A DNA stretch of 49,896 nucleotides from a virus: positions 1 to 49,896 of the IMG/VR virus record IMGVR_UViG_3300021371_000025; one strand, given 5' to 3'. The position numbers and the translations under genes were made by a program. Under the pieces are notes generated by a model. The model saw only the letters and a program-made list of their open reading frames with translations. It searched no databases and was not told the DNA's origin. Each line of letters starts with the position of its first letter. The stretch's first letter is position 1. Of the stretch, positions 1 through 49,896 are shown in pieces.

Positions 1-46
1 CATATAAGTTCTCTATGTATATTGATTGTCTTGTATTCATGCTCAT
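1..46 (-). CDS. Partial small early protein, cut by the left window edge
   Basis: Only the first 15 codons are present (MSMNTRQSIYIENLY), starting at the ATG at 46-44 behind a GGAGGG ribosome site. The same start, with one residue changed, begins the complete 55-aa gene at 49167-49334, so this is the N-terminus of its second copy. Function unknown. It lies in the chain of small leftward early genes. The edge truncation is a window artefact, not gene decay. Confidence 0.7.
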   Translation of the reverse strand, partial: MSMNTRQSIYIENLY

Positions 47-47
47 A

Positions 48-131
48 TCAATCCCTCCTGTGTAAGTAATAAGCTGTAGTAAATCCTACAATTAAATATA
101 ATAATATCCATAATGTCATATTGTCAAACAT
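48..131 (-). CDS. 27-aa single-span membrane micropeptide (left copy)
   Basis: This short frame encodes MFDNMTLWILLYLIVGFTTA followed by YYLHRRD: one hydrophobic span with a positively charged C-terminus, so it probably sits in the inner membrane with its tail in the cytoplasm. Its start overlaps the end of the upstream gene by 8 nt. A copy at 49594-49677 is about 21/27 identical, with substitutions that preserve the hydrophobic span. That conservation between copies supports real coding. Function unknown; no family recognised. Confidence 0.6.
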   Translation of the reverse strand: MFDNMTLWILLYLIVGFTTAYYLHRRD

Positions 132-297
132 TTTTTTTCAACCTCCTTATCTGCACATTCTGTGGCTGTTGTTTCATAATATCTTCTTGACATCTAACAG
201 TCACCCACTCTCTTTTAAACTCGTGCTTGTTTCTAACCTTTGCAAAAAAGCTAAAGGTTATAGTCTTGTATTCGTAAAAGTCCTTGTGAAGTTTCAT
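124..297 (-). CDS. Conserved small basic early protein (left copy)
   Basis: This 57-aa protein begins MKLHKDFYEYKT and is rich in Lys, Arg and aromatic residues. The ATG at 297-295 overlaps the TGA of the upstream gene (ATGA). A diverged copy at 49670-49843 is 46/57 identical, mostly with conservative changes, which suggests selection on the protein. I do not recognise the family. It contains RCQEDIMKQQP, with a single Cys. No membrane segment or signal peptide is seen. Confidence 0.7.
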   Translation of the reverse strand: MKLHKDFYEYKTITFSFFAKVRNKHEFKREWVTVRCQEDIMKQQPQNVQIRRLKKNV

Positions 298-443
298 CTA
301 TCCTCCTCATCATCTCTTTCTCTTAATTCTTTTTGTTCTTTCATGTGCCACATTATTTCAATTAATAAATCATCAAAATCGTCTACACTATGTCTGTCTA
401 ATAATTCAATTATCATTACATCATTTAATGTTGTCATTGCCAT
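294..443 (-). CDS. 49-aa acidic hypothetical early protein
   Basis: The start at 443 (MAMTTLNDVMI) is chosen because GGAG lies 5 nt upstream; a longer frame from 488 has no such site and would overlap the upstream gene. The C-terminus is highly charged (RERDDEEDR). The gene belongs to a cassette (294-833) present in the left copy of the terminal duplication but absent from the right copy. Function unknown. Confidence 0.55.
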   Translation of the reverse strand: MAMTTLNDVMIIELLDRHSVDDFDDLLIEIMWHMKEQKELRERDDEEDR

Positions 444-444
444 G

Positions 445-621
445 TTATCTCCACTCATTACTACGTGGCATATCATCTGTAGTTCCACCTAGTTTCTCAA
501 TCAATTCGTATAGTCCTACTATAACTCCATGATGTTCACTTTCAGTATGGCTATCATTTACCCACCCATCATCTGCAATAATTTCTCTTGCAACGTCTTT
601 TATTTTTTCAATTGTTATCAT
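445..621 (-). CDS. 58-aa hypothetical early protein
   Basis: The frame MITIEKIKDVAREIIADDGW... ends ...PRSNEWR and lies between two genes in an ATGA-type chain; its ATG at 621-619 overlaps the TGA of the 618-833 gene. Composition is soluble and mixed-charge, with an amphipathic N-terminal helix likely. No family is recognised. It is part of the left-copy-only cassette. Confidence 0.6.
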   Translation of the reverse strand: MITIEKIKDVAREIIADDGWVNDSHTESEHHGVIVGLYELIEKLGGTTDDMPRSNEWR

Positions 622-833
622 GTTATCTCCTCTATAAGTTCATCTATTTTCCATTCATCTATTTTCCATTCATCTATTAATTCATCTTCAAAAATACATC
701 TTAGTTCATGTTGTTTTTCAAACTTAGATAATTTTTTATTGTTGATAATATTATTACAAGCCTTTTCAAACTCTAATGCTTCTGCTTCTGCTTGTTTTCT
801 TTCTGCTCTTGTATATTCATTTTCAATTATCAT
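618..833 (-). CDS. 71-aa charged protein with a short tandem repeat
   Basis: The product (MIIENEYTRAERKQAEAEAL...) is very rich in Glu, Lys and Ala and is probably all helical. Near the C-terminus a 5-residue unit (DEWKI) is repeated in tandem, reflecting a 15-nt DNA repeat at 641-670. Function unknown. Downstream genes follow with ATGA overlap. It belongs to the 294-833 cassette missing from the right copy of the duplication. Confidence 0.6.
   Translation of the reverse strand: MIIENEYTRAERKQAEAEALEFEKACNNIINNKKLSKFEKQHELRCIFEDELIDEWKIDEWKIDELIEEIT
641..678. repeat. 15-nt in-frame tandem repeat
   Basis: The unit CATCTATTTTCCATT occurs twice exactly (641-655, 656-670) and a third copy begins at 671. 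It is a multiple of three, so it only lengthens the protein. Slippage-type length variation between strains would be expected. Confidence 0.8.
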
Positions 834-849
834 CTATCTATCCTCCTTG

Positions 850-1257
850 TTATCTTGTCTCATATAAATTACCTCTACCATTTACACCATAGCCCTCTCT
901 ATCCATTTCTGAATCTTGAAAAGTATCTAAGTGTTTCATCATTCCTAAAACTTTAACAGCTCTATCACTCCTACCATTCCATTGAGTAATAACTCCATTA
1001 TCGTTTAAAGTCTCTACAAGTTCTGAAGTATTACCTTTATGATACAAGTGAACCATTCCCCATATCTTATAGGTATCTTCTCCTTGCTCATGGTAAAATA
1101 CAGCGTTGTCTTTATCTTCAGGGACATTACCCCATGAACAACTACCACAACACCATATGCCCTCTTTACTTGGCGTTCCTGTATACCAACCTTTAGATTC
1201 TAAATCTTTAAAGGTTTTTCTTACAGCTTGTCTAGTTTCTTTTACATACTCTAACAT
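850..1257 (-). CDS. DUF6891-like conserved hypothetical protein
   Basis: This 135-aa protein contains WCCGSCSWGN, VFYHEQGED, LYHKGN and ITQWNGRSDRAVKVL, which resemble the Cys-rich DUF6891-type proteins found in bacteria and phages; I assign this from memory of the pattern, so it is tentative. The paired Cys near residues 36-40 could bind metal. The start at 1257 has GGGAGGG 10 nt upstream. The last 48 bases of the window repeat its 3' end exactly, meaning a second copy begins beyond the right edge. Confidence 0.6.
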   Translation of the reverse strand: MLEYVKETRQAVRKTFKDLESKGWYTGTPSKEGIWCCGSCSWGNVPEDKDNAVFYHEQGEDTYKIWGMVHLYHKGNTSELVETLNDNGVITQWNGRSDRAVKVLGMMKHLDTFQDSEMDREGYGVNGRGNLYETR

Positions 1258-1260
1258 TAT

Positions 1261-1476
1261 CTATTTACCCTCCCTTATAAACATATGTTCTGATAATACA
1301 TTCACACTCACATAATTGTCTTTGTGTATCTTGTGCTTGTTCTTTTCTTTTTCTCTTTGTTCAACATTCATCTTTGAAAAAGCATTACCATTAATATAAA
1401 TATCTTTTATCATTTCTAATCTTTTATTGTCTTTAAAGATTACAAAGTTCGTTAGTTTATTTGTTTCTTCTTTCAT
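1261..1476 (-). CDS. 71-aa basic hypothetical early protein
   Basis: Lys-rich protein MKEETNKLTNFVIFKDNKRL... ending HMFIREGK, with GGAGGG upstream of the start. It is the first gene of the leftward run after the intergenic stretch 1477-1874, so a promoter should lie just upstream. No family recognised; no membrane segment. Confidence 0.6.
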   Translation of the reverse strand: MKEETNKLTNFVIFKDNKRLEMIKDIYINGNAFSKMNVEQREKEKNKHKIHKDNYVSVNVLSEHMFIREGK

Positions 1477-1874
1477 ATCTTGTAGCCCTCCGACTAATTA
1501 AATTTACAAATCTATAATTACATAAAATCAATACAGATTGCAACCAATCGTATATAAATTTTATATACTTTATTTCTTGCAAAGTCTTTTAAAATAGTGT
1601 AATGAATTTTTAATTACTACATCTTGATTTCAAAGTCAATAGAAATTTTAAAAGTTTTAAAAGTTTTTAAAGTATTTTACTGTATGAATATACAGCATCT
1701 TAAATGCTCTCTATTGTATTTTCTCATGGTGGTTAAGGTCTCACTATCAACCAACCAATCAAGAGCTTAGAGAGGCTTAGAATCTACTACTATCACTAGA
1801 ATTTATAATACATTATAGATATAAATAATGCTTATGATAGTTAGTACTCACTAACATAACACTAAATTACAGAC
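1477..1874. other. Non-coding AT-rich spacer with inverted repeats
   Basis: About 400 bp with no credible gene. It contains TTTAAAAG-type repeats near 1650-1670 similar to those at 3411-3471, a CATTAT/ATAATG inverted repeat near 1811-1830, and a duplicated CTTAGA motif near 1768-1782. A leftward promoter is expected here for the 1476-1 genes, but I find only weak matches (for example TTGACT without a good -10), so I do not call one. Confidence 0.6.
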
Positions 1875-1898
1875 AAAAAAAACCCCCAATAAAGGGGG
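1875..1898 (-). terminator. Intrinsic terminator of the 3060-1926 leftward operon
   Basis: A perfect 5-bp G:C stem (1883-1887 with 1894-1898, loop AATAAA) is followed on the minus strand by eight consecutive U residues (1875-1882). It lies 28 nt beyond the stop codon of the last gene of that operon. Confidence 0.88.
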
Positions 1899-1925
1899 TA
1901 AAACTTTTGAAGTTTTTACGGAGTA

Positions 1926-2108
1926 TTAGTTCATAGTAGACCAATAGCCATTTAGATAACATCTTGTATCTATATCAACAACTAATATATCCTCTATCTC
2001 CTCTTGATTAAACCTTTCATGTAGAAAGGCTATGCCATCGTCAAAAGTTTTAAAAGTTTTATTAGGGAACATTCTGTTATATGCCCAATCAATTATTTTA
2101 TATTCCAT
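1926..2108 (-). CDS. 60-aa hypothetical early protein
   Basis: The start at 2108 (MEYKIIDWAYNRMF) has GAGGTGG just upstream and follows the previous stop by 1 nt; a longer frame from 2210 would overlap that gene. The product is aromatic-rich, with FDDGIAFLHERFNQEEIEDILVV. Last gene before a strong terminator. Family unknown. Confidence 0.6.
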   Translation of the reverse strand: MEYKIIDWAYNRMFPNKTFKTFDDGIAFLHERFNQEEIEDILVVDIDTRCYLNGYWSTMN

Positions 2109-2109
2109 G

Positions 2110-2478
2110 TTATGCCACCTCGTTAATTTCAAAAGAAAGAATAACATTAGCCATGAATGACCAATAATTTTCGCACACTCTATCTTGTAAGGCTTCGCTA
2201 GGGTTTTCATCTATTGAACCCATACTAACAGCTAGTTCTATTATATCGTTGTATGTGTAAGGTATATTAATAGCTAAACCACTTAGCCAATCAGACATGG
2301 CTTTTTGTTTACCTACCCTATCAATTTGAAAGCCATACTCATTATAAAATCTATCAAATATATAATTTATCTTTTCATCATCTGATAAATCTTTATTAAT
2401 TAAATCATATTCATTTGATATACATTCTAATATATATGTTTTGTAGTTCTTTTTATATTCTGTGTGATGTAGTTTCAT
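2110..2478 (-). CDS. 122-aa hypothetical early protein
   Basis: Soluble, acidic protein beginning MKLHHTEYKKNYKTYILECI. It contains a helical stretch LSDDEKINYIFDRFYNEYGF and the segment GKQKAMSDWLSGLAINIPY, which resembles small phage proteins of unknown function with a conserved DWLSGL-like core. I cannot name a domain. It is the third gene of a four-gene leftward operon (3060-1926). Confidence 0.65.
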   Translation of the reverse strand: MKLHHTEYKKNYKTYILECISNEYDLINKDLSDDEKINYIFDRFYNEYGFQIDRVGKQKAMSDWLSGLAINIPYTYNDIIELAVSMGSIDENPSEALQDRVCENYWSFMANVILSFEINEVA

Positions 2479-2509
2479 AATTTTATTTACTCCTTTGTAA
2501 ATGTTGTTT

Positions 2510-2782
2510 CTAAAATATAAAGCCGGTAAATACTAAAGTATTGCCATCTTTTAAAGTTTCGTTATTCATATCGTGCCACTTAGTAGCCCAATACTTGCCC
2601 GTGCTTCTGTCATAGTCTCCCTTTACTAACACATTATTATTGTTAGCTGTTGGTTTAAGCTTAAAGACTTCGTCATTGTCTAAGTCTTTTAATGCTTTAA
2701 CTATCATTACATCTTCGCAAGGCTCGTTATCCTCGTCACCTTTAAAGAAGTAGTCTATTTTATCGTTTATTTTATAAGTCAT
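2510..2782 (-). CDS. 90-aa hypothetical early protein
   Basis: The frame starts MTYKINDKIDYFFKGDEDNE at 2782, immediately adjoining the upstream stop. Predicted mostly beta, with YDRSTGKYWATKWHDMNN. The family is not recognised. Second gene of the operon that begins at 3060. Confidence 0.6.
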   Translation of the reverse strand: MTYKINDKIDYFFKGDEDNEPCEDVMIVKALKDLDNDEVFKLKPTANNNNVLVKGDYDRSTGKYWATKWHDMNNETLKDGNTLVFTGFIF

Positions 2783-3060
2783 TATTTAGCCCCCTCTATT
2801 TCGTTGATTCTATCTAGTATTACTTTTGCATTACCTTTCTCACTAGCTAAGTACATTAAACGTTCTTCTATCTTGTAAAGTCTTTTAAAGTTAGAACAGT
2901 CACAATTACAGATTGCACTAGCTACCTTGTCCCAATCATTAGCCCTTAATCCTTCAGCTATTTTTAATGCCCTTGTATTTGCTAACCCTCTATCTATTAA
3001 AGACAATGCAAAATAATCTGTTTCATCATTTGTTATTGGTGTGTGTTTAAATGTTTTCAT
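2782..3060 (-). CDS. 92-aa hypothetical protein, first gene of a leftward early operon
   Basis: The start at 3060 (MKTFKHTPITNDETDYFAL) is preferred over 3132 because AAAGGAA lies upstream and the longer frame would run into the promoter area. It contains CNCDCSNFKRLYKIEERL, where three closely spaced Cys could bind metal. As the gene nearest the control region it is likely expressed early. Function unknown. Confidence 0.6.
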   Translation of the reverse strand: MKTFKHTPITNDETDYFALSLIDRGLANTRALKIAEGLRANDWDKVASAICNCDCSNFKRLYKIEERLMYLASEKGNAKVILDRINEIEGAK

Positions 3061-3137
3061 AATAATATTTCCTTTTGTTATGCACTGTAAAGTGTACTTG
3101 ACATCTTGATAAGTGCTTGTTTTCGTTTTCATGCCCT

Positions 3138-3169
3138 ATTATAAGCACACCAGGAACACAAAACGCAAC
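3138..3169 (-). promoter_or_regulatory. Candidate leftward early promoter
   Basis: On the minus strand a perfect TATAAT (3143-3138) lies about 80 nt before the first leftward gene. The -35 is weak (TTGCGT with a 19-nt spacer). The leader contains an imperfect palindrome CACTGTAAAGTG near 3084-3095 that could be an operator. Position supports the call more than sequence does. Confidence 0.4.
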
Positions 3170-3410
3170 ACTTTTTTAAATGCTGTAAGAATGCACGTTT
3201 CAGAGGTGGTAGTGGGGAAAAATTGTTCAATGATATTTGATGAGACTAAATCTCAGCTTCAGACTTTTTTAAATTTGTCAAGTTTTGTGACAAAAGTAAT
3301 TAAAGCTTGAAAAGTGTATGAAGCTTTAAAAGTCTTTCAAAGTAATTTAAAAATAACTATTACTTTTAAAATGTTTATCTCTTGATTCATAAACTAGACA
3401 AATGTTCACA

Positions 3411-3556
3411 ACTTTAAAAGTTTTAAAAGACTTTAAAAGGGGACGTTTGACACTTTAAAAGACTTTAAAAGTTATACACAAGTTATCCACAGGCACTTTA
3501 AAAACTTTACAAGTTGTTGATATCCTGTGGATAAGTCTTGACACGCTTTTAAAGTA
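3411..3556. other. Probable replication origin: DnaA boxes and ACTTTAAAAG iterons
   Basis: Three DnaA-box sequences are visible: TTATACACA (3472-3480), TTATCCACA (3483-3491) and the inverted TGTGGATAA (3526-3534). The first two start 11 bp apart, about one helical turn. They adjoin four exact ACTTTAAAAG units (3411, 3430, 3452, 3462) and an inverted copy CTTTTAAAGT at 3546-3555. Iterons plus DnaA boxes in an AT-rich, gene-free stretch between divergent blocks is the classic layout of a DnaA-dependent theta origin. T7-like phages normally do not use DnaA, so function is inferred. Confidence 0.65.
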
Positions 3557-3589
3557 GGGGGGGCAGGAGCTACAGGGGGGGTGGGGTGG
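3557..3589 (+). other. G-run cluster with quadruplex potential
   Basis: Two runs of seven G (3557-3563 and 3575-3581) are followed by GGGG and GG, then by a (TA)n tract. This stands out sharply in an AT-rich genome. It could form a G-quadruplex on the plus strand, or be a packaging or replication-pausing element; no protein is encoded here. Confidence 0.5.
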
Positions 3590-3689
3590 TATATATATAA
3601 ATCTTATACATTTCTAACCAATATCGATATAAACCAGTTGGGCTTTATAAAGCTTTAAAACTTCTAAAACTTCATAAGCTTTTATACAT

Positions 3690-3736
3690 AAAAAAACCCA
3701 TAGTTCTTGTTAAATATTTTATAACAAGCTATGGGG
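3690..3736 (-). terminator. Strong leftward intrinsic terminator in the control region
   Basis: A 14-bp stem (3697-3712 with 3722-3735, a 2-nt bulge) is followed on the minus strand by seven U residues (3696-3690). No leftward protein gene lies upstream of it. It sits about 90 nt downstream of a perfect leftward promoter, so it is best explained as the end of a short RNA. Confidence 0.85.
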
Positions 3737-3823
3737 ATTATAAAGAATATTTGATAAATATTTGTTAGGTTTAGGTGGGGCTTGGGTTGCCTATATTATG
3801 TATTTAAACCGGGGGACGTTTTC
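3690..3823 (-). ncRNA. Putative ~134-nt small RNA next to the origin
   Basis: The unit is bounded by a perfect sigma70-type promoter (3858-3830) and a strong intrinsic terminator (3736-3690). The predicted transcript, 3823 to about 3690, contains no ATG, so it is unlikely to be translated. A 6-bp stem GGTTTA/TAAACC (about 3802 and 3770) can close its 5' half, and the terminator hairpin forms the 3' end. By position it could regulate replication in the manner of plasmid antisense RNAs, or act on host or phage mRNAs; both are guesses. Confidence 0.6.
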
Positions 3824-3829
3824 AACTTT

Positions 3830-3858
3830 ATTATACACTTACTTTTCAATTTTGTCAA
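3830..3858 (-). promoter_or_regulatory. Perfect leftward sigma70-type promoter
   Basis: On the minus strand TTGACA (3858-3853) and TATAAT (3835-3830) are separated by 17 nt, matching consensus at all 12 positions. Expected start is near 3823. It is divergent from the terS promoter, with the two -35 boxes about 38 nt apart. Confidence 0.85.
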
Positions 3859-3895
3859 GTCTTTTTTGCAAATACTTTAAAAATGTGTAAAGTAC

Positions 3896-3924
3896 TTGAC
3901 AAACTTGTAAAGATAGTATATAAT
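3896..3924 (+). promoter_or_regulatory. Perfect rightward sigma70-type promoter of the late block
   Basis: TTGACA (3896-3901), a 17-nt spacer and TATAAT (3919-3924) match consensus exactly. The predicted start point, about 7 nt downstream, falls on the ATG at 3931, so the terS mRNA would be leaderless. Being a host-type promoter fits the absence of a phage RNA polymerase gene. Confidence 0.85.
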
Positions 3925-3930
3925 AATACC

Positions 3931-4356
3931 ATGAGCTACCTACCAGAAAAGAAACGTAATCTTACTGAGAAACAAGAAGCATTCTTGAATCACTTAGTAG
4001 ATACTGGTGGGGATTTCAAAAAGTCAGCCGAACTTGCAGGGTATTCAGGCAATCACTATCAAATATTAAAAGCACTTAAAAACGAAGTAGTTGATTTAGC
4101 CAGTGACGTACTTGCAAGGGAAGCCCCTACTGCAGCATTCAAGCTTATAGAGGTTATGAAATCTGATAAGCCTGTTCCTCAAGCTAACAACAAGCTACAA
4201 GCTGCACAGACGATACTAGATAGGGCTGGTGTTGTTAAGACGGATAAGCTAGATGTTAATCATAATGTTAGTGGTGGTATCTTTATACTACCAGAGAAAC
4301 ATACGATTGATATAGAAGCAGAGGACGCTAACTATGAGGTAGTCAATAATGACTAA
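3931..4356 (+). CDS. terS: Terminase small subunit
   Basis: This 141-aa protein recognises phage DNA for packaging and recruits the large subunit. It starts MSYLPEKKRNLTEKQEAFLN, followed by SAELAGYSGNHYQILKAL, the helix-turn-helix pattern usual in small terminases, and a helical oligomerisation part. I chose ATG 3931 because a perfect promoter's start point coincides with it and no ribosome site exists upstream; an in-frame ATG at 3883 lies within or before the promoter. It heads the packaging and structural block; terL follows seven small genes later. Confidence 0.8.
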   Translation: MSYLPEKKRNLTEKQEAFLNHLVDTGGDFKKSAELAGYSGNHYQILKALKNEVVDLASDVLAREAPTAAFKLIEVMKSDKPVPQANNKLQAAQTILDRAGVVKTDKLDVNHNVSGGIFILPEKHTIDIEAEDANYEVVNND

Positions 4357-4528
4357 GCTTTGGATAACTGAACACGTTAATGAAGATGGAGCTGCAATAG
4401 GTCCATATATCAAAGCAGAAACAGTAGCCGAAGCAAATAGAATAGCTATCCAATATGGGTTATTAGTTCTTGGAGAAATACAAGAGCTAGAACACGAAGT
4501 AAAAATAAAAGAAAGAGTAGTCCACTAG
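4349..4528 (+). CDS. 59-aa hypothetical protein
   Basis: The frame MTKLWITEHVNEDGAAIGPY... overlaps the terS end by 8 nt, suggesting translational coupling. Its pattern (IKAETVAEANRIAIQYGL) resembles small phage proteins that handle an input/adapter role, but no family can be named. It sits between terS and a set of small basic proteins. Confidence 0.65.
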   Translation: MTKLWITEHVNEDGAAIGPYIKAETVAEANRIAIQYGLLVLGEIQELEHEVKIKERVVH

Positions 4529-4546
4529 GACTAAGGCGGTACACTA

Positions 4547-4825
4547 ATGAGCATTACATACAGAGGAGAAACTTTTTCAGGTTATAACAAACCTAAACGT
4601 ACTCCAAAACATCCAACTAAATCACACGTAGTTCTTGCAAAAGAAGGAGATACTATTAAAATGATTAGGTTTGGTGAACAAGGTGCAAAGACTGCAGGGA
4701 AACCTAAAGCAGGTGAATCAGCCAGAATGAAAGCAAAGAGAAAGTCTTTTAAAGCGAGACACGGTAAGAACATTGCCAAAGGCAAAATGTCTGCAGCCTA
4801 CTGGGCTGATAAGGTTAAGTGGTAG
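4547..4825 (+). CDS. Conserved basic phage protein (DUF6321-like)
   Basis: The 92-aa Lys/Gly-rich protein contains GYNKPKRTPKHPTKSHVVLAK, IRFGEQG and the C-terminal signature FKARHGKNIAKGKMSAAYWADKVKW (quoted in parts: FKARH, SAAYWADKVKW). I recall this pattern from a conserved phage family of unknown function, probably DUF6321. Its strong positive charge suggests a DNA- or RNA-binding or packaged role. Confidence 0.65.
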   Translation: MSITYRGETFSGYNKPKRTPKHPTKSHVVLAKEGDTIKMIRFGEQGAKTAGKPKAGESARMKAKRKSFKARHGKNIAKGKMSAAYWADKVKW

Positions 4826-4831
4826 AATAAA

Positions 4832-5023
4832 ATGCCACAACTAGGTAGCAACGAGAAACCTGTCCTTATGTCTAGTAAAAAGAATAAGGGTAGACTTTAC
4901 AAACCTTCAGACGGTGGTAAAGGTTCTGCACCTAGAGTTAATATACATTCTAAACAGTATAGAGACAACTGGGATTTAATTTTTAATAAAGGAGGTAAAG
5001 ATGCCAACAAAAAAGAAAGCTAA
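4832..5023 (+). CDS. 63-aa basic hypothetical protein
   Basis: Small Lys-rich protein MPQLGSNEKPVLMSSKKNKG... with FNKGGKDANKKES at the C-terminus. It overlaps the next gene by 23 nt. It belongs to a run of five small, strongly basic proteins between terS and terL. Function unknown. Confidence 0.6.
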   Translation: MPQLGSNEKPVLMSSKKNKGRLYKPSDGGKGSAPRVNIHSKQYRDNWDLIFNKGGKDANKKES

Positions 5024-5189
5024 ATCAACCGTGAATAAAGCCGGTAATTATACAAAACCGACTATGCGTAAGAGACTTTTCGAGAAGATTAAAGCCGGTA
5101 CTAAAGGTGGTAAAGCCGGACAATGGTCTGCTCGAAAAGCCCAGCTCCTTGCAAAAGAATACAAAGCCAAAGGGGGAGGCTATAAGTAA
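5001..5189 (+). CDS. DUF5872-like small basic protein
   Basis: 62 aa with an excellent ribosome site (AAAGGAGGT). The core NYTKPTMRKRLFEKIKAGTK and GQWSARKAQLLAKEYKAKGGGY match the pattern I know from DUF5872-type proteins, which are common in phages and in some bacteria. Likely nucleic-acid binding given its charge; that is inference. Confidence 0.7.
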   Translation: MPTKKKAKSTVNKAGNYTKPTMRKRLFEKIKAGTKGGKAGQWSARKAQLLAKEYKAKGGGYK

Positions 5190-5190
5190 T

Positions 5191-5319
5191 ATGAAAAGGA
5201 TTAAAGAATTTATGATTAAGATGATGAACGAACTAAACAAAATATATGCTAAACTATTTAAAAAATGTTTAACACCAGAGAAAAAGAATGTCACTAAAAG
5301 AAAGTCAAAGAAGTCTTAG
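5191..5319 (+). CDS. 42-aa basic micropeptide
   Basis: MKRIKEFMIKMMNELNKIYA followed by a Lys-rich tail. It begins 2 nt after the previous stop, with GGGGGAGG upstream, and overlaps the next gene by 32 nt. Amphipathic helix likely. No family recognised. Confidence 0.5.
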   Translation: MKRIKEFMIKMMNELNKIYAKLFKKCLTPEKKNVTKRKSKKS

Positions 5320-5536
5320 AGCTTGGACAAAGCAAAAATGGCGTACCAAGAGTGGTAAGAAATCGTCAGAGACTGGGGAAAGGTATCTCCCAGAGAAGGC
5401 TATTAAGGCACTATCTTCTAAAGAATACGCAGAATCAACTAGAAAAAAACGAGAAGACACCAAAAAAGGAAAGCAACACAGTAAGCAACCAAAGAAAACT
5501 GCAAGAAAAACAAGAGCTTATAGAAAAGTAAAATGA
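5288..5536 (+). CDS. Conserved small basic phage protein
   Basis: The 82-aa protein reads MSLKESQRSLRAWTKQKWRT, then SGKKSSETGERYLPEKAIKALS and a Lys/Arg-rich tail. I recognise this SLRAWTKQKWRTKSGKKS pattern as widespread in phage genomes near terminase genes, without known function. It ends with ATGA overlap into the next gene. Confidence 0.7.
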   Translation: MSLKESQRSLRAWTKQKWRTKSGKKSSETGERYLPEKAIKALSSKEYAESTRKKREDTKKGKQHSKQPKKTARKTRAYRKVK

Positions 5537-5823
5537 AAGAAGGATACATAAGAAGAGCTACATCAACTATACCTTTTGGATATGAGATGGATGATGAGTC
5601 TAGTTCTTTTTTAAAACCTATTGAAACAGAATTAGAAGCTTTGCAGATTGCAGAAAACATGGTAGTCAACGAAGAGATATCACTTCAAGCTGCATGTGAT
5701 TGGTTAGAATATAAAACAGACAGACGTATGTCTGCTCCGGGACTTAAAAAACACATAGATAAAAAATATGGATTACGAAGCGAAAGATTGGGAACTGAAC
5801 CCTCATCTTTACTTGCAAGATAA
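5533..5823 (+). CDS. 96-aa hypothetical protein upstream of terL
   Basis: MKEGYIRRATSTIPFGYEMD... contains EISLQAACDWLEYKTDRRMSAPGLKKHIDKKYG (seen in parts: LQAACDWLEYKT, SAPGLKKHI), an arrangement like the helix-turn-helix portion of small phage DNA-binding proteins. It starts with ATGA coupling and overlaps the start of terL by 56 nt. It could be an accessory packaging protein; inference only. Confidence 0.6.
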   Translation: MKEGYIRRATSTIPFGYEMDDESSSFLKPIETELEALQIAENMVVNEEISLQAACDWLEYKTDRRMSAPGLKKHIDKKYGLRSERLGTEPSSLLAR

Positions 5824-7417
5824 AGACGGTAATTTTGTAAAGAACAAAGATGGTACGCCTCGTAAGAAAGGTGGTAGACCTCCTAAAGATGCACAAGATG
5901 CAGCACGTAGGACTATTACTCGTAAACAAAAGAACATTAGAAAACTTGAAGAAAAGCTAAACAACGCTAAGAAATCATTTAAGAAACAAAAAACAACACT
6001 TGAAAAGCTGGACAATACTAAAGAAGGTGTTGTTACAGAAAGTGATTTAGATACATTACCTAAAGCTGTAAAAGAAGTACTTGATAATCATCATGTATTC
6101 TTCCACGCTAACGAAGGTCCACAAACAGACTTCCTTGCTGCTGGTGAGAAAGATGTGTTATACGGTGGAGCTGCTGGTGGTGGTAAATCATATGCCATGA
6201 TTGTTGACCCACTAAGATACGCACATAGAGCTGCACACAGAGCATTAATACTTAGAAGGTCTATGCCAGAACTAAGAGAGATGATTGATAAGTCTCGTGA
6301 ACTATATCCACAAGCATTTCCCGGTGCTAAGTTCAGAGAAGTAGAAAAGCTTTGGAACTTTCCAAGCGGTGCAAAGGTTGAGTTTGGATTTTTGGAACGA
6401 GATGCAGACGTATACAGATATCAAGGACAAGCATATAGCTGGATAGGTTTTGATGAAATAACCCACCTACCTACAGAGTTTAGTTGGAACTATCTTGCTT
6501 CACGTCTTAGAACAACAGACAAAGAAATACAAACATACTTACGCTGTACTGCTAACCCCGGTGGTGTTGGTTCTAATTGGGTAAAGAAAAGATATATAGA
6601 ACCAAACGAATCAAACAAATCATTCTTAGGTAAAGATGGATTAACACGTAAGTTTATTCCTGCTAAGTTAGCTGATAACCCATACCTTGCAGAAGACGGT
6701 ATCTATGAGCAGATGCTTAAATCACTACCACCTATACAACGTAGACAACTACTTGAAGGTAACTGGGATGTAGCTGAAGGAGCTGCATTTGTAGAATTTA
6801 GTCCTGATAAACATATTATTACACCATTTGAACTGCCTGTACACTGGGAAAGAGTCAAAGCAGTTGACTACGGATATGCTGCAGAGTCCTGTTGTTTGTG
6901 GGGAATAATGGACATAAATGACAATACTTTAATAATTTATAGAGAATTATACAAAAAAGGCTTGACAGGAGAAGAATTAGGTGCTATAATAACAGATATG
7001 GAGACAGAAGACCCTTTTTCTGTGAATGGGGTTTTAGATACTGCAGCTTGGGCAAGAACAGGAACGACTGGTCCAACTGTAGGAGAAAGTTTAGTTAAGG
7101 CTGGTCATAAGTTAAGACGAGCTGATAAAAATAGAATACAAGGTAAGATACAAGTACACGAGTACTTAAAGGTTAGAGAGAATGGTAGACCTAAGTTACA
7201 GATATTTAATACATGTCCTAACTTAATAAGAGAATTACAGTCTATACCATTATCTAAAACTAACCCTGAAGACGTAGATACGAAAGCTTCAGACCACGCA
7301 TATGATGCATTACGTTATATGATAATGAGTAGACCAAGAATGGAAAGCCCGTTAGAACGTATAAGAGGTTTAAAACGTGAAATGTATAGACCAGTTGATT
7401 CAACATTTGGATATTAA
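5768..7417 (+). CDS. terL: Terminase large subunit
   Basis: The 549-aa packaging motor pumps DNA into the prohead by ATP hydrolysis and cuts the concatemer. Visible features are Walker A GGAAGGGKS (about 123-131), Walker B WIGFDE (215-220), the coupling motif RCTANPGG (about 249-256) and an RNase H-like nuclease domain starting at VKAVDYGYA (Asp about 357), with later acidic residues in VLDTAAWA and DHAYDALRY. Residues 35-85 form a basic, coiled-coil-like extension (KGGRPPK then Lys-rich repeats) not seen in T7 gp19. The start overlaps the upstream gene and has no clear ribosome site, so it is less certain than the domain call. Confidence 0.93.
   Translation: MDYEAKDWELNPHLYLQDKDGNFVKNKDGTPRKKGGRPPKDAQDAARRTITRKQKNIRKLEEKLNNAKKSFKKQKTTLEKLDNTKEGVVTESDLDTLPKAVKEVLDNHHVFFHANEGPQTDFLAAGEKDVLYGGAAGGGKSYAMIVDPLRYAHRAAHRALILRRSMPELREMIDKSRELYPQAFPGAKFREVEKLWNFPSGAKVEFGFLERDADVYRYQGQAYSWIGFDEITHLPTEFSWNYLASRLRTTDKEIQTYLRCTANPGGVGSNWVKKRYIEPNESNKSFLGKDGLTRKFIPAKLADNPYLAEDGIYEQMLKSLPPIQRRQLLEGNWDVAEGAAFVEFSPDKHIITPFELPVHWERVKAVDYGYAAESCCLWGIMDINDNTLIIYRELYKKGLTGEELGAIITDMETEDPFSVNGVLDTAAWARTGTTGPTVGESLVKAGHKLRRADKNRIQGKIQVHEYLKVRENGRPKLQIFNTCPNLIRELQSIPLSKTNPEDVDTKASDHAYDALRYMIMSRPRMESPLERIRGLKREMYRPVDSTFGY
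6962..6990 (+). promoter_or_regulatory. Perfect promoter match inside terL
   Basis: TTGACA (6962-6967), a 17-nt spacer and TATAAT (6985-6990) lie within the terL reading frame (GLTGEELGAII). All 12 consensus positions match. It would boost portal and capsid transcription. A coding coincidence cannot be excluded, although exact matches are rare. Confidence 0.5.
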
Positions 7418-7423
7418 AAGTAC

Positions 7424-9625
7424 ATGGCAGAAGACAGAAATACATTTTTAAACGCTGATAGTATTTACGAAGAAGTTGAAGGAGAGTCTGGAGTTCAATT
7501 AACTTTAGAAGAAGACCAACAAAGAAATCTTATTGGTATTATCAAAGGACGTTATGCTCAAGCTGAAGACGCTAGACAAACTGATGAGACTCGTTGGTTA
7601 AAAGCATATGAGAACTATAGAGGTCTTTATGCTAAAAGTGTTAAGTTTAGAGAATCTGAAAAGTCTAGAGTCTTTGTAAAAGTTACTAAGACTAAAGTAC
7701 TTGCAGCTTTTGGACAACTTGTTGATGTTATATTTGGTACAGGTAAGTTTCCAATAGGAATATCTGAAACTAAAATAGCAGAAGGTGAAACAAACTTTGC
7801 ACATCTTGATACAGCTAGTCCTACACCCGGTTTAGAAACATCAGAAGCTGAAATACCAGATGATATTGGAAACAGAATAGATAGTCCTTATGATGTTGGT
7901 TACGAAGGTGATGGTAGAACTTTAAAACCCGGTGCAACTTTCTATAACGGTATCTTTGAAGATAGTCTTGAAGACCAAGCTGAAGAAGCTGGTATTCTTA
8001 AAGATGGTACAAGTCCTGACCCACAGGCAATAGAAGTATCTCCTGCACAAAAAGCTGCAAGAAGAATGGAAAAACTTATTCATGACCAGATTGAAGAATC
8101 AAATGGAAACTCAGAATTAAGAAATGCTCTTTTAGAATCTGCTCTGCTTGGTACAGGGATTGTAAAAGGACCATTTAACTATAATAAGAAACTTCACAAG
8201 TGGGACACAGATGAAGAAGGTAACAGAACTTATAACCCTTTAGAAGTTAGAGTACCTAGAATAGAGTTTGTAAGTTGTTGGGATTTTTATCCTGACCCTA
8301 ACGCTACTAACATGGAAGAATGTGAATTTATTATTCACAGACATAAAATGAACAGAAGTCAATTAAGGCAGTTAAGAAATATGCCTTACTTTGATGAAGA
8401 TGCAATACGTAGTGCAATACAGATGGGTGCTAACTACGTAGAGAAAGATTTTGAAAGCCAGTTAAAAGACGATGCTAGAAGTGATGAAGACATAAGTAGC
8501 AGTTTTGAAGTATTAGAATACTGGGGAATGATGGATGCAGAGTACGCAAGAGAAGTAGGAATCGACTTACCCGACACTGTTGATGACTTAGATGAAGTAC
8601 AAGTAAACATATGGACATGTGGTACTTACTTGTTAAGGGCTGTACTAAATCCGTTCACTCCATACAGAATACCATATAACGCTTTTCCATACGAAAGAAA
8701 TCCATATAACTTCTTTGGTATTGGTGTAGCAGAGAATATGGATGATAGTCAACAGATTATGAATGGTCATGCAAGAATGGCTATAGATAACTTAGCAATG
8801 TCTGGTTCTCTTGTATTTGATGTAGATGAGTCTGCTTTAGTTGGTGGACAATCAATGGAGATATATCCGGGTAAAGTCTTTAGAAGACAAGCTGGAATGC
8901 CGGGACAAGCTATACACGGTTTAAAGTTTCCTAATACATCACAAGAAAACTTAATGATGTTTGATAAGTTTAGACAACTTGCAGATGAACAAACAGGTAT
9001 ACCTAGTTATTCACACGGTCAAACAGGTGTTCAAAGTATGACAAGGACTGCGTCTGGTATGTCTATGTTGCTTGGAGCATCAAGTTTAAATATTAAAACA
9101 GTTATCAAAAACCTTGATGACTTTTTATTAAAGCCACTAGGGGAGTCTTACTTCCAGTGGAACATGCAATTCCTAGAAGATGAGTTGGATGTTAAAGGTG
9201 ATTTAGAAGTTAAAGCTACTGGAACAAATAGCTTGATGCAGAAAGAAGTACGTTCTCAAAGATTGACAATGTTCTTACAAACTGCACAAAGTCCTGCTAT
9301 TGCTCCGTTTGTTAAGATTTCTAAACTCGTTAGTGAACTTGCCTACAGCTTAGACTTAGACCCTGATGAAATACTCAATGACCCTGAAGAAGCTGCGATA
9401 ATGGCACAAATAATAGGAATGCAGAATGCTGGACAAACAAATGGCGAGGAAGCTCAACCCGGTGGTCAACAGCCCCCAATGGGAGGACCTCAAGGAGTAC
9501 CTCAACAACCTCAAGAACTTGGAGCTACAGGCACTGGCGGTGGCAACATCGGAACAGGAAATGTACCGGTTGCAGGGGAGAGTGAGTTCTCTGGTACGGT
9601 TGGAGCAACTGGACAAGCAGGTTAG
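7424..9625 (+). CDS. Portal protein
   Basis: The 733-aa head-tail connector forms the dodecameric ring through which DNA is packaged. Supporting features are its place directly after terL, the size typical of podovirus portals with extensions, and the core region with KLIHDQIEESNGNSELRNALLESALLGTG (in parts), EFVSCWDFYPDPNA, FEVLEYWG and GVAENMDDSQQIMNG, which match portals of marine phages as I know them. The C-terminal 65 residues are Gly/Pro/Gln-rich and overlap another reading frame (9441-9656). Confidence 0.85.
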   Translation: MAEDRNTFLNADSIYEEVEGESGVQLTLEEDQQRNLIGIIKGRYAQAEDARQTDETRWLKAYENYRGLYAKSVKFRESEKSRVFVKVTKTKVLAAFGQLVDVIFGTGKFPIGISETKIAEGETNFAHLDTASPTPGLETSEAEIPDDIGNRIDSPYDVGYEGDGRTLKPGATFYNGIFEDSLEDQAEEAGILKDGTSPDPQAIEVSPAQKAARRMEKLIHDQIEESNGNSELRNALLESALLGTGIVKGPFNYNKKLHKWDTDEEGNRTYNPLEVRVPRIEFVSCWDFYPDPNATNMEECEFIIHRHKMNRSQLRQLRNMPYFDEDAIRSAIQMGANYVEKDFESQLKDDARSDEDISSSFEVLEYWGMMDAEYAREVGIDLPDTVDDLDEVQVNIWTCGTYLLRAVLNPFTPYRIPYNAFPYERNPYNFFGIGVAENMDDSQQIMNGHARMAIDNLAMSGSLVFDVDESALVGGQSMEIYPGKVFRRQAGMPGQAIHGLKFPNTSQENLMMFDKFRQLADEQTGIPSYSHGQTGVQSMTRTASGMSMLLGASSLNIKTVIKNLDDFLLKPLGESYFQWNMQFLEDELDVKGDLEVKATGTNSLMQKEVRSQRLTMFLQTAQSPAIAPFVKISKLVSELAYSLDLDPDEILNDPEEAAIMAQIIGMQNAGQTNGEEAQPGGQQPPMGGPQGVPQQPQELGATGTGGGNIGTGNVPVAGESEFSGTVGATGQAG

Positions 9626-9656
9626 AGAAGCAATTAACAGAAAAGAGGGAGAGTAA
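9441..9656 (+). CDS. 71-aa protein overprinted on the portal C-terminus
   Basis: In the frame shifted from the portal, MARKLNPVVNSPQWEDLKEY... continues with LNNLKNLELQALAVA, MYRLQGRVSSLVRLEQLD and VREAINRKEGE. The pattern (a W-x-x-L-x-x-Y-L helix followed by charged helices) resembles the small virion-associated protein often encoded right after the portal in related phages. About 185 nt are shared with the portal gene. The portal frame there is low-complexity, which leaves room for dual coding. The start could also be 9426. Confidence 0.6.
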   Translation: MARKLNPVVNSPQWEDLKEYLNNLKNLELQALAVATSEQEMYRLQGRVSSLVRLEQLDKQVREAINRKEGE

Positions 9657-9657
9657 T

Positions 9658-9834
9658 ATGTTAGATTTATTAGATACAATTTTAAAAATAATAGGAGTAG
9701 TTCCTTGGATAGTTTCAATCTGTTCAATGTTAGCTGCTTTAACACCTACACCAGTTGATGATAACTTAATTGGTAAAGCTTACAAAATCATTGATTGGTT
9801 TGCTTTAAACATAGGAAAAGCAAAGGATAAATAA
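9658..9834 (+). CDS. 58-aa membrane-associated hypothetical protein
   Basis: MLDLLDTILKIIGVVPWIVS and SICSMLAALTP form a hydrophobic stretch of about 25 residues, followed by a soluble, slightly basic tail. GGGAGAG lies just upstream. It is coupled to the next gene through TAATG. Similar small hydrophobic genes occur between portal and scaffold in other marine phages; function unknown. Confidence 0.6.
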   Translation: MLDLLDTILKIIGVVPWIVSICSMLAALTPTPVDDNLIGKAYKIIDWFALNIGKAKDK

Positions 9835-10463
9835 TGAAAAGAAAAGGAATGTTAGACCAAGACAGATACGGAATGAAAGATGGTGGTCCGGGTATAGAAG
9901 CTCTTAGAAAAGAAGCACCAGAAGTTGTTGAACGTATGGGTTACGAAGAAGGTGGAGAAATAGATGACCAAATGTTAATGGTTATGACACCACCAATGGA
10001 ATCTGAAATGGAATCTGATGATGACATGGAAGATAACTACACAAGATTTATAATGGAAGAAGCATTAAGCGAAGAAGAAGAAGATATGCTAACTTCCAAA
10101 CTAGAACAAGATGAGGAACTATCTATGTTATTTGATAAGATAATAGATGTTGCTCAAGAATTTGCTGGGTCTGGTCCTGTTAATGGTCCGGGTTCAGGAG
10201 TCTCTGACAGTATACCCGCAAGGTTATCTGATGGAGAATTTGTCTTTACTGCAAAAGCTGTAGAAGAAATCGGAGAAGACGCTTTAATGTCTATGATGAA
10301 AGATGCTGAAGCTAAAGCAGATGAAAGACAAGGAATGAGAATTGGAGGCATAATGTCTACTGAAAACTCTGAGGTTGACCAATATGGAAGACCTTTAGAC
10401 GCAGAAATTGCTGAAGAAGAGGTAAAGAAAAGCATGTTGTCTGTTAATCCTCGTTTCAAATAA
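9834..10463 (+). CDS. Acidic structural protein with GG-type motif
   Basis: The 209-aa protein opens with a MKDGGPG...RMGYEEGGEI segment, has a very acidic middle (ESDDDMEDN, SEEEEDM) and a conserved module GPVNGPGSGVSDSIPARLSD then GEFVFTAKAVEEIG. I know this SDSIPARLSDGEFVF module from many marine phage virion proteins; its function is not established. The RMGYEEGG segment resembles the GGRVGY motif of other virion proteins here. Placement just before scaffold suggests a capsid-assembly or minor virion role. Confidence 0.65.
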   Translation: MKRKGMLDQDRYGMKDGGPGIEALRKEAPEVVERMGYEEGGEIDDQMLMVMTPPMESEMESDDDMEDNYTRFIMEEALSEEEEDMLTSKLEQDEELSMLFDKIIDVAQEFAGSGPVNGPGSGVSDSIPARLSDGEFVFTAKAVEEIGEDALMSMMKDAEAKADERQGMRIGGIMSTENSEVDQYGRPLDAEIAEEEVKKSMLSVNPRFK

Positions 10464-10471
10464 ACGATAAA

Positions 10472-10577
10472 GCTACCTGAATTAATTAATCAGCCCTTTA
10501 TCATATTAATAACCGAAAGGCTACCTTTACAAACAAGCCCTCTAGTCGACATAGAGCTACCTTGTGAAACAAGCCCT
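10472..10577 (+). repeat. Three hairpin-like repeats in the scaffold/capsid leader
   Basis: GCTACCT is followed by 8-12 nt and then (C/A)AGCCCT three times (10472-10497, 10520-10541, 10556-10577). Each copy can fold into a short hairpin: CTGA/TCAG in the first, GGCT/AGCC in the second, CTTGT/ACAAG in the third. The set fills the 131-bp gap before the scaffold gene, so it is probably an mRNA leader element affecting stability or translation of the scaffold-capsid message. Confidence 0.6.
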
Positions 10578-10594
10578 GAGTAGGAGAATAGAAA

Positions 10595-11467
10595 ATGACT
10601 AATACAGTCCAACAGGAAGAACAAGCGAATCCTTATAACGCAAAGAAAGATTACCACGTAGAAGATAAACCTTTTACCCCTGCTAATCAATTATATTTTG
10701 AAGAGCCTTCTGAAAAGAATAAACTCTTTGATAGTGATGACATTACTGAAGTTACATCTACAGATAATGTTAAAACAGAAAATCTGGATACTCCTTATAA
10801 GAAACCAGATTATAAAAAAAGATATGATGATTTAAAAAAGCATTACGATAGTAAGCTTAACGAGTTTAAATCTAGAGAACAAGAGTTAATTGAAGAGGCT
10901 ACTAGTAATAGAACCGAATACAAAGCTCCTAAATCTCCAGAAGAACTAGAAGAGTTTAAAAATAACTATCCTGATGTTTACGAAGTCGTAGAAACCGTTG
11001 CTCATATGCAATCGGAGACTAAAGCAAAAGTTCTAGAAGAACGCCTTAGTAAACTCCAAGAACGTGAGAATCAGTTAGTACGACAGAGTGCAGAGAAAAG
11101 ATTAATGGAAAGACATCCTGATTTTGAAGATATCAGAAATAGTGATGACTTTCATGGTTGGGCAAAAGAACAGCCTAAGTCTATCCAAGACTGGATATAC
11201 TCAAACGCTGACGATGCTGACCTAGCTTCACGTGCATTAGATTTGTTTAAAAAGGATTTTGGAATTGAACCTACTAAGACTAAGTCATCTTCTAAACAGA
11301 CTAGAAAATCTGCTGCTGATATGGTTTCTACTAAAACAAAAAGTATAGAACCTAATCAACAAAAGGTTTGGTCTGAAAAGGAGATTGCTGCAATGAGTGT
11401 TGCTGAATTTGATAAATTTGAAAAAGAGATATCAGATGCAATGCAAGAAGGCAGAATCGTAAAATAA
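10595..11467 (+). CDS. Capsid scaffolding (assembly) protein
   Basis: This 290-aa, highly charged, Glu/Lys-rich protein is predicted to be mostly coiled coil, with KRYDDLKKHYDSKLNEFKSR and LEERLSKLQERENQLV. The C-terminal helix-rich tail ends AMQEGRIVK. Low hydrophobicity, position immediately before the major capsid gene and this architecture are the usual marks of a T7 gp9-like scaffold, which would direct procapsid assembly and then leave. AGGAGAAT serves as the ribosome site. Confidence 0.8.
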   Translation: MTNTVQQEEQANPYNAKKDYHVEDKPFTPANQLYFEEPSEKNKLFDSDDITEVTSTDNVKTENLDTPYKKPDYKKRYDDLKKHYDSKLNEFKSREQELIEEATSNRTEYKAPKSPEELEEFKNNYPDVYEVVETVAHMQSETKAKVLEERLSKLQERENQLVRQSAEKRLMERHPDFEDIRNSDDFHGWAKEQPKSIQDWIYSNADDADLASRALDLFKKDFGIEPTKTKSSSKQTRKSAADMVSTKTKSIEPNQQKVWSEKEIAAMSVAEFDKFEKEISDAMQEGRIVK

Positions 11468-11493
11468 CTATTAAATAAAAAAGGAAAACCAAA

Positions 11494-12471
11494 ATGGCAC
11501 AATTTTTTGAAGAAGGGTCTAGCCCCGGATTATCAAACTTTGACAGAAGCGTTTCCGGTCAAACTAATGGTTTCTTCCTACCTTCCGTTTACTCTAAGAA
11601 AGTTCTTAACTTTTTCAGAAAGGCATCGGTAGTAGAAGCTATTACTAACACTGACTATGCAGGAGAAATTTCAGCATACGGAGACTCTGTTAAAATTATA
11701 AAAGAACCGACAATTGCTGTAAGCGATTATCTAAGAGGACAAGATACTAGTAACACATTATTAACTGACTCAGAAATTTCTCTAGTTGTTGATAGTGCTA
11801 AAGCATTTAAGTTCATTGTAGATGATATTGAAAGTAATATGTCACACGTAAACTTTAAAGAAGTTGCATCAAGTTCTGCTGCATACGCTTTAAAAGATGC
11901 ATATGATGCTGCTGTTCTAGAAACTATGTTTACTGGATGTTCAGCTTCATCTCCTGACCATATTATTGGTTCAGACAGTGCAACTGCTGATGCTACTTTA
12001 TCACACGCTACTAACTCTGTAGACCTATTAGGTTCAGACGGAACTGGTGTAGATGCAATTGACCTTATGGCAAGATTTGCTAAACTATTAGACGAACAAA
12101 GTGTACCTGAAGAAGGTAGATGGTTCGTAGCTCCTCCTTCATTCTATGAAGAATTAGCTAAAGCTGACTCTAAGTTAATGTCTGTTGACTTTAACGCTGG
12201 ACAAGGCTCTATCAGAAATGGCTTAGTATCAAGTGGTAAACTAAGAGGATTTGACATGTACAAATCTAATAATGTTGCTGCTACATCTAACGCTACTGGT
12301 AAATGTATGGCTGGTCACATTTCATCAACTGCTACTGCTAATACTATTCTTTCAACTGAAGTGTTGAGAGACCCATCATCATTTGGTGATATAGTAAGAG
12401 GCTTACATGTCTATGGTGCGAAAGTACTTAGAGATGACGCTTTATGTAGTGCATTCTATGTAATTGACTAA
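11494..12471 (+). CDS. Major capsid protein
   Basis: The 325-aa protein lies right after the scaffold gene, with AAAGGAAAA upstream and a strong terminator 13 nt after its stop, as expected for the most abundant product. Features such as GQTNGFFLPSVYSKKVLNFF at the N-terminus, GDSVKIIKEPTIAVSDY, LKDAYDAAVLETMF and WFVAPPSFYEELAK fit the HK97-fold capsids of T7-like marine phages. No decoration or Ig-like domain is seen. Confidence 0.88.
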   Translation: MAQFFEEGSSPGLSNFDRSVSGQTNGFFLPSVYSKKVLNFFRKASVVEAITNTDYAGEISAYGDSVKIIKEPTIAVSDYLRGQDTSNTLLTDSEISLVVDSAKAFKFIVDDIESNMSHVNFKEVASSSAAYALKDAYDAAVLETMFTGCSASSPDHIIGSDSATADATLSHATNSVDLLGSDGTGVDAIDLMARFAKLLDEQSVPEEGRWFVAPPSFYEELAKADSKLMSVDFNAGQGSIRNGLVSSGKLRGFDMYKSNNVAATSNATGKCMAGHISSTATANTILSTEVLRDPSSFGDIVRGLHVYGAKVLRDDALCSAFYVID

Positions 12472-12483
12472 TTGTCAAAACTT

Positions 12484-12512
12484 GGGGGGTCTTAATTGAC
12501 CCTCCACTTTTT
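12484..12512 (+). terminator. Intrinsic terminator after the capsid gene
   Basis: An 8-bp stem (12484-12491 with 12498-12505, one G-U pair, loop TTAATT) is followed by ACTTTTT. Partial termination here would raise capsid mRNA relative to the tail genes downstream. Confidence 0.85.
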
Positions 12513-12531
12513 AAATTAAAGGAGATAAAAT

Positions 12532-12687
12532 ATGTACGATAAAGATAAGAAAAAGAAAATGATGTATGGTGGTATGGCTAAAAAGAAAATGATGGGTGGT
12601 GGAAGAGTTATGTATAATAAAGGTGGAAAAGCTGGAACACAACCTGAATATAAATCTGGTGAAATGCCAAAGTGTATGCCTAAATAA
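12532..12687 (+). CDS. 51-aa Lys/Met/Gly-rich protein with GG-type motif
   Basis: MYDKDKKKKMMYGGMAKKKM is followed by GGGRVMYNKGGKAG and a short tail. The ribosome site AAAGGAGAT is excellent. GGGRVMYNKGG closely resembles the GGRVGYAQG and GGRVGFAPGG segments of the large ejection proteins. No function is known; a small virion or assembly factor is plausible. Confidence 0.65.
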   Translation: MYDKDKKKKMMYGGMAKKKMMGGGRVMYNKGGKAGTQPEYKSGEMPKCMPK

Positions 12688-12689
12688 TT

Positions 12690-12836
12690 ATGAAAGTTAA
12701 AGCACCAAAAGGACACCATTGGATGAAACAAAAAAATGGTACGTTTAAATTAATGAAACACACAGGTAAGTTTGTAAAACATAAAGGTGCAAGTTTAGAA
12801 GCAAACTTTCCAATTCAAAAGGTTCATAAAAAATAA
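12690..12836 (+). CDS. 48-aa basic hypothetical protein
   Basis: MKVKAPKGHHWMKQKNGTFK then LMKHTGKFVKHKGASLEANF, rich in Lys and His. The pattern (PKGHHWM...GTFKLM) is one I have seen in small phage proteins near capsid genes, with no assigned function. Coupled to the next gene by TAATG. Confidence 0.6.
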   Translation: MKVKAPKGHHWMKQKNGTFKLMKHTGKFVKHKGASLEANFPIQKVHKK

Positions 12837-13603
12837 TGGCTACAACATATCTTGACATAACTAACGAAGTACTAAGAGAACTCAACGAAGTTATTTTAAC
12901 TTCTGCTAATTTTGATGCTGCAATAGGAATACAAGCATTTGTAAAAGACGCTATTAATAAAGCTACATTTGATATAGCTAACGAAGAACCACAATTACCT
13001 TTCTTTGCTGCAGGTACAAGCGGAGCTACTGACCCTTTCTATGGAAATGTTTCAGTTGCTACAGTTGCAGGAACAAGATGGTACACTTTAAAAGATGGTA
13101 GTTCTAGTATTACTACAGACTATGCATCAATAGATTGGGATGATTTTTATTTGACCACTATTAACGTAAGTGGAGAAACAACTCCTTATGTCTCTAAAGG
13201 ATTAAAGTTTCTTACTCTTGCAGATTGGAAAAGATATTATAGAGACAATGAGAATGCAGATGATGCAGATACTCAAAACCATGGAGAACCACAGTTTGTT
13301 ATAAAATCTCCAGACCACAGAAAGTTTGGATTAAGTCCAATACCTGATAAAGTTTATAACGTACATTTTTATGCTTTTGAAAAACCTACAAGGTTATCTA
13401 ACTATGATGATACTATTGTTATGCCAGACCAATATAGCAATGTTATAACTGCAAAAGCTAGATACTATGTACATCAATTTAAAAATAATTTACAACAATC
13501 TGCATTTGCTTTAGACGATTATAAAAAAGCTGTAAGACATATGAAAAGTAATTTAATAAATCCAGCTCCTAAGTATATGACAGATGATAGGACATACTTC
13601 TAA
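12836..13603 (+). CDS. Tail tubular / head-tail adaptor protein (T7 gp11-like)
   Basis: The 255-aa protein starts MATTYLDITNEVLRELNEVI and ends with the helical segment NVITAKARYYVHQFKNNLQQ. It then runs ALDDYKKAVRHMKSNL. The N-terminal LDITNEVLRELN followed by a beta-rich middle is typical of gp11-type adaptors that connect the portal to the tail nozzle. Its location between capsid and the larger tail protein supports this. Confidence 0.75.
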   Translation: MATTYLDITNEVLRELNEVILTSANFDAAIGIQAFVKDAINKATFDIANEEPQLPFFAAGTSGATDPFYGNVSVATVAGTRWYTLKDGSSSITTDYASIDWDDFYLTTINVSGETTPYVSKGLKFLTLADWKRYYRDNENADDADTQNHGEPQFVIKSPDHRKFGLSPIPDKVYNVHFYAFEKPTRLSNYDDTIVMPDQYSNVITAKARYYVHQFKNNLQQSAFALDDYKKAVRHMKSNLINPAPKYMTDDRTYF

Positions 13604-15220
13604 ATGGCATCAGGACAACCCTTTTCAGTATCGTTAGCAGGTGGATTAGATAAGTCTACAAACTCGTTAGCTTTACTACAGACACCCGGAGTAGCTACAA
13701 AGTTAAGAAACTTTGAAGTCTCTATAGAAGGTGGATACAGAAGAATTAATGGATATACTCTGTTTGGTGCTGGAAGTTCAGTAAGACCAAATAGTAATAA
13801 TCCAGTTAGAGGATTAGCTATTTATGCTGACGGAGTTGTTGCAGTTGTAGGTAACAATGTTTATTTTAGTGTAGATGGAACAAGCTGGTTGCAAATAAAT
13901 AAAGATAGTGTAGATGCTTCCGGAGATAACTACGCTACTTTTAATGGACGTAGTGAATTAACTTTAACAACAGTAGAACAATGTGAGTTTACAATATATG
14001 AAGGACTTACAGATTATGGTGAATTAGTTATAACTGATAAAAGTGGTGCAAACAAACCATTTTTATTTTATATGACAGGAACAGGTGGATTAAGTACAAG
14101 AACTTTTTTTGCTAAACAAATAACTTTTGACCATACTAAAACAGCTAAATTTTGTACAGTACACGATAACCATTTAGTAGTAGCTGGAAATCCTACAGAA
14201 CCTCAAACTATTTATTACAGTCATACAGGAGACATAGATAACTTTAGTGGTACTGGAGCAGGAAGTATTACCCTAGAAGATAAAATTGTAGGATTAAAAA
14301 GTTTTCGTAAAGAATTATTTATTTTTTGTAGAAACTCATTATTTAAACTAGAAAACATAAATAATAGTTCTACTATACAAGTTACACCTATTACAAAAAA
14401 CGTAGGGTGTATAGATGGACAAACAATACAAGAGATAGCAGGTGACTTAATATTTTTAGCACCTGATGGATTTAGAACAGTAGCCGGTACAGCAAGAATT
14501 GGAGACGTTGAATTAGGAACTATTAGTCAAAACATTCAACCAATAATAAATGATATTGTTCAAGGTGGAGCAATATATGAATTTAGTAGTGTTGTTATTA
14601 GAAACAAGTCTCAATATAGAATGTTTTATAGTAACACTTCAGATTCTACATCAACTTCAAAAGGCTTAATAGGTGTATTAAAACCAAATGGATTTGAATG
14701 GTCAGAAACTTTAGGAATACAAGCACCTGCAATAACATCAGGATTTGCTTACGATGGAGAAGAAAAGTTTTATCACGGAGATAGAAACGGTTATATTTAT
14801 AATCATAACGTAGGTAATACTTTTAATTCAGAAGGTGTAGAAACAGCAATAAGTGCTGAGTATCAATCTCCTGATTATGATTATGGAGACTTAGGAACTT
14901 TAAAAACTTTAGACTATATAAAATTATCTATAAGACCTGAAGCATTAGCACAACCTACTTTAAGAATTAGATTTGATTACGATAGTAACGAAACACCACA
15001 ACCACCAGATATTGAATTAACTGCAGTACCAGAACCTGCTCTTTTTGGAACCGCTAAATTTAACTTACAAGCTTTTGGAGCTTCTGAACAACCATTAGTT
15101 AGACAAGCTTTAACTGGAAGTGGACACAGTAATTTTTTTAGAATTTTTAGTTCAGATACAAGAGCACCTTATACTATAAACGGTATTTACATAAATTATA
15201 GACCTGCAGGAAGGCAATAG
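13604..15220 (+). CDS. Tail nozzle protein (T7 gp12-like)
   Basis: The 538-aa, beta-rich protein begins MASGQPFSVSLAGGLDKSTN and contains GVATKLRNFEVSIEGGYRRI and NGYTLFGAG. This opening, with repeated blade-like segments such as VVAVVGNNVYFSVDGTSW, matches the tail hub/nozzle family in T7-like marine phages. It would form the hexameric tail tip bound to the adaptor. It starts immediately after the gp11-like stop. Confidence 0.75.
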   Translation: MASGQPFSVSLAGGLDKSTNSLALLQTPGVATKLRNFEVSIEGGYRRINGYTLFGAGSSVRPNSNNPVRGLAIYADGVVAVVGNNVYFSVDGTSWLQINKDSVDASGDNYATFNGRSELTLTTVEQCEFTIYEGLTDYGELVITDKSGANKPFLFYMTGTGGLSTRTFFAKQITFDHTKTAKFCTVHDNHLVVAGNPTEPQTIYYSHTGDIDNFSGTGAGSITLEDKIVGLKSFRKELFIFCRNSLFKLENINNSSTIQVTPITKNVGCIDGQTIQEIAGDLIFLAPDGFRTVAGTARIGDVELGTISQNIQPIINDIVQGGAIYEFSSVVIRNKSQYRMFYSNTSDSTSTSKGLIGVLKPNGFEWSETLGIQAPAITSGFAYDGEEKFYHGDRNGYIYNHNVGNTFNSEGVETAISAEYQSPDYDYGDLGTLKTLDYIKLSIRPEALAQPTLRIRFDYDSNETPQPPDIELTAVPEPALFGTAKFNLQAFGASEQPLVRQALTGSGHSNFFRIFSSDTRAPYTINGIYINYRPAGRQ

Positions 15221-15232
15221 GAGAAATATAAA

Positions 15233-18200
15233 ATGGGACAGACATATACACGACAAAGTTCTTTTGCAGATGGAGATACTATTACTGCAGCACTTTTTAA
15301 TAACGAGTATAATCAATTAGTAAATGCATTTAGCTATAGTGCTACAAATGCAGCTACAACTGGACACAGACATGATGGCAGTGCAGGAGAAGGCGGTAAC
15401 ATTCCACAAATAGGAGATTTAGATTTTCTTAATAAGATTGTTGTAGATAGTACCAATAATAGATGGGGATTTTATGTACAAGTATCTACTAATACAGTAG
15501 AACAAATTAGATTACAAGATGGTGCATTACTACCTGTTACAGATAGTGATGTAGATTTAGGTACAAGTTCATTATACTTTAAAGATGCTTATATAGATTC
15601 AATTACTACAACTGGTAATGTTGCAGTAGGTGGTAATCTAACAGTCACAGGTACTACAACTTTTAACGGTGGTACAATCACTATGGGTGATGCAGCTACT
15701 GACAATGTTGTATTCGGTGCTGATGTAGACTCTAACATTATCCCAGACGATGATGACAGTTATGACTTAGGTAGTTCTTCACAAGAGTGGAGAAACCTTT
15801 ACATAGATGGTACTGCAAACATTGATAGCCTTGTAGCTGATACAGCAGACATTAACGGTGGTACTATTGATGGTGCTGTTATTGGTGGTTCAAGTGCTGC
15901 AGCTATTACAGGTACAACAATTACAGGTACAGCTATTACTGGTACAAGCTTTGTAATTGGTAGTGCTGATATCTCTGAAGCAGAATTAGAAATACTAGAT
16001 GGTGCTACAGTCACTACAGATGAACTTAATATCCTTGATGGAGTTACAAGTACTACAGCAGAAATTAACTTGTTAGATGGTGTAACTTCTACAACTGCAG
16101 AACTAAACATCTTAGATGGAGTTACAAGCACTGCTGCTGAATTAAATATATTAGATGGAGTAACTAGTACAACTGCAGAATTAAACATCTTAGACGGTGT
16201 TACAGCTAGTGCAGCAGACATTAATCTTATAGATGGTATAACTAACGGAACTGTTATAGCAAGTAAAGCAATTATCACAGATGCTAACAAAGACATTACA
16301 GGTGGTAGAAACATTACTATTACCGGTGAATTAGATGCAGCTACACTAGACATTTCAGGTAATGCAGATATTGATGGTACTTTAGAAACTGATGCACTAT
16401 CTATAAATGGTACAACAGTTACAAGTACTGCTGCAGAGTTAAATATTCTTGATGGGGTTACAGCTACAGCAGCAGAGATAAATGCTCTTGATGGTATTAC
16501 TTCAACAGTTGCAGAACTTAATATCCTTGACGGTGTTACAAGCACTGCAGCCGAATTAAATCTTTTAGATGGTAAAGCTTTCCTTGATGAAGATGACATG
16601 TCTTCAAACAGTGCTACAGGTATAGCATCTCAACAATCTATTAAAGCTTATGTAGATACACAAATTACTGCAGAAGACTTAGACATCACTACTGATAGTG
16701 GCACGATAGCTATAGACTTAGATAGTGAAACATTAACTGTATCAGGTGGTACAGGTCTTGATAGTTCTGCAACAGGTAATGCAGTTACTTTAGCAATTGA
16801 TAGTACAGTTGCTACACTTACAGGCTCACAAACTTTAACAAACAAATCACTAACTGCTCCTACACTTACAGGTACTGCTGTAGTAGCTTCACTAGACATT
16901 TCAGGAGATATAGACGTAGACGGAACTACTAACCTAGATGTAGTAGATATAGACGGAGCTGTAGATATGGCTTCTACACTTAATGTTTCAGGAGCTATAA
17001 CAGGAACACTAGCTACAGCAGCTCAACCTAATATTACAAGTGTTGGCACGCTTACAGGTTTAAACGTTGCAGGAACTCCAACCTTTGATGGTTTGACTGT
17101 TGATGGTACAGGTTCTTTTACTCAAAGCTCTAATGCTGCCACAGCATTAACCACATTTACAAACTCTAATGCAGGTGCTTCGGCAAGAGCTAGTATATCT
17201 TTTGCATCTGATACTGGTTCATCTGTTGTTGGTACTGTTTCAAGTGGTTGGACTGTTGATGCACTTAATGCTAACGAAACATTTATGTATGGTTCTAATG
17301 GTGTATCTTTGTTTGCTCCAGCATCACAAAATGTTCGTATTTTAGCTGGTGGCTCAGAAAGACTCAGAATTGATTCTTCAGGCAATGTTGGAATTGGAAC
17401 GACTAGTCCTTCAAATAAATTACACGTTCAAACAGATACAGCATCATTAACTAATCTAATTAACATCGATAACATAGATTCAAGTGGAAATGGTGGTGCT
17501 TTAGTATTTACACAAAACAACAGCTTAAAAGGTAGAATAAAATCTTATTTTGGTTCAGGAGCATGGACACTTGGTTTTGATACAGAAGATACAACTGATG
17601 CATTAAGTATAATAGATAATGGCAACGTTGGAATTGGAACGAGTAGTCCTGCACACAAATTAGTAGTAGCTGGAAGTTCGTCTACAGATTTTGATGCATT
17701 AATATTAAGAAACTCTAATGGTACAAATGGTTCTGCTGCTGTCTTAACTTTTGAGACATCTTCTGGTACAGAAGGTGATGATGCTGCTTCTGCTGCACAT
17801 ATTAAAGGTATAAGAGAAGATTCAGGAACAGATGGTGCTTTAGCTTTTTCAACAACTTTAGCTGGTACACCAACAGAAAGACTACGCGTTGATTCTTCAG
17901 GCAACGTTGGAATTAACAATACACAAGCAACAGCAATAAATAATGCAAGTGGATTAGGAAATTTAGTTGTTGGTTCAGGAAGTGGTGCTGAAGGTATTAC
18001 TATTTATTCAGGCTCAGATAGTTATGGTGGTTTGAATTTTGCAGATGCTACTTCAGGTGGTGGTTCTTATGCAGGATATATAAAATTTAATCATGTTGAT
18101 AATTCTTTTGGACATTTTATTGGCAATACAGAACGCATGAGAATTGACTCATCAGGCAATGTTGGAATCGGAACGACTGGTCCTGATTATAAATTACACT

Positions 18201-19516
18201 TACATAATTCTTCACAAAATTCTTATGTTTATATGTCAGGTGGTGGAAGTCTTGGCGAAACTTATGGTGGTTTTATTAGAGGTTATGGTGTTTCAGGCTC
18301 AGGTGGAAATTTAGATTTAGGTGTAAATGATGCTGGTAATCTTAGAACATCTATAAATATACAACCACAAGGTAATGCAGTTATTTTTAGTACAGCAGGT
18401 TCAGAAAGAATGCGTATTGATTCTTCAGGAAACTTAATTATGACTGCTGGTGGTACTATTCGTGCTGGTGGTGCAAATGATTTAATTTTAGATGCTGGTG
18501 AAAGTGGAACGCCTGATATTTATTTACAATCAGGTGGTTCTACAAAAGTTAAAATTGAAGGTAGTGATGGCAATGTTGGAATTGGAATTACATCACTAAA
18601 CGAGGGTAAGCTCCATGTTAAATCTGATGGTGCAGGTGAGGTTGAACTTCTTACTTTAGAAAACTCTACAGGCACAAATGGTAAAACTACTTTAACATTT
18701 AAAACCACATCAACTGATGCTACTAAATCAGCACAAATATTTGCAGAAAGAGTTAATGCTTCAGGTCATACTGATTTAGCATTCAGAACTTATAATGGTT
18801 CTACAACAGAGGCGGTCAGAATAGACCATGATGGCAACTTGTTGGTGGGTACTACTTCAATAGCTACGGCACAAAGCCCAACATCAACTGGTGTTTCTAT
18901 TCGTGGACCAATAGGAAGAATTGAAGCATCTGCCGATGGTACTACAAGTGCAATATTTAATAGAGATACTTCTGATGGAAGTATTATTAATTTTGCAAAA
19001 GACGGCTCAACAGTTGGAATTATTGGTGCTAAGGGTGGAGATTTAACTATTGGTACAGGTGTTGTTGGTTTAAGATTTCACGATGGCACAGGTAGTATAC
19101 GACCAATAACTACGGTTGATGGTACAGTAACAGATGATACTGTAGATTTAGGTACTACTGTAGCAAGATTTGATGACATCTACGCAACCAACGGCACAAT
19201 ACAAACTTCAGACAGGAACGAAAAACAAGACATAGAAGACTTAACAGATGCAGAAACTAGAGTAGCTGTTGCAGCTAAAGGACTATTAAGAAAGTTCAAG
19301 TGGAAGTCTGCTGTAGCTTCAAAAGGAGATAATGCTAGAATCCACTTTGGAATTATAGCTCAAGATTTACAAGATGCTTTTACTGCTGAAGGATTAGATG
19401 CGGGTGATTATGCTATGTTTATTAGTAACACTTGGACTGATGATGATGGAGTAGAACAAACAAGACTAGGAGTTCGTTATAGTGAATTACTAGCATTTAT
19501 AATTGCAGCAATTTAA
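15233..19516 (+). CDS. Tail fibre with C-terminal S74 chaperone domain
   Basis: This 1427-aa protein likely binds the host surface. The N-terminal 120 residues contain a conserved fibre anchor (FADGDTITAALFNNEYNQLV, GHRHDGS). Next come about nine 14-residue units of the type TTAELNILDGVTS (about 250-445), then at least five GNVGIGTTSP-type blocks between residues 710 and 1120. The end is a peptidase S74 intramolecular chaperone with TSDRNEKQDI carrying the Ser and Lys of the self-cleavage dyad. This domain drives trimerisation and is then removed in known families. It has AGGAGAAAT upstream. Confidence 0.9.
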   Translation: MGQTYTRQSSFADGDTITAALFNNEYNQLVNAFSYSATNAATTGHRHDGSAGEGGNIPQIGDLDFLNKIVVDSTNNRWGFYVQVSTNTVEQIRLQDGALLPVTDSDVDLGTSSLYFKDAYIDSITTTGNVAVGGNLTVTGTTTFNGGTITMGDAATDNVVFGADVDSNIIPDDDDSYDLGSSSQEWRNLYIDGTANIDSLVADTADINGGTIDGAVIGGSSAAAITGTTITGTAITGTSFVIGSADISEAELEILDGATVTTDELNILDGVTSTTAEINLLDGVTSTTAELNILDGVTSTAAELNILDGVTSTTAELNILDGVTASAADINLIDGITNGTVIASKAIITDANKDITGGRNITITGELDAATLDISGNADIDGTLETDALSINGTTVTSTAAELNILDGVTATAAEINALDGITSTVAELNILDGVTSTAAELNLLDGKAFLDEDDMSSNSATGIASQQSIKAYVDTQITAEDLDITTDSGTIAIDLDSETLTVSGGTGLDSSATGNAVTLAIDSTVATLTGSQTLTNKSLTAPTLTGTAVVASLDISGDIDVDGTTNLDVVDIDGAVDMASTLNVSGAITGTLATAAQPNITSVGTLTGLNVAGTPTFDGLTVDGTGSFTQSSNAATALTTFTNSNAGASARASISFASDTGSSVVGTVSSGWTVDALNANETFMYGSNGVSLFAPASQNVRILAGGSERLRIDSSGNVGIGTTSPSNKLHVQTDTASLTNLINIDNIDSSGNGGALVFTQNNSLKGRIKSYFGSGAWTLGFDTEDTTDALSIIDNGNVGIGTSSPAHKLVVAGSSSTDFDALILRNSNGTNGSAAVLTFETSSGTEGDDAASAAHIKGIREDSGTDGALAFSTTLAGTPTERLRVDSSGNVGINNTQATAINNASGLGNLVVGSGSGAEGITIYSGSDSYGGLNFADATSGGGSYAGYIKFNHVDNSFGHFIGNTERMRIDSSGNVGIGTTGPDYKLHLHNSSQNSYVYMSGGGSLGETYGGFIRGYGVSGSGGNLDLGVNDAGNLRTSINIQPQGNAVIFSTAGSERMRIDSSGNLIMTAGGTIRAGGANDLILDAGESGTPDIYLQSGGSTKVKIEGSDGNVGIGITSLNEGKLHVKSDGAGEVELLTLENSTGTNGKTTLTFKTTSTDATKSAQIFAERVNASGHTDLAFRTYNGSTTEAVRIDHDGNLLVGTTSIATAQSPTSTGVSIRGPIGRIEASADGTTSAIFNRDTSDGSIINFAKDGSTVGIIGAKGGDLTIGTGVVGLRFHDGTGSIRPITTVDGTVTDDTVDLGTTVARFDDIYATNGTIQTSDRNEKQDIEDLTDAETRVAVAAKGLLRKFKWKSAVASKGDNARIHFGIIAQDLQDAFTAEGLDAGDYAMFISNTWTDDDGVEQTRLGVRYSELLAFIIAAI
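15964..16580 (+). repeat. 42-nt repeats coding for ELNILDGVT units
   Basis: Two clusters (about 15964-16240 and 16420-16580) of near-identical 42-nt units lie in the tail-fibre gene. Third codon positions vary more than the protein, so the repeats are under coding selection. They are expected to give recombination and copy-number variation. Confidence 0.8.
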
Positions 19517-19533
19517 CAAATAGGAGAATAATT

Positions 19534-19878
19534 ATGGCAATAGGATATACTTGGAACGTGTCAACAGTTGATACTTACCCAACACTAGATAGTAATGCAG
19601 ACGTTGTTTATAACGTGCATTGGAGATTAACAGCAGAAGATGACGCTAATCAGGATGCTGATGGTAACAACTGGACTGCTACATCATACGGAACTCAATC
19701 TGTAGATACTTCAGACTTGTCAAGCTTTACAGCTTTTGCAGACTTAACAAGCTCTGACGTTCAAGGCTGGGTAGAAACTGCTATGGGTAGTGATGCTGTT
19801 ACAGCTTTAAAAGCTGGACTAGATGCTCAAATCGCATTACTTATCACACCAACATCCGTTACTAAAACAATCGGATAA
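19534..19878 (+). CDS. Small conserved virion-associated protein
   Basis: The 114-aa protein MAIGYTWNVSTVDTYPTLDS contains VVYNVHWRLTAEDD and ends TPTSVTKTIG. This layout is common next to fibre genes in marine phages (I recall it as DUF7936-like, tentatively). It has AGGAGAAT upstream. Role unknown, possibly a fibre accessory. Confidence 0.6.
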   Translation: MAIGYTWNVSTVDTYPTLDSNADVVYNVHWRLTAEDDANQDADGNNWTATSYGTQSVDTSDLSSFTAFADLTSSDVQGWVETAMGSDAVTALKAGLDAQIALLITPTSVTKTIG

Positions 19879-19883
19879 ACACT

Positions 19884-20126
19884 ATGGAATTAACACCTTA
19901 TTTATTTTGGAACATCTTTATAACTTTGGTGTTAGCTCCGGTGCTTTATAGCATTAAAAGTAATACACAAGAAAACAAAAGATTAGACATACTTTTAAAC
20001 AAGACTCGTGAAGAGATTGCAAAAGACTATGTAACCAAAAACGAAGTTAAAGATGATATGGGAATCCTCATGGATAGAATAGATAAAATCGGAGAAAAGC
20101 TTGACAAACTGTTCGAAGTCAAGTAA
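19884..20126 (+). CDS. Membrane-anchored coiled-coil protein
   Basis: The 80-aa protein has one N-terminal membrane span (YLFWNIFITLVLAPVLYSI) followed by a charged coiled coil (NKTREEIAKDYVTKNEVKDD, then MDRIDKIGEKLDKLF). This layout fits an inner-membrane spanin or a holin-like protein, but no outer-membrane spanin partner is visible beside it. A promoter for the next gene overlaps its 3' end. Confidence 0.6.
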   Translation: MELTPYLFWNIFITLVLAPVLYSIKSNTQENKRLDILLNKTREEIAKDYVTKNEVKDDMGILMDRIDKIGEKLDKLFEVK

Positions 20127-20129
20127 AAT
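20101..20129 (+). promoter_or_regulatory. Strong promoter before the ejection-protein genes
   Basis: TTGACA (20101-20106), 17-nt spacer, TAAAAT (20124-20129) match 11 of 12 consensus positions. The expected start near 20136 leaves a leader of only about 6 nt before the ATG at 20142, which has no clear ribosome site. Confidence 0.6.
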
Positions 20130-20141
20130 AGGTATATAACT

Positions 20142-23100
20142 ATGGCAAGAAAAAAACAACAAAAGAAAAGAAATAAAAAATATCAAGGAAAGTACGTTAC
20201 TGCTAACAGGGTAGATATGTCTAAAGGTGGAAGAGTAGGGTTTGCTCCGGGTGGAAAGAGTGATTTGTATGATTATGAACGTGAAGCTATTATAAATATT
20301 CCTGATGATGGTCCACCAGATAACCCACCACCAGATGACCCACCAGATAACCCACCACCGCCACCACCACCAGATGATACACCACCAATAGTTGATGAAT
20401 TAACTGAGCAAGAAAAAAAAGAACTTTTTGAATCTGAAAGAGGTTCTAGAGTTGTTGAAACAGGTAGAACTGCAGAAGAAATAGCTGCTGGAAAAATTCC
20501 AGATGTTCCTACTGCAGAAGTTGAAGACATTTCTTTAACAGGAACACTGGCTAAAACTGTTGAGTTTGAACCTACTAAAGAAATAGAAGCAGCTACAATT
20601 AAAAAACAACCTTTAGAAGATGTAGAAACAGGAAAAGCTGTTAAAGGTGTTGTAGATAAACAAATAGAAGCAGCTACTTTTAGTGCTATTGTAAAAACTC
20701 AACCAGCAGACGTACAAGCAGCTATACAAAAGTTTACTCCAGAATTAAAAAATAGAATAACAGCAAAAGTTCAAGAAATTGCAGAACGTGACCCAACACA
20801 AGCTGCTGAAATAGCTAGACAAGAAATAGAAAAAGCTTTAACACCAGAAGTTAAAGGTAGTCTTAGACCTATTTCTACAGTTCCGTACATTGCTCCTAAA
20901 GAAGCAGTTGAAGTTGCTCCTGTAGATGAAGCTGAAGTTACTAAAAGAATTGCACAAACTATATCTGAAAAAGAAAAAACAGATGTACTAGCTAATGTTA
21001 CAGGCGAGGGAGTAGATTTAAATAATATACCTCAATATGAATTAGCTAAACAAAGAACTGCACAAGTTGCAGAAGCTAATACAAAAATAGCACAAGAATT
21101 AGGAACAGCTCCAAGTGAAGATGCAGCTACTAGAGCTGGTATAACTTCTGATGGAGTTGCTAAAGGTGATGCTGCTCAGATAGGTGGTATACCAACTTTT
21201 CAAGCTGCATCAAGACAGGCAGTAACTGGAACAGCTCGTACAACTGCAGCAGCAGATATGTTAGCTGTCGTTGGTGAACTACCTCCAGAAGTAACAGCAG
21301 CAGTTATAGAAGACCCTGCAACAGTTGAAGCTAAAATAGATACTGAACCTGTTAATGTTATAGCTGCAGTAGCAGCACTTCCAAAAGAAGCTTTAGTATC
21401 TACACAGATGGAAAACTTACTTGCAGGTATTGAAGATAATAAAACACCTATATGGGCTAGACCTGCTGTAGATGCAGTTAATCAAATGATGGCTCAAAGA
21501 GGTTTAAATGCTTCTACTGTAGGAAGAGATGCTTTGTTTAATGCTATTATTCAAAGTGCTTTACCAATTGCACAAAGCAATGCTACAGCTTTACAAGCTA
21601 GAGCAACTCAAAATTTAAGTAACGAACAACAAGCAAACTTACAACAAGCTAGTCAAGTAATGCAACAAAGAATGACTAATCTTGCTAACCAACAAACAGC
21701 AGCTTCACAAACTGCACAAATGGCACAACAAGTTGTATTAAAGCAGGGTGAGTTTGAACAACAAGCAGTTCTAACTACAGCTCAACAAGAGCAACAAGTT
21801 AGAATGACTAACATTCAAAATGCTCAACAAAGAGCTTCTCAAGAATCTTCACAAAGACAACAAGCTGCTTTAGCTAATTTAGATGTTGGTGCTAAAATGG
21901 ACCTTGCAAATCTTGAACAGCTTAATGCAGCTTCAAGAGAAAACATGTCTGCTGAACAACAAGGAAGATTAACAGAGTATCAAGCAAAAGTTAATAGAAC
22001 TATGCGACAAGCAGAGCTTGAACAAGACATGGAAAAAGTTAATCTTGATGCTAGACTTAGAGTTGAATTAACTAATCTATCAGAGTTAAACGCTGCTGCT
22101 AGAGAATCAATGTCTAATGAACAGCAAATGAGATTAGCAAATCTTAATGTTCTTGTAGACTTTAAAAAGACTAATGTTAATTTAGCACAACAAATGGACT
22201 TAGCAAATATGTCTGCTGAGAACCAAATGGAACTTGCAAACTTGCAAGAAAGAGCTGCTGCAGATAGTGCAAACTTTACAGAAGCCAATAGATTTAGATT
22301 ACAAGAGTTAGCAACTACTGCTTCTGTTTTATCTCAAAATGCTGAACTAAGACAAAAAGCAGAAATGGCTAAACTAGGTGCTGAAGAAAAAATAGCACTA
22401 GCAAACTTAACAGCTAAAAACCAAGCAGATAGCGAAAGCATGTCTGCAGAGAATCAGATAGAGTTAGCAAATCTTAATAAGCGTATGGCTGTTGCTCAAA
22501 CAAATGCACAGTTAGCACAGCAGTTAGGACTTGCAGAGCTTTCAAATGAGCAACAAACTGGAATGACCAATGCTCAGATTAATGCGAATCTTGACATGGC
22601 TCAATTTAGTTTTGACCAACAGAAAGCTTTAGCTGATAGTAAGTTTATGCAAACAGCTACTCTTAGTAATTTTAATGCTGACCAACAAGCTATTATGCAA
22701 GATGCTACAAGTTTAGCTTCAATGGATTTAGCGAACTTAGATGCTAGAACTAAACTATCTGCACAAAATGCACAAGCTTTTTTACAAGTAGATATGGCTA
22801 ATCTTAGTAATCAACAACAAGCTAATATTTTAGAAGCTCAACAAAATCAACAAAGATTATTAAGCAATCAGTCTTTTCAAAATGCTGCAGCTCAGTTTAA
22901 TGCAACATCTGAAAACCAAACTAATCAGTTTATGGCTAGTCTTAATGCACAAATGAGTCAATTTAACGTAGCTCAATTAAATAATATGGAGCAGTTTAAT
23001 GTTCAGTCTGAAAATGCTGCAAATGCTAGAGATGCGAATAGAGTTGCAGATGTTAATAAATCAAATGCTGCTATATTGAATCAAGTAAATCAATTTAATG

Positions 23101-23447
23101 CACAGTTAGATTATAATAGACAACAGTGGAATGCTGCTAATGAACAAGCAGTAATTAATTCTAATGTTAATTGGAGAAGACAATCAAACATGGCAAACAC
23201 TGCAGCACAGAATGCTGTTAATCAACAGAACGCACAGAATGCTTTTGGTTTAACTTCATCAGCTTTATCTTTTTTATGGCAAGAATTAAGAGACCAAGCA
23301 GACTATGATTTTAGGTTTGCTGAAAATTCTGCTAATAGAAAATTACAAGCTATGATAGCTGCTGCAAGTTCTGAAGGAGATGCTGCAAAAAACTGGTCAA
23401 CTAATTTTACTAATGCATCAAATACTATAGATAGAATATTTGGATAG
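20142..23447 (+). CDS. Large Gln/Asn/Ala-rich internal virion (ejection) protein
   Basis: This 1101-aa protein has a basic start (MARKKQQKKRNKK), the motif SKGGRVGFAPGG (about 25-36), a Pro/Asp-rich linker (about 50-80) and an acidic helical part. From about 440 to 1000 comes a long series of repeats of the type MSxEQQxxLANLN, which would form an extended alpha-helical rod. By position it resembles T7 internal core proteins that are ejected into the host envelope. It is much longer and more repetitive than T7 gp14 or gp15. Family assignment is by context and composition only. Confidence 0.6.
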   Translation: MARKKQQKKRNKKYQGKYVTANRVDMSKGGRVGFAPGGKSDLYDYEREAIINIPDDGPPDNPPPDDPPDNPPPPPPPDDTPPIVDELTEQEKKELFESERGSRVVETGRTAEEIAAGKIPDVPTAEVEDISLTGTLAKTVEFEPTKEIEAATIKKQPLEDVETGKAVKGVVDKQIEAATFSAIVKTQPADVQAAIQKFTPELKNRITAKVQEIAERDPTQAAEIARQEIEKALTPEVKGSLRPISTVPYIAPKEAVEVAPVDEAEVTKRIAQTISEKEKTDVLANVTGEGVDLNNIPQYELAKQRTAQVAEANTKIAQELGTAPSEDAATRAGITSDGVAKGDAAQIGGIPTFQAASRQAVTGTARTTAAADMLAVVGELPPEVTAAVIEDPATVEAKIDTEPVNVIAAVAALPKEALVSTQMENLLAGIEDNKTPIWARPAVDAVNQMMAQRGLNASTVGRDALFNAIIQSALPIAQSNATALQARATQNLSNEQQANLQQASQVMQQRMTNLANQQTAASQTAQMAQQVVLKQGEFEQQAVLTTAQQEQQVRMTNIQNAQQRASQESSQRQQAALANLDVGAKMDLANLEQLNAASRENMSAEQQGRLTEYQAKVNRTMRQAELEQDMEKVNLDARLRVELTNLSELNAAARESMSNEQQMRLANLNVLVDFKKTNVNLAQQMDLANMSAENQMELANLQERAAADSANFTEANRFRLQELATTASVLSQNAELRQKAEMAKLGAEEKIALANLTAKNQADSESMSAENQIELANLNKRMAVAQTNAQLAQQLGLAELSNEQQTGMTNAQINANLDMAQFSFDQQKALADSKFMQTATLSNFNADQQAIMQDATSLASMDLANLDARTKLSAQNAQAFLQVDMANLSNQQQANILEAQQNQQRLLSNQSFQNAAAQFNATSENQTNQFMASLNAQMSQFNVAQLNNMEQFNVQSENAANARDANRVADVNKSNAAILNQVNQFNAQLDYNRQQWNAANEQAVINSNVNWRRQSNMANTAAQNAVNQQNAQNAFGLTSSALSFLWQELRDQADYDFRFAENSANRKLQAMIAAASSEGDAAKNWSTNFTNASNTIDRIFG

Positions 23448-23469
23448 AAATAAATAGGAGAACATACAC

Positions 23470-24597
23470 ATGGGATTTTTAAGTAAACTTTGGAAAGGAA
23501 TTAAAAAAACTGTTAAGAAAATAGGTAAGGGAGTTAAAAACACTTTTAAAAAAATTGTAGGAGCTATAGGTAAACTAGGAGTAGTAGGTCAAATAGGAAT
23601 GATGTTTCTTATGCCATATGCTATGGGAGCTTTGTCCAGTTTTGCCGGTTCGGCATTAGGAACAGTTGGACAATGGTCTGCAAACTTACTAAGTAAATCT
23701 GGAATAGGTGCTAAAGCTTTAGGACATACTTTAAACATGGTACATAAGGCAGGTACTTTTGCTGGTAAAGTTTATACAACTATTTCTGATACTATTGGTA
23801 ATGCTATTGATAGAGTTGGTAACTTTGCAAAGGGAAAAGGTTTTACTTTAAGTGAAGGAAGAACTTCTATATTTGCAAAAGGTAACGAAAGGTCTTTATT
23901 ATCTACAGAAGGATATAAACTTCCTGATGCTACAACAGTTACTAAACCAACGGTAGCTCCTACAACTCCAGAAGTTAAATTAGATTTTGATACTGTTGTA
24001 CCTGCAACAGATTCTACAGGTATGTTAGATATAAATAAATTAGCTAAAGATGTAGATGTATCAAATCAATTAGATATATCAATATCAGAAACTTTAACAC
24101 CTACTGTAAAAAAACCTAATCTGTTAGACTTTGACGCTTCTAAAATTGAAATGCCTAAAATAGATATAGCTGGAAAAGCTGTAGAAACAGTAACTCCAGA
24201 TTTAACATTAGGTGAAAAATTAACAGAGTTTGCAACTGGTAAAGTTCAAGAAGGAATAGAAACAATCAAAGCATACGACCCTGCTAAAGCTTTAACTCAA
24301 GGTGTTGATAAAATTATTTATAATAAAGCTTTAGAAGCTGGTGGTGTAGATACAACTGCTGATTACATTGATGAAAGAACTGTTATTAATGTTCCAGAAA
24401 TGTATGACGTTGCTTCTACTAATCCGGGTGTCTTTAAAGAAGTAGATTTTTCTTTAAGTAAAATGGGTAATGCTTGGATGGGTGGTAATTATACTAACTC
24501 TAATTATATAAATAATTTATTAGGAGAAGGAACTTCTGCATACGATTCTTACATGAACCAATTTGCACAATCTCAATCTTTTCAATTAGGAACATAA
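23470..24597 (+). CDS. Internal virion protein with cationic membrane-active N-terminus
   Basis: The 375-aa protein begins MGFLSKLWKGIKKTVKKIGK and continues with alternating Lys and hydrophobic residues to about position 40, then a hydrophobic Gly/Ala region (GQIGMMFLMPYAMGALSSF). This amphipathic start occurs in ejection-type proteins of many marine phages and could insert into the host membrane. The remainder is soluble and acidic. It lies in the ejection-protein cluster with AGGAGAAC upstream. Confidence 0.6.
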   Translation: MGFLSKLWKGIKKTVKKIGKGVKNTFKKIVGAIGKLGVVGQIGMMFLMPYAMGALSSFAGSALGTVGQWSANLLSKSGIGAKALGHTLNMVHKAGTFAGKVYTTISDTIGNAIDRVGNFAKGKGFTLSEGRTSIFAKGNERSLLSTEGYKLPDATTVTKPTVAPTTPEVKLDFDTVVPATDSTGMLDINKLAKDVDVSNQLDISISETLTPTVKKPNLLDFDASKIEMPKIDIAGKAVETVTPDLTLGEKLTEFATGKVQEGIETIKAYDPAKALTQGVDKIIYNKALEAGGVDTTADYIDERTVINVPEMYDVASTNPGVFKEVDFSLSKMGNAWMGGNYTNSNYINNLLGEGTSAYDSYMNQFAQSQSFQLGT

Positions 24598-24598
24598 A

Positions 24599-25222
24599 AT
24601 GATACAAGAAGAATATAATCCAGAAGCTGTAGAAGCTTTTGCTAAAGCTGGAAAACCTATACCGGGTCAATCATTAACATCTAATCCAGATGAGCCTAGA
24701 CCATTTGAAAGTCCTCCAGAGTTTACAAACTTTAAAGAAGCTTTAGATTATACTGTAGGTGAATTGTTAGAAGAAGAAGCCTATATGTCTATTGTAGGTG
24801 CTATAGGAGACGGTGTACCTATTGTTGATTTAGTTATGCAAATTACTTATGTAGGTTTTAGAGAAGGTAAATGGAATCCTGATTTAATGATGATGTTAGT
24901 TGAACCATTAATATATACTTTAATGGCATTAGCAGAAAAAGCAGATATTGAATACAGAATAGATGATGAAGATGATGAAGATGATGAAGCTCCTGAATCT
25001 ATACTTGAAGAAAAAGCTAAGAATATTGCAGACTTAGCAAGAGCTAAATTAGAAAAAGCAGGAAGCATACCTTCAGGTGCTATACCTACAGAAATTGCAC
25101 AACAGATAGAAGCTGCTGAAGTTCCAGAAGGTTTATTATCTAGACCTGAACAAGCAGGAGAAGTTATGGAAGAACCTATGACTCAAGAGCCACAAGAAAG
25201 TTTATTAAATAGAGGACAGTAA
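24599..25222 (+). CDS. Acidic virion-cluster protein
   Basis: The 207-aa protein contains FTNFKEALDYTVGELLEEEA, then YMSIVGAIGDGVPIVDLVMQ and a hydrophobic helix region (MMMLVEPLIYTLMALAEK), followed by a poly-acidic stretch (DDEDDEDDE) near residue 122-130. I have seen this arrangement in small structural proteins of marine phages but know no function. It is 1 nt after the previous stop and 2 nt before the next start. Confidence 0.55.
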   Translation: MIQEEYNPEAVEAFAKAGKPIPGQSLTSNPDEPRPFESPPEFTNFKEALDYTVGELLEEEAYMSIVGAIGDGVPIVDLVMQITYVGFREGKWNPDLMMMLVEPLIYTLMALAEKADIEYRIDDEDDEDDEAPESILEEKAKNIADLARAKLEKAGSIPSGAIPTEIAQQIEAAEVPEGLLSRPEQAGEVMEEPMTQEPQESLLNRGQ

Positions 25223-25224
25223 AA

Positions 25225-26991
25225 ATGGCAAGATATGATTATGAAAGCGATATAACATTTGCACAACAACAGTTTGATAAGGCTCAAGAAAGAGGAGAAA
25301 AAAGAGGTAAGCGTATGGCTCGTGAAGCTCTTAAAACTCAATTTGTTGGAGGTCTTATAGGTGCAGGTATTAAAGGTGTTAAATCTTTACTTGACCAAAA
25401 AGCTGATGCTTTACACTTTTCACAAGCTCCACAAAGAGCTAGATATGAGCAGATGTTAAATCAACGCACAAGCATACAAAATACTCTTAAACCTTACATA
25501 GCTCAAGGTGGTAATAAAGAAGAATATTTAACTAACTATTATTATGATTTATACTCATCAGAAGCAGTTAAAGTAAAACCTAACGCAGTAGTATCTAGTT
25601 ATGATACATGGTTAAGAGAAGAAGCAAATAAAAAAGCTAAATCAATGATTCCTGTATTTGATAAAATGCAACAAGAGTCTGTAGATGTTCCTACTTTTGA
25701 AGAGTTTCAAGCACAATATACTAAATACGCTAATCAATTAACTCCTAGAAGTATTGGAGGAGCAGCATTTAAATATGTTAAAAATTTATTTGCTAAAGAA
25801 ACTGATGAAACATTAGCTTATAAAAATGAAAAAGCTAAAGATGTTTTATATGGTACTTCTTTATTTAAAGAGTCTAAAGAATTAAAAGGAGCTTTACAAG
25901 AATGGAACGCAGCAGGTAATGGAGTTGTAGACATTGTAAAAGCTTTAAATGAAAAAGCTAAAAAAGGTGAACTAGTATTTAAAGATATAGTAGACCCTAA
26001 AGTTGTAGAATGGGAAGAACAATCTCACGGTTCTACAATAAAGAAAAAAGGTTTGCTTTATATAACTAGAGATGCTAACGGTAATAAAATAGAAACTGTT
26101 AAAGATTTAGATTTAAATCAATACGAAAAGAAAAAATTACCAGTGTTTACAGAGTCAGATAAAAAAGCAGCTTACAATACTTCTCAAAGTGTAATAGCTT
26201 CTTTTGATAAAAAAGATAAAAAAGTAGAAGCTTTTAATAAATTTGTAAAAGATAAAAATTTAGGCTTAACATTTGGTTCTCAAGTTTTAGAAGTAACTAC
26301 TAACTTAGGAAAAAATCCTAAAGATGTATCAGCTCAACAAATAGCTACTAACTTTTTATTAAATCAAGCTGTTAAAAAAGGTTCATTAGTTGGTTTAAGA
26401 ACAACAATGACAAACTGGGACGTTGCTTCTATGAGTCCTGTTGAGCCTGAAAAAGAAACTGAATATTTAAAAAATGAATTACTTCCTAATATAAAAACTT
26501 TTAAAGAAGATATACAAACAAAACTAGGAGCTAATCATCCTCAAGTAACTGAACTATATGCAACAACTTTAACATTTATAAAAGCTGAGTCTATGGATTT
26601 AAATATAGATGAAAGACAAGAATATATAAGAGATTTAAATAGAGAGTTTGGTTATGAAACAAGTCGTAATTTAATTAGTGAAACTACAGATGAAGATATT
26701 ACAGATACTATTATGCCTCCTAAAGTTGTTAAAGAGCCTATGAGTATAAATGCTGTTTCTTCTAAATATAAAATTAATGAAGATTTTATAAATAAATTAA
26801 TAAGTATTAAGCCTAAAGTAGGAGGTGTAACACAACAAGCACCTTTTAGAGAAGACCCTATTGATTTAATTACAGATGAAATGTTATATAATGCTGGATA
26901 TATATCAAAAGGTAAAGACGCAGCCGGATTTAAAATGTTTGGAAGAAGAAAATTTATAAAAGATTTATTTGAAGATTTACAGTTAATATAA
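25225..26991 (+). CDS. Internal virion protein, 588 aa
   Basis: A charged, mostly helical protein beginning MARYDYESDITFAQQQFDKA, with a small hydrophobic region GGLIGAGIKGVKSLL near residue 50. No enzyme motif is visible. Its size and position between two other large virion proteins suggest an ejection/core protein analogous in role to T7 gp15. This is inference from gene order. Confidence 0.55.
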   Translation: MARYDYESDITFAQQQFDKAQERGEKRGKRMAREALKTQFVGGLIGAGIKGVKSLLDQKADALHFSQAPQRARYEQMLNQRTSIQNTLKPYIAQGGNKEEYLTNYYYDLYSSEAVKVKPNAVVSSYDTWLREEANKKAKSMIPVFDKMQQESVDVPTFEEFQAQYTKYANQLTPRSIGGAAFKYVKNLFAKETDETLAYKNEKAKDVLYGTSLFKESKELKGALQEWNAAGNGVVDIVKALNEKAKKGELVFKDIVDPKVVEWEEQSHGSTIKKKGLLYITRDANGNKIETVKDLDLNQYEKKKLPVFTESDKKAAYNTSQSVIASFDKKDKKVEAFNKFVKDKNLGLTFGSQVLEVTTNLGKNPKDVSAQQIATNFLLNQAVKKGSLVGLRTTMTNWDVASMSPVEPEKETEYLKNELLPNIKTFKEDIQTKLGANHPQVTELYATTLTFIKAESMDLNIDERQEYIRDLNREFGYETSRNLISETTDEDITDTIMPPKVVKEPMSINAVSSKYKINEDFINKLISIKPKVGGVTQQAPFREDPIDLITDEMLYNAGYISKGKDAAGFKMFGRRKFIKDLFEDLQLI

Positions 26992-26996
26992 ATAAT

Positions 26997-29900
26997 ATGG
27001 GAATAATTAACGATACATGGAGTTCATCAAGTCTCTCTAGTTTTTCTAATAGTTATACATTAGATGACCTTGAAAAAGATGATGAGTTTCAAAAGACTTC
27101 AGAAAGGTTTCTAGAATCTGTAGGTGAAAAGTCTGATGATGTGTTTGAGTATTTAAGAGATTCTGATTTTAATCTGTTTTCAGGAATGAATAGAGCCATG
27201 CAAAGTGGTAAGTTTGATGAACAACAGAAAAAAGATTATGCTTATCTTCGTTCTAAGTTTGATAATGCAGATATGGGAAGCTTTAAACAATATGCTGAAC
27301 TTATTAAAGATGCAACATTAGACATTGTTACAGACCCTACAGCTATAACAGCAGCCTTACTTACTCCTGTAACGGGTGGAACTTCATTAGCTGCAAGACA
27401 AGGCATAACTACAGCAGCTTTACAAGGCTCTAAAGCTATTGCAAAAAATAAACTACAAGATGTTGGTAAAAAACAAATACGAAAAGCTACAGCTATTACA
27501 GGTGCTGAAGTAGGAGCTTGGACAGGACTTGACAATCACTTTAGACAGAACACAGAAATAAACGTAGGTTTACGTAAATTGTATTCTACACCAGAACTTG
27601 TAGGCTCTGCAGCTCTTGGAACTATTACAGGTGGAGTGTTTGGAAACTTAGCACAACGACATCGTTTGTATAACGAAGATTTAAATAGATTGTTTACTAA
27701 CGATGAGTATAGAAAAGATGCAGGTAGTGAGTTATTGTTTAAAGCTAGAAAAGCTAAAGATACTTTACTAGCTAATACAGTAGGTAATCCAACTAGAATA
27801 CTTAGAACAACTTCAGAATTTTCTCCTAAAGCTAAAGAACTAGGTGAAAAGTTTAGTGAAGAATTTTCTAAACAAATAGGTAAAAGAACCACTAGAAGAC
27901 TAGGATTTAGTTTTTCTGAAGACCTTAATAATACTAGAGGTAACTTTTTATTAGAATTTGATGCAGCAGTTAAACCTATTAGAAAAACTGGACAAGTTAC
28001 TAAAGATAATGAATTATTAGTTATTAGAATACTTAGAGGAGCTTCTGATGATGGAGCTAGTGATGAAGTAAAAGAAACAGTTTTAAATTTAAGAAAGTTT
28101 TATGATAACATTTTAAAAGAAGCTGAAGAGGCTGGATTAGAAGCACCTAGAATTGAAAACTATTTTCCTCGTTCTTGGAATAGACAGGCTATTGAAGAAG
28201 ATGCAGAAGGATTTAAAAAATTATTGTTATCAGAAAAAGTAGAAGGGATTACTGCTAAAAATGTAGATGATGTTATAGAACAAATGTTAGATAAACAGAA
28301 TGAACTTTTTTCTTCACATTCTATATTACTTACTCAAGCTAGGACATTTAGAAATTTAAAAGATAATAACTTTGAAAAGTATTTAACTAATGATTTAGTT
28401 CCAGTAACTACTAATTATTATATGAATGCTGCTAAAACTATAGAGCATAAAAAATCTTTTTTACTTAAAGGTAAAACTAACAAGTCTAATGAAAATCAAT
28501 TTATAGAAAGATATATTACTCCTATAAATAATGAATTAAGAAAAGTAAGAGGTAAAGGACTTACCAGAAAAGATAAGAAAAGAATAATTGACCTTTACAA
28601 ATCTGTAACTGGACAAGTAGATTATTTTGATAGTGGTTTAATACAAGGTTTTTACGACACTACAAAACTTGCAAATGCTATGGCTTATTTACCACTTGCA
28701 ACTTTGTCTTCTATTACAGAGGCTATGATACCTTTAGCTAAAGCTCCTTTAAATGCAAACATTAAAGGTATGCAATCTGCTGTAACAAGAGGACATAAAA
28801 TATTTACTACAGAAATAGGTAGTATTTTAAAAGAAAAACATAATATGAAACCTGATGAAATAGTTCAGGAAATGAATAGGGTGTTTATAGCTGTAGATGA
28901 AGCTATGGGAGATGTTACTAACAGGATATCTGGTGAAGGTTTACAGAATGAATTTCTTAAAAAACAAGCAAGGAGATTTTATAGGTTTAACTTACTTGTG
29001 CCTTGGACAAAAACTGTACAACTTGCATCTTTTTCTACAGGTAAAGATTTAATAAGAGATAACTTAACAAAGCTTAATAAGTTTAAAACTGGTGGAGAAG
29101 ATATATTAAGTGAAATAGCTCCAATGAAAATTCAAAAGTTAAGAAGTGAGTTATTTGATTTAGGTATAGATGTAGAAGATGGTATTAGATGGTTAGATGC
29201 AGGAGCTAAACAAAGCGATGCTTTTTATAATGAGCAGTTAGTTAGAGGAGCTGGTAGATTTACTAACTCTATTATATTACCGACAGCTAGAGAGTCTGCA
29301 AGAGTACCTACTTACATGACTAATCCTAAGATAGATATTTTTACACAGTTTTTAAGATACCCTACAGTGTTTGGTAATACAATCTTAAAAAACTTTGCAA
29401 GAGATACAATTAATAATCCAGCAACTAACGCACCTAAAGTAGCTGCTTTTGTTGCAATGTCTACTAATGTTGCTAAAGCTACTAACTATTGGAGAACATC
29501 AGAAGAGAATAGAGAACGTATGGACAGTGGTGAAGATGCTTGGAAAGATACTTTAAAAGCTTATCAACGTGTAGGTTTATTAGGTCCTATAGAATACGGA
29601 GTTAGATTTACAGAAGCTTTAGCATACGGTCAGAACCCTGCAATAGCAACTGCTAATTTAGGTGGACCAGTTCTTAATGATATTGTAGGTATGACTTTGT
29701 ATAATAGAGGATTACTTGAAACAGGTGCTAGAAAGTTACCATTGATAGGAACTAAAAACTTAATGAAAAAGTATACGGGTTTTGAACCTTATACTCCTAT
29801 ACAACAAATAGCAAAAGAAAGAGATAAAAAAAATAGAGAAGCTTTTGAAAAATATGCTGAGATTGCTACAGGAACTGAAGAAGTAGTAGAGGGATTTAGT

Positions 29901-30671
29901 GATAGGTTTAAAAAGTTAGAAGGTTTTAGAAGTAACTTTAATAAAGGTGGTAGAGTTGGTTATGCTCAAGGTTTAGGAGTATCTAAAGATGTTAGTGATG
30001 TTAAAAACGAACCTGAAAATAGAATAGACCCTTTTACAGGACAACCTTATGCAGTACAGTCTCAATCTTTACAAACTTCATTAGTTAGAGAAAATGAACA
30101 AGACCAGATGGCTAGGTTAGGTTTTAACGAAGGCGGTGTTGTAACTCCTGAAGAGAATAGATTAGGTATTTACAGTTATTTAGAAAATAAACAATTAAGA
30201 CCAGAGGCTATAGTTGGAATTATGGCTAATATAGATAAAGAAACTGGAGTTGAAAGTGATAACTGGAGAGGTTCTTATAGCCATAAACAACAAGAAGTTG
30301 GTAATAGTAAGTTAGGTCAAGGACTATTTCAATTTACTACTAAATTACATAAAGAAGGATATAAAAACTTTTTAAAAGATAACAAGTTAAATGATTCTAA
30401 CGAAGCTAATTTAGAATATTTTTTAGACACAGTAATAAATCCTCAAAGTAAAATGAGAGAACAAATAGGTGGTCGTAACTTAGATGAACTAAGAGATGTT
30501 TTTGAAAAAGGAAACATACAAGAAATTACAGAAGCTATTAATAATAAATGGTTAAAGCCTAAAAGTTATGGAACAAGAGAAGAAAACCCAGAAGCTCATT
30601 TAAAAAACTTAAAAGATAGAAACTTTAGGGCTAATAGAATAGTTGAAGAATTAAATTTATTTAAAGACTAA
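26997..30671 (+). CDS. Large internal virion protein with C-terminal lysozyme-like domain
   Basis: The 1224-aa protein is the last of the ejection cluster and corresponds by position to T7 gp16. Its body (about 1-970) is helical, with hydrophobic patches. At about 981-990 is NKGGRVGYAQG and near 1041 RLGFNEGGVV. The final 175 residues (from YLENKQLRPEAIVGIMANID, then KETG, LGQGLFQFT) match the phage tail lysozyme type that cuts peptidoglycan during entry. In T7 the transglycosylase is at the N-terminus of gp16, so the domain order is reversed here. It is also the only lytic enzyme domain I find. Confidence 0.7.
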   Translation: MGIINDTWSSSSLSSFSNSYTLDDLEKDDEFQKTSERFLESVGEKSDDVFEYLRDSDFNLFSGMNRAMQSGKFDEQQKKDYAYLRSKFDNADMGSFKQYAELIKDATLDIVTDPTAITAALLTPVTGGTSLAARQGITTAALQGSKAIAKNKLQDVGKKQIRKATAITGAEVGAWTGLDNHFRQNTEINVGLRKLYSTPELVGSAALGTITGGVFGNLAQRHRLYNEDLNRLFTNDEYRKDAGSELLFKARKAKDTLLANTVGNPTRILRTTSEFSPKAKELGEKFSEEFSKQIGKRTTRRLGFSFSEDLNNTRGNFLLEFDAAVKPIRKTGQVTKDNELLVIRILRGASDDGASDEVKETVLNLRKFYDNILKEAEEAGLEAPRIENYFPRSWNRQAIEEDAEGFKKLLLSEKVEGITAKNVDDVIEQMLDKQNELFSSHSILLTQARTFRNLKDNNFEKYLTNDLVPVTTNYYMNAAKTIEHKKSFLLKGKTNKSNENQFIERYITPINNELRKVRGKGLTRKDKKRIIDLYKSVTGQVDYFDSGLIQGFYDTTKLANAMAYLPLATLSSITEAMIPLAKAPLNANIKGMQSAVTRGHKIFTTEIGSILKEKHNMKPDEIVQEMNRVFIAVDEAMGDVTNRISGEGLQNEFLKKQARRFYRFNLLVPWTKTVQLASFSTGKDLIRDNLTKLNKFKTGGEDILSEIAPMKIQKLRSELFDLGIDVEDGIRWLDAGAKQSDAFYNEQLVRGAGRFTNSIILPTARESARVPTYMTNPKIDIFTQFLRYPTVFGNTILKNFARDTINNPATNAPKVAAFVAMSTNVAKATNYWRTSEENRERMDSGEDAWKDTLKAYQRVGLLGPIEYGVRFTEALAYGQNPAIATANLGGPVLNDIVGMTLYNRGLLETGARKLPLIGTKNLMKKYTGFEPYTPIQQIAKERDKKNREAFEKYAEIATGTEEVVEGFSDRFKKLEGFRSNFNKGGRVGYAQGLGVSKDVSDVKNEPENRIDPFTGQPYAVQSQSLQTSLVRENEQDQMARLGFNEGGVVTPEENRLGIYSYLENKQLRPEAIVGIMANIDKETGVESDNWRGSYSHKQQEVGNSKLGQGLFQFTTKLHKEGYKNFLKDNKLNDSNEANLEYFLDTVINPQSKMREQIGGRNLDELRDVFEKGNIQEITEAINNKWLKPKSYGTREENPEAHLKNLKDRNFRANRIVEELNLFKD

Positions 30672-30808
30672 TGATACTTTACACAGAGATACAACTTGAA
30701 ACAGCTTATAACATTTATAGGCTACACCAGATAAGTCAAGGTATAAACTTTATGGACTTAGAAAGCTTTAGAAAACTATACGAAGAGTTAGTAACAGAGA
30801 TAGTATAA
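30671..30808 (+). CDS. 45-aa hypothetical protein
   Basis: MILYTEIQLETAYNIYRLHQ continues with ISQGINFMDLESFRKLYEEL. It overlaps both neighbours by one base (TAATG on each side), giving tight coupling. Soluble, helical; function unknown. Similar short helical proteins occur after ejection genes in related phages. Confidence 0.6.
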   Translation: MILYTEIQLETAYNIYRLHQISQGINFMDLESFRKLYEELVTEIV

Positions 30809-31251
30809 TGGGATTTCCGTTTGAGATAATAACTATGTTAGCTTCAACAGTTCTTGGTGGAGTTATGAGTGTATGGTCTGAAAGTCGTAAGGCTAAAGCA
30901 GAAGCACAAAAACTTCTTATAACTCGTGGCGAGTTTGACATGAAAGCTAAAAAGCAATCACTTGACCATGGATTAAAAGATAAAGGTTTTGCATGGACAA
31001 GAAGAATTATAGCACTAACATCAGTCTTTGCTATTGTTTTATTACCTAAACTTGTAGCTGTATATTACCCTGATGTATCTGTTACTGTTGGTTATACCAA
31101 TTGGAATCCGGGATTTTGGTTTTTAAAACCCGGAAGAGAAGTATTTGAATGGATTACTTTTCAAGGGCTTGTAATAACTCAATTAGACACTAACTTAGTA
31201 TCAGCTATTATAGGTATGTACTTTGGTGGTAGTTTAGCAAAAGGAAAGTAA
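30808..31251 (+). CDS. Multi-span membrane protein, holin candidate
   Basis: The 147-aa protein has a hydrophobic N-terminal helix (FEIITMLASTVLGGVMSVW), a charged middle (ESRKAKAEAQKLL), a second span (RIIALTSVFAIVLLPKLVAV) and a weak third span near the C-terminus (NLVSAIIGMYFGGSLAKGK). It is coupled to both neighbours. Size, spans and location in a run of small membrane genes fit a holin, but no family is recognised with confidence. Confidence 0.55.
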   Translation: MGFPFEIITMLASTVLGGVMSVWSESRKAKAEAQKLLITRGEFDMKAKKQSLDHGLKDKGFAWTRRIIALTSVFAIVLLPKLVAVYYPDVSVTVGYTNWNPGFWFLKPGREVFEWITFQGLVITQLDTNLVSAIIGMYFGGSLAKGK

Positions 31252-31538
31252 TGGATACTAGAGACTTTATGACCATTTTAGAGACTGTAGGTATTCCTGC
31301 AGCCTTTGCAGTTGCTGCTGGTTGGATGGTGTGGAAACTATTTAGTGCATTAATAGCAGATGTACATAAGAAATTAGATACTCAACAAGGCATGATAGTT
31401 GCATTGATAGATAGAGTAAGACAGATGGATAACGACATGATACGGATAGACTCAATGGTTAGAACTGCCATGGGTATACAAGTAGATGTAGATAGGATAG
31501 CAAGAGCAGATGGAAAGAAAGACCAGCGAAAAGATTAA
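31251..31538 (+). CDS. Single-span coiled-coil membrane protein (holin/spanin-like)
   Basis: The 95-aa protein has one span (GIPAAFAVAAGWMVWKLFSA) and then a long charged coiled coil (HKKLDTQQGMIVALIDRVRQ). The layout fits an inner-membrane spanin or accessory holin. It overlaps the next membrane peptide by 29 nt. Confidence 0.55.
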   Translation: MDTRDFMTILETVGIPAAFAVAAGWMVWKLFSALIADVHKKLDTQQGMIVALIDRVRQMDNDMIRIDSMVRTAMGIQVDVDRIARADGKKDQRKD

Positions 31539-31608
31539 ATTAGAATTACCACTTATAAGTATATTTGTATTCTTATTTATTATAAGTGTATTAGAACAAC
31601 TACAATGA
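31510..31608 (+). CDS. 32-aa single-span membrane peptide
   Basis: MERKTSEKIKLELPLISIFV with VFLFIISVLEQLQ: a basic N-terminus and one span, so the N-terminus is likely cytoplasmic. It begins inside the previous gene and ends with ATGA overlap into the next. Its conservation should be checked, but coding is supported by the coupled spacing. Confidence 0.5.
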   Translation: MERKTSEKIKLELPLISIFVFLFIISVLEQLQ

Positions 31609-31727
31609 AACTAGATGACATAGAAAATGTACACCCGATGAAACAGATTACAATAGCTTCTGTTGTACAGGTATTAGTATTTGGACTTATGTTATTTGCA
31701 TTTTGGATAAACGATAAAGCATTATGA
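31605..31727 (+). CDS. 40-aa single-span membrane peptide coupled to csgF
   Basis: MKLDDIENVHPMKQITIASV leads into one hydrophobic span (VVQVLVFGLMLFAFWI). Both ends are ATGA overlaps, and the downstream one is with csgF. It therefore links the putative lysis genes to the curli-like cassette in translation. Function unknown. Confidence 0.5.
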   Translation: MKLDDIENVHPMKQITIASVVQVLVFGLMLFAFWINDKAL

Positions 31728-32218
31728 AATTAAAACCGACATTTAAAAGTGAAAAAGCTTCAAGGAACTGTAAGTGGTGTATGTTCTTTTGGTCTATGTT
31801 AATTATGTTTTGGTCTGTAGGAAGTATTGCAGATGAAGTAGTATTTAAGTTTAAAAGTCCTAGCTTTAATGGTGTTGGTACATCATCACATTATCTTACA
31901 ATCCAGAATCAAGAGTTCAATCGTAAAGAAGCATTAAAGGCAGAAATAAAAGCACTTCAAGACCAGATAAAAAGAGACAAAGAGAATACAACTCTTGCAA
32001 GATTTATAAGAAACTTAGAGTCTAGAATATATGCACAATTATCTAGACAGTTAGTAGAAAATTTATTTGGAGAGACTGCTAGTGATAGTGGTATATTAGA
32101 ATTAGAAGGTAACACAATAGAATATAGTGTTGTCGATGGAATAATAACTTTAAACATAACGGACAGTGATGGAAATACAACGACTATTTCTTTGCCTATC
32201 GGTAGTTTTACTTTCTAG
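31724..32218 (+). CDS. csgF: Curli assembly factor CsgF homologue
   Basis: In E. coli CsgF caps the CsgG pore outside the cell and helps anchor the curli nucleator. This 164-aa protein has a signal peptide (hydrophobic core about 20-33, likely cleavage after Ala36 in GSIA-D). Directly after it comes VVFKFKSPSFNGVG, matching the CsgF start that plugs into CsgG (TFQFRNPNFGG type). It is followed by a helical part and the C-terminal YSVVDGIITLNITDSDGNTT, equivalent to YIVDIANRDGQLQLNVTD in CsgF. The N-terminal helix region is Lys-rich and longer than in E. coli (138 aa). It overlaps csgG by 50 nt and is ATGA-coupled to the upstream membrane peptide. Confidence 0.85.
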   Translation: MKLKPTFKSEKASRNCKWCMFFWSMLIMFWSVGSIADEVVFKFKSPSFNGVGTSSHYLTIQNQEFNRKEALKAEIKALQDQIKRDKENTTLARFIRNLESRIYAQLSRQLVENLFGETASDSGILELEGNTIEYSVVDGIITLNITDSDGNTTTISLPIGSFTF

Positions 32219-33023
32219 TTGTGCTGTTTTAAATCAGAATAAAGACTTAACATTAACACAAGATATTAAGCCTAGTTCTATATTAGATTTACAGTCAGAA
32301 GAATTAAAAAACTTACCACGAGCAAAAGTAAAACCTACTATAGCTATATACCCCGATAGCTTTAGAGACTTAACAGGACAACGTAGAAGTAATAGTTCGT
32401 TTGCTTTGTTTAGTACAGCTATTACACAAGCTCCTGAAGCATTTCTTATAAGAGCTTTTAAACATGCTGCAGGTGGTAAATTTTTCAGAGTTGTAGAACG
32501 TGTAGGATTAGATGACTTAACAAAAGAAAGACAATTAATTAGAGCTACACGTAAAGAGTTTAAAGAAGATAATAAGATGCAACCACTGCTATTTGCAGGG
32601 TTATTAGTTCAGGGAGGAGTTGTTAGTTATGAAGCTAACCTCAAATCTGGAGGTGCTGGTGCTAGATACTTAGGAATAGGTAATAGTAAACAGTATAGAG
32701 AAGATACAGTTACTATATCATTACGATTAGTTTCTGTGTCAACTGGAGAAGTGCTTACCGAAACATTAGTTTCTAAAAGTATTATATCCACAAGTATTTC
32801 TCAGGATGTATTTCGTTTTATAGAAGCCGGTACTGAACTGGTAGAAATAGAAGGAGGAGTTGCTGAGAATGAAAGTGTTTCTATAGCTTTACAAAAAGCA
32901 ATAGAGACTGGAGTATTAAATATAATAAATATTGGAATAGAGAGAGGCTATTGGGAATATGAAAACATTAAAATTAATGAGCCTAGTTGTGATGATGAGT
33001 GCATCACTGCTATACGGGGCTGA
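32169..33023 (+). CDS. csgG: Curli secretion pore lipoprotein CsgG homologue
   Basis: CsgG forms a nonameric outer-membrane channel that exports curlin. The 284-aa product begins MEIQRLFLCLSVVLLSSC, nearly the E. coli opening, with a lipobox LSSC at Cys18 and Ala at +2, which favours the outer membrane. Strong family signatures are VVSYEANLKSGGAGARYLG, LVSVSTGEVLTE, SQDVFRFIEAG and AIETGVLNIINIGIERGYWE. In the constriction segment I align FALFSTAI with E. coli NFSTAV: the Phe56 equivalent is kept, but Asn55 becomes Leu and Tyr51 appears changed. GTG at 32166 is an alternative start one codon upstream. It overlaps csgF and the curlin gene. Confidence 0.93.
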   Translation: MEIQRLFLCLSVVLLSSCAVLNQNKDLTLTQDIKPSSILDLQSEELKNLPRAKVKPTIAIYPDSFRDLTGQRRSNSSFALFSTAITQAPEAFLIRAFKHAAGGKFFRVVERVGLDDLTKERQLIRATRKEFKEDNKMQPLLFAGLLVQGGVVSYEANLKSGGAGARYLGIGNSKQYREDTVTISLRLVSVSTGEVLTETLVSKSIISTSISQDVFRFIEAGTELVEIEGGVAENESVSIALQKAIETGVLNIINIGIERGYWEYENIKINEPSCDDECITAIRG

Positions 33024-33675
33024 CAACGAAATATATGTTGACCAATCTGGTGCTACAGCAAATATTGATTTAGAACAACTTGGAAACTCTAACATTATTG
33101 GTGGACTAGATTCTGTTGCTGGTACATTAACAGCATTAGACTTAGACGGTTTGAATCTTACATTAGATATAAATCAAATCGGTAATACCAATAAATTTTT
33201 AGGTGATATCCTTGGCGATAACATTACAGGTTTTTTTGAGTTTGACGGAGATAGTAATACATTTACTATTCAAGGAGACCCAACTGATACTTATGGGATA
33301 GATGGTTCTGATTACAATGTTGATGTAACTGGAAGTTCTAACACATTTACGTTAGACACAGGTACATCTGCACTTGCAGGTACGGTTGACTTAGACTGGA
33401 TTATCAATGGTGATAGTAACACCTTTGATTTTGATATTAACTATGATGGAGCTACTAACTACGTAGATGTAGATGGTGATAGCAACACAGTAAACTTTAC
33501 AGGAAGCGGATATGCAGACGGATACTTCTACCTTGACCACACAGGTGACAGCAGAACATTTAACATTATCCAATCTTCAACATTGGTTTCAGACTGGTTG
33601 CAAATCAATTCTAACGGTAACAATGGTACTGTTTGTATTGTTCAAAATGATGGTGGTACAACTACAAGCTGCTAA
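32959..33675 (+). CDS. Secreted curlin-repeat (CsgA-like) protein
   Basis: The 238-aa protein has a signal peptide (MKTLKLMSLVVMMSASLLYG). It then carries about eight units spaced 20-40 residues apart: EQLGNSN and NQIGNTN match the curlin Q-x-G-x-x-N motif, while later units replace Gln (FDGDSN, VTGSSN, INGDSN, VDGDSN, HTGDSR, INSNGNN). A beta-solenoid or amyloid fold is likely. It is strongly acidic with many Asp and ends with two Cys (VCIVQNDGGTTTSC), unlike E. coli CsgA. Immediately after csgG, it is the obvious candidate substrate. No second curlin (CsgB) or CsgE is seen. It overlaps csgG by 65 nt. Confidence 0.75.
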   Translation: MKTLKLMSLVVMMSASLLYGADNEIYVDQSGATANIDLEQLGNSNIIGGLDSVAGTLTALDLDGLNLTLDINQIGNTNKFLGDILGDNITGFFEFDGDSNTFTIQGDPTDTYGIDGSDYNVDVTGSSNTFTLDTGTSALAGTVDLDWIINGDSNTFDFDINYDGATNYVDVDGDSNTVNFTGSGYADGYFYLDHTGDSRTFNIIQSSTLVSDWLQINSNGNNGTVCIVQNDGGTTTSC

Positions 33676-34696
33676 TATTGGAAACATAACAGAATTAAAA
33701 GGCACTGGTAGAGTTGTAAGAGATTTAACTTTTCAAGCTGCATTAGACCTAGACATAAACAGTTACGATAATGTCCAAACTTCTAACGGGAGATTGGGCA
33801 TTACTTTTTTAGATGACAGTCAAGTTAGATTGACAGAGCATTCTGAATTAATTATAGATGAATTTATCTATGACCCAGACCCTTCTAAATCTAAGATGGC
33901 ACTTCAGTTTGCCAGTGGTACTGCAAGATTTATCACAGGTAAGTTAGCTACAATAGATAAAGAAAATATAACTATCAATACTCCAAGTGCTACGATAGGT
34001 ATTCGTGGTACAGACTTTACTGTAACTGTAGATGAGTTAGGTAGAAGTTTAGTTATATTATTACCAGACGATGACGGTCTTCCAAGTGGAGAGATAGTTG
34101 TCGCAACAGCTATGGGACAGGTAGTTCTTAACAAGCCTTACCAAGCTACAACAGTTTCAATGTATGAGACTGAACCAACTAAACCCGTTATCCTTGACTT
34201 GACTCTTGAGTTAATTGATAACATGTTAATAGTAAATAAACCACAGGAAATACAAGAGGATGAAAGAGAAGATGGAGGGAGCAACACTAGTATTCTTGAT
34301 GTTGATTTCCTTGAGTTTGATGATTTAGAAATAGATTATCTTGCAGAAGATGAGTTAGAGTTTACAGAGTTAGACATTAATTATCTTGATGTAAATTTTC
34401 TTGAAGACCTTTTAAACATCATAGAAGATGTTAATGAGTTAGACCAAACTGAAACACTTTTAAAAGCTGATATAGATTTAAAAGGTACTCAAGTTGGATA
34501 CGATTCTAATACTCAGATAAATACTTTTATGACTGATAACTTAATAACATTTTATAAAACTTTAGAAGATACAGTTCGTTTAGATTTAGATAAACAAAAT
34601 GCTTATACTATTATTTTAATACAAGATGGTAAGAGTACACAAATAGTTGTCAATGGTGGTGGTAACTCTACTATAAAAATTACACAAGGTAACTAA
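33623..34696 (+). CDS. Periplasmic FecR-domain protein
   Basis: I chose ATG 33623 because it gives a short signal peptide (MVLFVLFKMMVVQLQA, cleavage before ANIG); the open frame reaches back to 33512 inside the curlin gene. The product is then 357 aa. The FecR domain (about 20-125) reads GNITELKGTGRVVRD, NVQTSNGRLGITFLDDSQVR, LTEHSEL, FASGTARFITGKLA and TINTPSATIGIRGTDFTV, all standard family features. The rest is acidic and beta-rich with no membrane span. FecR-domain proteins are typically sensors or scaffolds in the periplasm and often stand next to CHASE2-cyclases, as here. It overlaps the upstream gene by 53 nt. Confidence 0.8.
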   Translation: MVLFVLFKMMVVQLQAANIGNITELKGTGRVVRDLTFQAALDLDINSYDNVQTSNGRLGITFLDDSQVRLTEHSELIIDEFIYDPDPSKSKMALQFASGTARFITGKLATIDKENITINTPSATIGIRGTDFTVTVDELGRSLVILLPDDDGLPSGEIVVATAMGQVVLNKPYQATTVSMYETEPTKPVILDLTLELIDNMLIVNKPQEIQEDEREDGGSNTSILDVDFLEFDDLEIDYLAEDELEFTELDINYLDVNFLEDLLNIIEDVNELDQTETLLKADIDLKGTQVGYDSNTQINTFMTDNLITFYKTLEDTVRLDLDKQNAYTIILIQDGKSTQIVVNGGGNSTIKITQGN

Positions 34697-34697
34697 C

Positions 34698-36437
34698 ATG
34701 AAGTGGGCAATTACCTTATTAACTCTATTAACTTTGCCTCTCCTCTTCAATAGTGTACCATTAGAAGTACTAAGACTCAAAACATTTGATGCTCTTGTCA
34801 CAACTCCAGAACCTACTGGATACTTTACAATCCTCAACATTGACGAACAATTCCTAGATGAACAAGGTGGATATCCCCTGCCTAGAGAAACACTTGCAAA
34901 GATTCATAACGATATAATAAACAAAGGTGCATTAGGTGTAGGATGGGTTATGTTATTTCCACATCCAGATAGAATGGGTGGAGATGATGAGTTTTCTAAA
35001 GCATTACAAAGCTCTCCAAGTGTTATAGCTATGCCAGAAATATCTAATGGTATTTATCCTAAGACACACGGTACAGTTATCAAAGGACCAATAGTATCTC
35101 TACCAAAAGCTCAAGGCTTTTTAGAGAACATAGAACCTTTAAAACAATCAGCTAGTCAAGGTGCTATCTCTGCACCAGTAGATGTAGATAATTTAGTAAG
35201 GCGTATACCTTTACTACAACAAACTAATAATGGGTGGGTTGCTTCGTTTGGAACAGAAGTTTTAAAAATACTAGGAGGTGGTCGTACTTATCAGATTGTC
35301 ACAAATCTGAATGGAATAGAACAGGTTAGAGTTAGAGGTATTCCGCCCATTACCACTGATAGTCTAGGACGTAAATGGATTAGTTGGGTTGATACACCAC
35401 AAACAACACTATCTGAAATGAATGTAGAAGGTAAGTTTGTGTTCGTAGGTTTTACAGCCAAGGGTATATCACCACAACTTGCAACACCTATAGGTCTATT
35501 AGAACCACATAAAATACAAGCAGCTCTATCAGAAAGTATGTTGATGGACACACCACAAATACCAGACTATAGGTTGTTTGTTGAATTATTATTATTAATA
35601 GTCTCAGGCTTACTCACAGCTCTTCTAATAAAGTATCTAGGTATTACTAAGGGTGTTGTATCATTCTTAGGTTTGTTCTCTTTTATGGCATATATGGAGT
35701 ATCACTTTGTAAGCTATAATATCTTGATAGACTTTACATGGTCTCTAATAAGTATGACACTTATTGCTACCTTACAATTCTATTTAAACTTTAGAACTCA
35801 ATACAAACTTAGACAACAAATCAAGAAACAATTTGAACATTATCTTGACCCAAGACAAGTCAAACAACTACAAGATAATCCAGAGCTTTTGAAGTTAGGC
35901 GGAGAACGAAGACGTTGTACGTTTTTATTTACAGACGTTAGAGGCTTTACAAGTTTATCAGAACGATTAGAGCCTGAACAAGTTACAGAGATTATGAACA
36001 AAGCATTAACGATACAAGCTGATGCAGTTAAAAAGTATGACGGTATGGTGGATAAATATATTGGTGATGCAATGATGGCTATCTTTAATGCACCTATAGA
36101 TGTTGAAGACCATGAGACCAAAGCCATCCAAACAGCCCTGAAAATAAAACAAGATATGGCAAAAGCCGATTTAGGAATAGAGATAGGTATAGGAATAAAT
36201 ACAGGAGAGGCAGTCGTAGGTAATATGGGAAGTGATACAAGGTTTGATTACTCTGCTATTGGTGATGCTGTTAATTTAGCGGCAAGATTAGAAAGCTCTA
36301 CTAAAGAAGTAGGAGAGGATATAGTAATAGGGTATACCACAGCTATGAACTCTGATATACCCACTAGATATCTAGACCCTATAAAAGTAAAGGGTAAGAA
36401 AGATGAGATAATTATCTACACTACTTTAGAACATTAA
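34698..36437 (+). CDS. CHASE2 sensor - class III adenylate/guanylate cyclase
   Basis: The 579-aa inner-membrane signalling protein has an N-terminal span (about 3-20), a periplasmic CHASE2 domain (about 25-285), three spans (about 290-363) and a cytoplasmic class III cyclase domain (about 405-575). All catalytic positions are present: metal Asp413 (FTDVRGFT) and Asp457 (DKYIGD), base-selecting Lys453 and Asp517 (FDYSAIGD), and transition-state Asn526 and Arg530 (NLAARLE). Lys/Asp at the selector positions predicts ATP, hence cAMP. It starts 1 nt after the FecR gene and converges with the next gene, overlapping its end by 17 nt. Cyclases of this type are not a usual phage cargo. Confidence 0.92.
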   Translation: MKWAITLLTLLTLPLLFNSVPLEVLRLKTFDALVTTPEPTGYFTILNIDEQFLDEQGGYPLPRETLAKIHNDIINKGALGVGWVMLFPHPDRMGGDDEFSKALQSSPSVIAMPEISNGIYPKTHGTVIKGPIVSLPKAQGFLENIEPLKQSASQGAISAPVDVDNLVRRIPLLQQTNNGWVASFGTEVLKILGGGRTYQIVTNLNGIEQVRVRGIPPITTDSLGRKWISWVDTPQTTLSEMNVEGKFVFVGFTAKGISPQLATPIGLLEPHKIQAALSESMLMDTPQIPDYRLFVELLLLIVSGLLTALLIKYLGITKGVVSFLGLFSFMAYMEYHFVSYNILIDFTWSLISMTLIATLQFYLNFRTQYKLRQQIKKQFEHYLDPRQVKQLQDNPELLKLGGERRRCTFLFTDVRGFTSLSERLEPEQVTEIMNKALTIQADAVKKYDGMVDKYIGDAMMAIFNAPIDVEDHETKAIQTALKIKQDMAKADLGIEIGIGINTGEAVVGNMGSDTRFDYSAIGDAVNLAARLESSTKEVGEDIVIGYTTAMNSDIPTRYLDPIKVKGKKDEIIIYTTLEH

Positions 36438-36639
36438 GTTCTCTTTGAAAGTAATCATGTAGGTTTTCTAGTTTAGCTTTACCATTTCTAATAATAGTTT
36501 TCATTAATGGTCTATCATCAATAGGGAAAACCTCATCAACCATATTCTCTGGTAACATACTAAACTCTGTAACTATTTTATTATCTCTAGTCAAAAGTAT
36601 TTTGAAACTAACTAGGTTAGCTTCGTCCTTATTAATCAT
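36421..36639 (-). CDS. 72-aa hypothetical protein after nrdB
   Basis: MINKDEANLVSFKILLTRDN continues with FSMLPENMVDEVFPIDDRPL and a charged helical end. It overlaps nrdB by 8 nt and is the last gene of the leftward block, converging on the cyclase gene. A small AGAAC/GTTCT hairpin at 36428-36442 lies in the convergent junction. Not recognised; it is not a thioredoxin or glutaredoxin (no CxxC). Confidence 0.6.
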   Translation of the reverse strand: MINKDEANLVSFKILLTRDNKIVTEFSMLPENMVDEVFPIDDRPLMKTIIRNGKAKLENLHDYFQRELNVLK

Positions 36640-37615
36640 GGGACTCCTCTAAATTTGTAAATTTAATATTGTCCTGTCTACCTCTCAACCCTGCCTTCAT
36701 ATAGGTAGTAGCCCTACCTTCAAAAAAGTTCTGGTGTTCTACGCCTGTCACTTCATCAATCCAACCAAGTGGATTTTCTCTTTGGTCATAATTAGTTTTA
36801 AGACCAAGTTGTAATAATCTTCTATCTGCTATATATCTATTGTAAGCATACATATCTTTTTTAGTTAGTCCTTTAATATCTCCCATATCAAACACTAAGT
36901 CTAAGAACTTATCTTCAAGCTCTACCATATGTCTACATATCTCATATAGTTCTTTCTTAAAATCATCTGTCCATATTTCTATGTTCTCTTTTATAAACTC
37001 TCTAAACAATTTAGTCATAGCTTCAACGTGCATAGACTCATCACGAATAGAGTAAGTAACTATCTGTCCCATACCTTTCATCTTACCGAACCTTGGAAAG
37101 TTTAATAAGATTGCAAAGCTACTGAACAACTGTAGTCCTTCTGTAAAAGCTGAATAAACTGCTAAAGTTTTTGCAATAGTTTCTTTCTTAGCTTTAGAAG
37201 GTTTAAAGTTTCCTACATAGTCATGCTTGTCTGACATCTCTTCATACTCTGCAAAAGCTTTGTACTCTATCTCAGGCATACCAACTGTATCAAGTAATAA
37301 AGAATAAGCATGTTGATGTATTGATTCCATGTTTGCAAAAGAACCCATCATCATTCTTGCTTCAGGCTTTTTAAAGATAGGCATATATTTATCTATATAT
37401 CCAGAAGCTACATCTACATCGGACTGTGTGAACAGTCGGAAAATTTGTGTAAGTAAATTCTTTTCTATATCTGAAAGTTCTTGCCAATCTTTAACATCTG
37501 TATGTAATGGTACAGATTCAGGCATCCAGTGCATTTGATTCTGTAATACATAGTAGTCAAACATCCATGGATATTCAAATGGTTTGTAGTAATCTCTCGT
37601 TGTTAATAAGCTCAT
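36632..37615 (-). CDS. nrdB: Class I ribonucleotide reductase small subunit
   Basis: The 327-aa ferritin-like subunit makes the tyrosyl radical used by NrdA to reduce ribonucleotides. Metal ligands are in place: Asp66 (TQSDVD), Glu97 and His100 (MESIH), Glu159 (FTEGLQLF), Glu193 and His196 (RDESMH). Tyr104 lies 7 residues after Glu97, the position of E. coli Tyr122, so a standard class Ia-type radical is predicted. It follows nrdA with 2 nt between them, as an operon, and supplies dNTPs for replication. Confidence 0.95.
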   Translation of the reverse strand: MSLLTTRDYYKPFEYPWMFDYYVLQNQMHWMPESVPLHTDVKDWQELSDIEKNLLTQIFRLFTQSDVDVASGYIDKYMPIFKKPEARMMMGSFANMESIHQHAYSLLLDTVGMPEIEYKAFAEYEEMSDKHDYVGNFKPSKAKKETIAKTLAVYSAFTEGLQLFSSFAILLNFPRFGKMKGMGQIVTYSIRDESMHVEAMTKLFREFIKENIEIWTDDFKKELYEICRHMVELEDKFLDLVFDMGDIKGLTKKDMYAYNRYIADRRLLQLGLKTNYDQRENPLGWIDEVTGVEHQNFFEGRATTYMKAGLRGRQDNIKFTNLEESHD

Positions 37616-37617
37616 AA

Positions 37618-39513
37618 TTATCCCTCACATGCGATACATTCTGTATCTTCTAAATTTATTCTAGGTACTTTAACATTTACATTCTCTACTGTACGAGCAG
37701 CATTAGAACGGAAATAGTAAAGCGATTTAAGTTTGTTCATACCATACCAGTGAACATCATTTACGTACTGCATGTATTCATCATGTACTTCTTGAGGTTC
37801 GGTTGCTTTTGGTAAAGTAAAGAACAGGTTGACGGACTGTGCTTGACACACAAACTCCTGTCGTTTTGCAGCATGTTCAACAATCCATATTTGATTTATC
37901 TCATTAGCTGTTTTAAATATTTCTTTCTCATCATCAGTAAGAACATCTATGTGTTGGACTGAACCATCACTACCAGATATATCTTTCCAAATGTTTTCTA
38001 ACTCTTGTGCTTTTAATCCTTTAGTCTTTAAAATCTTTTCTAAGTATTTATTTTTAACTTGGTAACTACCGGATAAAGTTTTGTGAGTATAGCAGTTAGC
38101 CCTGTAAGGCTCAATGCTAGGAGAAGTCCCACTACAAATGATACCACTACTAGCATTAGGAGCAATAGCAAGGAGATTAGCATTCCGCTTACCACTGCCG
38201 TGGATATCAGGAGCTTCGCCCCTTTCAATAGCCAACTCTCTAGTTGCTTCTTTCGCCTTTCCTTTAATATAAGTGAATGCCTTATAGTTAAACCCAGTTG
38301 CGTAAATACCTTCAAAAGGAAGTGACCTAGATTGAAGATAAGCATGGAAACCCATAGCACCAAGCCCGAGACTCCTTTCTCTATACGCTGAGTAGGCACT
38401 CTTGGTAAAGCCTTCCTTACCTTCTTTAACATATTTTTGAAAGCGTTTAAAATTTGCACTGTATTCTCCTAACTGTGTTGTATCTATTGCATTGTCAATG
38501 TAATGCTGTAAAACATTATCAAGCATGGTTATTAAATCTTGTATAAAGTTATCATCCTTTGACCAGTCATCAAAGTATTCTAAGTTGACAGAAGATAAAC
38601 AACATACTGCTGTTCTTTCTTCATCAGTTGGTAATGTAATCTCAGAACATAAATTACTTTGGCGTATCTTAAGTCCTAAATCTTTTTGTTGCTTTGGTAA
38701 AGCTTCGTTACACTTATCAATATTAACCATGTAAGGCTCACCAGTTTCAGCTCTAGCATTTATTATCTGCCACCATAACTCTCTAGCATTAATAGTCTTT
38801 ACAGCTTCGTTAGTCTTAGGGTCTATCAGTCTCCAGTCTTCATCTAGTTCTACAGCTTTTAGAAAAGTGTTAGTAATGTTTATACCATTATGAAGATTAA
38901 GATTTTTTCTGTTTATATCTCCACCTGATTCTTTTCTCATGTTAATAAACTCTTCAATCTCCGGATGACTTATATCCATATAAGCCGCATAAGAACCACG
39001 TCTTGTAGTTCCTTGATTGAAAGCTAACATCTGAGAATCAACTACGTGCATGAAAGGAATTGAACCAGTAGAACGACTGCCATGAGTAGTAGATATACCG
39101 TTACTTCTAATGTCTCCCCAATATCCACCGATACCGCCACCCGAACTCGCCAACCATATATTCTCATCATAGTGAGCTGATAAACCATTCCTACTGTCAG
39201 GAACATAATTAAGAAAACAACTGATAGGAAGCCCACGAGTTGTTCCTCCGTTACTAAGTATAGGAGTGCTAAACATGAACCACCTGTGGGAACTGTACTC
39301 ATAAAGTCTCTGAGCCAATTCAAAATCTGTCTCGCCTTTAAAAGTTGCTCCGAATACTGAGGCTCTTGCGAATGCTTCTTGGGCATGTGTTTCTCCTTCC
39401 CAAAGATATCTATCTCTGAGTGTATCTAAACTAAACTTATCAAATGTTTTTTCTCTATCATAATCTATCTCTATACCTAGGTAAGGTTTCTTTCCTATCT
39501 TATCTTCAACCAT
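37618..39513 (-). CDS. nrdA: Class I ribonucleotide reductase large subunit, without ATP cone
   Basis: The 631-aa catalytic subunit has the active-site set Cys99 (PISCFLN), Asn287-x-Cys289-x-Glu291 (SNLCSEI), Cys304 or Cys305 (AVCCLSS) and the C-terminal shuttle pair Cys626/Cys629 (ECIACEG). It begins almost directly with the catalytic region (TFDKFSLDTLRDRYLWEGE) and is about 130 residues shorter than E. coli NrdA, because the N-terminal ATP-cone is missing. It should therefore escape dATP shut-off, useful for a phage. The gene is co-directional with the replication genes upstream. Confidence 0.95.
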   Translation of the reverse strand: MVEDKIGKKPYLGIEIDYDREKTFDKFSLDTLRDRYLWEGETHAQEAFARASVFGATFKGETDFELAQRLYEYSSHRWFMFSTPILSNGGTTRGLPISCFLNYVPDSRNGLSAHYDENIWLASSGGGIGGYWGDIRSNGISTTHGSRSTGSIPFMHVVDSQMLAFNQGTTRRGSYAAYMDISHPEIEEFINMRKESGGDINRKNLNLHNGINITNTFLKAVELDEDWRLIDPKTNEAVKTINARELWWQIINARAETGEPYMVNIDKCNEALPKQQKDLGLKIRQSNLCSEITLPTDEERTAVCCLSSVNLEYFDDWSKDDNFIQDLITMLDNVLQHYIDNAIDTTQLGEYSANFKRFQKYVKEGKEGFTKSAYSAYRERSLGLGAMGFHAYLQSRSLPFEGIYATGFNYKAFTYIKGKAKEATRELAIERGEAPDIHGSGKRNANLLAIAPNASSGIICSGTSPSIEPYRANCYTHKTLSGSYQVKNKYLEKILKTKGLKAQELENIWKDISGSDGSVQHIDVLTDDEKEIFKTANEINQIWIVEHAAKRQEFVCQAQSVNLFFTLPKATEPQEVHDEYMQYVNDVHWYGMNKLKSLYYFRSNAARTVENVNVKVPRINLEDTECIACEG

Positions 39514-39778
39514 TATCTTGTTCCTTATTGTTTACGTATATTGCTATTATAGCATAGTGTATGATTTTATATAAGTCTAAATTGTTTTTACCGTTCTTTT
39601 TTCCAAACCTCATAGCATACTTCATAATGTTTCCAAGACAGAATCCTTCTCCATATCCAGAATCAATTATCATATCTGTTGCTTGATACTTACCATTAGC
39701 ATAGTGTTGGTCATACGTATTACCTACGTAAGCTTTTAGTTCATTTAATATTTTATCTTCGTTAAACTTATAGTTCAT
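39506..39778 (-). CDS. DUF3310-like conserved phage protein
   Basis: The start at 39778 (MNYKFNEDKILNELKAYVGN) has GGAG 5 nt upstream; a longer frame from 39850 lies inside the endonuclease gene. The motif GFCLGNIMKYAMRFGKKNGK, with LYKIIHYAIIAI after it, fits DUF3310-type proteins that occur in many phages with no settled function. It overlaps nrdA by 8 nt. Confidence 0.65.
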   Translation of the reverse strand: MNYKFNEDKILNELKAYVGNTYDQHYANGKYQATDMIIDSGYGEGFCLGNIMKYAMRFGKKNGKNNLDLYKIIHYAIIAIYVNNKEQDNG

Positions 39779-40205
39779 CATTTCTCCAATTATCCGGTAG
39801 TGTATCTTCACTATACCATCTAAAATTATTTGTCTCTGCCCATTCAGCATGAGTTCTTTTTGTTTTGTTTTTTCTCATCTTAGCACCCGGCATTGGAGAA
39901 AAAGGTTTCTGAAATAAAAACACTAACTCATAGTCATTAGGTATAGCTTCTCGTATATGTATGTACTTACTATACTCTGCATAGTCCCAGAACCTACCTT
40001 TAGCTTCTAGTAAAATTGTTTTACCATCTATAACCTTTACAAAATCAGGCTCGTATTTATGCTTAACAACATAATTAATATTATCCCAATGATGTTTCCA
40101 TTCTTGTAGTACAGTCTCATGTAGAGTTGCTTCCCATAAACTGTCATACCCTTTAGGTACACCAATCTTCTTTGGTCTTGGTTTTCTTGGTACTCTTTTA
40201 GGCAT
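39768..40205 (-). CDS. Endonuclease I (T7 gp3-like, Holliday junction resolvase)
   Basis: The 145-aa protein carries the PD-(D/E)xK core: Glu in SLWEATL, YEPDF and LLEAKG, followed by YSKYIHIREAIPNDYELVFL and AEWAETNNFRWYSEDTLPDN. This is the order and spacing of T7 endonuclease I (YTPDF, VETKG, HLLIREQHP). It would debranch replicating DNA and degrade host DNA. It lies in the replication cluster with the exonuclease and polymerase, as in T7. Confidence 0.88.
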   Translation of the reverse strand: MPKRVPRKPRPKKIGVPKGYDSLWEATLHETVLQEWKHHWDNINYVVKHKYEPDFVKVIDGKTILLEAKGRFWDYAEYSKYIHIREAIPNDYELVFLFQKPFSPMPGAKMRKNKTKRTHAEWAETNNFRWYSEDTLPDNWRNDEL

Positions 40206-40446
40206 CTAACTCTTTTAAATGAAAGTTAGGATTTTGTTTTACTTTCTTATAAAACCATCTAAGACTATAAGCACTTAACATAAATCTATTATTAGCAAAG
40301 ATATGTGTTTGCTCTGGTAGAAACTCATGTAAGTTTTTCTTATTAATCTTACTAGCATCTTCTCCTTCTGGAGTCATACTTTGAATCCATCCTATAAGTA
40401 ATCCTTCAGCTTTACGTCTTAACAATTTTGATTTCTTACCACTCAT
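40198..40446 (-). CDS. 82-aa conserved hypothetical in replication cluster
   Basis: MSGKKSKLLRRKAEGLLIGW continues with QSMTPEGEDASKINKKNLHE and RFMLSAYSLRWFYKKVKQNP. Basic ends and a central acidic segment. It overlaps both neighbouring nuclease genes by 4 and 8 nt, suggesting a linked function. Its family is unknown to me. Confidence 0.6.
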   Translation of the reverse strand: MSGKKSKLLRRKAEGLLIGWIQSMTPEGEDASKINKKNLHEFLPEQTHIFANNRFMLSAYSLRWFYKKVKQNPNFHLKELDA

Positions 40447-41318
40447 ATATTCTTTACCTCTATAACATTAGGAACTTTAGGTACTTGAGTTAGGTATCTA
40501 TAACCTGTTGAATATTTAAACACTCTTAAACCTTGTCCATCGTTAGCATCTTTATGACAATCATGTTTAAACCTACACCAAGTACAACCCTTTGCAAGTT
40601 TCATATTACCAGACTTACCATCTGGTACATCATCATAACATTTATCCGGAGGTGTTGCTAACTTAACAGCCTTTTTAATATCAGTTATTTTCTTTTTGAT
40701 ATTAGGTTTATCAAAGTTATCAGGCTTAAACATAGCTAACTCTCCTGACTCTTTATTAAGAGCAAGAAAACCACCATGAGTAGTTCCTTCTGCTGATTCG
40801 TATCCTGCAAGTTGAGCCATGTATCCGAATGGGTCATCCTCTGCTAGAGTACCATCTTTAAATTTCTTAAAGGCATAACTTGAAGCAGTCTTTACATCAA
40901 CAACTTCTCCATCAATAACACAATCCATGTGTCCTTTAATACCAGAAACTTTTATTTCTTTTTGTTCACTCGTCACTTTATGTCCAGATAACTTAACAAG
41001 AAATAAAACTATCTCTTCAAGTAAGTGTCCGTATAAGAACTTAATAAATGTAGGTGGAGATATGACTTCTGTATTATCAGAATCAGAGTTCATCTCATAC
41101 CATAACTGTCTAGGTTGTTTGCCTATGTTAGACATACGTAAGGCAGGTTTACCTCGTGGACTAGGATGAGACCAGTCGTATAGAATCTGTTTCATAGACT
41201 CTCCAAACTGCTCTATTGTGTCTTCATCTATGTTAAGATGTTCGCCTTTTCCTAATGCCGACAATTCATTATATATATCTTCTACTAATGTGTCAAGTGT
41301 TTTCTTATTTTTTTTCAT
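40443..41318 (-). CDS. RecB/Cas4-like exonuclease
   Basis: The start at 41318 (MKKNKKTLDTLVEDIYNELS) has AGGAG 7 nt upstream, giving 291 aa. Catalytic motifs are GHMDCVIDGEVVDVKTAS (Asp, Asp and Lys of PD-(D/E)xK) and a later QLAGYESAEG; the C-terminus holds KGCTWCRFKHDC, which with an upstream Cys may bind an Fe-S cluster as in Cas4/AddB-type nucleases. It occupies the place of T7 gp6 exonuclease and likely does primer removal and host DNA degradation. Confidence 0.82.
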   Translation of the reverse strand: MKKNKKTLDTLVEDIYNELSALGKGEHLNIDEDTIEQFGESMKQILYDWSHPSPRGKPALRMSNIGKQPRQLWYEMNSDSDNTEVISPPTFIKFLYGHLLEEIVLFLVKLSGHKVTSEQKEIKVSGIKGHMDCVIDGEVVDVKTASSYAFKKFKDGTLAEDDPFGYMAQLAGYESAEGTTHGGFLALNKESGELAMFKPDNFDKPNIKKKITDIKKAVKLATPPDKCYDDVPDGKSGNMKLAKGCTWCRFKHDCHKDANDGQGLRVFKYSTGYRYLTQVPKVPNVIEVKNI

Positions 41319-41724
41319 CTTCAGTCTCCTTAAATGCTTTAATAACATCTGATGAGAATAATTTCTGAAGATTAACTAAGAACATTTTACTAGCGTTATG
41401 GTCTCCACCACATACAGTTTTAAAACTATCAAGGTCATCAACAATAGTTCTAAGTACATCTGTTTTAAATACAAGAGTACAGAACTCGTTGTCTCCTACA
41501 CATAAATTATGAAACCAATAGTCTGATTCCGTTGCTCTAATTCCTGATGGTTTGTTCCAAGACTCATACTCTATACATATGTTTCCTGTCTTCATCCACA
41601 TACCTTTCTCTGATTTAACTTCTATCTTCTTACCAGTTAGCATGTCTTTTATTTTATCTTCTCTTATCTCTCCGTACTCTAAGTCAATGTCAAATTTCTT
41701 TCTGTCTTCTTTAGTGGGTTTCAC
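41305..41724 (-). CDS. PD-(D/E)xK-like putative nuclease
   Basis: The 139-aa protein contains DIDLEYGEIREDKIKDML, then KKIEVKSEKGMWMKTGNICI and EYESWNKPSGIRATESDYWF. The Glu-x-Lys pair in IEVKSEK, the preceding Glu and the following Tyr/Trp pattern fit the PD-(D/E)xK fold. It overlaps both the polymerase gene (14 nt) and the exonuclease gene (14 nt). Substrate unknown; it may be a third nuclease for DNA processing or host DNA breakdown. Confidence 0.6.
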   Translation of the reverse strand: MKPTKEDRKKFDIDLEYGEIREDKIKDMLTGKKIEVKSEKGMWMKTGNICIEYESWNKPSGIRATESDYWFHNLCVGDNEFCTLVFKTDVLRTIVDDLDSFKTVCGGDHNASKMFLVNLQKLFSSDVIKAFKETEDEKK

Positions 41725-43441
41725 TCCAGTTATCTCCTATCTTGTATTCGCCATCTAAAGGACAACGAAGATTAAAATGTGTTCCTGCTTTTACAATACT
41801 ATCTACTGCAAAGTTCCCTATAAAATCAGCTTTATCTTTTGGTACTTCTATCTGCCACTCATCATGTATGTTAGCTACGAATTTATAATCCATTGCATTT
41901 AATCTTAACACATCATCTAACATAACCAATGCTTGTTTCATTACGATAGCACCTGCACCTTGTAGTAAAGTGTTCAATGCTGAATGTTGATTACGAACAT
42001 ACAGCTTCCTACCATCTAATCCTTTGAGGTAATTTTTTGCTGAAGCTCTTTGTACCCTGTCTCTAAGAGACTTAAATGTAGGCTTATTATCAAAGAAATA
42101 TTGTCTAGCTCTCTTACCATCTGCTGTACCTCCTCCGACCACGCTACCAAGTTTTTCATCTCCTGCTCCGTACATAAGTGCATAGATGAATGTCTTTGCT
42201 TTATCTCTAGATTCAAGGTTTGCAAGTTTTTGATTAGCGGTGTGTATGTCTCCATTGAGAATTTCATTTGTGTACTCCTCGTCATTCATGTAGTGAGCTA
42301 ACATTCTAATCTCAAGACCAGAAGCATCAACTCCGATTAAAACATTACCTTCTTCAACAGTCCAACATGCTCTACATTCTTTACCATAAGGACTATAGAC
42401 TGCCGGTACTTGTGCCATGTTAGGATTCCTGTGTGTCATTCTTCCTGTGATAGCACCGTTAGGTATTACAAAGCCATGTACCCTACCATCATCTTGTACT
42501 CCTTCAACCCAAGAGTCAACTTGAGCTATACGCTTTTGAAGTAATAAGAAGTCTGCTATAAGTTTAGCTTCGTGTATATGTGTGATTGCTGATAGAGTTT
42601 TCTCATCTACTATAGGTTGACCTGTTGGTGTAAACCTTTCAGGCTTCCAACCAAAGTCAATAAGATATTCTCCTATCTGTTTACGACTACCAAGATTAAA
42701 CTCTTGTAGTGTTTGTCTCATAAAAGGTTCAAAGTTATTTGTATCTAAACATCTTTGATACTCATCATCTGTAAGTCCACGCTTTGATAAGTCTCCATCT
42801 TTTTTAATATAAGGATTAACTAACTTATCATCTACCCATTTAGGTTTAAATGTATTGTGTACTTCATCTTCAATGGCTTGTTTCTTTTCTCTAAGTTCAG
42901 CAAGTAATAACAAAGCTGATTCCAAATCAAACTTAAAACCATTTACCTCTTGCTGTTTCATTATCCTAGCTACACCTTGTTCTAAAGATATACATTGTTT
43001 AGAGAATCCTTTACTCTCCTCTCTTAGTTTCTTTAATACTACAGCGTTGAGTTGTACATCTCTAACACAATAGTCCATCATCTCTTTAGAATAATTAAGA
43101 TAGTCTGAAAACTCTATCTTATGATAGCCTAATTTATATCCCCATTTCTCAAGGCTATGACCACCTTCTCTATTAGGATTAAATAGTCTTGATAGTACAA
43201 GAGTATCAATCACTGGTATCTTTGACAAGTCTACACCACCGAACTTCTCTACCATAGGTATATCAAATCCGATGATGTTATGTCCTATTAAAGTATCTGC
43301 CTTAGTCAACAGTTCATATCCTTCAGACAATTTATCTGGTGGATATTTATATATCTCTCCAGTGTCCATGTCTTGTGCAACGATACAGTGTACCAGAGTT
43401 GCTTTCAAGTCATCTGTTTCTATGTCAAATACTAAGTCCAT
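41711..43441 (-). CDS. T7-like family A DNA polymerase
   Basis: The 576-aa replicative polymerase has a proofreading domain with ExoI (Asp6, Glu8: FDIETD), ExoII (GHNIIGFD, Asp60) and ExoIII (YCVRDVQ, Asp128). The polymerase domain has motif A (IGVDASGLEIR, Asp372), motif B (RDKAKTFIYALMYGAGDEKL; Lys416, Tyr420, Tyr424) and motif C (NIHDEWQ, Asp527). Tyr420 is at the position of Phe762 in E. coli Pol I, as in T7 (Tyr526). It is shorter than T7 gp5 (704 aa). Confidence 0.95.
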   Translation of the reverse strand: MDLVFDIETDDLKATLVHCIVAQDMDTGEIYKYPPDKLSEGYELLTKADTLIGHNIIGFDIPMVEKFGGVDLSKIPVIDTLVLSRLFNPNREGGHSLEKWGYKLGYHKIEFSDYLNYSKEMMDYCVRDVQLNAVVLKKLREESKGFSKQCISLEQGVARIMKQQEVNGFKFDLESALLLLAELREKKQAIEDEVHNTFKPKWVDDKLVNPYIKKDGDLSKRGLTDDEYQRCLDTNNFEPFMRQTLQEFNLGSRKQIGEYLIDFGWKPERFTPTGQPIVDEKTLSAITHIHEAKLIADFLLLQKRIAQVDSWVEGVQDDGRVHGFVIPNGAITGRMTHRNPNMAQVPAVYSPYGKECRACWTVEEGNVLIGVDASGLEIRMLAHYMNDEEYTNEILNGDIHTANQKLANLESRDKAKTFIYALMYGAGDEKLGSVVGGGTADGKRARQYFFDNKPTFKSLRDRVQRASAKNYLKGLDGRKLYVRNQHSALNTLLQGAGAIVMKQALVMLDDVLRLNAMDYKFVANIHDEWQIEVPKDKADFIGNFAVDSIVKAGTHFNLRCPLDGEYKIGDNWSETH

Positions 43442-45108
43442 TAAAATGCCTCATCTAAACTATTGTCAAAGGTTATGTCCTCATCTGTTAGTTCAGATAG
43501 TCTACCAGTTTCTCCATCATATACAACTCTACATGCCATACCTACATCTCCAGTATACCTTGATTTAAGTATACGAAGTCTTGTAGTCCTAGCTTCTTCA
43601 GGGTCATCTGATTGTTGATTTCTTTCTAGTGCAATAACACAATCACTAAGTTGTCCGATACTATTAGAACCTCTAAGATGAGATAGAGAAACCTCTATGC
43701 CATTCTCATGTCCTTTATTACCATCAACTCTACGTAAGTGTGAAACTAAAATGATACCTGCACCTGTCTCTTCTACCAAACTTCTAAGTCTAGTCATGAT
43801 AGAATCAATAGCACGTCTTTCATCTCCTTCATGCACAGCACTGACTAACATGTGTAAATGGTCAACGACCACCCACTTGCAATCACATCCTATAATCATA
43901 AAGCGAAGCTTGGTAAAGATATCATCAATGTCATTCGTACCAAAGTGTGAATGAACCCATACTCTATTCTTGTTCTCACCATCATAAAGTATATCAAACA
44001 TTTTATCTAGTTCTTCTTTAGAAAACTTCTCACGTTCTTGGTCAACGTATAACCTAGCATTAGCTTCAATAGATAAGATACCATCAATGGTTCTTCTCCA
44101 ATCTTCTTCTAGTGCTATGATACCTACGTTATCTGTAGTGTTCTTAATAAGATGATGTTCAAGTTCTCTTGTCACACTTGACTTACCAAGACCAGTACCA
44201 CCTGTAAGTGTGACCAGTTCTCCTGCTCTAAGACCATACAACTTTTTGTTCAGTCCTTCATAAGGATAAGGAACACTTTGTTTCTTCTCACGATTATGAA
44301 ACTTCTCACGCTGTTCAGAAACATTTATAACACCAGAAGGTGTATAAACTTTACTAGCCCACCAAGCTTCAACAAACTCTTTATGCTTGTTGTTTCTTAG
44401 CATATCGTTAGGGTCTTTCCAACCGTTAGGAAGCGTAACTATTCTAGCTTTCCCGGGCTTGAAAAGTCTAGCAACTTTTATACTAGCTTCTTGTCCTGCC
44501 TTATCTTTATCAAAAGCAATGATAACATTTTCAAAGTCATCAAAGAACTCTAAGCTTTCCTTGATATCTCTGACTGCACCATTTGCTCCACGCTTAATAG
44601 ATACTACAGCCCATTTAGAACCAAGCAGTTCATAAGTAGCCATAGCATCACACTCCCCTTCAGTGACGGTGACATATTTACCGCCTTTGAAAAGTTGTTG
44701 ACCAAACAAACCTGTATCATTATAACTACCAGATACAAAGAAGTCTTTGTCCTTACAGTTTCTAATCTTAGTAGCTGACAACTCATGCCCATTGTAGTAA
44801 GGATAAAAATGTTTAACGACATTACCTTGTAAGTCATGTACACATTTAACCCCATACTTCTGAGCAGTGTTCATGGAAATCTTCCTGTCCGTAAGGGCTG
44901 AAAACTTTCCTTCTCCTACTGTATCTGGTTGTTTAGTTTGCACTGTTGTTGTTGTTTGCATATCTTTTCCTCCACATGCTTTAGTATAGCTAGGCATAAA
45001 CTCTCCACAACTGAAACATTTTGCTGAGTCATCTTCATTGATTCCTACAGCATCACTGCTTCCGCAAAGTGGACAAGGTTGATGCAACTTATCCCAAGTT
45101 TTATCCAT
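43441..45108 (-). CDS. Helicase-primase (T7 gp4-like)
   Basis: I chose ATG 45108, with GAGGG 5 nt upstream, giving 555 aa. Domains in order are a zinc finger (Cys12, Cys15, Cys31, Cys34), a TOPRIM primase (VTEGECDAMAT; IIAFDKDKAGQE) and a RecA-like helicase with Walker A GGTGLGKSS (around 300) and Walker B WVVVDHLHML, plus HLRRVD and the GSNSIGQLSD segment. It unwinds DNA and lays primers at the fork. It adjoins the polymerase, sharing one base. Confidence 0.95.
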   Translation of the reverse strand: MDKTWDKLHQPCPLCGSSDAVGINEDDSAKCFSCGEFMPSYTKACGGKDMQTTTTVQTKQPDTVGEGKFSALTDRKISMNTAQKYGVKCVHDLQGNVVKHFYPYYNGHELSATKIRNCKDKDFFVSGSYNDTGLFGQQLFKGGKYVTVTEGECDAMATYELLGSKWAVVSIKRGANGAVRDIKESLEFFDDFENVIIAFDKDKAGQEASIKVARLFKPGKARIVTLPNGWKDPNDMLRNNKHKEFVEAWWASKVYTPSGVINVSEQREKFHNREKKQSVPYPYEGLNKKLYGLRAGELVTLTGGTGLGKSSVTRELEHHLIKNTTDNVGIIALEEDWRRTIDGILSIEANARLYVDQEREKFSKEELDKMFDILYDGENKNRVWVHSHFGTNDIDDIFTKLRFMIIGCDCKWVVVDHLHMLVSAVHEGDERRAIDSIMTRLRSLVEETGAGIILVSHLRRVDGNKGHENGIEVSLSHLRGSNSIGQLSDCVIALERNQQSDDPEEARTTRLRILKSRYTGDVGMACRVVYDGETGRLSELTDEDITFDNSLDEAF

Positions 45109-45126
45109 GTTAGCCCTCACTATGAA

Positions 45127-45384
45127 TTATGATTCGTCTTCTGAATCTTCTATAACTTCTTCTTCTTGTTCCTCTTGTTCAACTACTGCTTCAGGACTTT
45201 CCTTTAGCACAGCTTCAAGATTATTCTGATGTCCTTGTGAAGCATAGTTCAAAGCTTCAACCAACACATTCAATGTGCCTATCTTACTGATAGATACATT
45301 AGCACCTGCTCTCTTCTGCTCATCTTCAATTTTTGAAACATCATAGACTGATTCACCATCGTCATTTTTAATAGTAATAATCAT
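45127..45384 (-). CDS. 85-aa acidic hypothetical in replication operon
   Basis: The start at 45384 (MIITIKNDDGESVYDVSKIE) has GAGGAG 8 nt upstream. The C-terminus is a long run of Glu/Asp (QEEQEEEVIEDSEDES). Such acidic tails often compete with DNA for binding surfaces. It lies between the SSB-like and helicase-primase genes, so an accessory replication role is plausible; family unknown. Confidence 0.6.
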   Translation of the reverse strand: MIITIKNDDGESVYDVSKIEDEQKRAGANVSISKIGTLNVLVEALNYASQGHQNNLEAVLKESPEAVVEQEEQEEEVIEDSEDES

Positions 45385-45385
45385 A

Positions 45386-45799
45386 TTAAAACTCCTCGTT
45401 ATCTGAACTGGGTTCAGTATATTCAACTAAATTAGTGACCTTCACAGCTATTAACTCTGCAAACGTACCATACTTTCCTGTGTAAGGTTTAATCTTCACA
45501 GTCACTTCTGAGCCATTACCAAGACTAACATCTAAGTCATTGCCATCGGCATCAACTAACTTAGGTGCAGGGTTGGTTGTCCCATCATGTCTAATTACAT
45601 TTCTACTGAATGAGAAAGCAGGTTCATCATACTTAGGCTTACCATCTCTAGTTCTAGTTCTTGATAGCCCTGCACTTTCTAATCTAGTAGCAGTATCTTC
45701 ATCAGTCAACACAACTATTCCGTACTTATGTGGTTCAAACTTAGTGTTTGGTGTGCTGACATTAGCCCACATAGCTTTTCCTTCTACATACTCATACAT
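45386..45799 (-). CDS. Single-stranded DNA-binding protein (gp2.5-like)
   Basis: The 137-aa protein contains AMWANVSTPNTKFEPHKYGI, then FSFSRNVIRHDGTTNPAPKL and VKIKPYTGKYGTFAELIAVK, an OB-fold-like beta pattern. The acidic tail ends SSDNEEF, like the phenylalanine-terminated tails of T7 gp2.5-type SSBs that contact polymerase and helicase. The ribosome site ATAGGAGGT is strong, as expected for an abundant protein. It is first in the replication operon. Confidence 0.75.
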   Translation of the reverse strand: MYEYVEGKAMWANVSTPNTKFEPHKYGIVVLTDEDTATRLESAGLSRTRTRDGKPKYDEPAFSFSRNVIRHDGTTNPAPKLVDADGNDLDVSLGNGSEVTVKIKPYTGKYGTFAELIAVKVTNLVEYTEPSSDNEEF

Positions 45800-45845
45800 A
45801 TATTGTACCTCCTATAGGTTTAGTTTTTTTGTATTAAGTGTTTGG

Positions 45846-45874
45846 ATTCTATCATACTTTTTCTTTTTGTGCAA
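45846..45874 (-). promoter_or_regulatory. Candidate promoter before the SSB gene
   Basis: On the minus strand TTGCAC (45874-45869), a 17-nt spacer and TAGAAT (45851-45846). The -10 is good (5/6) but the -35 is poor (3/6). It lies about 50 nt upstream of the SSB-like gene, overlapping the 3' end of the previous gene. Confidence 0.35.
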
Positions 45875-46106
45875 GTCTTTTCTGTCTTCTTCTTGCATTG
45901 TTTCTATCTCGTGTAAATTGTATAGCCCCTTGCAAGTCTTCCCATAACTCATCAAGTGCTTGTTTCTTTTGTTCTTTGTTAAGTCTTGTAATGATTTTGA
46001 TATCAGACTTCTTAGGAATCCATGTGTCCCAATAGGCTTTGTCCATGTCTTTCCATGTCCAACCTATCTGCTTGTCTAGTGTTGTTGATTTAAAATATAA
46101 ATTCAT
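45852..46106 (-). CDS. 84-aa hypothetical protein downstream of the structured leader
   Basis: MNLYFKSTTLDKQIGWTWKD continues DKAYWDTWIPKKSDIKIITR and a basic helix (NARRRQKRLAQKEKV). GAGGG lies 5 nt before the start. It is the first gene after the 376-nt non-coding leader and so would be the first target of any regulation there. Family unknown. Confidence 0.65.
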   Translation of the reverse strand: MNLYFKSTTLDKQIGWTWKDMDKAYWDTWIPKKSDIKIITRLNKEQKKQALDELWEDLQGAIQFTRDRNNARRRQKRLAQKEKV

Positions 46107-46482
46107 AATAACCCTCGTGTTAAAATGCCTTACCCTCGTTTAACATCATGAGTACACAAGGGCAAGGACTTTGTTTCAGTGTGATGGACGATGGTTTCTA
46201 ACACTCATTCCAACCTTTAGTCTACGACCACCTTTAAGGATTTTACAGTAAACTCATCTTACACTAAACTAATTTGCAGGGAAGGTCTCCGGTTTAGTTC
46301 TTATCCCATGTCATCTACAACCTTTTCAAGAAAGGATTTTACAGTAGCTCGGACACCTGCAAAACTTTAAAATCAGTCTGGTTTTAGTGGCACTAGACCA
46401 GAAACTAGCACGATATAATCGTATGTCTTTAGGTTCAGGAAGGTTAGTTGAGGGCTACACCTTTGGACATACCTATACATTA
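46107..46482 (-). ncRNA. 376-nt structured non-coding RNA or leader
   Basis: This gene-free stretch follows a perfect promoter (46517-46489). It can form at least five local stems: 46178-46182/46201-46205, 46263-46269/46292-46298, 46377-46382/46397-46402 (with a further 4-bp inner stem), 46410-46414/46418-46422 and 46421-46427/46466-46472. A 15-nt direct repeat (AAGGATTTTACAGTA at 46236 and 46332) is 96 nt apart. No ORF with a ribosome site is seen. It could be a stable RNA or a regulatory 5' leader of the replication operon. I cannot match it to a known RNA family. Confidence 0.6.
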
Positions 46483-46488
46483 GGAGTA

Positions 46489-46517
46489 ATTATATTATTC
46501 CTGTCCCTCTTTGTCAA
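46489..46517 (-). promoter_or_regulatory. Perfect leftward promoter driving the structured leader
   Basis: TTGACA (46517-46512), 17-nt spacer, TATAAT (46494-46489) on the minus strand match consensus at 12 of 12 positions. The boxes overlap the last codons of the gene at 46495-46683. Predicted start is about 46482. Confidence 0.85.
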
Positions 46518-46683
46518 CTCTTAAATCTAATAATTTAACTTTATATTCATCTTTATTCCACACAACTTCATAAGCTATTTGGTCTGTAGAATTATCGTGA
46601 TTATATTTAATAACATATTCTTCCCATGCTCTAAACTCTTCTTTACTCATTGGAGTTAGTTCAGTATCTTTTGTAATTATCAT
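46495..46683 (-). CDS. 62-aa hypothetical early protein
   Basis: MIITKDTELTPMSKEEFRAW continues EEYVIKYNHDNSTDQIAYEV and ends RVDKEGQE. Its ATG overlaps the TGA of the membrane micropeptide upstream (ATGA), and its own end contains the promoter for the next unit. Unknown family. Confidence 0.6.
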   Translation of the reverse strand: MIITKDTELTPMSKEEFRAWEEYVIKYNHDNSTDQIAYEVVWNKDEYKVKLLDLRVDKEGQE

Positions 46684-46781
46684 TTGTGTTTAGACTCCCT
46701 ATCATAAATGATTAACCCTACACCTATCATACATACTACCATAAACGTAAGCACTATTACAAGTCCTATTGTATTACCCAT
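46680..46781 (-). CDS. 33-aa single-span membrane micropeptide
   Basis: The frame encodes MGNTIGLVIVLTFMVVCMIG and VGLIIYDRESKHK: one hydrophobic span with a charged C-terminal tail. TTGGAGGAAAA lies upstream. It overlaps the previous gene by 8 nt and ends in ATGA with the next. Possible host-membrane targeting; unproven. Confidence 0.55.
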   Translation of the reverse strand: MGNTIGLVIVLTFMVVCMIGVGLIIYDRESKHK

Positions 46782-47121
46782 CAGTATTTTCCTCCAAGTG
46801 TGCGTTCTCTCCTGTCAATACACCCAGTCCACCTGTAGCTGACTGCTCTTTCCATTTGTTATCAACAGCTTCTTGAACTTTAACATCTACATTAATTTCT
46901 CTATCGTTTAAAGCTCCTCTCAATCCTTTCATAATCATATTAAGATTATTAATATCTGATTCTAATTCAAGATTGATAGCTTCTAAAGAAGTTATCTTCC
47001 TGTTTAAAGTTGTTATCTCATCTGCATTATTAGTAATGCCTTTATCTAACAATAGTATACTAGCGTACATAGTTAATCCAACTACCATCACTGTTATTAT
47101 TTTCATTAAGTGTGCTTTCAT
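46774..47121 (-). CDS. Membrane-anchored coiled-coil early protein
   Basis: The 115-aa protein has one N-terminal span (KIITVMVVGLTMYASILLL) and then a long coiled coil (TTLNRKITSLEAINLELESD, INNLNMIMKGL). Its tail is soluble (GGLGVLTGENAHLEENTDG). The layout resembles an inner-membrane spanin, but its position in the early block argues for another envelope role. Unknown. Confidence 0.6.
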   Translation of the reverse strand: MKAHLMKIITVMVVGLTMYASILLLDKGITNNADEITTLNRKITSLEAINLELESDINNLNMIMKGLRGALNDREINVDVKVQEAVDNKWKEQSATGGLGVLTGENAHLEENTDG

Positions 47122-47122
47122 A

Positions 47123-47359
47123 TTATTTATTACCTCTCTTTACATATCTATAAGTATCTGGATTCCATTCAGCATCTAACATCTCTATTAGTTCCCATTT
47201 AAGACTACTTAAATTATGAACATCAGACAACCACAAATCGTTTGTCTCGTGTAAAGTATTTAACATACTATCAAGTTTACCTATGTATTTAAATAAAGTG
47301 TCATACTCACTAACACTCATGTCAATAACTACTTTACTTTTTAATATTTTAGTTTTCAT
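47123..47359 (-). CDS. 78-aa hypothetical early protein
   Basis: MKTKILKSKVVIDMSVSEYD continues TLFKYIGKLDSMLNTLHETN and ends DTYRYVKRGNK. Helical, mixed charge. Its ATG overlaps the upstream TGA. No domain recognised. Confidence 0.6.
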   Translation of the reverse strand: MKTKILKSKVVIDMSVSEYDTLFKYIGKLDSMLNTLHETNDLWLSDVHNLSSLKWELIEMLDAEWNPDTYRYVKRGNK

Positions 47360-47511
47360 TTTCCTTGCCCTCTATATTTCTTATGGTTAGCTTTTGTATT
47401 CTTGTTCATAGTAGAGTAGCCAACATTCCTTCTACCTTGACTCGTTCTCTTACCTCTAACACCTGTTGCTGAAGTATGAGTTTGTTTAAATGCTTTTGAT
47501 TTTACTGCCAT
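47356..47511 (-). CDS. 51-aa strongly basic early protein
   Basis: MAVKSKAFKQTHTSATGVRG continues KRTSQGRRNVGYSTMNKNTK and ends KKYRGQGK. With about 16 Lys/Arg it probably binds nucleic acid. It overlaps the previous gene by 10 nt and is joined to the next by ATGA. Ribosome site weak. No family recognised. Confidence 0.55.
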   Translation of the reverse strand: MAVKSKAFKQTHTSATGVRGKRTSQGRRNVGYSTMNKNTKANHKKYRGQGK

Positions 47512-47696
47512 TCTGTTTTATCCTTCCTTCTCTTATCGTTATATCTAACAACTCTTCTACCACTTTTATAACCTGTAATTTCTCTATACCATTTAGAATC
47601 TTTAAAAGTTATTTCTATAAAGCTAACATCTTTATCAAGTTGTTCTTCTTTTAATTCTTCTTTTCTTTTTTCTACTTCTTTATTATATTGTGTCAT
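47502..47696 (-). CDS. 64-aa charged protein, first gene after the early promoter
   Basis: MTQYNKEVEKRKEELKEEQL is a charged helix, followed by VSFIEITFKDSKWYREITGY and a basic tail (RRVVRYNDKRRKDKTEW). It starts about 60 nt downstream of a consensus promoter, so it is likely made very early. Unknown family. Confidence 0.6.
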   Translation of the reverse strand: MTQYNKEVEKRKEELKEEQLDKDVSFIEITFKDSKWYREITGYKSGRRVVRYNDKRRKDKTEWQ

Positions 47697-47762
47697 AGTT
47701 TTATTTATATTTTATTAATTAATTAATAATAATTTTTATTAGTATGTTTAAACTTTATAAGC

Positions 47763-47790
47763 ATTATACATCTATTTTATTTGTTGTCAA
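47763..47790 (-). promoter_or_regulatory. Consensus leftward early promoter
   Basis: On the minus strand TTGACA (47790-47785), 16-nt spacer and TATAAT (47768-47763), a full 12/12 match, in a 135-bp gene-free AT-rich stretch ahead of the 47696-46495 genes. Confidence 0.8.
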
Positions 47791-47812
47791 CATAAAAATA
47801 CAATTTATTTCT

Positions 47813-47830
47813 AAGCCTTTCTAAGGGCTT
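47813..47830 (-). terminator. Possible weak terminator before the early promoter
   Basis: A 5-bp AAGCC/GGCTT stem (extendable by two pairs across a mismatch) lies just after the stop of the 48068-47832 gene. No clean U-run follows, so termination may be partial. Confidence 0.35.
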
Positions 47831-47831
47831 G

Positions 47832-48068
47832 TTAGTCAACACTAATACCCTCATATGACTTGTTAAGATAACTGCTCACCATGTAGCTCATATGCTCTTC
47901 TATCCTATGTATTATATCTACTTCTGATACGTTCATTGGTTTGTCCCATGTTCTTATGTCATCATAAAGAAAGTCGACAAATGTTCTAAACTTATTAGCT
48001 GATAGTTTATTTATGATATATTCTCTTGCACATATATCTTCTAGTTTTTTGTATAAAGTTCTATTCAT
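47832..48068 (-). CDS. 78-aa hypothetical early protein
   Basis: The start at 48068 (MNRTLYKKLEDICAREYIIN) has GGAGGG upstream and overlaps the upstream stop as TGATG; a longer frame from 48134 lies inside that gene. Helical and charged, with FRTFVDFLYDDIRTWDKPMN. Last gene of its run. Unknown family. Confidence 0.6.
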   Translation of the reverse strand: MNRTLYKKLEDICAREYIINKLSANKFRTFVDFLYDDIRTWDKPMNVSEVDIIHRIEEHMSYMVSSYLNKSYEGISVD

Positions 48069-48325
48069 CAGTTCAATCCCTCCACTAAATACCAATCTTT
48101 TGTTAATATATTTTCTTGTGCTGACCACTTCCAATCAGTCTCGCCTTGTTCTCCTTCGTACTCTTCTGAACTTCCATCTTTGAACTCAACATACAAAGTA
48201 CCATACTTTATGTAGTAGTCTTTGACATTGTCCCAATCAATACCTAGTTCTTCTAAGTCAAAAGTAATAGGTGCTTCATAGATACACTCTATGTATTTTG
48301 GTTTATCGCTATCAACATTCATCAT
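48068..48325 (-). CDS. 85-aa acidic hypothetical early protein
   Basis: MMNVDSDKPKYIECIYEAPI continues with DLEELGIDWDNVKDYYIKYG and LYVEFKDGSSEEYEGEQGET. Net acidic and aromatic-rich, so it could be a small DNA mimic or protein-binding inhibitor, which is speculation. ATGA overlap with its upstream neighbour. Confidence 0.6.
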   Translation of the reverse strand: MMNVDSDKPKYIECIYEAPITFDLEELGIDWDNVKDYYIKYGTLYVEFKDGSSEEYEGEQGETDWKWSAQENILTKDWYLVEGLN

Positions 48326-48573
48326 CTACCTCCTTGATAAATATAAACGTCCCACTTTACTGCCTTATCTAAAGGACAAAAGGGTATCGTTCTTCTGTTA
48401 TAGTCTGGGTTATTTCTACCCCACCTGCCTTGACATTTAACATAGTGCTTTCTTGTACTATGCTTGTTCAATAGGCTAACACTTTGTCTAACCTGTTGAA
48501 GCTTGTTAAGTTGTTCTAATATATTATCACTGTTTTTATCTACAGTCATTACATAATTTTTAGTTCTAGTCAT
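48322..48573 (-). CDS. 83-aa basic hypothetical early protein
   Basis: MTRTKNYVMTVDKNSDNILE continues LNKLQQVRQSVSLLNKHSTR and has YVKCQGRWGRNNPDYNRRTI, FCPLDKAVKWDVYIYQGGR. Two Cys and many Arg. ATGA-coupled on both sides. Not recognised. Confidence 0.6.
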   Translation of the reverse strand: MTRTKNYVMTVDKNSDNILEQLNKLQQVRQSVSLLNKHSTRKHYVKCQGRWGRNNPDYNRRTIPFCPLDKAVKWDVYIYQGGR

Positions 48574-48794
48574 CTATACACCTTCCTGTTTAAAATTTCT
48601 TCTGCTGTTGGCATAGAAGTAAAGCTAACAACTTTAGCTTCTTCCTTGCAAAAGGTAGGACTCCCTACATCATTATATATATATCCGTTTCTCCATTCTT
48701 TTATTGCTTTGTTTCTAGCGTCTTCATAGCTAGTCGCTTCTACTTCTACATCATGTATTTGTATTACATGAAGTTCTACACTATACTTCATCAT
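48570..48794 (-). CDS. 74-aa hypothetical early protein
   Basis: MMKYSVELHVIQIHDVEVEA continues TSYEDARNKAIKEWRNGYIY and ends AEEILNRKVYR. The beta-helix order with EATSYEDARNKAIKEW resembles small phage proteins with a ferredoxin-like fold. It shares that pattern with the 48781-48951 product (IDSLDDYAESKEHAID), so the two may be paralogues. GGAGGAAG upstream. Confidence 0.6.
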   Translation of the reverse strand: MMKYSVELHVIQIHDVEVEATSYEDARNKAIKEWRNGYIYNDVGSPTFCKEEAKVVSFTSMPTAEEILNRKVYR

Positions 48795-48951
48795 CTTCCT
48801 CCCATGTTTTTACTTCTGTTATTTCTAGGGTATCTTTATACACACCCCACCTATCCCACATAATATCTATAGCATGTTCTTTGCTTTCAGCATAGTCATC
48901 TAAAGAATCTATCTGAACAGTTGTGCTAACTGTTATCTCATATACTTTCAT
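48781..48951 (-). CDS. 56-aa hypothetical early protein
   Basis: MKVYEITVSTTVQIDSLDDY continues AESKEHAIDIMWDRWGVYKD and ends TWEEDDEV. The arrangement resembles the downstream 74-aa protein, suggesting tandem duplication of a small fold. GGAGGAATTG upstream; ATGA overlap with the gene before it. Confidence 0.6.
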   Translation of the reverse strand: MKVYEITVSTTVQIDSLDDYAESKEHAIDIMWDRWGVYKDTLEITEVKTWEEDDEV

Positions 48952-49163
48952 CTCAATTCCTCCTCTAATAATTCTTTTACCATGTCTCTACTAAACCAAT
49001 TAAACTCTTGGTTAGCGTTCTTCTCTAGCACATACCTAGCGTTCTCTAAACCCATTGGCTCATTCACCCATACGTTTAGAAACCTTACACTCATTTCAAG
49101 TTTGTCAAGTGTGTCAAGTATGTCTTGCTTTTCAAAATAATAATCGTTGTATAGTCTACTCAT
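48948..49163 (-). CDS. 71-aa hypothetical early protein
   Basis: MSRLYNDYYFEKQDILDTLD continues KLEMSVRFLNVWVNEPMGLE and ends MVKELLEEELR. Helical and acidic. GGAGGG upstream. Its end is ATGA-coupled to the next gene. Unknown family. Confidence 0.6.
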   Translation of the reverse strand: MSRLYNDYYFEKQDILDTLDKLEMSVRFLNVWVNEPMGLENARYVLEKNANQEFNWFSRDMVKELLEEELR

Positions 49164-49166
49164 ATC

Positions 49167-49334
49167 TTATCCCTCCATTTCAAAGTTATCTAAATCTATT
49201 TCAGCTAATCTACTAGCCTCTTGTTCTATCCGTTCTACATCATCAGAAGTTTTACTTAACTCCTTATAATGCTTCTCATAGAAACCCTCATATAAGTTCT
49301 CTATGTATATTGCTTGTCTTGTATTCATGCTCAT
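49167..49334 (-). CDS. 55-aa hypothetical early protein (complete copy of the gene cut at position 1)
   Basis: MSMNTRQAIYIENLYEGFYE continues KHYKELSKTSDDVERIEQEA and ends DNFEMEG. Positions 49289-49334 match 1-46 with a single difference. Its ATG overlaps the upstream TGA (ATGA). In the left copy the upstream gene is the micropeptide instead, because the 49331-49591 gene is absent there. Confidence 0.65.
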   Translation of the reverse strand: MSMNTRQAIYIENLYEGFYEKHYKELSKTSDDVERIEQEASRLAEIDLDNFEMEG

Positions 49335-49591
49335 GCTTCTACCTCCTCTAAATGTCCTACTAATTTTCCATATTTATTAAAAAGATAATCGTTAGACTCA
49401 CAAAAATCTATTTGTTCTTCTAAATCCCATTCTCCAAAATAATCATATTCAATAATCATGTTTCCATCATTATCGTATTCGCCTGTTTCCGACTCAAAAG
49501 GCATATCCCACATTGAATTAATGAAATTGTCTTTAGCTTTATCATTAAGTTCTGCATATTCGTATGCTCTTATCTTTATTAATTTACTCAT
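49331..49591 (-). CDS. 86-aa protein of a phage 'antitoxin-like' type, right copy only
   Basis: The start at 49591 (MSKLIKIRAYEYAELNDKAK) has AGGAGGG upstream; the longer frame from 49657 overlaps the micropeptide. The opening (KIRAYEYAELNDKAKDNFIN) and acidic aromatic body (EYDYFGEWDLEEQIDFCESN) resemble phage proteins often labelled antitoxin of a toxin-antitoxin system. I recall that label from memory and no toxin partner is visible. It is inserted relative to the left copy of the duplication. Confidence 0.5.
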   Translation of the reverse strand: MSKLIKIRAYEYAELNDKAKDNFINSMWDMPFESETGEYDNDGNMIIEYDYFGEWDLEEQIDFCESNDYLFNKYGKLVGHLEEVEA

Positions 49592-49593
49592 TC

Positions 49594-49677
49594 TCAATCC
49601 CTCCTGTGTAAGTAATAAGCTGTAGAAAATCCTACAATTAAATATAATAATACCCAAGTTATGTTTATGTCAAACAT
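49594..49677 (-). CDS. 27-aa single-span membrane micropeptide (right copy)
   Basis: MFDINITWVLLYLIVGFSTA then YYLHRRD. About 21/27 residues match the copy at 48-131, with the span and the YYLHRRD tail kept. It overlaps the upstream gene by 8 nt. Function unknown. Confidence 0.6.
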   Translation of the reverse strand: MFDINITWVLLYLIVGFSTAYYLHRRD

Positions 49678-49843
49678 TTCTTTTCAACCTCCTTATCTCT
49701 ACGTTATGTGGCTGTTGTTTCATAATATCTTCTTGACATCTAACAGACACCCACTCTTTTTTAAAGTCGTGTTTGTTCGCAACCTTTTTAAAATAGGTAA
49801 AGGGTATAGTCTTGTATTCATAAAAGTCCTTGTGAAGTTTCAT
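49670..49843 (-). CDS. Conserved small basic early protein (right copy)
   Basis: The start at 49843 (MKLHKDFYEYKTIPFTYFKK) corresponds exactly to the start of the left copy at 297; a longer frame from 49879 would run into the neighbouring gene. The 57-aa protein is 46/57 identical to the left copy. Here it directly follows the DUF6891-like gene, whereas three extra genes intervene in the left copy. Confidence 0.65.
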   Translation of the reverse strand: MKLHKDFYEYKTIPFTYFKKVANKHDFKKEWVSVRCQEDIMKQQPHNVEIRRLKRNV

Positions 49844-49847
49844 CTTA

Positions 49848-49896
49848 CTATCTTGTCTCATATAAATTACCTCTACCATTTACACCATAGCCCTCT
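49848..49896 (-). CDS. 3' end of a second DUF6891-like gene, cut by the right window edge
   Basis: The last 15 codons (EGYGVNGRGNLYETR) and a TAG stop are present. The DNA is identical to 851-898 and the complete left copy is at 850-1257. This is a window-edge truncation. Confidence 0.65.
   Translation of the reverse strand, partial: EGYGVNGRGNLYETR

Follow-up and report, generated by a model that had tools for sequence, protein, structure and literature searches.

A structured RNA leader with interchangeable modules upstream of the replication genes of marine phages, and its possible role as a riboregulator

Several described RNAs invite comparison with the leader reported here. Antisense RNAs of the RNAIII type in S. 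aureus mask Shine-Dalgarno sites with C-rich loops, and the 3' UTRs of flaviviruses carry xrRNAs, exonuclease-resistant RNAs arranged in tandem. In phages, the leader of T4 gene 32, the SSB gene, contains a pseudoknot operator with UUAA(A)-rich linkers (PMC3014915), and the put RNA of HK022 consists of two stem-loops that bind RNA polymerase (PMC9378689). We describe a leader ahead of the replication genes in a viral record from IMG/VR (IMGVR_UViG_3300021371_000025); the whole stretch that was analysed, positions 1 to 49,896 of that record (49,896 nucleotides), is called the window.

Across 91 distinct leaders the architecture is a promoter, a hairpin (H1), an optional mini-hairpin, usually a pseudoknot (PK1), and then interchangeable modules (Table 1). 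As in the RNAIII-type RNAs, a hairpin of the leader carries a C-rich loop whose sequence is complementary to a Shine-Dalgarno region, but here this loop lies within the leader of the same operon, is long (26 nt), is phage-borne and is tied to a pseudoknot. Its H-type pseudoknot and its linkers rich in UUAA(A) recall the T4 gene 32 operator, likewise a leader element of a phage SSB/replication operon (by inspection, UUUUAA(A) linkers often precede the RBS in the 91 leaders); there is no sequence relation to that operator, which lacks the additional C-rich-loop hairpin matching the primase RBS and the swappable modules. HK022 put is likewise a structured RNA of 70-100 nt just past an early phage promoter, as in the window lineage and not in a sister lineage described below, but the loop of H1 is long and open, a pseudoknot comes after the hairpin, and in relatives H1 stands upstream of SSB with no promoter. 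With the xrRNAs the leader shares the presence, in a viral RNA, of pseudoknotted domains that are redundant and arranged in tandem, whereas here they occupy a 5' leader or intergenic position, comprise at least ten unrelated recombining module types and show no Rfam similarity. Finally, tandem riboswitches also present repeated homologous folded domains with conserved loops in an mRNA leader, as modules A and B do, but here Rfam shows no known aptamer, the modules are exchanged for unrelated pseudoknots, and minimal leaders have no modules at all.

Table 1. Coordinates of the leader and of the downstream features in the window
Feature	Position	Strand	Remarks
Sigma-70-type promoter of the leader, TTGACA-17-TATAAT	46489..46517	-	12/12 consensus; most relatives keep the promoter
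Hairpin H1	46420..46473	-	Covarying stem; near-invariant C-rich loop (46434-46459)
UAGCCCUCA within the H1 loop	46449..46457	-	Complementary to UGAGGGCUA of the primase RBS
Optional mini-hairpin CGA-nnnn-UCG	46411..46421	-	Missing in some relatives
H-type pseudoknot PK1	46377..46409	-	Stem 1 GCUAG/CUAGU, stem 2 UCUGGU/ACCAGA; both stems covary
Module A, three-way-junction-like	46273..46364	-	First copy of the 15-nt repeat; covariation; CM R1, 107 bits
Module B, homologue of module A	46175..46268	-	Second copy of the repeat; covariation; CM R1, E 3.6e-4
Terminal hairpin T2, then UUUU	46127..46169	-	One of several interchangeable 3' modules
RBS (GAGGGUUA) and start codon of the 84-aa gene	46104..46118	-
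84-aa gene	45852..46106	-	Matches no known family; C-terminal helix predicted to be long and basic
Gp2.5-like single-strand-binding protein (SSB)	45386..45799	-	phrog_112, E 2e-8
Primase-helicase RBS, UGAGGGCUA	45111..45119	-	Complementary to the H1 loop
Primase start region, UGAGGGCUAACAUG
Primase-helicase	43441..45108	-	phrog_239, E 5e-178; start ATG 45108 (ORF list: GTG 45120)

Relatives were collected from IMG/VR by a scan with the 84-aa and SSB proteins, which gave loci L002-L142, most of which keep the leader, and by a scan with the H1 loop pattern, which gave 105 viral stretches; the deduplicated set comprises the 91 distinct leaders, and the loop pattern had no occurrence in 84,980 bacterial and archaeal species genomes. 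All of these relatives are metagenome contigs and single cases may be chimeric assemblies at shared modules, but module combinations recur across different samples. The capsid protein and primase of the window are 59% and 46% identical to those of HTVC115P, which places it near the HTVC103P/HTVC115P-type pelagiphages, and from these relatives the host is probably SAR11. No similar DNA was found among 50,697 records of isolated phages, no tRNA or tmRNA in the stretch, and no description of such an element in open PMC papers. Elsewhere, the window carries a curli-like gene island (31724-36437, +) with CsgF (E 3e-18), CsgG (E 3e-48), a repetitive curlin-like protein that has no Pfam match, a FecR-domain protein (E 3e-11) and a CHASE2 plus adenylate/guanylate cyclase protein (E 2e-28, 2e-20). 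An AT-rich non-coding segment at 3300-3600 (+), with many CTTTAAAAG-like iterons and the DnaA-box-like TTATCCACA, is a possible replication origin, and the record ends (about 850-897 and 49850-49895, -) share GAGGGCTATGGTGTAAATGGTAGAGGTAATTTATATGAGACAAGATA, either a duplicated gene end or a terminal paralogue.

A sequence-only reading of the window had singled out this stretch for a perfect promoter at the end of a gene, followed by the longest gene-free stretch of the early block ahead of the replication operon. The promoter does overlap the 3' end of a 62-aa gene (ORF 46495-46683), and the order downstream is 84-aa ORF, Gp2.5-like SSB, primase-helicase, DNA polymerase. From promoter to 84-aa gene the leader measures 377 nt on the minus strand, with no ORF of at least 50 aa; it is the longest gene-free stretch of the right-hand early block, but that description does not extend to the rest of the window, which has further non-coding stretches around 1480-1900 and 3130-3880. 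Taken together, promoter-like sites are no commoner than in shuffles, but the perfect ones are only two in 7.9 kb, the second (TTGACA-16-TATAAT, 47790-47763, -) being in the early region ahead of a 64-aa ORF. A terminator scan gave no site near 46110. The SSB and primase may also be made from leader-less transcripts, given a possible promoter at 45873-45846 just ahead of SSB. In some relatives (L129, L120, L136 and L227) a second promoter (TTGACTTTC...TATAAT) lies between the array and the 84-aa RBS, so that there the 84-aa gene can be expressed without the leader.

Folded as a single sequence the leader is not unusually stable (z -1.36, with 8 of 100 shuffles equally good), and Rfam 15 gave no match in the window at the gathering threshold, just as no known family had been recognized by eye, and none at E<=1 in six relatives, which have most of the module kinds; looser matches (E<=10), for instance rli49 and CRISPR-DR13, either lie on the opposite strand or fall far short of the threshold, and are meaningless. 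The case for structure therefore depends on the comparison of relatives. In H1 and PK1, 97.3% of cells are paired, with five double-changed pairs, as compared to at most 42% in slid controls, and PK1 across lineages is 92.7% paired with four double-changed pairs (controls at most 43%); the shuffle controls, here and for the modules below, ignore ancestry and do not amount to probabilities. The RNA interpretation, for which a lack of covariation in related phages or the presence of conserved codons had been named as possible refutations, thus survives on both points: compensatory changes are present, and there is no conserved ORF of useful size that could specify a protein, the indels and swaps disregarding reading frame. 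That separate helices agree is difficult to account for except by real structure and, judged from these comparisons, the leader is a structured RNA upstream of replication genes and not a product of chance. H1 begins about 10 nt downstream of the predicted transcription start, and its open loop, UGUAGCCCUCAACUAACCUUCCUGAA, hardly changes among the 91 leaders as its stem varies. The folding energies of H1 (z -0.6 to -4.2 across lineages) do not by themselves establish the hairpin in every lineage.

The core can stand alone. Some minimal leaders (L103, L123 and L127) consist of H1-PK1 only, and in a sister lineage, gathered through a scan with the SSB of locus L277, a compact H1-PK1 lies between a 67-aa gene and SSB, with neither modules nor an 84-aa gene. 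In L282 a model of H1 and PK1 finds a diverged copy immediately ahead of SSB (E 5e-5), and in L277 itself a weak match in the same place (E 0.14); neither locus has the 84-aa gene. One sister-lineage H1 reads GGTATATTATAAG-AAGTTTTGCCCTCCTTTATTTAA-CTTATAATATC and is followed by PK1 as ACAAG-TTT-CCGGT-CTTGT-GCCACCTAAA-ACCGG and then by the SSB start site; the H1 stems of this lineage are unrelated in sequence to those of the window, yet they pair, and the loop retains GCCCUC.

In the sister lineage PK1 is directly ahead of SSB, some 30-100 nt upstream of its start, as compared to the window, where it precedes the 84-aa gene and SSB comes second. By analogy with T4 gp32 on the gene 32 leader pseudoknot, the phage SSB might bind PK1 and repress translation of its own operon, to which the sister-lineage position, the UUAA(A)-rich linkers as in T4 (PMC3014915) and a pseudoknot-like fold upstream of SSB in HTVC115P would all be suited. 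We consider such an operator quite improbable: in the window lineage the 84-aa gene separates leader from SSB, which has its possible own promoter, the module arrays of H1-less phages are about 4 kb from SSB, and the SSB itself is Gp2.5-like, not gp32. The HTVC115P fold (L222:4330-4470) combines GUUG/CAAC with GAGUAG/CUACUC in a non-coding stretch of about 400 nt; a module-A-like arm there (AUAC-UGUAA...GUU-GUAU) is suggestive by eye and was rejected, as the module A model (R1, below) does not recover it.

The reading that we tentatively prefer is that the leader is a cis-acting riboregulator that controls translation of the replication genes and is fitted with swappable structural modules. 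The persistence of the core in a sister lineage that has neither modules nor the 84-aa gene counts in its favor, and it draws on the relationship between the H1 loop and the primase RBS. GAGGGC occurs in the primase RBS at 133 of 134 loci with H1 as compared to 3 of 23 without it, an association behind which there are few independent events, since the loci that have H1 and those that do not come from different lineages. The neighboring base also follows: where the loop base after GCCCUC is A, the RBS base before GAGGGC is U (86 of 87 loci), and where it is C the RBS has G (39 of 39), so that loop GCCCUC-A faces U-GAGGGC in some lineages and GCCCUC-C faces G-GAGGGC in others; with loop U the RBS has G in six loci of eight and U in two. 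Cognate duplexes are predicted to be stronger than those swapped between lineages (-18.2 versus -16.2 and -19.2 versus -14.2 kcal/mol), and on the start regions of the window the real loop binds better than shuffled loops (1 of 200 shuffles). The SSB site is GGAGG and the loop-matching motif never occurs there. Counting against the pairing, C-rich loops match purine-rich Shine-Dalgarno sequences easily. What we find is a C-rich hairpin loop complementary to an RBS and kept so by compensatory change, as looked for in a Shine-Dalgarno-masking RNA, over few independent events, the independent loop/RBS double changes probably numbering two or three. The pairing is in this sense supported but confounded by ancestry.

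Other potential partners of the loop were less convincing. In the minimum-energy fold of the window leader the 84-aa RBS pairs with the H1 loop, but a GAGGGYUA RBS also stands at the 84-aa gene of L239, which has no H1, and we therefore reject a specific pairing with the 84-aa site, which is less specific than the primase match. Also counting against the primase pairing, in L057 H1 is present and a recombinant primase has an RBS devoid of the motif. Copies of GAGGGCTA at 897 and 49895 were rejected as RBSs, being one repeated stretch that is coding at 897.

Of 100 unique H1 sites in the window lineage, 97 have the 84-aa gene behind them, and the gene is found in all eight H1 records examined against none of seven array records that have no H1. 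The structure model of its product is fairly confident, with a long C-terminal helix predicted to be rich in Arg and Lys, and family, structure and fold searches gave no relatives of the protein. In the lambda N/nut system a small arginine-rich RNA-binding protein is encoded beside its RNA site; the 84-aa protein has a basic helix and co-occurs with H1, but it has no known relative and is gone where the core persists in the sister lineage. One could accordingly imagine an antitermination site, with H1-PK1 binding RNA polymerase directly, as put does (PMC9378689), or by way of the 84-aa protein, and permitting read-through of the early operon; the position of H1 in the window lineage, close behind the early promoter, would fit as well. 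This seems to us very improbable, in that H1-PK1 of the sister lineage comes directly after an upstream gene and does without the 84-aa gene, the 26-nt open C-rich loop followed by a pseudoknot is unlike boxB or the two stem-loops (about 70 nt) of put, and the loop/RBS covariation would be left unexplained.

With regard to the modules, the hairpins with perfect stems and the 15-nt direct repeat that the sequence-only reading had reported are accounted for as parts of two homologous RNA modules. The repeat TACTGTAAAATCCTT is indeed present in two copies 96 nt apart (46332 and 46236) and belongs to the common core of modules A and B, which in the window follow one another and are joined by T2. 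A covariance model built from module A alone (R1) recovers B in the window (E 3.6e-4), and therefore the two copies are homologous, as well as module C in L054 (E 6e-9) and L107 (E 9e-13); A, B and C are junction-like domains of about 90 nt. Pairing is kept in 99.5% of cells in A (seven double-changed pairs, controls at most 48%), in 98.1% in B (five double-changed pairs) and in 100% in the pseudoknot T1 (three double-changed pairs, all in the second stem). The 91 leaders hold from none to about five modules in slots of largely fixed order, with at least ten kinds in about 75 combinations. Most optional modules read as H-type pseudoknots on one plan, with first stem AGUC/AGUG/AGAC and third loop [U]UUAAA, a reading made by eye and put to the test only in T1 and PK1. 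Of 238 module placements, 233 share the orientation of the gene that comes next, an indication that the modules act as RNA. Insertions of a short piece, AAATCCTAGATTAAATTCGGGG, occur both between modules and in the capping hairpins of B and C (L014, L051, L017 and L129), and they resemble a nested mobile mini-element. No credible relative of module A was found in 197 Pelagibacter-family genomes, and a host origin was rejected, the single weak match falling within an apparent protein-coding gene.

Tandem, sense-oriented, intergenic and swappable modules might alternatively serve as armor of the mRNA, with H1 stabilizing the 5' end and the pseudoknot array slowing exonucleases (RNase J coming from the 5' end, or 3'-5' enzymes) as a mechanical barrier, by analogy with xrRNAs. 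Any strong fold would then serve, and hence the modules would be interchangeable; the location of H1 close to the predicted transcription start would make sense, and RNase J is present in four of four genomes of the Pelagibacter family, the presumed host group. We nonetheless think this unlikely, as the conservation of loop sequences exceeds what stability needs, the loop/RBS covariation is left unexplained and leaders of H1-PK1 only exist; furthermore, the host is assigned by inference only and no similar Rfam family was found.

Pairs of near-identical phages illustrate how the modules move. L096 and L095 are 98.8% identical over 600 nt upstream and 99.9% over 800 nt downstream of the leader, yet carry modules A-E-D-I-J and B-K-D-I-J, and L030 and L028, with flanks 99.7% and 99.8% identical, differ by an exchange of A for B. 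The share of such pairs is inflated by the removal of identical leaders, and we cite individual examples only. On the sequence evidence, related phages are exchanging modules faster than flanking genes, and because modules can stand in for each other, they are shuffled by recombination. In members of the family that have no H1, arrays built from these modules lie about 4 kb upstream of SSB, straight after the stop codon of a conserved gene of about 135 aa, and complete or long records mostly have one array each. The arrays might form a combinatorial, recombining RNA repertoire under diversifying selection, each module countering a different host or rival factor and the H1 core acting as a fixed translational switch of the primase; we hold this to be unlikely, but if true, module swapping within one population would resemble the exchange of anti-defence genes.

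A related possibility is that the leader, or a piece processed from it, acts in trans on other RNAs of the phage or host, or sequesters a defence factor or RNA-binding factor of the host, the shuffling of modules reflecting an arms race. The differing module content between near-identical flanks and the extra promoter between array and gene in some relatives are compatible with this. The best target of the H1 loop in the window is moreover the start of another early gene, of 71 aa (-23.1 kcal/mol), but this target is not conserved in relatives and was rejected; there is no known target or factor, and the swapping could be neutral, and we find the proposal quite doubtful. Of the roles suggested in the sequence-only reading, then, a folded leader or ncRNA and possible riboregulator is sustained by the covariation of stems and of loop with RBS, whereas no positive evidence emerged for a riboswitch-like leader or an RNA decoy: Rfam detected no known riboswitch aptamer in the window or the six relatives, and no decoy target is known. 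An aptamer of a new kind could still be present.

Returning to the cis-acting riboregulator that we prefer, we propose a 5' leader RNA of the early replication operon whose fixed part would be the promoter-proximal H1 followed by PK1. The H1 loop would pair, over about 8-9 bp, with the primase-helicase RBS located 0.8-1.8 kb downstream, on the same transcript or in trans, and in the window lineage the RBS of the 84-aa gene, the first of the operon, could be a further partner. We infer that such pairing would take place in the cell and would hold back translation of the primase and 84-aa genes, with SSB, whose site has no motif, outside its reach. The modules between core and first gene are most likely structural units that tune the leader through spacing, mRNA lifetime or start-site access, and the fact that they are interchangeable is suggestive of a generic function, for instance in stability, spacing or insulation; counting against this riboregulator, the sequence kept in module loops exceeds what a generic spacer would need.

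We know of no other phage with an mRNA leader built of folded cassettes that are interchangeable and recombine more rapidly than the sequences on either side. With this leader, a widespread group of marine phages gains structured RNA elements that have no Rfam entry, and two questions become testable, namely whether translation of a primase-helicase is controlled over a distance of about 1 kb by the pairing of a loop with an RBS, and why phages shuffle RNA folds.
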